NCBI RefSeq assembly: GCF_006483455.1
Contig: NZ_PPPU01000051.1
Coordinates: 1-41,311, forward strand
Source of the DNA: Methylomonas koyamae
Lineage (GTDB): Bacteria > Pseudomonadota > Gammaproteobacteria > Methylococcales > Methylomonadaceae
DNA length: 41,311 nucleotides
Reading direction: 5' to 3'
Positions 1 through 41,311 of the stretch are shown here, one piece after another. A program made the position numbers and the translations under genes. The notes beneath the pieces were generated by a model. It did not search any database. It was not told the origin of the DNA and saw nothing but the letters and a program-made list of their open reading frames with translations. Each line of letters opens with the position of its first letter. Position 1 is the stretch's first letter.

Positions 1-99
1 CATGGTGCCGCCGGCCCGGCTGAGCAGCGCGGCTTGGCCGGTGGCGGACAGGGTGAGCAATAAGGTTGCGGTTAGCGGTTTTAACAGTTGCATGTGCAT
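1..99 (-). CDS. DUF1566-type secreted protein, N-terminal part only (runs off window)
   Basis: Thirty-three in-frame codons read leftward off the window edge, so only the signal peptide and first mature residues are visible. They read MHMQLLKPLTATLLLTLSAT followed by GQAALLSRAGGTM, nearly identical from GQAALLSRAGGTM to the N-terminus of the gene at 140-916. This is therefore the upstream-truncated paralog of a tandem pair. Two starts are possible (99 or 93); an AGGAAAA stretch lies just before the first. The hydrophobic segment and Ala-rich cleavage site indicate export. The rest of the protein is not in the window, so the DUF1566 assignment rests on the paralog. Confidence 0.7.
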   Translation of the reverse strand, partial: MHMQLLKPLTATLLLTLSATGQAALLSRAGGTM

Positions 100-139
100 T
101 TTTCCTGGTTCGTTAAAATTTTAAATGGCGGGTTACCGG

Positions 140-916
140 TCAAGCGGCACGGCGGCGCTTGCCACCCAGCCAGCCCAAGCCGCCGGCAAACAGCCAAACG
201 GCGGAAGGCAGCGGCACCGGCGACCCCGCGCCCACGTCGCCGTCGCGCACCGCCCAGGCGTTAAGATATTCGTCGCCCTTGACGCCGTAGCTTTGGTAGC
301 CTTCCGGAATCGCGGCACCCGATGGAAAGGCCGATGTAAAGTAACCGGCGAATTCCGGAAACGGCCCAAACTCGGCATCCAGCCAGTATTTTGGGGTGTG
401 GTAACCGCCGCCCTGCACCGACGGAAAGTTGCTGAACAGGTTGTAATCCGGACTGGTGGCAAAATCGGGGTCGAAGCCGCCCAACTCTTCAAATAAATGG
501 TTCAGCTCGCTGCCGCTGACACGGTATCCAGGCCCCGGCGTACCGTAATTCGGTAGCCGCCAGTCGCTGAAGCCGCCGTATGTCAGGTTCTCGGCCCAGG
601 CCTTGGCACCGTACCAGGTCATGCGGCCGTCTTCGGCGTCGAAGTCGCGGGCGGTCAGCGCGTGGTAACCGCTGCCGGCCGGTGAGTCGTAGTCATTGGG
701 GGTATCGTGGATGCCGCCGACATTGGCGATGATCTGACTGACCAGATTGGGATTGGCGGCCATTTGGGTTTTGATCAGATTGGCGTCCGCCAGCCAGGTC
801 ACGTTCAATTCGGTGTCGTAGACCATGGTGCCGCCGGCCCGGCTCAATAAGGCGGCTTGGCCGTTGGCGGACAGGATCAGCAGCGCCGCGGCGCCGAGGG
901 TTTTAACGGTGTGCAT
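140..916 (-). CDS. Secreted DUF1566-like protein with VPLPA-CTERM sorting tail
   Basis: 258 residues. Signal peptide at about residues 1-20 (MHTVKTLGAAALLILSANGQ). The mature part has the DUF1566/Lcl-type pattern: LLSRAGGTMVYD, LNVTWLADAN, WAENLTYGGFSDWRLPN and SGSELNHLFEELGG. It ends in a VPLPSAVWLFAGGLG segment followed by a basic KRRR cluster, the VPLPA variant of the PEP-CTERM signal that is processed by an exosortase during export. The start has a good AAGGAG site 7 bases upstream. It is a tandem paralog of the gene cut by the left window edge. The molecular role of DUF1566 domains is not firmly known; a surface or extracellular-matrix role is inferred from the sorting tail. Assignment to the sorting family is secure, function is not. 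Confidence 0.85.
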   Translation of the reverse strand: MHTVKTLGAAALLILSANGQAALLSRAGGTMVYDTELNVTWLADANLIKTQMAANPNLVSQIIANVGGIHDTPNDYDSPAGSGYHALTARDFDAEDGRMTWYGAKAWAENLTYGGFSDWRLPNYGTPGPGYRVSGSELNHLFEELGGFDPDFATSPDYNLFSNFPSVQGGGYHTPKYWLDAEFGPFPEFAGYFTSAFPSGAAIPEGYQSYGVKGDEYLNAWAVRDGDVGAGSPVPLPSAVWLFAGGLGWLGGKRRRAA

Positions 917-949
917 ATTCGTGCTCCTTGGATTGTCGCGAGGTGGGGG

Positions 950-1918
950 TCAGATGGAAGCGGCGCGGCGCTTGATGCCGATCAAACCCAGCAGCGCGCT
1001 GCCGAACAGCCAGGCCGTGGCAGGTAGCGGTACGCTGGAAACCGGCGCTCCGGAGCGGTTGGGATTGATGGAGATGTGGCCCATGACTTTTTTGCCATCT
1101 TCGTTTAGTGTGCCGTCTACATTCATTAAGCCCAAGGCCATACTCCAACCGCCGGGACTCCATCTGTAGTCGGCTTCCAAGGTCATTTGGCCTTGGGCAT
1201 TGACGCCGAACAGCGGATCGATCAGTTCAAAGGCCGGTCCTTGAGCTTGAGCGGGGGTGGTAACGGTAATAGTCCATCTGTATGACGGATTGTCGGCATC
1301 AGCCGGAGCTTGCTCTCTTAACTCCAAGCCGCCAAACCACAACGAGCCGCTTGGACCAGAAAAGTCACTCGCCACCCTGAACCCGCCACCCAGGCCGATC
1401 ACCGAACGAACGAGAAGGCCGCTCAAGGAGACGGGATTGGGATCGTAGCGGGTTTCAGCGTAACCCGTACCCCAATCGACCGGCAATCCGGGCTCGATTG
1501 GATCGACCGGCATCGCGAAGCCGCCTTCGGGCTGGGCCAGCGGCACGCGTTGCGCCGGATCGAAAATCCGCCATTGCTTGACCGCTTCCGGATCAGCAGT
1601 ACCGTGAACGATGTTATAGTCGGAAGCTACGCCTGAACTCGTTATCGACGCGGATTGGCGATAGTCGCGGAAGAGCTGCGGATAAACTAAGCGATTACCG
1701 TAGGTATCTGAGGTCAAGTCCGGCGTACTCCTCAAATTGATGCCATGCACATCAGTACGCATTGCCGTACTGTGTACTGTCGCCCAGGTGGCTTGGTCGT
1801 AAGTGAAATAGGCCATGCCGCCGATGGTGCCGCTCGGTAAGTCGGCCCTTGCCGGCGAGGCTGCCGCCAGTACCAGCGCGGCGGCCAGATGTTTAAGGTT
1901 TGCGGGATAAATTTTCAT
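950..1918 (-). CDS. VPLPA-CTERM secreted protein of unknown function
   Basis: 322 residues with a clear signal peptide (about residues 1-25, ending SPARA) and a C-terminal tripartite sorting tail: SSVPLPATAWLFGSALLGLIG followed by IKRRAAS. The body has no domain I recognise; it is rich in Gly, Pro, aromatic and Ser/Thr residues, and has Trp-containing beta-like stretches (SGSLWFGGLEL, YRWTITVTTP, YRWSPGGWSMALGLMN), consistent with a beta-rich extracellular domain. It lies 33 bases upstream of the DUF1566 gene on the same strand, so co-transcription is possible. The ribosome site is weak (AAGAAAA before the ATG). Expected to be exported by Sec and processed by an exosortase; a role in surface or biofilm material is inference only. 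Confidence 0.8.
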   Translation of the reverse strand: MKIYPANLKHLAAALVLAAASPARADLPSGTIGGMAYFTYDQATWATVHSTAMRTDVHGINLRSTPDLTSDTYGNRLVYPQLFRDYRQSASITSSGVASDYNIVHGTADPEAVKQWRIFDPAQRVPLAQPEGGFAMPVDPIEPGLPVDWGTGYAETRYDPNPVSLSGLLVRSVIGLGGGFRVASDFSGPSGSLWFGGLELREQAPADADNPSYRWTITVTTPAQAQGPAFELIDPLFGVNAQGQMTLEADYRWSPGGWSMALGLMNVDGTLNEDGKKVMGHISINPNRSGAPVSSVPLPATAWLFGSALLGLIGIKRRAASI

Positions 1919-1980
1919 GAGTTTTTCTTAAAATTATTGTTTTGGGGTAAACCAGCCGAAATTTTTTGGAGTTATGTCCG

Positions 1981-2018
1981 GAAAAACCACCAGGGTAGGC
2001 GGAGCTTTCCCTGGTGGT
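1981..2018 (-). terminator. Rho-independent terminator after the exported-protein gene
   Basis: On the minus strand a perfect 10-bp stem (ACCACCAGGG with CCCTGGTGGT) closes a 13-base loop and is followed directly by TTTT. It lies 55 bases past the stop of the gene ending at 2074 and before the next start at 1918, so it separates the two transcription units. Confidence 0.85.
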
Positions 2019-2073
2019 AGACTTCAAACGAAGGCGATGGACGCACATCTATCGCCAGTGAAGCTATCGGCAA

Positions 2074-3060
2074 TTAGTACGTATAGGTCACTTCGATGGT
2101 GCCGACCAGGGCTTGAGACTCGCTGCCGGTTGGACGAGGGCTGCCGTAAAGCGCCGGGGTACCGGTTTTGGTCGCAGTCGCTGTCGTATAGGTACCGCTT
2201 CCGGTCAGCATGGTTTGGTTGTTGTAGGTGGCAGTGCTTGTTTGCCACCAATTGGCGCCGGTACCGATGGTGTCGCCTGCGTCGCCGTTATTACAATTTG
2301 CAGCTGCATCGCCGATTTTTGTACCTTTGATACAGCTGCCCCAGTCGGTCGCTCCGGTGTTATCGGCAAAACGCAAGTTGCCTTTCAGTGTCACAGTGGT
2401 ACCCGATAGAGTTTCGGTCACCTCGGTCAGCTTGAACAGAGATTGAGGGAGACCACTCGGTACCATAGATGTTACCAAGTTGTCCATTACTAACCACTTA
2501 CCGCCGGTTTTTTTCAACGAAAGCTTGCCCCATCTGAGCGAGAGACTAGGGTTTTGGAAAGCACTGCGTACTTTGAAAACACCGGCCAAACCGATTTCTC
2601 CGGTACCGGTTCCTGCGTTATAGGTCGAGACGATATTGCCGGTTTGGAAAGTAGTTGTGTAATTAGGTGTAGCGGATGTGGCGCAGACCACAGGCAGGGT
2701 TTGAGTTGGATAGGTGTCTGTACCGGCAAGCACGCCGGTTCCGCCGGTGGATGTCGCCGGCACGGTGTTGCTTAAGGTACTGTAGCTGAATGCGCTATCA
2801 GCCAGAAACGCGTTCAGGTAGATAAAGCGCTTGCCATAGTCCACCCCGCCCCAAAGGGCTTGCCCGGTACTCGCATCCGCGACCGGCAACGTCACGCCGC
2901 CGGGCCTACCGCCGCCGGCGATGGTCGCCAATACCGTTTTATTCAGCGTAATGGTCGCGTTTTTACCGGTTACGCACGCCGCATTGGCATCCGCCGTCAT
3001 TAACGCTGTAGATAATGCGCCGAGCGCGAAAAGGCTTGCTTTGATTTTCTTCGTGTTCAT
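2074..3060 (-). CDS. Exported protein of unknown function, 328 residues
   Basis: The ATG at 3060 is chosen because it follows an AAAGGAGAAAAA ribosome site and begins a clean signal peptide (MNTKKIKASLFALGALSTAL, then MTADANA). An earlier in-frame start at 3108 would put a charged 16-residue extension before it. The mature part is Thr/Gly/Asn-rich with few charged residues and four cysteines that could pair (ACVTGK, VVCATS, GSCIKG, AANCNNG). It ends in a beta-like GTIEVTYTY. There is no sorting tail, so unlike its neighbours it should be released to the periplasm or outside. I do not recognise a family. A strong terminator follows it, so it is probably a single-gene unit. The Thr/Gly-rich, low-charge composition resembles secreted beta-sandwich or adhesin-like proteins, but this is only a resemblance. 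Confidence 0.75.
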   Translation of the reverse strand: MNTKKIKASLFALGALSTALMTADANAACVTGKNATITLNKTVLATIAGGGRPGGVTLPVADASTGQALWGGVDYGKRFIYLNAFLADSAFSYSTLSNTVPATSTGGTGVLAGTDTYPTQTLPVVCATSATPNYTTTFQTGNIVSTYNAGTGTGEIGLAGVFKVRSAFQNPSLSLRWGKLSLKKTGGKWLVMDNLVTSMVPSGLPQSLFKLTEVTETLSGTTVTLKGNLRFADNTGATDWGSCIKGTKIGDAAANCNNGDAGDTIGTGANWWQTSTATYNNQTMLTGSGTYTTATATKTGTPALYGSPRPTGSESQALVGTIEVTYTY

Positions 3061-3813
3061 TTTTTCTCCTTTGTTTTGACTGAAAAATTTAATTTCCAAA
3101 TCAAACATAAATTGGCGATTATTAATTTAGCCGCCAAGCGATTAAAGAACCCTAACACTCCTGCTGACTCCACCGGAGTCGGCGCGAAGTTTCAACCGAG
3201 TTTCACACAATTTCAATGAGACAAATTGTCGCACCAAAATTCTCGCCGAATAACTCAAAAAATCGCGGCAAATAACTATTTCATATCACTCAAAAAAGCA
3301 TATTTTTTAGGGCATATGCCGCAATCTATTAAAACTTGAGTCATATGCCCTAAAACCGGACACCAGGCCAAGAAAAAATCGATTTGATACTAGCCGTCAA
3401 ATTAAGCCGCTGAGCTCGTCTGCAAAGCTCCAGAACCAGTCGCCTGGTGCCGCGACAGGATCGCATCATCTAACAAATCTTTAGTAAAACCAAGCATAAT
3501 TGGCCCTTAAAATGCTACATTTACCAATGAAAGCCGACCATCTCGGCTGCAGGAAACACCAACTTTCAGTACTGAGCGTCCTATCGGCGGCTAAGTTTAC
3601 GCTCTATTTTATTTTTTAATAATTACGAAATATAAATCGCTTTACACCCGGAAAAACAGCATGCCGATACGTTGAAATTAATAGTATAGTTTTTGCCATA
3701 AACTCATAAACTTTGTTTCAAAATTAACCAGGCGAAATAATCGAATATTTCTGAAAACACTCCATCGATAAAACCGATATCTGACATTAAAACCGAATTT
3801 TTATTATAGTTTT
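3061..3813. other. AT-rich intergenic region between divergent genes
   Basis: No coding frame with the third-position bias of the neighbours is visible over about 750 bases. The region must hold the promoters of the leftward exported-protein gene and the rightward acylase. The part nearest the acylase (3600-3813) is strongly AT-rich. The only striking structure is the inverted repeat at 3305-3355. Confidence 0.6.
3305..3355. repeat. Perfect 14-bp inverted repeat
   Basis: TTTTAGGGCATATG at 3305-3318 is matched by its exact reverse complement at 3342-3355, with 23 bases between. Each arm carries a T- or A-run on its outer side, so transcripts in either direction would form a stem followed by a short U run. 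It could be a bidirectional terminator or a pair of operator half-sites. It lies mid-way in a divergent intergenic region. Confidence 0.65.
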
Positions 3814-6303
3814 ATGGATACTAAAAAACCCTTAATACATCATTGCTTGTTCACTTGTTTTTTTTCCGCAATATTCATCAGCGGACCGTGTCAATCGGAG
3901 GTTTTAACGACTATGGATACCCGGGAGAAACTCTCTGCTGCTGCCGACGAGATCAGCTATTCGGCGACTATTCGGCGCACCCGCTACGGAGTTCCGCACA
4001 TTACGGCTCAAGATTTAGCTGGAGCCTGGTTCGGCCAAGGCTACGCGATGGCGGAAGACCGACTTTGCGTGTTGCTGGATCAGGTGATCAAGGTGCGCGG
4101 CGAACGCGCGCGCTACTTCGGCCCCGGCGAGTACGAAGCCAACGTCGAAAGCGATTTTGCCTACCGGCATTTGCGACTGCTGGCGGACGCGGAAAAACGC
4201 TTGCCCGGCCTGCCCAACGAAATTCAAAGCATGTTGACCGCGCACGCTGCCGGCATCAATCGGTATCTGGCCGTTACCGATACCGCCAAACTACCCGCAG
4301 CCTGCCGCGATCCGCGCCAGCACGTGACAGTCAGTGCGGCCGACCTGTTGGCGATCGCCACCGATTTCAGCATCTTTCTGAGCAGCCGGTTTCTGACGCC
4401 ATTTATCAGTAACGCCCAACCGCCGCAAGCCGCCGGCACGCCGGTAACGGCACCGGCCGCGCCAGCCGCCGACGCGGAAAGACCGGGTAGCAACGGTTGG
4501 GCGATCGGCGCCGACATGACCGAATCGGGCCACGGCATGTTGCTGGCTCAGCCACATTTTCCCTGGGAAGGTGCCTTGCAGGCTTGGGAGTCGCATGTCA
4601 CGGTGCCGGGTCAACTTGATGTGTACGGCATCACCGTCCCCGGCGTACCGAACACGCTGGTGGGCTTCAATGCCGCGGTGGCCTGGACCTTGACCGTAAC
4701 CACCTCGCCCAAGGCCACGCTATATCAATTGAATCTGCTGCCGGGCGATGCCACCCGTTATTACTACGACGGTCAGGTGCGGGCATTGGAGCCGACCGAG
4801 TATACGATTGAGGTATTGAGTAAAGCGGGGACGTTGGAATCAAAAACCCGCAAGCTATGGCGCAGCCATTACGGACCCATCCTGTCGATTCCGGCGGCCC
4901 TGACCGGCGGCATGGCCGATTACGCCTGGAACGCACAACATGTATTGACCTACCGCGACGCCAATATCGACAACGACTCGATGCTCGCCCAATTTTTCGA
5001 CATGGCCAAGGCGGTGAACATGGACGGCCTGATCGACGCCCACCGGCGCTGGGCCGGCAGTGTGCCCTTCTCCAACACCGTCGCCGCGTCGGCCGAAGGT
5101 AAGGCTTGGTACGCCGACAGCTCGCCGGTACCGCATTTGTCGCCGGCGACTTTACAGGCCTGGCGGCAAGCCAGGCTAAGCGATCCGGGCGTTGCCGCGC
5201 TCTTCGCGTTTCACGGCATCTATCTGTTGGACGGTAGCACGTCGCGCGATGAATGGGTCAACGATCCTGCCGCCCGCAAACCGGGATTGGTGCCGTTCGA
5301 GCGCGCCCCGCAACTGGCCCGGCGCGACTTCGTATTCAACGCCAATGACAGCCATTGGCTGACCAACCCCAAGCAGCCGCTGGAAGGCTTTTACGCGCTG
5401 TACGGCGACGAGCGTCAACCGCCTTCGTTGCGCACCCGGATGAACGCACGCACGCTCAGCGGCCAAACCGGCAAATTTACGTTGCAAGCGGTCAAGGATG
5501 CGGCTTTGTCCAATCAGGCCTTGGCCGGCCAATTGTTCCGATCGGCCTTGGTTGAGCGCTGCCGGAAAACCAAAGCCGTTAAAGTGGACGGCAAAACCGT
5601 CGATTTGGCCGAGGCTTGTCGGGTATTGGCTAACTGGGACGAACGCTTCGACCCGGACAGCCGCGGCGCGGTGCTGTTTCGCGAGTTTTTGAGCGGCTTC
5701 CGTCCGGAAGCCGGCGGCCACGAAGATACGCTGATGGCGGCGAACCGCCAAATCTTTGCCCAGGCCTTCGACCCGGCCGAACCGCTCGCCACGCCCAGCG
5801 GATTGGCCCCAGCGCCGAAAAGCGCTCCAGACCCTGCTTTGCTGGCCCTGGCCAAGGCCGCGCAAAGGTTGAAACAAGCCGGCATCGAGTTGGATGCCAG
5901 ATTGGGCGATGTGCAATTCAGCCCGAAAAACGCCGTCAAAATACCGATCCACGGCGGCCAAGGCCAGGAAGGCATTTTGAATATGGCGGCCTACAGCGGC
6001 TCGAACGACAGCTTGCTGCCGACCACACCCAGAGGAAAAGTGCTGAATCCGGCCACCGGTTTGACCGATCAAGGCTACGTGGTCAATTACGGCACCTCGT
6101 TTTTGCTGGCGGTGGAATTGACGGCGCAAGGTCCGTCCGCCCAAGCCGTGATGGCGTTTTCCCAGTCTGCGGACCCGGAGTCGCCGCATTACGCCGATCA
6201 GACCGCCTTGTTTTCCAGCAAAGGCTGGCGCCCCTGTTTGTTCCGCAATGCCGAGATCGAGGCCGATCCGGCACTGCGTCGCTACCAAGTTGGCAATCGT
6301 TAG
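3814..6303 (+). CDS. Penicillin amidase family acylase (Ntn hydrolase), exported
   Basis: 829 residues, the usual length for the family that includes penicillin G acylase, cephalosporin acylase and acyl-homoserine-lactone acylases (PvdQ/QuiP type). These are made as a periplasmic precursor that cuts itself into alpha and beta chains and hydrolyses an amide using the new N-terminal Ser. The expected signature GSNGWAIG is present, with Ser226 as the predicted nucleophile after Gly225. [11 protein letters not shown] near residue 50 and FNANDSHW near 507-514 (active-site Asn region) also fit. The first ATG gives a Sec signal peptide ([20 protein letters not shown]...). It lacks a clear ribosome site; an internal ATG at 3913 has GGAGG upstream but would lose the signal. 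Substrate cannot be read from sequence: AHL quorum signals or other N-acyl compounds are both possible. Confidence 0.88.
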
Positions 6304-6638
6304 GATCGGCTGCATTCAATTCGGCGGAGCATATCGCTCCGCCGTCCGGCCGCCTCAGTCCCGCAGATAGGCCATTACACACAACGCCACTGTTAAATAA
6401 CCTAGTTTAGTAACTCACGGGCTGGGTACTGAACCCGCGACCGCCAATATCCTTGCCGCCGGCCCTTTGGCTCGGTATTTGCTTTTCTGGTGTGCGCTGC
6501 GGAGTCGTTTCGTGTGCGGCTTCCAGCCTCGCTGGTCTAACGCGCTATTGCCGGCGGCCAACGCGCCTTATCCGGCGCCTCGCTAACTGCTAATTCAAAG
6601 AACCGGCTGCGCGGTCGAAACGCCGCCGCGATGGAGTC
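6304..6638. other. Intergenic region between acylase and RND exporter operon
   Basis: About 335 bases with no convincing gene. It holds a hairpin directly after the acylase (6323-6343) and presumably the promoter of the exporter operon. I see no confident -35/-10 pair. Confidence 0.5.
6323..6343 (+). terminator. Hairpin after acylase, possible terminator
   Basis: A perfect 8-bp stem, GGCGGAGC with GCTCCGCC, and a 5-base loop begin 20 bases after the acylase stop. No U run follows, so termination efficiency is uncertain. Confidence 0.45.
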
Positions 6639-9356
6639 ATGATGGAGAAATGGTTCGACAGCCTGAACGAATATTTTGCCGGTGTCCCGCTAAGGGCAAT
6701 CCGGTTTAAGTGGGCGATTTTACTGACCACTCTCGCGCTAACCCTGTTTTTGCTATTCGGCGCGCTGACTCGCACCAGCATCAACACCGCCGCCAACAGC
6801 TTTCTGGACCGGAGCGATCCGGCCATCGTCGCGTTGGACAAGTTTCGCCGCCAGTTCGGTAGCGACGACTCGGTGTTTTTGGTTTACCGGGCCAAGGACG
6901 GCGACGTGTTCTCGCGGCCTTCGTTGGAAACCCTGCAAGCCTTGACCGACGACTTGGAAAACTGGCGCGAACTCGGCGACCAGGTCAAGGACGCCAATGG
7001 ACAAACCGCGGCTCTGGACGACCTGCGCCATATACGCCGGGTGCAGTCCTTAAGCAACATCCGGGTGCAAAGCGCCGACGGCGACACCCTGCATTCCAAC
7101 CGCTTGGTGCCGCGGCAATTGCCCGACAGTCCGGCCGAATTCGCCGCAATCAAAGCCCAGGCGCTGGCGCAAAAAGACTATAGGCTGGCGTTTTACTCGC
7201 CGGACGGCCAATACGCGGCGGTGTTGATCCAAACCGATTTCGGCGCCGTCCCGGTCAAGGACTACGTGCCCAAGGTCAACGGCGACGGCGTGGCCTTGGA
7301 CGACAGCTTCGGCGATGTGGCGGGCGGTGCCGACACGCTGAAGTTCGACGATAGCGCCGAGGTGCAAACCATCCAGTACGAGAAGGTCGATAACTTTGTT
7401 TACGCCCGCTTCGTCAAGGCCTTGAAAGCGGTGTACCAACGCTACGACAACGACTTCGAATTTTATTCGGTCGGTTATCCGCCGCTAATGGAATTTGTGC
7501 AGCAAGTGCTGCAGCAATCGGCCGGCTTGAACCTGGGCATGATTCTGATCAACGTGCTGCTGCTGTGGGTATTGTTCCGCTCGTTCAGCGCGGTATTGTG
7601 GCCACTGTTGATCGTGCTGTTCAGCATCGTCTGGGTCACCGGCGCGGTGGCCTGGGCCGGCAAAAGTCTATCGACGATGATCAGTCTGACCGTGATGTTG
7701 GTGTTCGTTTGCTGCATGGCCGACTGCATCCACGTCATCAGCATTTACCAAGCGCGCCGCCAGCAAGGCGACCATCACCGGCAGGCGCTCTCGGATGCCT
7801 ACGCCACCGCCGGCTTGCCGATGTTGATCACCAGCATCACCAATATGACCGGTACTTTTTCGCTGATTTCATCCGAGCTTTATCCGATCCGGGTGTTCGC
7901 CGCGATGTCCACCTTGGGCGTTGGGCTGGCCTACTTATTTTCGGTGCTGCTGTTGCCGATCCTGTTGGACTTCTGGCATCCCGGCGTGGCCGATGCTTCG
8001 GTCAAACCGGGCTGGACGCGGCGTATCGCGAATCGTTGGCTGGCGCTATCCGTGCCGGTTCGCACGGCTTGCGGCATCGGCTACGTCGGCTTGGTCATGT
8101 TAGCCTTGGGCCTGAGCGTGGGCGGCTACATCGCGTTGATTTCGGTGTTGACCTACGGCGTGGTGCGCGGCCAGAAACGCTTGTTGACAGCCGTGCCGCG
8201 CTTGGCCTCGCGGCAATTTCGGCTGTCCTTGCTGTTGTTCGGCATATTGGTCGCGGCCTGCTGGTACGGCGAAAGCCAATTGCGCATCGATTCCAACGTC
8301 ACCGAACTGACCCGGGAAGGCAGCAGCATCCGCGTGGCCTATCAGACCGCCGACAGCAAAATGGCCGGCACGCAAAACATGGAAATCATGCTGGACACCA
8401 AAACGGCGGACGGCATTCTCGACCCAAAAATTCTGACCCGGATCGATAAGCTGCAACAAAAAATCGCCGAAAAATATCCGGACCAGGTCAGCCGCACCTA
8501 TTCGCTAGCCAATCTGGTCAAGGACACTTACCGGGTGCTGAACGAAGACCGGCCGGAGTTTTACCGCATCCCGGATTCGCAGCCCATGGTGGCGCAATTG
8601 TTGTATCTGTTCAACAGCGTCAATCCGGCCGACCGGCGCGGCATCGTCTCGGACGACTACAGCCAGTCGCATATCAGCGTCAATGTCTACAGCGCCGGCT
8701 CTTCGCAGTACCAAGCCTTCTTCGACGAAGTGAACCGCGAAATCGAACAAGTGTTCGGCGACATGAAAGCCGAGCTTCCCAATCTGGAAGTGACTTTGAC
8801 CGGCACGGTACCGTTGGCGATGCGGACCCAGGCCATCATCGCCCATTCTCAATACGACGGCTTTTTGTTGGCGCTGGGCGTCATCAGCGTGATTATCTTC
8901 CTGACGCTGGGTTCGGTGCAGGCCGGTTTGCTGTCCTTGATTCCCAACGTGATTCCGGCCTTGTTCACCTACGGCCTGATGGGCTTGCTGGACATCCCGC
9001 TCGACACCGATACCTTGCTGTTGGCGCCGGTCATCATCGGCTTGGCGGTGGACGACACCATCCATTTCATGACTCATTACCGACAGGCGCTGATCAAGAC
9101 CCGACAGATGGCCGAAGCCTTGCGGGAAACGATAGAAGAAGTTGGCCCGTCGATACTGTTTACCGGCATGGTGTTGGGCCTGGGTTTTTCGATTCAAGGC
9201 TTTTCCGACTACCTCGGCACCGCGAAGATGGGCATCTTCGGCGGCTTGGCGATTTTCGTCGGCATCTTGTGCGAGCTGTTTTTGCTGCCGGCCCTGCTGG
9301 TGGCCTTCAAACCGAAATTCGGTCTCAAACAGGTCGATACGACCGTCAATTTATGA
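6639..9356 (+). CDS. RND superfamily exporter (MMPL type)
   Basis: 905 residues with the duplicated RND plan. A first membrane helix lies at about residues 25-47, then a periplasmic loop to about 290, a helix bundle from about 295 to 440, further helices to about 540, a second periplasmic loop to about 735, and a final helix bundle to about 895. NVLLLWVLFRSF and the second-half GLAVDDTIHFMTHYRQ are typical of the MMPL/COG1033 group (lipid, sterol or hydrophobic-compound exporters) rather than of tripartite AcrB pumps. Two adjacent ATGs compete; the second (6642) is better spaced from the upstream GGAG. The next two genes (LolA-like periplasmic protein, DUF1302-like barrel) follow within 10 bases each, so inner membrane, periplasm and outer membrane parts are encoded together. 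Cargo is unknown. Confidence 0.87.
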   Translation: MMEKWFDSLNEYFAGVPLRAIRFKWAILLTTLALTLFLLFGALTRTSINTAANSFLDRSDPAIVALDKFRRQFGSDDSVFLVYRAKDGDVFSRPSLETLQALTDDLENWRELGDQVKDANGQTAALDDLRHIRRVQSLSNIRVQSADGDTLHSNRLVPRQLPDSPAEFAAIKAQALAQKDYRLAFYSPDGQYAAVLIQTDFGAVPVKDYVPKVNGDGVALDDSFGDVAGGADTLKFDDSAEVQTIQYEKVDNFVYARFVKALKAVYQRYDNDFEFYSVGYPPLMEFVQQVLQQSAGLNLGMILINVLLLWVLFRSFSAVLWPLLIVLFSIVWVTGAVAWAGKSLSTMISLTVMLVFVCCMADCIHVISIYQARRQQGDHHRQALSDAYATAGLPMLITSITNMTGTFSLISSELYPIRVFAAMSTLGVGLAYLFSVLLLPILLDFWHPGVADASVKPGWTRRIANRWLALSVPVRTACGIGYVGLVMLALGLSVGGYIALISVLTYGVVRGQKRLLTAVPRLASRQFRLSLLLFGILVAACWYGESQLRIDSNVTELTREGSSIRVAYQTADSKMAGTQNMEIMLDTKTADGILDPKILTRIDKLQQKIAEKYPDQVSRTYSLANLVKDTYRVLNEDRPEFYRIPDSQPMVAQLLYLFNSVNPADRRGIVSDDYSQSHISVNVYSAGSSQYQAFFDEVNREIEQVFGDMKAELPNLEVTLTGTVPLAMRTQAIIAHSQYDGFLLALGVISVIIFLTLGSVQAGLLSLIPNVIPALFTYGLMGLLDIPLDTDTLLLAPVIIGLAVDDTIHFMTHYRQALIKTRQMAEALRETIEEVGPSILFTGMVLGLGFSIQGFSDYLGTAKMGIFGGLAIFVGILCELFLLPALLVAFKPKFGLKQVDTTVNL

Positions 9357-9365
9357 GGTTCAAGC

Positions 9366-10268
9366 ATGCGTAATACCCTTGCAAATCGGCTGATTCTGGC
9401 GACGGTCTGCGCCGTCATGGCTCAGCCGGCGGCGGCCGAGGAAGGCGGCGCGCCGGACGGGCGGGCCATATTGGAAAAGCTGTCCGACTATCAGCGCAGC
9501 ATCACCGACTCGGCCTTCGTCAAATCGCGCTTATCCAGTTGCCAATACGGCATCAAGGACAACAAAATCACCTGCGCCGAAACGCCCCGAGAAAAACTGC
9601 TGGAAGCGGTCGGCATCAACGACGGCAAAAACAAAAAAGACACCAAGGCAGTGACCATCGTGCTGGAACCGGCCGCCGAAAAAGGCGTGGGCATGTTGAA
9701 TTACAGCTACGACGAAACCGGCAAGGATAACGAAACCTGGCTGTATTTGTCGGCGCTGGGTAAGGTCAAACGCATCGCCAGCGGCAATTCCGACGAGGAT
9801 TCCGAGCCGGCCTCGCTGTTCGGCTCCGAATTCACCACCGAGGACACCGAAACCGGCAAACTGGACGATTACACGATCAACGTCCTGGGCGAAGCCGTGG
9901 AAGCCGGCCGGCCGGTTTGGAAAATCGAAACCATCCCCAATGCCGAGCGCGCCCGCAAGACCCGCTACGGCCGCCGGGTGATGTACGTCGATAAGGAGCG
10001 CTACGTGTCGTTGCGGGTCGAGCTGTACGACAAGCAAAACAAGGAAATCAAACGCTTGCTGACGTCCAAGGTCGAGGAAATCAAAGGGGTCTGGACCGCG
10101 CGTTCGCAAACCATGATGAATCTGGTCACCAACCGGCTGTCGAATATGGCGCGGAGCGAGATCAACAGCGGCGTCAACATTCCGGAAGACTTTCTGACCC
10201 AGCGAACCTTGACCGATGTGGCCTTCCGGGAAACCACGTTGGCACAACTACGGGCTCAAGTGAATTAA
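9366..10268 (+). CDS. Periplasmic outer-membrane lipoprotein-sorting-like (LolA-like) protein
   Basis: 300 residues with a signal peptide (residues 1-24, cleavage after AAA). The body matches the 'outer membrane lipoprotein-sorting protein' group: ETWLYLSALGKVKRIASG, SLFGSEFTTED, VYD/MYVDKERYVSLRVELYD and TARSQTMMNLVTNRL. Members adopt a LolA/LolB-like half-barrel that carries acyl chains, and are commonly encoded beside MMPL exporters. It starts 9 bases after the exporter stop, with GAGG upstream of the ATG, so it is translated from the same message. It probably carries the exporter's hydrophobic cargo across the periplasm. That role is inferred from fold and context; no cargo is indicated. 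Confidence 0.82.
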   Translation: MRNTLANRLILATVCAVMAQPAAAEEGGAPDGRAILEKLSDYQRSITDSAFVKSRLSSCQYGIKDNKITCAETPREKLLEAVGINDGKNKKDTKAVTIVLEPAAEKGVGMLNYSYDETGKDNETWLYLSALGKVKRIASGNSDEDSEPASLFGSEFTTEDTETGKLDDYTINVLGEAVEAGRPVWKIETIPNAERARKTRYGRRVMYVDKERYVSLRVELYDKQNKEIKRLLTSKVEEIKGVWTARSQTMMNLVTNRLSNMARSEINSGVNIPEDFLTQRTLTDVAFRETTLAQLRAQVN

Positions 10269-10278
10269 CGGTGATCCG

Positions 10279-11688
10279 TTGCCGTCCGCCAAGACGATAG
10301 GCCGGACCCGGCCATTGCGCTGGCTGGCCCTCGCCTTGGCGTTGACGACCGCCGCTCGGGCCGAACCGACGCTTGACTTGCCGGACACCGGCTCGCTGGC
10401 GTTCGACGATAACGCGGTCCTAGCGGCAGCAGATGCCGGTTCCGAATTTTGGGACAAATTCACCTTCAAATTCACCCAACTGGTTTACGCGCAGGTTCAC
10501 GACCACAAAACCGATTCCGGCGCGTTGAAACAAGCGACTGTGGAAGACAACCGGCTCGGCCTGTTAATCAAATACCAGAATCCGTTCGCGCCAGGTTGGA
10601 ATCTGCAAGGCAGCGGCCAAGCCAAATTGTATTGGCCGTCGGATTACGACTTCGAAGGCTTGAGCAGCCAGTCGATCGAAATGGAGCAACGCCTGGACAA
10701 CCTCGAAATGCGGCTAAACGAGCTGTATCTGAGCAAGACCTTCGGCAGCCACACCTTCAAACTGGGCCGGCAGACCTTGGTGTGGGGAGAGGCCGAGGGC
10801 AATTCGGTGCTGGACACCTTGAACGTGCTGGAATACCGCGACCTGAGCACGATAGAGGTCGAGGACGCCCGCATCAACCAATGGTTCGCGGTCTGGGAGC
10901 ATTTCGCCGACGCCAGGCGTTGGGCGATGTTCGTCAATCTGAATCCGCAATTCAACCCGCTGCCGCGCAAAGGCAGTCCGGCCTACGTGGCACCCTTGTT
11001 TCCGATCGACGCCCCCGACTCGGACCGCCACCGGGTCGAGGCCGGGGCGCGGATGCAGTGGTCGGTCGAACATAGCGATGTTTCGCTGATGGCGGCGTAT
11101 CTGTATGAAAACCAACTGCATTACCTGACGCCAGTCAGACTTTCCGGCCATATTCAGGCCAAGGACAACGGTTACTGGCTGCTCGGCGCCAGCGCCAACC
11201 GGGCCATCGGCAAATTATTGTTGAAGCTGGATCTAGCCTACAGCGTCGGCTTGCTCGAGGACACCACCATTTTGGCGCCGATCCCGCATACCTCGACGGT
11301 GCGAAAAGACCAAATCGGCGCATCCTTGGGCTTCGATTACGCACTGACCAACGACCAAAGCATCAACGCTTCGGTGCTGGCGCGCTCATTTCTGGCTCAC
11401 GACAGCGGCTTGGCTCCCGGCGAACGCACCGCCAACGGCGATATCTTCGGCACCTGGCTGATACGCTACAACTGCCGTTTTTTGAACGATACCCTGACCT
11501 TCACTTCCTTCAACCAAGGCACGCTGAATGCCGGCCAAGCGCTGAGCAGCGCAATGCTGAGCTATGCTATCGACGACCACTGGTCGGTAATGGGGACGGT
11601 GATTGCTACCTTTGCGAATAAACGGAGTGCGTTGCCGATTCTGGATCAGGACGTCAGGGTGGGATTTAGTATCAGTTTCTCGCTATAG
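10279..11688 (+). CDS. DUF1302-like outer-membrane beta-barrel protein
   Basis: 469 residues beginning at a TTG codon. No ATG or GTG is available in frame between the upstream stop and the signal peptide, which reads RWLALALALTTAARA and so fixes the start near here. The mature protein has alternating beta-strand patterns throughout, the conserved LGRQTLVWGEAEGNSVLDTL block of DUF1302-type barrels, and ends in a Phe-rich strand (VRVGFSISFSL) typical of BAM-inserted barrels. It follows the LolA-like gene by 10 bases. With the RND protein and the periplasmic carrier it completes a trans-envelope set, analogous to the RND + DUF1329 + DUF1302 sets of pseudomonads. The poor start codon suggests lower expression than the upstream genes. 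Family call is moderately secure. Confidence 0.78.
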   Translation: MPSAKTIGRTRPLRWLALALALTTAARAEPTLDLPDTGSLAFDDNAVLAAADAGSEFWDKFTFKFTQLVYAQVHDHKTDSGALKQATVEDNRLGLLIKYQNPFAPGWNLQGSGQAKLYWPSDYDFEGLSSQSIEMEQRLDNLEMRLNELYLSKTFGSHTFKLGRQTLVWGEAEGNSVLDTLNVLEYRDLSTIEVEDARINQWFAVWEHFADARRWAMFVNLNPQFNPLPRKGSPAYVAPLFPIDAPDSDRHRVEAGARMQWSVEHSDVSLMAAYLYENQLHYLTPVRLSGHIQAKDNGYWLLGASANRAIGKLLLKLDLAYSVGLLEDTTILAPIPHTSTVRKDQIGASLGFDYALTNDQSINASVLARSFLAHDSGLAPGERTANGDIFGTWLIRYNCRFLNDTLTFTSFNQGTLNAGQALSSAMLSYAIDDHWSVMGTVIATFANKRSALPILDQDVRVGFSISFSL

Positions 11689-11790
11689 AGTTGCCCGGGC
11701 CGGGGCTTACTGACACCTTGGAATTTGGCGAGGGTTTACCGGACTGTAGCCGGTGACGATCGCCCTGCCGACAATGATTTGGCAGGAAAC

Positions 11791-11823
11791 GGCCTTTGCA
11801 CCCGACGGCGGGGTGCAAAGGCC
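11791..11823. terminator. Strong hairpin between convergent genes
   Basis: A perfect 13-bp stem (GGCCTTTGCACCC with GGGTGCAAAGGCC) around a 7-base loop lies between the rightward exporter operon and the leftward gene ending at 11832. There is no U run on either side. Its position and symmetry suggest a shared bidirectional terminator. A smaller hairpin (CCTGCC/GGCAGG, 11764-11786) precedes it. Confidence 0.65.
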
Positions 11824-11831
11824 TAACGACA

Positions 11832-12434
11832 TTAGGCAAAAACGCTGGATTTGCGACGGCCTTTAGCCAAAAAGCCGAGTAGCGCACTGGTCATGAACCA
11901 AACCGATGCGGGTAGCGGCACCGGGGCGCCGCCGTCTGAGGTGGCTTGGGAAGCTTGAATGTCGAACGCAAACAAGCGGTGTTCGTTACCGGCACCTTGG
12001 TAAGTCGGATCGACGAAAGCCAGACTCCAAGAGGTTTTACCTAGCAAATTCAGCATGCTGCTGGAATGCTCGGTGACCCAACCAGCCGGCGACCACCAGC
12101 CTAATTGAAAATTGCTGGAACCGAGTAAGGTGCCGTTCGAGCTATCGGTTTTGATGTCGACATTACTGCCGTTTTGGGTAAACAGCACTGTCGCGGCGTC
12201 GGTGAAACTCAATACCGGGGTAATCGCCGCATTCCCTAATGTGCTGCTCAACGACGCGGTATCTTCGAAAATACCGAACTTTTCTCCGCTTGGGATGTTG
12301 AATAGCAGGGCAAAGGGATTGGCAAACTGCGCATCGTTATCCGTCGGCGCCCATACGCTGGCCGAGCTTGCACTGGAGGCGACCAACAAACCGACCGCTA
12401 AACCCGCTTTCAGAACTTTTTTAACTTTCGTCAT
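11832..12434 (-). CDS. VPLPA-CTERM secreted protein, 200 residues
   Basis: Signal peptide at about residues 1-25 (KKVLKAGLAVGLLVASSASS). A short beta-rich, Ser/Asn-rich domain follows (FGIFEDTASLSS, AATVLFTQNGSNVDIKT, WSLAFVDPTYQGAGNEHRLFAFDIQ). It ends in the tail APVPLPASVWFMTSALLGFLA plus a basic KGRRKS cluster, marking it for exosortase processing. An AGGAA site precedes the ATG. No domain of known function is recognised in the body. It stands alone between two rightward units, divergently placed to kdpD, so the 177-base gap at 12435-12611 must hold promoters for both. Confidence 0.82.
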   Translation of the reverse strand: MTKVKKVLKAGLAVGLLVASSASSASVWAPTDNDAQFANPFALLFNIPSGEKFGIFEDTASLSSTLGNAAITPVLSFTDAATVLFTQNGSNVDIKTDSSNGTLLGSSNFQLGWWSPAGWVTEHSSSMLNLLGKTSWSLAFVDPTYQGAGNEHRLFAFDIQASQATSDGGAPVPLPASVWFMTSALLGFLAKGRRKSSVFA

Positions 12435-12611
12435 GGTTTATTTCCTATAAATTATTGAAGAGGTGCACAAATCTTAAATTTTGCGCCTTAGCATTAATAT
12501 GGTACTGAAGGGTAACGACAAATATGACAGGTCAAATCTTTACGGCATTTTTATCGATCCGTCCGTAAACTGAGCCTGCCCGAACCATCCGCACCGCTTT
12601 TCGGAACCGCT

Positions 12612-15350
12612 ATGGAACAACCCCGCCCCGACCCAGATGTCCTGCTAGCCCGGTTTGCACGCGACCAGGCCAAGGCCAAGCGCGGCCGGCTGAAGATTTT
12701 CTTCGGCGCCGCGGCCGGCGTCGGCAAGACCTTTGCGATGTTGCTGGCGGCCCGGGAACGCCGTGCCGACAATCTTGACGTCGTGGTTGGCATCGTCGAA
12801 ACCCATGGCCGTAAAGAAACCCAGGCGCTGCTGGCCGGATTGGAAACGTTGCCGCTGCGCCGGATCGACTACAAAGGCACCGTGCTGCACGAATTCGATT
12901 TGGATGCCGCGTTGAAGCGGCGGCCGGCCATCATCCTGGTCGACGAATTGGCCCATTCCAACGCGCCCGGCTCCCGCCATCCCAAGCGCTGGCAGGACAT
13001 CCACGAACTGCTCGAAGCCGGCATCGACGTCTACACCGCGCTGAACGTGCAACACCTGGAGAGCTTGAACGACGATATCGGCCAGATCTCCGGCATCCGG
13101 GTCTGGGAAACGGTGCCGGATACCGTGTTCGAGGACGCCGACGAAGTCGAGTTGGTCGATCTGCCGCCGGACGAGCTGCTGAACCGGCTCAAGGAAGGCA
13201 AGGTTTACCTGCCGCAACAGGCCCAGGAAGCGATCAAGCATTTCTTTCGCAAAGGCAATCTGATCGCGCTGCGGGAATTGGCCCTGCGCCAGACGGCCAG
13301 CCGGGTCGACGCCGAAATGCTGGATTACCGGGAAGACCACGCCATCCGCGAGGTCTGGCAGGTCAGCGAACGGATTCTGGTCTGCATCGGCCCGAACCCA
13401 TTGGCCGAGCGCCTGGTCCGCGCCGGCAAACGTCTGGCGACCAGCCTGCGCGCGGAATGGATCGTGGCCTACGTCGAAACCCCGCAGTTGCAGCGCTTGC
13501 CGGCCGAAAAGCGCGACGGCGTGCTGCGCATTCTGCGTTTGGCGGAACAACTCGGCGCGGAAACCGTGACCCTGAGTTCGCCGGATATGAGCGAAGCCTT
13601 GATCCGTTTTTCCCGGCAACGCAATATCGGCAAAATCGTGATCGGCAAACCCAGCCGGCGCGGCTGGCGGCGCTGGTTGTTCGGATCGGTGGTCGATACC
13701 CTGGTCAGCCGGGCCCACAATATCAATCTGTATCTGCTCGGCAGCCCACAAACGCGGGAACGTGGCGCAGCCGCGCCGGAACTGGCGCTGTTCGGCAAAA
13801 GCCCCCTGCCCGGCCTGCGCCAACGCATCCCGGCCAAAACCAAGCGCCGTTACTTTGGCTACCTGTCGGCCTTTGCCGTCACCGGACTGGTCACCGCGAC
13901 CGGCTATCTGCTGCTGGGCCGCCTGGAGCCGGCCAATCTGGTGATGGTGTATTTGTTGGGCGTGATTTTCGTCGCCAGCCGCTTCGGCCGCGGCCCGTCG
14001 GTGCTGGCCTCGGTGCTCGGCGTCGGCTGCTTCGACCTGCTGTTCGTACAGCCGTACTACAGTTTTTCGGTGGCCGACAGCCAGTACCTGATTACGCTGT
14101 CGGCGATGCTGGCGGTCGGCATCGTGGTCAGCAATCTGACCGCGAACGTGCGTTCGCAAGCCAAGGTGGCCGCGCATCGCGAACGCCGAGCCGCGGCTTT
14201 GTATTCGATGAGCCGGGAGTTGGGCAGCAGCCAGACCGAAACCGACGTAGTGCGGGTCGCGGTAAAACATTTGTATGCCGAATTCAGCAGCCGCAACGTG
14301 ATTCTGTTTCCGAACGCCAACGGCCGCATGGCGTTTCCGACCCAAAAAGCCATTGCCGAATCGCTGCTCGGCGCCGATTTGAGCGTGGCCCAATGGGTAT
14401 TCGACCACAACGAAATCGCCGGACAAGGCACCGACACCCTGCCCGGCGCCTCTGCCGTCTACTTCCCGATCCACGGCGACGACCAGGTATTGGGCGTGCT
14501 GGCCTTGTTACCGGTCAATCTGCGCCGGGTGTTTTTGCCGGAACAGCAAAAACTGCTGGAAACTTTTCTGCGCCAGATCGGCCAGGCCATCGGCCGCATC
14601 CGCTTTTCGGAACGGGCCCGCTCCACCCAGATGCAAATGGAAGCGGAGCGCCTGCGCAACTCGCTGCTCAGCGCGATTTCCCACGATTTGCGCACACCGC
14701 TGGCGACCATCATCGGTTCGGCCAGCACCATCGCCCACAACCCGCAAAAACTGGCGCCGCATGACATCGTCGAACTCGGCCAGGGCATTGTCGACGAAGC
14801 GGAACGGATGGCGAATCTGGTCAACAACATCCTGGACATGGCCAAGCTCGAAGCCGGCGTGCTGGAGTTGAACAAGCAATGGTATCCGCTGGAGGAAATC
14901 GTCGGTACCGCACTGAACCAGTTACAAGCTCAACTGGCCGGGCGGCCGGTCACGGTCAAGCTGCCGCCGGGTATCCCGTTGGTGCTGGTCGATTCGGTGA
15001 TGATCGAACAGGTCTTGATCAATCTGCTGGAAAACGCCGTACGCTATACCCCGGCGGGCAGCGCGCTGGAAATTTCGGCCGACTTCGGCGACAGTTCCGT
15101 CGAAATCGCCGTCGCCGACCGCGGCCCCGGCATTCCGCGCGGCCTGGAAGAACGCCTGTTCGAAAAGTTCTACCAAGGCCGCCAGGAGACGGCGCAAAGC
15201 GGCGTCGGCCTGGGCCTGACAATCTGCCGCGCGATCGTCGAAATCCACGGCGGCACCATCAGCGCGCACAACCGGCCCGAAGGCGGTGCGGTATTCGCGT
15301 TCAAGCTGCCGCTGGATCAACCGCCGCCCGAAGTCGAACCCGAGGAATAA
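12612..15350 (+). CDS. kdpD: KdpD-type osmosensitive K+ channel sensor histidine kinase
   Basis: 912 residues, the family's normal length. Domains in order: the N-terminal KdpD domain with the P-loop GAAAGVGKT at residues 32-40 and the DELAHSNAPGSRH block; a Usp-like domain to about 370; four closely spaced membrane helices (DUF4118, about 415-510); a GAF-like region; HisKA with the phospho-acceptor His691 in SAISHDLRTPL; and a HATPase with Asn808 in the N box (NLLENAVRYT) and G boxes ADRGPGIP and GVGLGLTICRA. KdpD senses low K+ or ionic stress and phosphorylates KdpE. Its partner follows 21 bases later. The kdpFABC transporter genes that it normally controls are not adjacent, so this is a separated regulatory pair or one with different targets. 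Confidence 0.95.
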   Translation: MEQPRPDPDVLLARFARDQAKAKRGRLKIFFGAAAGVGKTFAMLLAARERRADNLDVVVGIVETHGRKETQALLAGLETLPLRRIDYKGTVLHEFDLDAALKRRPAIILVDELAHSNAPGSRHPKRWQDIHELLEAGIDVYTALNVQHLESLNDDIGQISGIRVWETVPDTVFEDADEVELVDLPPDELLNRLKEGKVYLPQQAQEAIKHFFRKGNLIALRELALRQTASRVDAEMLDYREDHAIREVWQVSERILVCIGPNPLAERLVRAGKRLATSLRAEWIVAYVETPQLQRLPAEKRDGVLRILRLAEQLGAETVTLSSPDMSEALIRFSRQRNIGKIVIGKPSRRGWRRWLFGSVVDTLVSRAHNINLYLLGSPQTRERGAAAPELALFGKSPLPGLRQRIPAKTKRRYFGYLSAFAVTGLVTATGYLLLGRLEPANLVMVYLLGVIFVASRFGRGPSVLASVLGVGCFDLLFVQPYYSFSVADSQYLITLSAMLAVGIVVSNLTANVRSQAKVAAHRERRAAALYSMSRELGSSQTETDVVRVAVKHLYAEFSSRNVILFPNANGRMAFPTQKAIAESLLGADLSVAQWVFDHNEIAGQGTDTLPGASAVYFPIHGDDQVLGVLALLPVNLRRVFLPEQQKLLETFLRQIGQAIGRIRFSERARSTQMQMEAERLRNSLLSAISHDLRTPLATIIGSASTIAHNPQKLAPHDIVELGQGIVDEAERMANLVNNILDMAKLEAGVLELNKQWYPLEEIVGTALNQLQAQLAGRPVTVKLPPGIPLVLVDSVMIEQVLINLLENAVRYTPAGSALEISADFGDSSVEIAVADRGPGIPRGLEERLFEKFYQGRQETAQSGVGLGLTICRAIVEIHGGTISAHNRPEGGAVFAFKLPLDQPPPEVEPEE

Positions 15351-15371
15351 AGCACAACGGAAGCCTGCGCC

Positions 15372-16070
15372 ATGTCCAAAACCGACCCCGTTATCATTGT
15401 CATCGAAGACGACCCGGCCATCCGCCGCTTTCTGCGCACCAGCCTGCATAGCAACGGCTATAAGGTGTTCGATGCCGAGACCGGCAAACAAGGCTTGGTC
15501 GAATTGGGCGTGCGCAAGCCGGACTTGCTGATCCTGGACCTGGGCCTGCCGGATATGGACGGCGTCGACGTTATCAAGGCGGTGCGGGCCTGGTCGGCGC
15601 TACCGATCATCATCCTCTCGGCCCGCAGCGGCGAACAACAGAAAATCGACGCGCTCGACGCCGGAGCGGACGACTACCTGACCAAACCCTTCGGTTTCGG
15701 CGAATTGCAGGCGCGGATTCGAGTGGCGCTCCGCCACGCCTTACGCCCGCCGGACTCGGCGCCGGAGTCCGTGTTTACCACCGGCAATTTGCAGGTCGAC
15801 CTGAGCAGCCGGGTGGTTAAAGTCGACGACCGCGAAATCCACCTGACGCCGATCCAATACCGGCTGCTGTCGGTACTGGTGAAAAATGCCGGCAAAGTAC
15901 TAACCCACCAGCAAATTCTCCGAGAAGTATGGGGCCCCAATTACCAGGAACACGCCCACTATCCGCGGATTTACATGAGCCAGCTCCGGCAAAAACTGGA
16001 AGCCGACCCCGCCCAGCCCAAACTGCTGCTCACGGAATCCGGGCTGGGCTACCGGCTCAAGGTTTGGTAA
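15372..16070 (+). CDS. kdpE: KdpE-type response regulator (OmpR/PhoB family)
   Basis: 232 residues. The receiver domain (about 1-120) has the acidic pocket IEDD at 11-14, the phospho-acceptor Asp56 (LLILDLGLPDMDG) and the conserved LTKPF lysine. A winged-helix DNA-binding domain (about 130-232) has the HLTPIQYRLLSVLV and THQQILREVWGP recognition-region patterns and the GLGYRL end. It is encoded 21 bases after kdpD, as usual for the pair. KdpE normally activates kdpFABC under K+ limitation. Its own target is not in the window. It converges with the porin gene, leaving only 7 bases between stops and no visible terminator, so read-through into antisense of the porin is possible. Confidence 0.95.
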   Translation: MSKTDPVIIVIEDDPAIRRFLRTSLHSNGYKVFDAETGKQGLVELGVRKPDLLILDLGLPDMDGVDVIKAVRAWSALPIIILSARSGEQQKIDALDAGADDYLTKPFGFGELQARIRVALRHALRPPDSAPESVFTTGNLQVDLSSRVVKVDDREIHLTPIQYRLLSVLVKNAGKVLTHQQILREVWGPNYQEHAHYPRIYMSQLRQKLEADPAQPKLLLTESGLGYRLKVW

Positions 16071-16077
16071 GGCCGCT

Positions 16078-17379
16078 TTAGAAGGTCACCACCACGTCGG
16101 CACCGAAAATAAACTGGCTGTCCTTGTTACGCTCGTCGTAAGCATCGACGCCTTCCGACCAGTCGTAGCGCGCTTCCGGCCGCAGCATCAGCCATTTGGC
16201 CGGCTTCCAGTTCACGCCCAGCGTCGCGGCATAATAATTGGCCGGCCCGGTGGCCAACACCGCGCAACTGGGGCACATTTGGCCGACCCGAACGCCGTCG
16301 TCGTCGCGAAACCACTCGCCGCGAACGCCTACACCCACCGTATCGGTGACGTCGTATTTCAATTGCGAATGGATACCGTACCATTCGGCATCCGCAAAAT
16401 TGTTCAACGGATGCTGTTGCTCGATACCGTGGTCGTGCTGCAGCACGTAGTGCCAGCGTTCGGCGAAGTTGTGCTGGAAGACCAGGCTGTAAAAGGTGCG
16501 ATTGTCGCGCTTGTCGATGCCGGTCTGGCGCTGGAATTCGCGCAGATTGTTGTCGCTGTTGACGTCACCGGTAATCAGCGTGGCCGTGAACGAAGTCGCC
16601 GCGTCGTCGCTGGTCCAGGTGGCGCCGCCCAGGAAATTCCAGTTCTCCATATTTTTGTCAAAGCCGTCCCAGGCGCCGTTGCCGTCCAGCACGCCGTTGA
16701 GTTTGGTGTGGCCACCGGTCACCGCGCCCAAGGTCACGCTCAGATTTTGGTGGACCGGATAGGTAGTGGTCATACCGAAATGGGTAAACGGCTCGCCGTA
16801 TTGGAAGGTATACGGATGGGTGTAGAAGAAATTATCCGGCGACAATCCGGTCTCGTAACCCATGATCGTGTAAAACCGGCCGATGCGCGTGGTCAAACCC
16901 TTGCCGATCGGCGTGAAGATGTCCAGATAGGCATTCGGGATCGCCAGCTTGTAAAAGCGCTCGTCGGAACCGATCAAGCGATTGTCCCAATGGCCGCCGC
17001 CGTAGGGGTTAATGGTGTTAAAGCGGGCATCGCTGCCGTACATCAGGGTCAGCTTGCCACCGATGTCCCAATGGTCGCCAGCGGTATCGACATCGCGGAT
17101 CAACTCGCCGCCGAGTTGATGCAGATTGAATTCGTTGGCCCGGTCGGCAAACACCACGGTACCGTTGTAACCGTCGCCAGGATCGTTGGCGTTGTAAACG
17201 ATACCGGCGTCGGCCCAACTGTGGACGCGCAAGCCGGCCGCTTTCATCCAGGGCAAGTCGTTGATCAGCGACAAGCCGTTCAATAAGCCGGCGCGCTCTT
17301 CAGCGGGAAGCGGCGACATCGCCATCAGCAGCGGTGCGGCATATAGCCATTCGCGAGTTCGGGAAGCAGGGGTTGGCAT
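16078..17379 (-). CDS. Outer-membrane beta-barrel porin (BBP2/OmpL-like)
   Basis: 433 residues from the ATG at 17379, which has AGGAGAA spaced six bases upstream; an in-frame TTG at 17400 is less likely. A signal-like segment comes first (LYAAPLLMAMSPLPAEE). The body matches the putative beta-barrel porin-2 family: RIGRFYTIMGYETGLSPDNFFYTHPYTFQYGEPFTHFG and TLGAVTGGH blocks, and a C-terminal aromatic strand (QFIFGADVVVTF) for BAM recognition. It lies on the same strand 122 bases after allophanate hydrolase, so it could be a distal member of the guanidine operon supplying outer-membrane passage of a small solute. However, two hairpins lie in the gap, and an independent promoter is equally possible. 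Substrate unknown. Confidence 0.83.
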   Translation of the reverse strand: MPTPASRTREWLYAAPLLMAMSPLPAEERAGLLNGLSLINDLPWMKAAGLRVHSWADAGIVYNANDPGDGYNGTVVFADRANEFNLHQLGGELIRDVDTAGDHWDIGGKLTLMYGSDARFNTINPYGGGHWDNRLIGSDERFYKLAIPNAYLDIFTPIGKGLTTRIGRFYTIMGYETGLSPDNFFYTHPYTFQYGEPFTHFGMTTTYPVHQNLSVTLGAVTGGHTKLNGVLDGNGAWDGFDKNMENWNFLGGATWTSDDAATSFTATLITGDVNSDNNLREFQRQTGIDKRDNRTFYSLVFQHNFAERWHYVLQHDHGIEQQHPLNNFADAEWYGIHSQLKYDVTDTVGVGVRGEWFRDDDGVRVGQMCPSCAVLATGPANYYAATLGVNWKPAKWLMLRPEARYDWSEGVDAYDERNKDSQFIFGADVVVTF

Positions 17380-17420
17380 GAGTATTCTCCTGTCGGTCAA
17401 TGAGTCAGCAAACTTTTTTC

Positions 17421-17458
17421 GGGCGCAAACGCCCCCGCAAGCCGGAAAATTCGGCTTG
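17421..17458 (-). terminator. Two adjacent hairpins between atzF and porin
   Basis: CAAGCCG/CGGCTTG (17438-17458) and GGGCG/CGCCC (17421-17434) form back-to-back stems in the 122-base gap. Neither has a U run on the minus strand. They may partly terminate the guanidine operon or protect the 3' end; this is uncertain. Confidence 0.35.
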
Positions 17459-17501
17459 AATGGTTAGGGTTGAGGAAAATTTAATGGCTAAAACCGGCGG
17501 T

Positions 17502-19310
17502 TTAGTCGGGACGGGTTAGATAAGCGCGCCAGCCGCCGAAGCCGGTGATGTCCAGTGCCTCGCGCACGGCGGCCGCTTCGCAAACAAAGCCCTGCACGCT
17601 GCTCCCGTCCTGCAATTGCACACTGCCTATACCCAGCGGCGGCGGGATTTCGGCGACGAATTCACCGTACCGGCTTATCGGCAAAGCCCAAACCTCGACA
17701 CTGATCGACGCGCCGGATTCGTCGCGCACCATGCCGGGCCGTTTCCCGTCCGGCAATGCGTAAAGTCGGTAAGTTGGCGCGGTGTGCGTGCGTTGCAGCA
17801 AGATGCCGCCGCGGCCGGTCAACAGATGATTCAGCGGCAGGCCGGACAGATGCGCGCCGCACACCGCGACCCGGACAAAGCCGGCCAAGTCGTCGCCGTC
17901 CGCTGCGGGAAAATCGGAGCTTAAGGTTTCGGAGACACCCAATTTATGCGGGGCCAACTGTTCTCGGCGTTTCGCCAACGCCAGCAAAGTCCGGTCGGCA
18001 AAGGCCGGCGCGCACAGCGTGATGCCGAACGGCAGGCCATTGCCGCGAAACCCGGCCGGCAGTGCGATGGCGCTGAGGTCGAGCAGATTCATGAAATTGG
18101 TGTAATAGCCCAGCCGGCTGTTCAATTCGACCGGATTGGCTTCGACGGCGGCAATCGGGTAAATCGTGCCGGTGGTCGGCGTGACCAACACATCGACCTG
18201 TCGCCAGATTGCATCGCTTTGCCGCTTCAAGTCCTGTAAGCGGTAAAACGCACGCCAGGCGTCGGCGGCCGACAAGTCCGACGCTTTGGCCAAAATGTCC
18301 CTGGTAACCGGAAATAAAGCATCAGGGTTGGATTGCAATAGTTCGCCGGCCACCAGATAACGCTCGGCCAGCCACGGCCCGGCATAGAGCAAGTCGGCGG
18401 CATCCAGCAAGGGCTGAATGTCCACTTCGACCATGCTGCCGCCTTGGGCCTGCAATTGCGCGACAGCCTCGGCAAACAACGCCTTCGCTGCTTCGTCGCC
18501 GAAAAATTGCAATTGCTCCGGCTTCGGCACTCCGCAGCGAAAGCCGTCGGCAAAACCGGGCGGCACCGGCAAGGGCTGGTCTGGGCGGTTGTAAGAGTCC
18601 GCACCGTCGTACACATTGGCGACTTGTAGCACCCGCTCGGCGTCGGCGGCCGTCAACGCAAACACCGAGACGCAATCCAGGCTGCGGCAGGCCGGCACCA
18701 CGCCGGACGTGCTTAACAAGCCCCGCGTCGGTTTGACGCCGACCAAGTTATTGAAGGCCGCCGGCACCCGACCGGAGCCGGCGGTGTCGGTACCCAAGGC
18801 GAAGCTGGCCAGACCGCTCGCCACCGCGACTGCCGAGCCGGAACTGGAGCCGCCGGCGATGTAATCTGGATCGAAACTGTTTTGGCATACCCCGTAAGGC
18901 GAGCGGGTGCCGACCAAGCCGGTCGCGAATTGGTCCAGATTGGTCTTGCCGACTGGAATCGCGCCGGCGGCTATCAATTGCCGCACTACGAACGCCGATT
19001 GCTCGGGCTGGTAGGCATAGGCCGGGCAAGCCGCCGTCGTCGGCAAATCCACCAGATCGATATTGTCCTTGATCGCAAACGGAATTCCATACAAGGGCAA
19101 CTCGTCCGGCGATTGGTCCGCCAATGCCGCGGCATAAGCCTGCAGCCGTTCGAGCGGCACGCGGCTGATCCAGACCCCGCGCTCTGGCGCCGATTCCAGA
19201 CGTTGCCAGAGCATTTTGACTAACCCCGCCGGCGTCAACGCGCCGTCCCGGTAAGCCTGGCTAAGGCTGACGATGCTCAGGACTTTCGGTAGTTCGCTCC
19301 AGGTTTTCAT
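17502..19310 (-). CDS. atzF: Allophanate hydrolase
   Basis: 602 residues from the ATG at 19310, which overlaps the carboxylase stop as ATGA and has GGGAGGA upstream. The N-terminal amidase-signature domain has Lys81 (AIKDNID), the cis-Ser region GGSSSGS (153-159) and the nucleophile Ser179 in TDTAGSGR, the Ser-Ser-Lys triad of the family. The C-terminal part (about 460-602) is the allophanate-hydrolase-specific domain ([32 protein letters not shown]), which helps complete allophanate breakdown. The enzyme converts allophanate to two ammonia and CO2, the last step of the carboxylase route. Translational coupling to the carboxylase gene suggests matched amounts. Its length and two-domain plan are normal. 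Cytoplasmic. Confidence 0.95.
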
Positions 19311-22300
19311 GCGTCCTCCCCGACCTGCAACACCAATAAATCCTGGCCGGCGCTGATTTGTCCGCCTTCGGCGCAAAACACTTGCCAGACCGTGCCGTCT
19401 TCCGGCGCCGCGACCGGAAACTCCATTTTCATCGATTCGACCACCACCAAGGCGTCGCCTTGCTTGACGCTATCGCCGGCCTTGACCAGTACTTGCCAGA
19501 CGTTGCCGGCGATATGGCTGGCCACGGCCCGGGCGCCGGCCGGCAAGTCCAGCTCGGTATCGATGGCCGCCGCCGCGACTGCTTGATCATCGGCATAAAC
19601 CTGTCCAGCTTGTTCCCAGCGTTCGCGTTCAGCATCAAAGGCAGCCTGTTGCCGGCTTTTACATGCGGCGATCTCGCCGGCGTGTGCGCGCAGAAACTCG
19701 TTGTACTGGTGCAAACTAAAGGTTTCCTCGCGGATATCCAGTTTGAGCTTGCCGCTGATCAGGTCCTGTCGGTAGCGCAGTAATTCCTCGGCGGATACCG
19801 GATAGAAGCGGATTTGGTCGAAAAAGCGCAGCAGCCACGGCTTGCCGTCGCGAAAATCGGCGGTTTGCCGGTAGCGGTTCCACATCGGCACGGTGCGGCC
19901 GACGAACTGGTAGCCGCCCGGACCTTCCATGCCGTAGACGCACATATAAGCGCCGCCGATGCCGACCGCGTTTTCCGGGGTCCAGGTCCGGGCCGGGTTG
20001 TATTTGGTGGTCACCAGCCGGTGACGCGGGTCGATCGGCGTCGCCACCGGCGCGCCGAGATAGACGTCGCCCAAGCCCATTACCAGATAACTGGCGTTGA
20101 ACAGGATGTCCTTGACCTGTTCAATACTGTCAAGACCGTTGATGCGGCGAATAAACTCGATATTGCTCGGGCACCACGGCGCGTCCTTGCGCACCGATTG
20201 CATGTATTTTTCGATTGCCAGTTGCGTGGACGGATCATCCCAGGACAGCGGCAGGTAGACGATTCGGGTCGGCACTTCCATGTCCTCGATGGCCGGCAGT
20301 TCGGCTTCGGCTTGCGCCAGAATCCGCAGCAGTTCGTCCAGCTGCAGGCGGCGGTCGTAGTGCACTTGCAAGGAGCGGATGCCCGGCGTCAGATCGACGA
20401 TGCCGGCGATGCGGCGTTGTTGCAGCCAGGTCATCAAGGCATGCACCCGAAACCGCAGATTAAGGTCCAATACCAAGGGACCGTACTCGATCAGCAGATT
20501 GCGGTCGCCGGCCTGGCGATAGGTCACCGCCACCCGGTCTTGGCCGGCCGGACTCTGGGCGAGGATGCAGCTTTCCGCGAAATCGGGTGGTGCCGGCAGT
20601 TCCGGTAACGCGGCATGAGCCGGGTCGGCCAAGGCCTGCTCGACCTGGGCGTCCAGTTTCGCCGCTTGCGCGCGGTTCAAGCGGATGAAACGCACGGTAT
20701 TGCCGGGCTTCAATTGGCCCAGCTTCCACAATTCGGCCGCGACCACGGTAGCCGGGCAGACAAAACCGCCCAGACTGGGGCCGTCCGGGCCGAGAATGAC
20801 CGGCATGTCGCCGGTAAAATCCACCGCGCCGATCGCATAGGCGTTGTCGTGGATGTTGGATGGATGCAACCCGGCTTCGCCGCCGTCGCTACGGGCCCAG
20901 CGCGGTTTCGGGCCGATCAGGCGGATGCCGGTGCGATTGGAGTTGTAATGTACCTCCCAATCGGTCGCGAAAAATTCGGCGATGTCCTCGTCGGTAAAAA
21001 AGTCTGGCGCGCCGTGCGGCCCGAACAGCACGCCGATTTGCCAGCGCTCGGCGTAACGGGGCAGCGCGCCTGGATTCGGCGCAACTTCCTCTGCCATAGC
21101 GGTTTCCGCCGCAACCGGCAACACGTCGCCGACTCGCAGCACTCGGCCGCCGTGGCCGCCGAACTGGCCGAGCGTGAAGGTGGCACGGCTGCCCAGGTAT
21201 TCCGGCACGTCGAAGCCGCCTTGTATCGCCAGATAACTGCGGCAACCCTGGCCGGCAATATTGCCCAGTTTCAACACGTCGCCGGCCGCAACCGCAATCG
21301 CCTGCCAGTAGGGTATGGCTTGACCGTTCAACTCGGCTTGCATCGCCGCGCCGGTCAACACGATGCGGGTGGCAAAATTGAAGCGCAGGCTGGGGCCGTT
21401 GATGGCCATTTCCAGCCCGGCCGCACCCTCCGGGTTGCCCAAAATCCGGTTTGCCAAGCGAAAGGCCAGCATATCCATCGGCCCGGACGGCGGCACGCCG
21501 ACGTCCCAATAACCCAAGCGCCCCGGATAATCCTGAATCATGCTTTGGGTGCCGGCTTCCAGCACGTCCAGAGTGCGAGGCTGGTAGCTCAGGCCGGCCA
21601 GGTAGGCGGTGATCTGCCGGCCGCTACGAAACACGTCGTCGGCGACGATCCGCCGCAAATAGGCTAGATTGGTTTCGATGCCGTACAGGCGGGTGTCGGC
21701 CAAAGCGCTATCCATTTGCGCCAGAGCCTGATCGCGGTCGGCGGCGTGGACGATGACTTTAGCCAGCAAGGGATCGTAATGCGGCGTGACGTCCAGGCCG
21801 TTTTCCAGCCAGTGATCGACTCTGACATTGTCCGGAAAACGGCAATCGGTCAGCAGGCCGGATGAGGGCTGGAAATTTTTGTTCGGGTCTTCGGCGTACA
21901 CCCTGACTTGCATAGCCCAGCCTTGCGGCGCATGCCGGTATTGATCCAGAAATGCCCTGTCGCCGGCCGCCAACCGCAGCATCCAGGCCACCAGGTCGGT
22001 GCCGGTGACTTGCTCGGTCACGCCGTGTTCGACCTGCAAGCGGGTATTGACTTCCAGAAAATAAAATTCGCCGCTGTCCTGGTCGTAAACGAATTCGACC
22101 GTGCCGGCGGAGCGGTAATTCACTGCCTCGGCCAGCGCCAAGGCATGGCGGTAAAGTGCCGCGCGGGTCGCCTCGCTGAGACCCGGTGCCGGGGTTTCCT
22201 CGATCACTTTCTGGTTACGACGCTGTACCGAACAATCGCGCTCGCCCAAATGGATCACCCGCCCGGCGCCGTCGCCGAAAATCTGTACCTCGATATGACG

Positions 22301-22915
22301 GGCGCGCTCGATGAATTTTTCCAGATACAAGCCGCTGTCCTTGAAATTGGCCGCGCTTAAGCGCTGCACCACCGCAAACGCCTCGCTCAGCTCGGCCTCG
22401 GTGCGGCACAAGCGCATGCCGATACCGCCGCCGCCGGCGGTGCTTTTCAGCATCAACGGGTAGCCGATCGCACTCGCCGCCTGCAAAGCCTGATCGATGT
22501 CCGCCAGCAAACCGGTGCCCGGCAGTAAGGGCACGCCGCAGGTTTTGGCGATCTCGCGGGCGGTGTGCTTCAAACCAAAGCGCCGCAATTGTTCCGGCGT
22601 CGGGCCGATGAACACGATGCCGGCGGCCGCGCATTGCTCGGCGAATTCGGCGTTTTCGCTCAGGAAGCCGTAGCCGGGATGAATCGCCTCAGCGCCGGTA
22701 GCCAGCGCTGCTGCCAAAATCCGCTCGCCGCGCAAATAGCTGTCGGCCGCCGCTGCGCCGCCGACGCACACCGTTTCGTCGGCTTCCCGGACGTGACGGG
22801 CGTGGGCGTCGGCTTCGGAATACACCGCAACGCTGGCGACGCCCAATTCTTTTAAGGTCCGCATGATGCGGCAGGCGATTTCGCCGCGATTGGCGATCAA
22901 AACCTTGTTAAACAT
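19307..22915 (-). CDS. uca: Biotin-dependent urea/guanidine carboxylase
   Basis: 1202 residues. The biotin carboxylase ATP-grasp domain occupies about 1-450 ([11 protein letters not shown]; Lys157 and the Gly-rich loop GGGGIGM at 161-167). Next come the KipA-like and KipI-like carboxyltransferase halves (about 470-1080, with [17 protein letters not shown] and GYQFVGRT), and a biotinyl domain with the attachment Lys1163 in VESMKME. The family carboxylates urea to allophanate, or guanidine to carboxyguanidine. Here the guanidine-I riboswitch and two DUF1989 genes in the same operon argue for guanidine as the physiological substrate. I cannot decide between the two from active-site residues alone. 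It overlaps atzF by 4 bases (ATGA) and has its own GAGG site. Confidence 0.93.
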
Positions 22916-22984
22916 GAATCCTCGTTTGGCGGGCCGTCCCGCCTTGACATACCGGCGCCGGGTCGTCCCGGTGCGGATGAAAAA

Positions 22985-23623
22985 TCAATCCCAGATCAGC
23001 AGCCGCACCGGCGTCGGGTTGTAGGCGTTACACGGGTTGTTCAACTGCGGGCAATTGGAAATCAGCGCGATCACGTCCATCTCCGCCCGCATTTCCACAT
23101 ACTTGCCCGGCGCGGAAATACCGTCGGCAAAGGTCAATTGGCCGTCGGGTGTGACCGGCACGTTCATGAAAAAATTGATATTGCTGGCGATGTCGCGCTT
23201 GGCCAGGCCGCAGTCGGCATGGCCGATGGCCAATAGAAAGCTGTCGCGGCAGCTGTGCATGTGCTTCTTATCCAGGGCATAGCGCACCGTGTTGCTCTCG
23301 GCGGCACAGGCGCCGCCCAGGGTATCGTGGCGGCCGCAGGTGTCGGCGACGATGGTCAATAAAACGTTGCCCTCGCCGGAGATCAGCCGGGTGCCGGCGC
23401 TCAGGTACAAATTGCCTTGCCGGCGGATGGTGTCGCTGGCGCTGTAGCGTTCTTCATGATCGGCCGCGCTGTAAAACAAGGTGTCGACGGCTTGGTTACC
23501 TTCCAGATCCAGGATGCGAAAAGTCTGGCCTTGTTTGATGGTATGCAGCCACGGTTCGCCGGCCGGCAGGGTGTAATCGTATATGGCGCTGCTCGGATCG
23601 AGCGTGCTTTCGACGATGGGCAT
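22985..23623 (-). CDS. DUF1989 protein UAAP2, predicted carboxyguanidine deiminase subunit
   Basis: 212 residues of the 'urea carboxylase-associated protein 2' type (DUF1989). Visible patterns are [78 protein letters not shown] and a CNAYNPTPV end with several conserved Cys/His. In other bacteria the UAAP1/UAAP2 pair has been shown to be a heteromeric carboxyguanidine deiminase (CgdAB) that turns carboxyguanidine into allophanate plus ammonia. It lies 24 bases downstream of its partner and 69 bases before the carboxylase. The start has a GAGGAA site. The function is known for the family and inferred here from the complete set of neighbours; I leave the A/B letter open. Confidence 0.9.
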
Positions 23624-23647
23624 AGGGTATTCCTCGTAAAATCGGTG

Positions 23648-24379
23648 TTACAGGTAATAACGTTCGGTATTGGTAAAACCGCGGCCGTTTTCCGGGCGGA
23701 AATTGCGGCACTTGTCGTCTTGATCCGGCAACGCGCCGCGATAGGCCTCCAGCAACACCGGTTTGGGCTGGTAGTGCGGATTGGGGTCCAACGGGTGCGG
23801 ACAGGTACTAAGCAGCACCAGCGTGTCCATTTCAAACCGCAGCTCCACTTGGCTGCCTGGGGTGGAATGGCCCACCTGAAACTGCAGATTGCCGTCCGCG
23901 CCGACCGCGACCTTGCTGAAGAAGTTGAGGTTGGCCACCAGATCGCGTTTGCCCAAGCCCCATTTTTCCAATTCGATCAGCAGGCTGTCGCGACCGTTGC
24001 GGTACATCGCGTTGCGATGGCTTTGATAGCTGGCGGTACCGTATTTGGCCTGCACGTGCGCGGCATCGGACACCCCGCATACGGTATCGTGCCAGCCCAG
24101 TGTGTCGCCGGTAATCGAGCACAACACCCGGCCCATGTCCGAATAACAGACAAAGCCTTCAGTCAAATGAAAGGTATGCTGGGCCTTTAGGGTATCGGCC
24201 ATGTTGTAGCGTTCGCTGCGTTCGTCGTAGTTGATAAACAAGGCCGCTAGATTGGCTCCGCCTTCGATGTCGGTCAGGCGCAGGCGGTTGCCGCGCCGCA
24301 TTCGGAACGAGGTATGGGCGCCGGCCGGCAGGTTTTCGCTCCATAGCAGGTCGGTGGTATTGATCGAGGCTAAGCTCAT
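23648..24379 (-). CDS. DUF1989 protein UAAP1, predicted carboxyguanidine deiminase subunit
   Basis: 243 residues, 'urea carboxylase-associated protein 1' type (DUF1989), paralogous to the next gene. Shared blocks are SFRMRRGNRLRLTDIEGGANLAALF, ERYNMADTLKAQHTF, GWHDTVCGVSDAAHV, RDLVANLNFFSKVAV and the TCPHPLDPNPHYQPKPV end with a conserved Cys. It differs by a longer N-terminus and a C-terminal extension (GRGFTNTERYYL). It has GGAGA before its ATG and follows the ABC ATPase gene by 18 bases. It should act with UAAP2 as the carboxyguanidine deiminase that links guanidine carboxylase to allophanate hydrolase. Expected in the cytoplasm. Confidence 0.9.
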   Translation of the reverse strand: MSLASINTTDLLWSENLPAGAHTSFRMRRGNRLRLTDIEGGANLAALFINYDERSERYNMADTLKAQHTFHLTEGFVCYSDMGRVLCSITGDTLGWHDTVCGVSDAAHVQAKYGTASYQSHRNAMYRNGRDSLLIELEKWGLGKRDLVANLNFFSKVAVGADGNLQFQVGHSTPGSQVELRFEMDTLVLLSTCPHPLDPNPHYQPKPVLLEAYRGALPDQDDKCRNFRPENGRGFTNTERYYL

Positions 24380-24397
24380 CGTGGTCTCCTAAATCGG

Positions 24398-25237
24398 TTA
24401 TAGCGTCGTAGCCTGGCCCAGACGCTCGAGTAGTTCGTAATCGGTGTGCATGCCGGAGGTCTCGCGGATGCCGGCCAGAATTTGTTTTTTTAAGGCAACG
24501 AAGTCCGGATTCTGCTTCATGTCCTGGTCGCGGTGGTCCGGCAACGGTACCGTATGCACCGCGGCGATGCGTCCCGGCCGGGGCGCCATCAACACCACCC
24601 GGTGCGCCAGATAAATCGCTTCTTCGACGTCGTGGGTGACGAACAGCACCGTGGTTTTTTCCAGGATGGAAACGTGTAGGATCAGATCGTGCATCACCTC
24701 GCGGGTCTGGGCGTCCAGCGCGCCGAACGGCTCGTCCATCAAGAGGATGCGCGGCCGCGCCATCAAGGCCCGAGCGATGGCCACCCGTTGCTGCATGCCG
24801 CCGGACAGTTGGTTGGGATAGGCGTTGGCGACGTGGCTCAGGCCCATCAAGCGGATCAAGGCGTCGGCCCGGCCTTCGGCGGACTCGACATCGCTCAGCG
24901 TGGACACGTCGCGGTGTACCTTCAGTTGCCGGCAAAACGTGATGTTCTCGGTGACGGTCAGCCACGGATACAGGCTGTAATGTTGGAATACCATAGCCCG
25001 GTCGATACCGGGGCCGGTAATTGCCGCGCCGTCGACGCTAACGCTGCCGCCGCTGGCGGGTTCCAGGCCACCGACGATGCGCAGCAAGGTCGACTTGCCG
25101 CAGCCGGAAGCGCCAACCAGGGTGACAAACTCGCCGGGCGCGATGTCGAGATCGGCATTTTGCAGCGCGACGATGTCCGCGCCGTTGGCGGCAAAGCGTT
25201 TTTGCAATTGGCGGATTTGAATGATTGGACTCGTCAT
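24398..25237 (-). CDS. ABC importer ATPase, NitT/TauT type
   Basis: 279 residues. Walker A GASGCGKST, signature LSGGMQQR, Walker B ILLMDEPFGALD and the switch His (VLFVTHDVEEA) are all present and in the right order. The family is the SsuB/TauB/NrtD group. The start is the ATG at 25237 (begins TSPIIQIRQLQKRF), which overlaps nothing and lies 5 bases after the permease stop; GGAGA lies within the permease's last codons. A longer open frame continues upstream inside the permease gene but is antisense-free shadow reading and is rejected. It powers the importer encoded by the two preceding genes. In guanidine operons this transporter type, often annotated for nitrate, sulfonate or taurine, is taken to import guanidine. 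Confidence 0.92.
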   Translation of the reverse strand: MTSPIIQIRQLQKRFAANGADIVALQNADLDIAPGEFVTLVGASGCGKSTLLRIVGGLEPASGGSVSVDGAAITGPGIDRAMVFQHYSLYPWLTVTENITFCRQLKVHRDVSTLSDVESAEGRADALIRLMGLSHVANAYPNQLSGGMQQRVAIARALMARPRILLMDEPFGALDAQTREVMHDLILHVSILEKTTVLFVTHDVEEAIYLAHRVVLMAPRPGRIAAVHTVPLPDHRDQDMKQNPDFVALKKQILAGIRETSGMHTDYELLERLGQATTL

Positions 25238-25242
25238 CGGCG

Positions 25243-26052
25243 CTATCTCCGGTACAGCCAGGGGAAGCTGCGGCGATGTGCCCAGCGGAAGCATTGGTCG
25301 GTGGCGAGCCCGAACAGGCCGATCAAGATGATGCCGGCGAAGATTTTGTCGGTTTGCAGAAAACGTTGCGCCTTCAAGACCGCAAAACCCAGCCCGGAAT
25401 TGGCCGCAACCAACTCGGCCACCACCAGGTAAGTCCAGGCCCAGCCCATCGTTACTCGTAAGGTATCGAGAATCGCCGGCTTGGCCGACGGCATGATCAC
25501 CCGCATCACGATTTCGTCGCGGTCGGCGCCCATGGTCTGTGCCGCTTCGATTTGCTCCATCGGCACCCGGCGCACGTCCTCGGCGATCATCAGCAGCATC
25601 TGGAAAAAAGTACCGATGAAAATGATCGCGATCTTGGCGCCTTCGTCGATACCGACCCACAGCATCACCAGCGGAATGAAGGCCGCCGCCGGCATGTAGC
25701 GGATGAAATCGGTCAGAGGTTCGAACAAGGCCTTGACCGGCGCATAAGTGCCGACCAGGACGCCCAAGGGCAAGGCCAGTACCGCCGACAATAAGAATCC
25801 GGCCACTACCCGGTAAACGCTGATCGCCACGTCGCCGAGCAAATCGCCGTCGTGCAGCCATTCCCAGGCGCTGTTCAGCACCAGCGGCGGGGTCGGCAAA
25901 AACACCGGGTCTACCGCGCCACCGGTCGAAGCCAGCCACCAAGCCAGCAGTGCCAGCAGCAAACCGCTGCAGGCGATCAGCCAATGGATACGCCGATCCA
26001 AGCTGCCGCGTATCGCCCACAGCGGTCGGCACGGATTCAAATTGTCAGTCAT
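25243..26052 (-). CDS. ABC importer permease, NitT/TauT type
   Basis: 269 residues from the ATG at 26052, which sits six bases after AAGGTGG; an alternative GTG 9 bases earlier overlaps that site. About six membrane segments are visible (LIACSGLLLALLAWWLA, VVAGFLLSAVLALPLGVLVG, FIRYMPAAAFIPLVMLWVG, IAIIFIGTFFQMLLMIAEDV, WTYLVVAELVAANSGLGFAV, IFAGIILIGLFGLATDQ). The cytoplasmic coupling motif is AAQTMGADRDEIVMRVIMPSAKPAIL. It belongs to the SsuC/TauC family. It is 15 bases downstream of the binding-protein gene and 5 before the ATPase gene, so all three are one transcript. Predicted to form the homodimeric channel for guanidine uptake; substrate is inferred from the operon. Confidence 0.92.
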   Translation of the reverse strand: MTDNLNPCRPLWAIRGSLDRRIHWLIACSGLLLALLAWWLASTGGAVDPVFLPTPPLVLNSAWEWLHDGDLLGDVAISVYRVVAGFLLSAVLALPLGVLVGTYAPVKALFEPLTDFIRYMPAAAFIPLVMLWVGIDEGAKIAIIFIGTFFQMLLMIAEDVRRVPMEQIEAAQTMGADRDEIVMRVIMPSAKPAILDTLRVTMGWAWTYLVVAELVAANSGLGFAVLKAQRFLQTDKIFAGIILIGLFGLATDQCFRWAHRRSFPWLYRR

Positions 26053-26067
26053 AGTCGCCACCTTGAG

Positions 26068-27063
26068 CTAATGAGCGGCGAGCGCTTCGGTCACCAACGA
26101 GGCGTCAAAGCCGGCGGCTAAATCGGGCACGGATTCGATTAGGCGATTGTCTTTCAGAAAGCTGGCGATAGTCGGACCGACCGCGGCCAGCGAGGCTGGT
26201 TCGCTGGCCGCAGCCATGGCTTTGAGATTGTCTTCGAGGGTAAAGAAACGGGTGCCCGGCAGAAACACTTTGTAGGCGTCCGGTTTCATGCCGACCACCT
26301 TGGCCATGATGGCAACGGCCTGGTCGGGTTGTTCGCGGATAAAGCGCTGTGTGTCTTGCCAGGCTTTAATCATGCCGACCAATTCGGCGCGGTGAGTTTC
26401 GATGGCTTTGACTCGAGCGACCAGCAAATCGGGGATCAGGCCGGGCATGTCTTTGGATGTAAACAGCGCCGCGCCCTTGCCGCTGGCCTGGATATTATTG
26501 ACCCAGGGATTCCATACCACCGTCGCATCGACCCGGCCGCTCAGGAATGCCGCAGCCGCGTCGCCGGCCGACAGGTTCACGGTTTTGATATCGTCGAAAC
26601 TCAGGCCGTTTTTGCTCAGCGCCGTAGCGAGCACGAAATGGGAAATCGAATACTGCTCGAGGGCGATGGTTTTGCCTTTCAGGTCGGCAAAGCTTTTGAT
26701 GGCGGGATTGACCATCAAGGCGTCGTTGCCGTCGGAATTATCGTTGACCAGGATGGCTTTGACCGGCACGTTCTTACTGAGCGGCGCCATGGTGTCGGAC
26801 CAGGTTTGGCAATTGGCGTCCAACTGGCCGGCCGACAAGGCCGAGATCGAGTCGGTGTAATTGGCAAACCACACCAATTTGACCTTGGCCCCGTATTTTT
26901 TGAAATAGCCGTTTTTCTCGGCGACGTACCATGCCACCCAGCCGGGCCAATCGCTGACGCCGACCTTGATTTCGGCGCGCGCCGGGATCGACAGACAAAA
27001 CAACGCCGCGGCAAGCACCAATGCCGGGAATCGGGAGAAATTGCGGTGGGAATTTGAGGTCAT
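26068..27063 (-). CDS. ABC importer periplasmic binding protein, NitT/TauT type
   Basis: 331 residues from the ATG at 27063, which has GGAG nine bases upstream; an in-frame GTG at 27093 would start inside the riboswitch terminator and is rejected. Signal peptide at residues 1-30 (ends LSIPARA, then EIKVGVSDWPGW). The mature part matches SsuA/TauA/NrtA-type binding proteins: YVAEKNGYFKKYGAKVKLVWF, LKGKTIALEQYSISHFVLATAL, LSGRVDATVVWNPWV. It is the first gene of the operon, 21 bases after the U run of the riboswitch terminator, so its expression is the most directly gated. Acidic and aromatic residues suited to a cation are present, but ligand specificity cannot be read; guanidinium is inferred from the riboswitch and downstream enzymes. 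Confidence 0.92.
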   Translation of the reverse strand: MTSNSHRNFSRFPALVLAAALFCLSIPARAEIKVGVSDWPGWVAWYVAEKNGYFKKYGAKVKLVWFANYTDSISALSAGQLDANCQTWSDTMAPLSKNVPVKAILVNDNSDGNDALMVNPAIKSFADLKGKTIALEQYSISHFVLATALSKNGLSFDDIKTVNLSAGDAAAAFLSGRVDATVVWNPWVNNIQASGKGAALFTSKDMPGLIPDLLVARVKAIETHRAELVGMIKAWQDTQRFIREQPDQAVAIMAKVVGMKPDAYKVFLPGTRFFTLEDNLKAMAAASEPASLAAVGPTIASFLKDNRLIESVPDLAAGFDASLVTEALAAH

Positions 27064-27083
27064 GAGCAGCTCCAGTCGGGTTG

Positions 27084-27156
27084 AAAAAGCCACACGTAGA
27101 GGCGGACCGGTTGATTAAACCGTCTGACCTCCCGGGCTTTTATCCCGCCGTGTAGC
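27084..27156 (-). terminator. Riboswitch-controlled intrinsic terminator
   Basis: GCTACACG in the aptamer (27156-27149) is fully complementary, with one G-U pair, to CGTGTGGC (27096-27089), which is followed at once by TTTTT (27088-27084). Next to it GCGG (27148-27145) can pair with CCGC (27105-27102). The inner loop carries its own CGGTT/AACCG hairpin. Since the 5' arm is part of the conserved aptamer, ligand binding should keep it busy and prevent termination. Confidence 0.85.
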
Positions 27157-27225
27157 TCCCCGAAAGAAGCCGGCAACTCTCGGTCGCTGACACTCGAAAA
27201 CGAGCCGGAACCCTAGTCGCCATTT
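27084..27225 (-). ncRNA. Guanidine-I (ykkC) riboswitch with terminator expression platform
   Basis: Read on the minus strand, the hallmark blocks of the ykkC/guanidine-I aptamer appear in order: ACTAGGGTTCCGGC (27217 down), a variable hairpin with a GCTCG...CGAGT stem, GACCGAGAG, then ACACGGCGGGATAAAAG and CCCGGGAGG ending near 27126. The CTAGGGTTCC, CCGAGAG, and GGGATAAAAGCCCGGGAGG elements are the near-invariant ligand-pocket parts of the class. The aptamer is followed by an alternative stem and U run before the binding-protein start. Known members turn on genes for guanidine export or degradation when guanidinium binds. Position, orientation and the downstream genes agree exactly. Confidence 0.95.
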
Positions 27226-27274
27226 TGACAAGGTGCTTTTCTGATCGCACCTCACGTGTTTCGTTATGATCTAC

Positions 27275-27290
27275 AGCAGAAAGAGTGCCA
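27275..27290 (-). promoter_or_regulatory. Sigma-54 promoter of the guanidine operon
   Basis: Minus strand TGGCACTCTTTCTGCT has the GG...N10...GC spacing required by sigma-54 (GG at 27289-27288, GC at 27277-27276) and matches TGGCAC exactly in the -24 element. Start of transcription is predicted near 27264, about 40 bases before the riboswitch. Confidence 0.8.
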
Positions 27291-27353
27291 ATTATCCGTA
27301 CCGTTATAAATCAGTCACTTAACGCGAAACTCAAGCAGCTTGGAGACAAATCC

Positions 27354-27370
27354 TGCACAACCGTAGTGCA
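27354..27370 (-). promoter_or_regulatory. NtrC-type activator site
   Basis: TGCAC, seven bases, GTGCA: the arms and spacing of the NtrC consensus (as in the glnA enhancers). It is centred about 98 bases upstream of the predicted sigma-54 start. A second half-site GGTGCA lies at 27398-27403. Confidence 0.7.
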
Positions 27371-27522
27371 ACAGCAGCAGCACGACTCTTTCAAATTGGT
27401 GCAAAAAAGGGCTGGCAATGGCGGTTGCTGGTACCGGTAGCGGCAACATCAACCGGCTTTGATGACACAGTCGAGCTTGCGCATTAATCCAACCCGACTA
27501 CCTGCATCCGGACCGTCAGCGA

Positions 27523-27675
27523 CTATTCCGGTTTGTTATTGGCTTTATAGCGCCAAATTCCGACCAACCCGCTCAGCCCAACCACCACGGCGAACACCAG
27601 GGTTGGGTTTTGATAAAGTACGTCGATGAGTGCGCCGACGATTTTCGGCGTACTGCGGTAGCAGGAAATGTCCAT
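27523..27675 (-). CDS. Small single-helix membrane protein, 50 residues
   Basis: The ATG at 27675 has CCGGAG upstream and starts MDISCYRSTPKIVGALIDVL. One strongly hydrophobic helix follows (TLVFAVVVGLSGLVGIW), then a basic tail RYKANNKPE, giving a predicted inside-positive C-terminus. A longer in-frame reading to 27753 lacks a ribosome site and has a poor composition. I recognise no family. It is on the same strand as the guanidine operon and ends about 230 bases upstream of its sigma-54 promoter, with the NtrC site in between, so it is probably a separate unit. Confidence 0.5.
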   Translation of the reverse strand: MDISCYRSTPKIVGALIDVLYQNPTLVFAVVVGLSGLVGIWRYKANNKPE

Positions 27676-27752
27676 ACCGAACTCCGGATGATTGCAAAAA
27701 GCCCAGCTTATTGGCAAAGGCGCGGATTGTCCAGTTACTGGCAACCAACCCA

Positions 27753-27789
27753 ATTCCCAGCGCCTTTGTGCCGGCCTTTAGCTGGGAAT
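27753..27789 (-). terminator. 9-bp inverted repeat, possible terminator
   Basis: ATTCCCAGC (27753-27761) and GCTGGGAAT (27781-27789) form a perfect stem with a 19-base loop. It lies between the regulator remnant and the small membrane protein. Only a weak T-rich stretch (TTGGGTT) follows on the minus strand. Confidence 0.4.
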
Positions 27790-27822
27790 AAGCTGGCCGC
27801 CCCCTTACCCGGCTGCAACCGC

Positions 27823-28125
27823 CTAGCGAAATTGCCCGGGCTTGATGTCCAGTTTTTTTAATTTGGCGTAAACCGCTCTAGGCGTAATACCCATCGCTTC
27901 CGCAACTTGCTTGACGTTGCCGTGATGGCTTTGCAGGGCTTGTTGCAGAAAGGCCTGTTCGGCGTCTTTCAATAAATTGTGCTTGCGATCGTTCCAGTCG
28001 CTGCCGACTGCGGCCGAGGCAGGCTGATCCAACTCGAGACGCGTCAGTTCGCTGCTCTTGCAGAACAAAACGCTACGTTCCAGGGTGTTTTCCAATTCGC
28101 GGACATCGCCCGGCCTGAAGTCGAA
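27823..28125 (-). pseudogene. C-terminal remnant of a sigma-54-dependent activator
   Basis: The last about 100 codons of an NtrC-family regulator are intact: PGDVRELENTLERSVLFC, the end of the AAA+ sigma-54-interaction domain, then a Fis-type helix-turn-helix (LKDAEQAFLQQALQSHHGNV, VAEAMGITPRAVYAKLKKL). Everything upstream (receiver or GAF domain, the Walker motifs and the GAFTGA loop) is missing. Homology stops at about 28125, just before DFRPGD, where another gene fragment on the opposite strand begins. Normal family members are 400-550 residues, so this is a truncated, non-functional relic. A free Fis-type DNA-binding fragment could still be made if transcribed, but no good start is visible. 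Confidence 0.75.
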
Positions 28126-28246
28126 AACCTGGCTGAGCGGGATCAACAACCGGACCGTCGGCGGCAATCTGTCGGTCAAATTGTTCGACGGCGAAGTCAC
28201 CCGTGAAGCCAACATCGGCATGAATTCGCCGTATTACCCGGCATAA
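28125..28246 (+). pseudogene. C-terminal fragment of an unidentified gene
   Basis: From about 28125 to the TAA at 28246 the plus strand reads about 40 codons with strong G/C third-position bias typical of real genes here: WLSGINNRTVGGNLSVKLFD, then GEVTREANIGMNSPYYPA. The pattern looks beta-rich. There is no start near the left end, because that end coincides with the breakpoint of the sigma-54 activator remnant. I do not recognise the family. The coding signal is from codon bias only, so confidence is moderate. Confidence 0.4.
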
Positions 28247-28282
28247 ACGAGCCAGGGGCTCGGCCGGACGAAGCAAAATCGG

Positions 28283-30133
<1,851 letters not shown>

Positions 30134-30294
30134 TATAGCGGATTGGCGGAGGCGGCAATTTCGGCGGCTTTGCCGGAGGCCGGCAGCTGGGCGGAAGGGA
30201 GTGCCGGTGTTGCTCCGGCTACGCCGGAAGGTTTGTTTTGACGCTCAGTGCTTAAACAGCGTTACGCGCAGTAGGCGGCGAAAAATGGCGGATA

Positions 30295-30636
30295 TCAGGT
30301 TTTTTTGTAAGCCTGGGTGGCGCGGATCCCGCGCTCCAGCGATTGCTGTTGTTTTGCCATCGCCGATTTGTCGGCTTCGACCTTACTCAAAAATCCGGCA
30401 TCGTCGGCTAATGTCGACAGGGCAACTTGCTTAACCCATTCCCGACGCTCAGCGGGTATTTGCTGGCCGGCGATGCGTTCCAGATAAGACTGCCTGGACG
30501 CCAAAATAGCGGGAAGCTCGTCCCATTCGGCGTCGGCCAGGCATTGTTCGATCCGACGTTTGAAACCCAGCAGTACTGCCTCATAGTTATCGAGCTCGAG
30601 GCCAAGCTCGGGGTTTACCGACTCAACCGATGGCAT
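30295..30636 (-). CDS. fliT: FliT-like flagellar chaperone
   Basis: 113 residues, mostly alpha-helical and charged, with coiled-coil character (YEAVLLGFKRRIEQCLADAE, DELPAILASRQSYLERIAG). Length, helicity and position directly after fliS fit FliT, the chaperone for the filament cap protein FliD, which in enterics also restrains FlhDC. Sequence conservation in this family is low, so the call rests largely on context. It overlaps the end of fliS by 14 bases, suggesting coupled translation. Confidence 0.7.
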   Translation of the reverse strand: MPSVESVNPELGLELDNYEAVLLGFKRRIEQCLADAEWDELPAILASRQSYLERIAGQQIPAERREWVKQVALSTLADDAGFLSKVEADKSAMAKQQQSLERGIRATQAYKKT

Positions 30637-31012
30637 CCCACGCCTCTTTGATGTCTTTCATCAACGACGCCACTTCATCCAGAATCTGTTCGCTGTTCTC
30701 GCCGCTGGCTTGTAACAAACGCAGGTTAATGTAGTTATACAGCTGATTCAGATTGGCGGCGATGTCTCCGCCTTGTTCGATATCGACGGCCTCATTCAAG
30801 CCGCCGATGATACCCATGGCTTTGGAGATATAAACGCTCTTGGCTTCCAAATCGCCGTGAGCGATCGCACCTTTTGCGGAGTTGATTCTGGCTAGAAAGC
30901 CTTCCATCAACATTTGTATCAGCCGATGCGGTGACTCTTCGCCTAAGCCGCTAGAGGTATGTACATCTGCGTACTGCCTTGCACCGTTTCGAGTTTTCGC
31001 CATTGCGTACAT
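30623..31012 (-). CDS. fliS: Flagellar export chaperone FliS
   Basis: 129 residues. The conserved FliS features are clear: the N-terminal ARQYADVHTSS helix that binds flagellin, SPHRLIQMLMEGFLARINSA, and the helix LNQLYNYINLRLLQASGEN near the C-terminus. FliS holds flagellin monomers unfolded in the cytoplasm until export. Normal length for the family. It starts 12 bases after fliD and overlaps fliT, so it belongs to the fliD operon. Start: the first ATG (31012); a second at 31003 (MAKTRNG) is possible. Confidence 0.93.
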   Translation of the reverse strand: MYAMAKTRNGARQYADVHTSSGLGEESPHRLIQMLMEGFLARINSAKGAIAHGDLEAKSVYISKAMGIIGGLNEAVDIEQGGDIAANLNQLYNYINLRLLQASGENSEQILDEVASLMKDIKEAWDAIG

Positions 31013-31024
31013 ATTAATCCCCTA

Positions 31025-32419
31025 TTACAACGAGTTAATCCAATTCGTCAGAAAACTACCCGTATTCTTAAATTGTCCGACCGCACTATCCATTGCGATA
31101 AATTGTTTCTGTAAAGCCGCCTGCACCCGCTCGAACCTGACATTGACGTCGTCTTTCCGGTCGTCCAGTTTGGAAATGGTTTTGTTCAACGACGTTTGCT
31201 GGCTATCTATCGAGCCACCGGATTGCAACAACCCGGACAGCTTTGAAGCCAATCGAGTCGCGACGCCGTCGGTAGACGAAAACACATCGCTAACAGACTG
31301 AAAATTGGCGGCCAATGCGGTTTTTAATTTGGAACTGTCCAAGGACATCACGCCGTCCTTGTTGACGGAAACCCCGATCATCGCCAAGGAATTGTAGTCC
31401 CCACTGGCGGAGGATACGGTTCCGGACGTGTTCTGCCGAATCTGGGTCGCAACATAACGCAAGGTCGAATCGCCGATCAATGCGCCGTTGCCGCTACCGT
31501 CGCTACTACCGCCGTATTTGCCGAGATTTTTTACCGTGCTATTCAATTTGTTGTAGGCGGTGACGAAAGCATTGATGCTATTCGCTATCGCATCGTTATC
31601 GACGCCGACGTTGATAGTCACCGGCTTGTTCGCCTCGGTTTGCGCGGCCAGATTCAACGTCACACCGGGCAATACATCGGTAATACTATTACTGCTTCTG
31701 GTCGCGGTTTGACCATCGATTGAAATCACGGCGTCCTGCGCGACAGTTTTGATATCCAGGTTGGCGGAAGATAGTTGCGCCAGACTGACGTTACCGCCGA
31801 TATTGCCGTCATCGGTGCCACTCACGGTGAAGCCGCTGGCGGTACCCGTGTTTTTTGCGGTTAATACCAATTTGGACACGGTACCAGTATGGGTCGCGTT
31901 GTCGACATTGACGATACTGGCCGAAACAAAAGTATTGCCGTCGGCTTTGTTGATCGCATCGCGCAGTTTTTCCAAGGTATTGTTACTGCTGTCGACCGTA
32001 ATATTGAAGCTGTCGCCCGAGGTCGCCGAGAACGATAGCGTGCCCGAGTTCAATGCACTCGTCACTCCGGCAAACTCGACGTTGGCAACGGCTTTCTGCG
32101 CCTTGGCCAGCTGCGTGATTTCCAGCGCATAAGTTCCGCTAGCGGCAAACGCGTCCGCCGTAATTTTGAGTTTGGACTCGTCCGAAGACGAGCTGGTATG
32201 CGCACGAAAGGCACTACCGTCTTTCAAGGCATTGATTGCCGTTTGAAAGTCGGATAGTGCGCTTTTTAATGTCCCCAAGCCGCTCAGCCTGGCGCTGGCG
32301 GTATCTCGTTGCCGTTGAATCGCATTCAACTGCGGTTGAGTCTCCGCCCTAGCCAGTTGCGAGACCAGCCCTTGAATATCGATACCGCTGCCGAGACCCG
32401 TAGAAGACACTATGCCCAT
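31025..32419 (-). CDS. fliD: Flagellar filament cap protein FliD
   Basis: 464 residues. N-terminal MGIVSSTGLGSGIDIQGLVS and LARAETQPQLNAIQRQ are typical of FliD. A Ser/Thr/Asn-rich middle holds the variable domains, and a C-terminal helical region (LNKTISKLDDRKDDVNVRFERVQAALQKQFIAMDSAV) packs against the N-terminus. FliD forms the pentameric cap that folds flagellin at the filament tip. The ribosome site GGGAGGG lies just upstream. It follows flaG by 18 bases and precedes fliS, the usual order. Exported through the flagellar type III system, so no Sec signal is expected. Confidence 0.94.
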   Translation of the reverse strand: MGIVSSTGLGSGIDIQGLVSQLARAETQPQLNAIQRQRDTASARLSGLGTLKSALSDFQTAINALKDGSAFRAHTSSSSDESKLKITADAFAASGTYALEITQLAKAQKAVANVEFAGVTSALNSGTLSFSATSGDSFNITVDSSNNTLEKLRDAINKADGNTFVSASIVNVDNATHTGTVSKLVLTAKNTGTASGFTVSGTDDGNIGGNVSLAQLSSANLDIKTVAQDAVISIDGQTATRSSNSITDVLPGVTLNLAAQTEANKPVTINVGVDNDAIANSINAFVTAYNKLNSTVKNLGKYGGSSDGSGNGALIGDSTLRYVATQIRQNTSGTVSSASGDYNSLAMIGVSVNKDGVMSLDSSKLKTALAANFQSVSDVFSSTDGVATRLASKLSGLLQSGGSIDSQQTSLNKTISKLDDRKDDVNVRFERVQAALQKQFIAMDSAVGQFKNTGSFLTNWINSL

Positions 32420-32437
32420 GACACCCTCCCAAACCGA

Positions 32438-32881
32438 CTAAGCTCGGTCCTGAATCACCGAACCCTGATCGCCTTCCAGTTCCTGCATCCGCTTGATAAA
32501 AGCCAACATTTCTTCGGATGGAATTTGCCGCACCAATTCTCCACTTTCGCTATCGACGATCTTGACCACAACTTCTTTGGTATCGGAGTCGATTTTGAAC
32601 TGCAAATTGCGTTGAGTCGCTTGCAGTATGGAATTTCCCTCTTTTGCGGCTTGCCGGACTACCTCCAGCGGCGGCTTTTGATCGGCTTTGTCTTTTTTCT
32701 CGTTTCCAGCCAAAGCGGTTACCGCGCCTTGTTTGTCTTGAGATAAAGCGGCGACATTGCTGCCGCCCTGATCGTTTGTCGCCTTCGCGTTTTGCGGTAG
32801 TACTTTACCCGTCTCTTGCTTATCGGTTTTTACGGTAGTCACAGGAACCAGTTTCAACACATTTGTAATTTCACTGTTCAT
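32438..32881 (-). CDS. flaG: FlaG-family flagellar protein
   Basis: 147 residues. The C-terminal half is the FlaG domain: LQFKIDSDTKEVVVKIVDSE, then SGELVRQIPSEEMLAFIKRM. The N-terminal half is low-complexity and rich in Lys, Gln, Ala and Asn, as often seen. FlaG affects filament length in polar-flagellate bacteria; its mechanism is not established. It lies between flagellin and fliD, the typical position. An AAGGG lies upstream of the ATG. A hairpin at 32911-32936 separates it from flagellin. Confidence 0.9.
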   Translation of the reverse strand: MNSEITNVLKLVPVTTVKTDKQETGKVLPQNAKATNDQGGSNVAALSQDKQGAVTALAGNEKKDKADQKPPLEVVRQAAKEGNSILQATQRNLQFKIDSDTKEVVVKIVDSESGELVRQIPSEEMLAFIKRMQELEGDQGSVIQDRA

Positions 32882-32910
32882 GACATTAACCCTTGTTAAG
32901 TAAACATGAT

Positions 32911-32936
32911 GGAAGGCCGCGGTTAAGCAGCCTTCC
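32911..32936 (-). terminator. Hairpin between flagellin and flaG
   Basis: GGAAGGC and GCCTTCC form a 7-bp stem with a 12-base loop just after the flagellin stop, without a U run. It may end most flagellin transcripts or stabilise their 3' end. Confidence 0.45.
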
Positions 32937-32944
32937 TACTAACC

Positions 32945-33796
32945 TTATCTAAGCAAGCTGAGCACCGTTTGCGATGACTGATTGGCTTGCGCCAGCATCG
33001 CCGTACCGGCTTGTTGCAGAATTTGGGTCCGGCTCAGGTTAGAAGTTTCGGTTGCGAAATCGGCATCCATAATTCTAGACCGTGCGGCGCTTTGGTTTTC
33101 GATCGAAGACTGCAAATTGCCGATAGTCGTGGTAAAGCGGTTTTGGATAGCACCCAAAGTCGAGCGGAAAGTATCGATCTTTTTGATCGCGTTATCAATG
33201 GCGTCGATCGCATCCCTGGTATCGCCGGAAGCGGCGCCGGAACCGATAGAAACCGCACCGGTACTGAACAACGATTGTATACCTGAAGCGGTAGCCAAAT
33301 CACTGACGTTGATCGAAATCTGGTTGTTGGCCGAGGTTCCGGCCCCCACTTGGAAATTGACGTTAGCCAATGAACCGTTCAACACTTTTTTACCGTTGAA
33401 CTCGGTATTCTTGATGATACGGCCAATCTCATCGCCCAACTGTTTGAATTCGGTCTGCAATTTTTCCCGATCGCTAGAGCTTACCGCACCGAAGTTGGAA
33501 GCCTGTACCGCCAAGTCCCGCATCCGTTGCATGGTCTCGGTGATAGAACCCATTGCGCTCTCTGCAGTTTGCGCCATTGAAATACCGTCGTTGGCATTAC
33601 GGATCGCCACGGTCATACCTCTGATTTGCGAGGTCATACCGTCGCTGATCGCCAAGCCCGCAGCGTCGTCTTTGGCAGAGTTAACCCGCAAACCGGAGGA
33701 CAATCTCTCCATGGAGGTTTTCAGCGAGCTAGTGGTATTGCTCAATAACCGTTGGCTGGTTAATGAAGCTACGTTGGTGTTGATGACCATTGACAT
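32945..33796 (-). CDS. fliC: Flagellin
   Basis: 283 residues, a short flagellin. The N-terminal D0/D1 region starts MSMVINTNVASLTSQRLLSN and continues with SGLRVNSAKDDAAGLAISDGM and NDGISMAQTAESAMGSITETMQRMRDL. The C-terminal D1/D0 region has NRFTTTIGNLQSSIENQSAARSRIMDADFA and ends TQILQQAGTAMLAQANQSSQ. The central variable domain is only about 100 residues and rich in Ser/Thr/Asn/Gly, offering possible O-glycosylation sites. AGGAGGATAACATC precedes the ATG, a strong site as expected for an abundant protein. Transcribed from the sigma-28 promoter upstream. The nonulosonic-acid genes immediately upstream suggest that the filament is glycosylated. Confidence 0.96.
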   Translation of the reverse strand: MSMVINTNVASLTSQRLLSNTTSSLKTSMERLSSGLRVNSAKDDAAGLAISDGMTSQIRGMTVAIRNANDGISMAQTAESAMGSITETMQRMRDLAVQASNFGAVSSSDREKLQTEFKQLGDEIGRIIKNTEFNGKKVLNGSLANVNFQVGAGTSANNQISINVSDLATASGIQSLFSTGAVSIGSGAASGDTRDAIDAIDNAIKKIDTFRSTLGAIQNRFTTTIGNLQSSIENQSAARSRIMDADFATETSNLSRTQILQQAGTAMLAQANQSSQTVLSLLR

Positions 33797-33892
33797 GATG
33801 TTATCCTCCTAGTACGTCCGGCTACGTGAGCGGAAACGACTGATGTTGGTTAAGTGACTGAAGAAAAATGATTCATTTCGAACTCGAAGGAT

Positions 33893-33919
33893 GTATCGGC
33901 GTCGTTTTGAATTCCTTTA
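33893..33919 (-). promoter_or_regulatory. Sigma-28 (FliA) promoter of flagellin
   Basis: On the minus strand TAAAG, 14 bases, then GCCGATAC, against the consensus TAAAGTTT-N11-GCCGATAA. One mismatch is in the last base of the -10 box. The predicted start is about 90 bases before the flagellin ATG. It lies between the sugar-gene cluster and fliC, making flagellin a class-3 flagellar gene. Confidence 0.85.
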
Positions 33920-33930
33920 ACCTCGCACTT

Positions 33931-34983
33931 TCAAAAATACTGGGCAAATTCGCCTTGGGCGCGTAAAAAGTCGGCTTCGCGGCCGATGTCCAACCAGTAG
34001 TCATTGACCGCAAACATAGACACCGCCTCGCCTAGAGCGATTTGCTGATTAAAAAGGGTCGGCATATCCAGCTTTTTCTGCTCGGCAATGCTCTTTACCA
34101 AACTGTGATCTAACACATAAATTCCCGCGTTCGCCAAACAGCTCTGCAGCGGCTTTTCCTCAATGCCGACGATGCGTTGCTGTTCGGCCGAGACCACGCC
34201 GTACGGTATTTGGTACTCGTAATGCCGGACGCACATCGTCGCGATCGCCTGCTGTTCGTTGTGGTAAGCCAGCAAACGGGAAAAATCGATTTGAGTCAGA
34301 ATGTCGCCGTTCATCACGATCAGCGGCACATCCGGCAACTCGTCCGGCAATAAGCCGATCGCACCGGCAGTCCCCATCGGCTCGGCTTCGTCGATATAAC
34401 TGATCGAAATCCCCCAGCGGCCGCCGTCACCGAAATAGTTTTTGATTTGGTCGGCCTTGTAGTGCACCGCGATGAAAAACTGGCGGAAACCGGATTTCAC
34501 GAAATTCTCAATGATGGTTTGCAAAATAGGCTTGCCGCCGATTTCCAACAACGGCTTCGGGCAATCGTCGGTGTAAGGCCGCAAGCGCTTACCAAAACCG
34601 CCGGCCATCAGAAATACCGGGTTCGGAAACGACGGTTGTTTATACAGCGCTTGAAGCGACTCCAGCCGCATCACCCTGCCCTGATCGTCGACCACCGGCA
34701 ATTGATAGAGATGATGCCCTTCCATCATCGCAATCAACTGAGTTTTACTGTCGAGTAAACTCGCGACCTTAGGCCGCTTGTTCATCACATCGACCACCGG
34801 GTGTTCCAACGACAAACCGCGAATCAGCGCCCGGCGGATATCGCCGTCGGTGACGACCCCGACCAATTTTTCCAGGTCGTCCACCACCAACGCAATTTGC
34901 AATGCGCCGCGGTCGATCACTTCTATCGTCGTCCGCAGGCTCGCTTCCGGCCTGATCAATACTTGCTGCCAATGCTGCTTCAT
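33931..34983 (-). CDS. ptmE: PtmE-like sugar nucleotidyltransferase with CBS pair
   Basis: 350 residues. Two N-terminal CBS motifs (about 1-118; LVGVVTDGDIRRALI, YQLPVVDDQGRVM) precede a nucleotidyltransferase domain with FLMAGGFGKRLRPYTDDCPK and MNGDILTQIDF. The same fusion occurs in Campylobacter PtmE, which makes GDP-glucosamine at the entry of the GDP-linked legionaminic acid pathway; homologs are often annotated as mannose-1-phosphate guanylyltransferase. Beside a legI-type synthase, the PtmE role is the best reading. It is the third gene of a tight cluster, 2 bases after the acyltransferase. The CBS pair suggests control by an adenine nucleotide. The flagellin promoter lies just beyond its stop. 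Confidence 0.82.
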   Translation of the reverse strand: MKQHWQQVLIRPEASLRTTIEVIDRGALQIALVVDDLEKLVGVVTDGDIRRALIRGLSLEHPVVDVMNKRPKVASLLDSKTQLIAMMEGHHLYQLPVVDDQGRVMRLESLQALYKQPSFPNPVFLMAGGFGKRLRPYTDDCPKPLLEIGGKPILQTIIENFVKSGFRQFFIAVHYKADQIKNYFGDGGRWGISISYIDEAEPMGTAGAIGLLPDELPDVPLIVMNGDILTQIDFSRLLAYHNEQQAIATMCVRHYEYQIPYGVVSAEQQRIVGIEEKPLQSCLANAGIYVLDHSLVKSIAEQKKLDMPTLFNQQIALGEAVSMFAVNDYWLDIGREADFLRAQGEFAQYF

Positions 34984-34985
34984 GT

Positions 34986-35624
34986 CTATAAATCCTGAAT
35001 CTGAGAACGAGCCGGATACACGATCTGGCGCGCGCCGATGTCCTTGGTGACGACGCTGCCGGCGCCGACGATACTGCCGCTGCCGATACGTATACCCTGA
35101 ATCACCACCGCCCCGGTACCAATATGCGTACCATCGCCGATTTCAACGCCCCCGCTAAGCACCGCCCCCGGTGCGATGTGGACGTGACGGCCGATCCGGC
35201 ACTCGTGGTCAACAATTGCTCCGCTGTTGACGATACAGTTCTCAGCAATTAACGCGCCAACTTGTATCACAGCACCGGCCATGACCTGCACCCCGGCTGC
35301 CAGACGCACTTGCCCGGCCACAAACGCCGCCGGGTCCAACACGCTTTGGAAGCGGTAGCCGGCGGCGCAGAAGTCGTCGAACAAGGTGCTGCGCATACGG
35401 TTGTCGTGCGGTAAGGAACCGATGCCATTGACCAGCAACACTTGATCCGGCTCGAAGCCGCGTACCGCCTCGTCTCCGCCCAGAACTCGGCAGCCCAGCC
35501 ATTCGCTACCCGGCAGCCGCGCCGGATCGGTCACGCCGACGATTTCGAAACCGCAGCGTTGCAACATGCCCAACAACACCTTGGCATGGCCGCCGCTCCC
35601 CAGCAATATCACCGGCTTTTTCAT
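34986..35624 (-). CDS. NeuD/PglD-like sugar O/N-acyltransferase
   Basis: 212 residues from the ATG at 35624, which overlaps the synthase stop as ATGA and has GGGAG upstream. The N-terminal nucleotide-binding-like domain has ILLGSGGHAKVLLGML, and a left-handed beta-helix follows with hexapeptide repeats (VQVMAGAVIQVGALI, HIAPGAVLSGGVEIGDGTHI, GSGSIVGAGSVVTKDI). These are typical of the NeuD/PglD/LegH family, which acetylates sialic-acid-like sugars or their precursors with acetyl-CoA. Acceptor and position cannot be read from the sequence. Strict coupling to the synthase gene on one side and the nucleotidyltransferase on the other places it in the same pathway. Confidence 0.86.
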   Translation of the reverse strand: MKKPVILLGSGGHAKVLLGMLQRCGFEIVGVTDPARLPGSEWLGCRVLGGDEAVRGFEPDQVLLVNGIGSLPHDNRMRSTLFDDFCAAGYRFQSVLDPAAFVAGQVRLAAGVQVMAGAVIQVGALIAENCIVNSGAIVDHECRIGRHVHIAPGAVLSGGVEIGDGTHIGTGAVVIQGIRIGSGSIVGAGSVVTKDIGARQIVYPARSQIQDL

Positions 35625-36709
35625 CGCGGCTCCCGCCCGCCGGCAATCAAATCGTCGACCTGATAGCTTTGTGGGCTGACAACGCCCAAAAGCCGCCAAT
35701 ATTCCATCGGGCTTAAGCCGGTACCGGGACGCTTGCACGCCAAATTTTCGACACTAAACGAATCGCCGGCGGCGATAACCTCGGCCGCGACCAGACTTTT
35801 TCGAGCGACATCGCGAGTTTTCAACTCAACCGGTTGCGGTACTTTCAGCGGCGAGCCAAGCGCATGCTCCACTACTCTGACTGCTTCGACCATTTGTTTC
35901 AGCTCGTCCGGCTCCAAGGAGACTTGATGATCCGGCCCTTTCAAGCTGCGGTCCAACGTGAAATGTTTCTCAATTAACACCGCACCGCGGGCCGCGGCAG
36001 CGATCGGCACCGCCAATCCCTCGGTATGATCCGAGTACCCGGCCGGCAAGCCGAAAGCCTGGGCCAGCGTATCCATGGCCCGCAAATGCGCGTGCTCCGG
36101 CGGCGTCGGATATTCGCTGGTGCAGTGCAGCAAGGTAACTTTTTGCCGCAACACGCTTTGGCCTTGCGCCGAAGCGTAAGCCTCGCGAAACCGGGCCAGA
36201 CCGGGCTGGCTCCACCCGAGATAGCCGAAGGCCAAAACCCCCAACGCAGTCTCCACTTCCCCCATCGTCGCCATACCGGTGGAAACAATAATGTCCTTGC
36301 CGGTTTCGGCATGGGCCAGTAAGAACGGGCCGTTGGTAATTTCTCCGGACGGAATTTTGAGTCTGGCCACACCGACTTCGTCGACCAAGAACCGCAAACT
36401 GTCAATATCGAAGGCGGTAGACAGAAATTCGATAGCGCGACTGCGGCAGTAATCGCGCAAGAGGAGGTGAAACTCGTACTTCAACTCCAACTTGCGCAGC
36501 ATATCGAGTTGGCTTTCCGAAGCATCGGTCGTATGTTTTTGGTAATCGGCCTTGGCTGCAGTCTGCGTTACCAATTTTTCGGCCTTGAAGGTCTGGAATT
36601 TTACTGCATCGGCTCCCGCCGCCGCCGCCGCGTCCACCAGCCGCATCGCGGTTTCCAGATCTCCGTTATGATTAACTCCCGCCTCGGCGATGATAAAAAC
36701 CCGGCTCAT
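35621..36709 (-). CDS. legI: NeuB-family nonulosonate synthase, probably legionaminate synthase
   Basis: 362 residues from the ATG at 36709, preceded by GGGGAG; an in-frame GTG further upstream is rejected. The NeuB TIM barrel has FIIAEAGVNHNGDLETAM, DAVKFQTFKAEKLV, LKIPSGEITNGPFL and the metal/phosphoenolpyruvate region CTSEYPTPPEHAHLRAM; the C-terminal antifreeze-like SAF domain follows (about 300-362, ACKRPGTGLSP). The reaction joins phosphoenolpyruvate to an N-acyl hexosamine to give a nine-carbon acid. Proximity to a PtmE-like gene favours N,N'-diacetyllegionaminic acid over sialic or pseudaminic acid, but this is inference. Other pathway genes (legB, legC, legF) are not in the window. 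Confidence 0.88.
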   Translation of the reverse strand: MSRVFIIAEAGVNHNGDLETAMRLVDAAAAAGADAVKFQTFKAEKLVTQTAAKADYQKHTTDASESQLDMLRKLELKYEFHLLLRDYCRSRAIEFLSTAFDIDSLRFLVDEVGVARLKIPSGEITNGPFLLAHAETGKDIIVSTGMATMGEVETALGVLAFGYLGWSQPGLARFREAYASAQGQSVLRQKVTLLHCTSEYPTPPEHAHLRAMDTLAQAFGLPAGYSDHTEGLAVPIAAAARGAVLIEKHFTLDRSLKGPDHQVSLEPDELKQMVEAVRVVEHALGSPLKVPQPVELKTRDVARKSLVAAEVIAAGDSFSVENLACKRPGTGLSPMEYWRLLGVVSPQSYQVDDLIAGGREPR

Positions 36710-36826
36710 GCCTTGCTTGACTCCCCGGCCGTTTCCGGCCACGACTGACTAAAACCATAAGGTTAGTCCAATCGGCAATGGCCCGCTGCCTTAAAAGCGA
36801 AGTTGGCAGCCTGAAAATCGGCAGGA

Positions 36827-37594
36827 TCAACCCCGAGATCGCCGCCGCGGCCTATACCCCAACATACCCGCTATGCCGACGCCGAACAACCAAGCGGCAG
36901 CGGGCAATGGCACCGGCGCGGTACATTGCGCGTCGTCGCCATTGACACAGACACTGACCGACCCGGTATTGTCACGAAAGATATCGTCGTTAAAACCGAA
37001 TTGAATGTAGCTAACGCCGACCGGGACGGTAAACGCGACGCCGCTTACCGGCGTGGGATTGCCGTTGTCGTCAACCACCGTCCCCAGACTGAACAGCTCA
37101 ACAATATTGCCGGCGTCATCGGTGAGCGCACCGAGCAAGGCTTGCAAGAACACACCGTAAGAGGCGGGGTTCGCTGGATTTTGCGCCACGCCCCATTCGC
37201 CGGGCAGGTAGAAACTCGGTAACACCTGCCCGCTCGATCCCGGCTGATCGTCTTTATACGAACTGCCCACATAGCCGCTGTTATCCACCGCCGGTACCCC
37301 GCCGATGGCGCTGGTAAGACCGCTGCTATACCCGATGAACAAGGCATCACCCGCCCCGATGCCAATATCCGCCAATTTAAGCCGGGACGGTGCCGTATAG
37401 TCGGGCGAAACCGGACTGCCGTCGGCGCCGAGACCGTAACGGTAGCTGTCGTTCAAGCCCCCCGCCTCCCACATCCACGGCCCTGCGGTGGCTGCAACAT
37501 TCACTACTTGGTACGACGCGCTCGCCGGTGCCGCGACCGTTGCCAGCAACCCTATCAGCAAACAGGGAAAGATACCGCGCTTAGCTTGTTTCAT
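36827..37594 (-). CDS. VPLPA-CTERM secreted protein, 255 residues
   Basis: The ATG at 37594 follows AGGAGTGTGACT. A signal peptide occupies about residues 1-27 (RGIFPCLLIGLLATVAAPAS). The body is Gly/Asp/Asn-rich and beta-like (LKLADIGIGAGDALFIGYSS, YIQFGFNDDIFRDNTGSVSV), with two late cysteines flanking NGDDAQ. It ends in APVPLPAAAWLFGVGIAGML plus a strongly basic tail. IQFGFNDDIFRDN resembles the end of lectin-like or PA14-like sandwich domains seen in PEP-CTERM proteins, but I cannot name a family. It separates the sugar genes from the aldolase and is read away from the latter. Confidence 0.82.
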   Translation of the reverse strand: MKQAKRGIFPCLLIGLLATVAAPASASYQVVNVAATAGPWMWEAGGLNDSYRYGLGADGSPVSPDYTAPSRLKLADIGIGAGDALFIGYSSGLTSAIGGVPAVDNSGYVGSSYKDDQPGSSGQVLPSFYLPGEWGVAQNPANPASYGVFLQALLGALTDDAGNIVELFSLGTVVDDNGNPTPVSGVAFTVPVGVSYIQFGFNDDIFRDNTGSVSVCVNGDDAQCTAPVPLPAAAWLFGVGIAGMLGYRPRRRSRG

Positions 37595-37927
37595 AGTCAC
37601 ACTCCTAAATTGATGGTTCCATGCCAGTAGCCTAAGTTTAGGCGCAATCCGGATTTCGAACGCTTAGGCATAACCTGCAAATCGGTATCCGTTCACTTCC
37701 ATCCGAATCGCGACCACAGTATATCCCCGGCTCTGCTCAAACATCACCACTAAGTTGACAGCGGTTTCCCTGGCTATTCTTAATTGTAGAAGCCGCCTGC
37801 CACCCCCTTCGCTACCAAGCCCGCCCGGCAAAACGTGTAAAATCCAAGTATTATCAACCTGCGGCGGCCCAACCCGCGCCGAAGCAACACGATCAATCTT
37901 TCCGCTCCATCGAACTAAAAATCCATT
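37595..37927. other. Divergent intergenic region upstream of fba
   Basis: 333 bases without a gene. It must carry the promoter of the leftward VPLPA-CTERM gene and that of fba. The one candidate promoter I see is listed separately; no other repeats stand out. Confidence 0.5.
37755..37784 (+). promoter_or_regulatory. Candidate sigma-70 promoter of fba
   Basis: A perfect TTGACA -35 box (37755-37760) is followed after 18 bases by CTTAAT (4 of 6 matches). This predicts a start near 37790 and a leader of about 135 bases. Confidence 0.4.
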
Positions 37928-38929
37928 ATGGCCCTGGTTTCACTCAGACAACTGCTCGACTACGCAGCCGAGCACAATTTCGCAGTACCCGCCTTCAACA
38001 TCAGCAACATGGAACAAGTTCAGGCCATCATGCAGGCCGCCGACGCTTGCGACAGCCCGGTGATCATGCAGGGCTCGGCCGGCGCCAACCGCTATGCCGG
38101 CGAAATTTTCCTGCGGCATTTGATCCAGGCTGCCGTTGAGCAATATCCACATATTCCGGTGGTGATGCACCGCGATCATGCGCCGAGTCCAGCGATTTGC
38201 GCGCAAGCGATCCAAAACGGCTTCAGCTCGGTAATGATGGACGGCTCGCTAATGGAGGACATGAAAACCCCGGCGTCGTTCGAATACAACGTCGAAGTCA
38301 CTCGTAAAGTGGTCGACATGGCCCATGCCTGCGGCGTGTCGGTGGAAGGCGAGATCGGCTGTCTGGGTTCGCTGGAAGCCGATACCGACCACAGCCGGCT
38401 GCTGACCGACCCCGACGAAGCCGCTCAGTTCGTCGAACTGACGCGAGTCGATGCATTGGCCGTTGCCATCGGCACCAGCCACGGGGCTTACAAATTCAGC
38501 AAGCCGCCCACCGGCGAGGTGTTAGTCATCAGCCGATTGCGCGAATTGCAGCAACGCCTGCCCAACATGCATTTCGTCATGCACGGCTCCAGTTCCGTGC
38601 CGCAGGAATGGCTGGCAATCATCAACGCCCACGGCGGCGAGATTCGGCAAACCTATGGCGTGCCGGTTGCCGAAATCGTCGAAGGCATCAAGTACGGCGT
38701 ACGCAAGGTCAACATCGACACCGACCTGCGCATGGCCTCGACCGGCGCCATGCGCCGCTTTTTGGCCCAGCCAGACAATGTCGCCGAATTGGATGCGCGC
38801 AAGACTTTCGCGGCGGCCAGAGATGCGATGCAAAAGCTCTGTCAAGAGCGCTACCAAGCCTTCGGCTCGGCCGGCCACGCCGGCAAGATCAAACCGTTGC
38901 CGCTCAGCGCCGTCGCCAAACGGTATTGA
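37928..38929 (+). CDS. fba: Fructose-bisphosphate aldolase, class II
   Basis: 333 residues. Zn-binding and substrate motifs of class II aldolases are present: [10 protein letters not shown] (first His and catalytic Asp region), [33 protein letters not shown] and [13 protein letters not shown]. The [17 protein letters not shown] stretch and overall pattern fit the Calvin-cycle-type subgroup. The enzyme splits or forms fructose-1,6-bisphosphate; in RuMP methanotrophs it feeds the EMP branch of formaldehyde assimilation. The start has no strong ribosome site (AATCCATT before ATG). It is a single gene; the stop at 38929 directly borders a remnant read from the other strand, suggesting a rearrangement point. 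Confidence 0.94.
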
Positions 38930-39027
38930 TCGGCGACAATCCGGCTGACTTCGGCATAGGCGAAATTCGCTGGTTCGCACAAATCTCCGGCATTCTGGTC
39001 GCGGTATTCGTGGAGCCAATCGCTCAT
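38930..39027 (-). pseudogene. Possible 5' remnant of a gene coupled to legG
   Basis: An ATG at 39027 overlaps the legG remnant's stop as TGATG and opens about 32 codons with good G/C third-position bias (MSDWLHEYRDQNAGDL, then [17 protein letters not shown]). The frame then runs antisense into the 3' end of fba, where the coding character belongs to fba. I do not recognise the protein. The overlap architecture is typical of a coupled operon gene cut off by a rearrangement at about 38930. Confidence 0.35.
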
Positions 39028-39540
39028 CACTGCTTAGCCATGTCGTGGAAACGTTTTTTCAGCAGCCCCTGCAAATCGGTATTTTTTAAAACTTGCTTGA
39101 TCGCCGCCGATGCGCCGCCGCTACCGTAAGGATGTTGCAAATTTGCCGATACCGGCGCCAATGCGCCGGACCAGATTTGTGCCAGCGCTGCGACGATCGC
39201 CTCGGCCTGCGGCGGGCAATTTAGCACGCTGGCAGCACACAAGCGGCCGCGCTGGCGGTCGCCGATATTGACGGTCGGAACCTTGAATGCCGGTGCTTCC
39301 AACAGGCCGCTGGACGAATTGCCGACCACCGCATCGACCAGTCGCATCGCCGACAAATAACGGAGCGAACCCAACGAGACGAAGGCCGCGACCCGCTGCG
39401 GCCAACGCTGGCGTTAGCCTTCTATCAATTTAGCCATAATCCGGCCGTCGGCGTTGCTGTAGGTAAAAATGACATGAGCTTCAAGAATTAAACAGGCACT
39501 CTGAAACTTTAAAATTGCCATTCCGCTTGCATGTAAAGGC
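39027..39540 (-). pseudogene. legG/neuC (UDP-GlcNAc 2-epimerase, hydrolysing) remnant
   Basis: The C-terminal third of a NeuC/LegG-type epimerase is clear: RVAAFVSLGSLRYLSAM, DAVVGNSSSGLLEAPAF, VPTVNIGDRQRGRL and a FHDMAKQ end. Upstream in the same frame, beyond an in-frame TAA at about 39415-39417, homology continues (AHVIFTYSNADGRIMAKLIE), so one nonsense codon interrupts the gene. The family is about 380 residues; the N-terminal two thirds are absent and the frame fades out near 39540, just before the MITE-like element at 39583. The enzyme would supply the hexosamine substrate of the NeuB/LegI synthase found 2.3 kb away on the same strand. As it stands it cannot be functional. Confidence 0.82.
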
Positions 39541-39582
39541 GAAACAAATTTTTTGAAAATAACCTGACGGGCCCGGCGCTAA

Positions 39583-39711
39583 CAGGTTGGTGAAAAACTC
39601 TTTTTTGGCTTTGAATGAATCTATATTTAGTGGCGATGAAGCTGCTTTCCTACTAAATGCTGGTTCGATTGAGCAAAATTAGCGTCTCAAATATAGTTTT
39701 TCACCAACCTG
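39583..39711. mobile_element. 129-bp MITE-like element with TSD
   Basis: Perfect 17-bp terminal inverted repeats (CAGGTTGGTGAAAAACT at 39583-39599 and its complement at 39695-39711) enclose 95 bases with no coding capacity. Both ends are flanked by the direct repeat CTAA (39579-39582 and 39712-39715), which fits the YTAR target of IS5-family elements. The inner part of the repeat (TGAAAAACT) is shared with the end of the IS at 40474. It is non-autonomous and would need a transposase in trans. Confidence 0.8.
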
Positions 39712-40473
39712 CTAAGCCTGGATCACCATGCCCATACAATCCTGGTTTCGTTGGATAAAAGAACATATAGTTCATCCAATCAGACTCATTAATAACACCA
39801 TCATCATTGAAATCATATTCGCTATTATCTACAAAATAAACATTCAGGCCAGTTATTCTATATCAGAATAATCAACAAAACCATCTTGATTTAAATCACC
39901 ATCACACGCATTACCATAATGATCATTATCTCCATCATGTTGATTTGTATTTGGTACTGTTAGACAATTATCAGCGATGTCGGCGATACCATCATGATCT
40001 TGATCTGAAAAAGCTGGAGATGGCAGTGCAATATTGTCTAATACTACCTTTAAATTATCAATGAAGAATGTGTTATAGTAGCTTCCCGATGGGGTTCTTG
40101 TATCAAAATTAAATGTAATTACTACTGTTGAATCAGTATGTGAAATAAGTTGAATACTAGGCTCCTCCGCCATATTGTACAACGAATCACTTAGATTTGT
40201 AGCCGCCCAATTACCATATACAGCAAAAGGCGGACCGATTCTAATTGGAGCAGATGGATTATAAGTCCCTACTACTGGGACAGGTGTATCAGGAAATCCT
40301 TTAGTAGCAAATCTTTGCGAAAACTTTAATGCTCCATCCAGTGATATGCTCATATTATTCGGCGGATATAATAATGCCCCAGCTCCCGCTGTTTGAGCAG
40401 CTCTAGAATACATATCATTCGCAATCAACATAAATTTCAAACTTAGTTTATTGTGAGCTGGTAAGTTTGTTAA
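39701..40473 (-). pseudogene. Broken gene for a secreted protein with thrombospondin type-3/dockerin-like Ca2+ repeats
   Basis: From the IS end the frame reads a beta-rich region (SISLDGALKFSQRFATKG, TVVITFNFDTRTPSGSYYN, FFIDNLKVVLDN) and then Ca2+-binding repeats DQDHDGIADIADNC and GNACDGDLNQDGFVDYSD. It hits TAA at 39853-39855. The next frame resumes at once with NSEYDFNDDGVINESDW and FFYPTKPGLYGHGDPG, so a frameshift splits the gene. That second part runs into the MITE repeat, where it stops. The 5' end is cut by the IS. DNA is clearly more AT-rich than the surrounding genes, which suggests foreign origin. The repeat layout resembles the exported thrombospondin-type-3 proteins that end in two DxNxDG motifs and a short Pro/Gly tail. 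Confidence 0.75.
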
Positions 40474-41311
40474 GGAACCTCTGAAAAACTGCCGTTTTGA
40501 ACGACAGTAATTTCTAAGATAGGTCAAAGATTTCAATAATCGACCGTTTTTTCATCAAAACAGCCGGATTTTCTCGAGAACAAGCCCTTTTTTGGGCCTA
40601 TTTTCAAATTTCAGACGCAATGAGGCAGCGACGTTCGTACGCATCACCGCGCAGCACATTCGCAATCGCGGTCAAAAAGGTTAATCGGGCGGCGTTTTTG
40701 GCTAAACCGCGATAGCGATTCTTGGCGTAACCAAATCGGACTTTAATGTCCCGAAACACGTGCTCGACTTTGGCCCGGCGGCTGGCCAGTTCGCGGGCTG
40801 CCTCGCGCAATTGCCGGGCTTCTTCGCTATCGTCCTGAGTTAACTTGGCCAGCTTGCCAGGGCGCATCGCAATGACACACGCGGGTGGATTTTCGGTTGG
40901 CATCTCGGGGCGCTTGTCCAAGCCTTGATAGCCAGCGTCGCCCTGCACGAATGGTTCTTCGCCGTGCAGCAGGTTGGCGGCTTCGGCCACGTCACTGACA
41001 TTGCCAGAGGTGACTGTGAGGGTATGCACCAAGCCGGTTTCGCTATCGACGCCAATGTGAAATTTGCTGCCGAAAAACCATTGGTTGCCTTTCTTGCTCG
41101 AATGCATCTCCGGGTCACGCGCTTTGTCTTGGTTTTTGGTCGAGGTCGGCGCGGCAATCAGGCTGGCGTCGACGATGGTGCCGGCTCTTAAAAACAGGCC
41201 GCGTTCCCCCAGCGTTTGGTTGATGGCTGCGAAAATCTGTTCGGTTAATCCGTGGGCTTCCAACAGATGGCGGAACTGCAAAATGGTACTTTCATCGGGC
41301 ACCGCTTCCAG
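40474..41311 (-). mobile_element. IS5-family insertion sequence, right part (cut by window end)
   Basis: The element end is placed at GGAACCTCTGAAAAACTGCC (40474-40493), preceded by TTAA, which fits the YTAR target. The element contains the transposase gene and continues past the window. It interrupts the thrombospondin-repeat gene. The other end and the second target copy are outside the window. Confidence 0.8.
40604..41311 (-). CDS. IS5-family transposase, C-terminal part (5' end outside window)
   Basis: 236 codons are visible; the frame stays open to the window edge (LEAVPDESTILQFRHLLEAH), so the start lies outside and the GTG at 41302 is not the real start. The DDE catalytic residues are recognisable: Asp in GTIVDASLIAAPTSTKN, Asp in FVQGDAGYQGLDKR, and Glu in AKVEHVFRDIKVRFGYAKNRYRG (the Y-R-K-E style signature). 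HIGVDSETGLVHTLTVTSGN is also typical of the family. Length so far and the C-terminus (LTFLTAIANVLRG) look normal and there is no frameshift, so the element may be active. It could also act on the nearby MITE-like element, whose inverted repeat is partly similar. Confidence 0.92.
   Translation of the reverse strand: MEAVPDESTILQFRHLLEAHGLTEQIFAAINQTLGERGLFLRAGTIVDASLIAAPTSTKNQDKARDPEMHSSKKGNQWFFGSKFHIGVDSETGLVHTLTVTSGNVSDVAEAANLLHGEEPFVQGDAGYQGLDKRPEMPTENPPACVIAMRPGKLAKLTQDDSEEARQLREAARELASRRAKVEHVFRDIKVRFGYAKNRYRGLAKNAARLTFLTAIANVLRGDAYERRCLIASEI

Follow-up and report, generated by a model that had tools for sequence, protein, structure and literature searches.

We analyzed a 41,311-nucleotide stretch of Methylomonas DNA (referred to here as the window), in which genes for an SsuA-family importer, the DUF1989 proteins UAAP1 and UAAP2, a carboxylase, and an allophanate hydrolase follow one another, in this order, behind a guanidine-I riboswitch, all on the minus strand. 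A sequence-only reading of the same DNA had proposed a guanidine utilization operon here, and every part that it named was recovered on the single strand and at the place where it had been put. The genes and the one RNA element among them are as follows.

26068 to 27063, minus strand: SsuA-family substrate-binding protein of the importer (TIGR01728, 194.7 bits; cut-off, 163.5)
25243 to 26061, minus strand: permease (PF00528)
24398 to 25237, minus strand: ATPase, 279 amino acids (PF00005)
23648 to 24379, minus strand: UAAP1, DUF1989, putative carboxyguanidine deiminase subunit (TIGR03425, 361.9 bits; cut-off, 205.95)
22985 to 23623, minus strand: UAAP2, DUF1989, putative carboxyguanidine deiminase subunit (TIGR03424, 350.6 bits; cut-off, 284.7)
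22930 to 22974, minus strand: guanidine-II riboswitch, in the 69-base gap before the carboxylase gene (RF01068, 41.2 bits; gathering score, 32)
19307 to 22915, minus strand: enzyme of the urea carboxylase family, putative guanidine carboxylase (TIGR02712, 1923.5 bits; codon of Asp699 at 20819 to 20821)
17502 to 19310, minus strand: allophanate hydrolase (TIGR02713, 796.8 bits; cut-off, 511.05; 4gyr_A, E value of 1.2e-179)
16078 to 17379, minus strand: BBP2 porin, which probably closes the module (PF07642, 298.2 bits)

The substrate-binding protein starts at an ATG, the longest frame beginning at a GTG at position 27093. From this gene to the carboxylase gene, the intergenic gaps are 6, 5, 18, 24, and 69 bases, and the carboxylase and hydrolase genes share a 4-base ATGA overlap, in agreement with the tight spacing and terminal overlap described earlier. 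The two DUF1989 proteins represent two distinct subfamilies, each scoring above its own cut-off, and Pfam models place the biotin carboxylase, carboxyltransferase, and biotin-carrier domains of the carboxylase on a single protein. The BBP2 porin gene lies 3′ of the operon on the same strand and adjoins it in all eight other Methylomonas loci that we fetched (L128 to L135) as well as in L005, and it is probably the last gene of the module. Separate transcription of the porin gene could occur.

Upstream of the importer genes, we located the following control elements.

27397 to 27403, minus strand: TGCACCA, NtrC-type half-site
27354 to 27370, minus strand: NtrC-type palindrome TGCAC-N7-GTGCA (motif as we assume it; one exact match in the window)
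27275 to 27290, minus strand: putative σ54-type box TGGCAC-N5-CTGCT, with a spacing of 10 bases between GG and GC (motif as we assume it)
27254 to 27259, minus strand: 5′ strand of the candidate helix P0 (ACACGU), close to the predicted mRNA start (pairing probability of 0.71 to 0.82 with the aptamer enforced and 0 in the free fold)
27232 to 27251, minus strand: small leader hairpin, GGUGC..GCACC (from the locus alignment and the fold)
27127 to 27227, minus strand: guanidine-I riboswitch aptamer (RF00442, 80.3 bits; gathering score, 63)
27149 to 27157, minus strand: 5′ arm of a predicted terminator (AGCUACACG), within the aptamer
27084 to 27096, minus strand: 3′ arm of the terminator with its U run (CGUGUGGCUUUUU)

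The guanidine-I riboswitch anticipated before the operon is above its gathering score, and it is the single match listed in the genome search. The small hairpin preceding it reads GGCGC..GCGCC in the other Methylomonas loci.

The promoter elements were assigned with motifs that we take to be the σ54 −24/−12 box and the NtrC consensus. With 3 matches versus 1.02 expected, the σ54 pattern by itself is no rarity in the window, and the case for it rests on conservation and enrichment. Among 11 aligned loci of the family, 9 retain its GG and GC core, with GT in L131 and L005, and σ54-type boxes precede 43 of 59 guanidine-I sites in one sample and 54 of 60 in another, compared to a background of 2 to 3.5% that is, if anything, too high, since the background windows were drawn from loci holding real sites. 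This frequency of σ54-type boxes suggests that the guanidine-I class in Pseudomonadota serves nitrogen feeding more than detoxification. For the NtrC-type palindrome, 0.08 matches are expected in the window, and at least one match occurred in 6 of 100 shuffles; of 59 guanidine-I sites, 26 had TGCACCA or its complement within the preceding 300 nucleotides, versus 230 of 3200 random windows. The host possesses both rpoN and ntrC, scoring over the cut-off. Judging from these putative sites, NtrC and σ54 would start transcription of the operon under nitrogen shortage. A σ70-like site at 27291 to 27318 (9/12 match) was rejected, as such matches are fewer in the window than in shuffles (3 versus 4.4).

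In the predicted fold of the leader, the terminator has a probability of 0.98 to 1.0 for the free RNA and of at most 0.08 with the aptamer enforced. P0 takes its 3′ strand (27092 to 27097) from the 5′ part of the terminator 3′ arm plus one base, and either structure precludes the other in the fold; the GAGG/CCUC part of the window's P0 had a probability of 0.0. With guanidine bound to the class I aptamer, the terminator, to which the 3′ half of the aptamer itself gives rise, would not form, and the released terminator arm could pair with the 5′ end of the mRNA, favoring read-through, which makes P0 a candidate antiterminator. Across species, native 5′ and 3′ partners paired better than swapped ones, with 0 of 20,000 permutations reaching their level in each of two samples. 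The first, scored for compact helices, comprised 42 leaders, groups of near relatives included, one of 43 having been dropped by a filter for minus-strand matches of L015 and L036, taken as false matches in coding DNA. The second was drawn from the 54 of 60 sites with a σ54 box, 45 of which had a sufficiently long leader. In an exact-match test, 9 of 48 leaders, near-duplicates included, were flagged (no more than 2 of 100 shuffles doing equally well), and in a comparison of whole-leader duplex energies, in which the duplexes were sprawling, 15 of 60 native pairs fell within the best 5% of swapped partners.

The complementarity between the two ends of the leader could also serve a purpose other than antitermination, for example to stabilize the mRNA or to control its ribosome-binding site. 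Many relatives lack a TTTT within 100 nucleotides 3′ of the aptamer, which means that not every leader has a terminator, the helix of the window itself did not exceed shuffled leaders by the compact-helix score (P = 0.467), and the six leaders from sites without a σ54 box gave no P0 signal (1862 of 20,000 permutations). The overlap of P0 with the terminator arm in the window, and their mutual exclusion in the fold, speak for antitermination instead, and we consider a different role for P0 the less probable explanation, if by no means a negligible one. As an antiterminator, P0 would represent a simple switch mechanism that is open to in vitro work.

The guanidine-II riboswitch inside the operon, likewise a single match in the genome, consists of two hairpins with ACGA and ACGG loops, with 14 bases between its end and the start of the carboxylase gene. 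Two-sided changes were seen in 11 of its 14 pairs (31 of 39 motif-scan sequences), partly by construction, since the scan demanded paired stems, and we therefore base the assignment on the Rfam scores. The local fold around the switch was no better than chance (z score of −1.11; 27 of 200 shuffles), and a search of this region for an anti-Shine-Dalgarno partner gave no clear candidate. Both riboswitch classes were found in 12 of 13 relatives submitted to Rfam; by motif scans, neither was seen in 13 of the 69 relatives whose upstream DNA was long. The class II switch may gate the carboxylase and the hydrolase separately, presumably at translation. With a little less than even confidence, we propose a rule for Pseudomonadota in which guanidine-I riboswitches and σ54/NtrC promoters form an AND gate for nitrogen starvation and guanidine, in which P0, a presumably undescribed long-range helix between the extreme 5′ end of the mRNA and the region 3′ of the aptamer, brings about ligand-gated antitermination wherever the leader has a terminator, and in which class II switches lie inside many assimilation operons, the mobile Methylomonas module being one case.

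In an alignment of residues 2 to 1193 of the carboxylase with urea carboxylase from Kluyveromyces, Asp699 falls on Asn1330. We take Asp versus Asn at this position to discriminate guanidine from urea carboxylases, and Asn1330 in the carboxyltransferase site to be the mark of a urea amidolyase. Asp occupies the position in all 80 of the best 80 of 579 relatives and also in L128 to L135, L150 to L154, L175, and L176; a bacterial Asn-type carboxylase, sought as a control for the rule, was found in neither of these sets. The host also encodes a urease, and a urea carboxylase would therefore be redundant. Together with both riboswitches, the scores of UAAP1 and UAAP2 above their cut-offs, and a DUF1989 pair that we take to be a carboxyguanidine deiminase, these observations support the route from guanidine via carboxyguanidine and allophanate to ammonia that had been read from the sequence. 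Guanidine would cross the outer membrane with the help of the BBP2 porin and, as the position of the transporter genes suggests, be imported by the ABC transporter. The carboxylase would then convert guanidine, bicarbonate, and ATP to carboxyguanidine, which the UAAP1/UAAP2 pair would deiminate to allophanate and ammonia, and allophanate hydrolase would release two more ammonia and CO2. We are highly confident that the locus is a guanidine assimilation module combining transport, enzymes, layered control, and movement between Methylomonas species. The sequence-only reading needs to be enlarged by the internal guanidine-II switch, the porin, the σ54/NtrC-type promoter, and lateral transfer. The gene families, the two aptamers, the cross-species enrichment of promoter motif and P0, and lateral transfer are computational results; substrate, transport, and all cellular regulation are deductions.

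Guanidine riboswitches also control exporters, and in Thioclava an SMR transporter preceded by a guanidine-II switch lies beside the same operon type, which would fit an operon that clears guanidine made in the cell or leaking in, with nitrogen gain being secondary; given that an importer opens the operon, that the σ54 box and NtrC-type palindrome indicate nitrogen shortage, and that a porin lies behind it, we regard such a detoxifying role as very unlikely. It is likewise very unlikely that the carboxylase acts on urea in the cell with the DUF1989 proteins as accessories, as the NCBIfam labels "urea carboxylase" and "urea amidolyase associated proteins" (the urea-type annotation that had been foreseen) and a urea enzyme within the family (3va7 and 5i8i) might imply, considering the two guanidine riboswitches, a deiminase pair that is presumably superfluous for urea, the replacement of Asn1330, the separate urease, and a substrate-binding protein scoring 156.8 against the cut-off of 333.9 for a "putative urea" model.

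Guanidine assimilation as such is already known in other bacteria, where a pathway of guanidine carboxylase, carboxyguanidine deiminase (CgdAB), and allophanate hydrolase has reportedly been described by Schneider et al. 2020 and Sinn et al. 2021. The Methylomonas operon shares the enzyme set, importer type, and gene order of this pathway, the order being identical in Rhizobium, Thioclava, and Cupriavidus plasmids, but differs in its methanotroph host, the BBP2 porin behind the operon, and a patchy spread with lateral transfer. Both aptamers, guanidine-I (ykkC) and guanidine-II (mini-ykkC), are complete, whereas their arrangement is particular in that both classes share one operon, class II being internal, and in that class I lies behind a σ54-type box with P0 outside the 107-position Rfam model. 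The carboxylase has the domain order of the Kluyveromyces lactis enzyme but differs from it by Asp699, a separate allophanate hydrolase, and its DUF1989 partners.

If this reading is true, a mobile and complete module in methanotrophs would link methane oxidation to a little-mapped natural guanidine cycle. The methanotroph host, suspected earlier, is borne out by two PF02461 (pmoA-family) genes in the 99.97% complete genome of this Methylomonas and by the fact that the carboxylase has its nearest named relative (91%) in Methylomonas sp. LW13, a strain with the same operon. The operon is present in 9 of 37 genomes and missing from one genome of the same species. Compared to another species (G016), identity is 91.9 to 98.4% for the operon genes, 88.9% for the porin, and 80.1% for accC, which indicates that the operon was probably acquired by lateral transfer and that the module moves between Methylomonas species.

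The host genome is 4.54 Mb long and 99.97% complete, and its contig C46 carries the operon on the minus strand. The sequence-only reading had described a complete operon on one strand behind a guanidine-I riboswitch, and all the parts it named were present in their place: the switch is followed, in order, by a substrate-binding protein, a permease, an ATPase, the two DUF1989 proteins UAAP1 and UAAP2, the carboxylase, and allophanate hydrolase. The tight spacing was borne out as well, with gaps of 6, 5, 18, 24, and 69 bases and an ATGA overlap between the last two genes. Its claim of a methanotroph host holds, since a genome search found two PF02461 (PmoA/AmoA) genes and the closest named relative of the carboxylase is that of Methylomonas sp. 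LW13 (91%). A guanidine-II riboswitch within the operon and a porin behind it are additions to that reading. The features discussed here are as follows.

16078-17379, minus strand (as the operon): BBP2 porin, putative operon member
22930-22974, minus strand: guanidine-II riboswitch (41.2 bits versus 32), in the 69-base gap before the carboxylase
27127-27227, minus strand: guanidine-I riboswitch (80.3 bits)
27275-27290, upstream of the operon: sigma54-type box (motif match)
27354-27370, upstream of the operon: exact NtrC-type palindrome (0.08 expected in the window; at least one in 6 of 100 shuffles)

We hold with high confidence that guanidine assimilation is the best reading of this operon; the pathway itself is already known and is found here in a notable host. 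Residues 2 to 1193 of the carboxylase can be aligned to the Kluyveromyces urea carboxylase (3va7), and Asp699 falls on Asn737 of the 3va7 chain, which by offset to 5i8i is Asn1330. The window carboxylase differs from the yeast enzyme at a position where we take Asp or Asn to decide between guanidine and urea. Asp is kept in all of the best 80 of 579 relatives confirmed by scan, as well as in 15 further loci (L128 to L135, L150 to L154, L175, and L176). This residue agrees with guanidine as the substrate but is no proof of it, because no bacterial carboxylase of the Asn type occurred among these same sequences. The riboswitches, the two DUF1989 subfamilies, and the urease present in the host genome are independent arguments for guanidine.

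The porin adjoins the operon in each of the eight other fetched carboxylase-bearing Methylomonas loci (L128 to L135, with strand LW13 as L134), where it is 94 to 97% identical, and in locus L005 (73%). Three carboxylase-negative genomes have only porin paralogues of at most 48% identity. The Cupriavidus annotation has a TorF-family porin in the corresponding position.

For each of guanidine-I and guanidine-II, the genome searches listed a single match, located at the operon. The presence of two riboswitch classes in one operon recurs across relatives. Among the best 80 of 579, 38 carry a guanidine-II motif no more than 150 nt ahead of the carboxylase, versus 0 of 1,600 shuffled upstream regions. 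Motif scans of the loci for which 7 kb or more of upstream sequence was available (n = 69) gave 49 with guanidine-I, 34 with guanidine-II before the carboxylase, 27 with both, and 13 with neither. Of 13 relatives submitted to Rfam, 12 had both classes and the Enterococcus locus L175 had neither. In L151, L152, L153, and L176, the class II switch is positioned before UAAP1. On the alphaproteobacterial plasmids, the 3' end of the ATPase gene, as annotated, extends into this switch (L151:4439-4488, L153:4438-4487, and L152:4514-4562), which puts the RNA element within coding sequence. In Thioclava, a gene annotated as an SMR transporter directly behind the assimilation operon is preceded by another guanidine-II switch (L152:11311-11355).

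Both rpoN and ntrC are present in the host, and the GG/GC core of the sigma54-type box is kept in 9 of 11 aligned family loci (GT in L131 and L005). Among the best 80 of 579 relatives, a sigma54-like box lies in the 140 nt preceding the aptamer at 43 of 59 guanidine-I sites versus 63 of 3,200 random windows, and NtrC-like palindromes (up to two mismatches) within 300 nt upstream at 39 of 59 versus 397 of 3,200. In Rfam searches, guanidine-I was present in 29 of 369 genomes of gammaproteobacteria and in 43 of 398 of Pseudomonadota, and the best-scoring matches supplied a second sample (L177 to L232). Here, the box was found at 54 of 60 distinct sites versus 78 of 2,240 random 140-nt windows, and the palindromes at 38 of 59 versus 376 of 2,240. 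The first downstream frames of this sample (n = 58) comprised 45 like the window substrate-binding protein, 4 permeases, 1 UAAP2, and 8 without a match. By eye, those of L191, L194, L199, and L230 resemble agmatinase-family hydrolases; the first three sites have a sigma54-like box, and L230 has none.

In the free leader fold, a terminator forms between the aptamer's AGCUACACG and CGUGUGGCU, which lies downstream and leads into a U run (pair probabilities, 0.98 to 1.0). With the aptamer enforced, the terminator drops to at most 0.08, and ACGUGU in the terminator arm instead pairs with ACACGU at the 5' end of the mRNA (0.71 to 0.82); the adjacent GAGG/CCUC stays unpaired (0.0). This helix, P0, would act as an antiterminator where the leader has a terminator; in many relatives, the first 100 nt behind the aptamer contain no TTTT, so that P0 may act otherwise there. 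The 5'/3' complementarity recurs across species with differing sequences. Against shuffled leaders, P was ≤0.05 in 28 and ≤0.01 in 19 of 42 leaders of the first sample, and in 15 and 11 of 45 of the second; partner permutations reached the native sum in 0 of 20,000 in both. In the second sample, no P0 signal was seen at six guanidine-I sites lacking a sigma54 box (1,862/20,000 permutations). Tested singly against shuffled leaders, P0 was not significant in the window (P = 0.467) or in loci L004 (0.127) and L083 (0.207). This lack of significance for the window and its nearest kin slightly reduces our confidence in both the guanidine and the sigma54/P0 readings. We tentatively suggest, as a possibility falling somewhat short of probable, that guanidine-I switches of Pseudomonadota combine a sigma54/NtrC AND gate with P0 as a ligand-gated antiterminator, many of the operons having an internal class II switch. 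Some or all of these features (the coupling to sigma54, the pairing of both switch classes within an operon, and P0) may already have been published.

A full-length carboxylase occurs in 9 of 37 Methylomonas genomes, the host's own included, and at the family level UAAP2 occurs in 11 of 237 genomes; a search of the same-species complete genome G007 found neither. In G007, the flanks shared with the window (kdpE and an ABC transporter) enclose a 3,101-residue frame (L136:6816-16121) in place of the guanidine module, and this locus looks like a site of exchange. Only 16078-27262 of the window aligns with L128 by Blast. Between the host and G016, another Methylomonas species, DNA identity is 80.1% for accC, 91.9 to 98.4% for the operon genes, and 88.9% for the porin, and the ABC transporter protein is 76% identical. 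The excess over accC is clear only for G016, since the other seven carboxylase-bearing genomes have 82.5 to 86.6% for accC and 83.0 to 91.0% for the eight genes. From this comparison, based on one housekeeping gene (accC) and one other protein (the ABC transporter), we read a probable lateral transfer of the module within the genus. A 132-residue frame at 27823-28221 encodes a Fis-type HTH together with a piece of an AAA+ lid and is probably what is left of a sigma54-dependent activator; the window ceases to resemble G007 within this frame, at 28109. Between this remnant and the operon promoter, in the region of 27625-27675 on the minus strand, we noted by eye a short frame with a membrane segment at its end, possibly debris of exchange.
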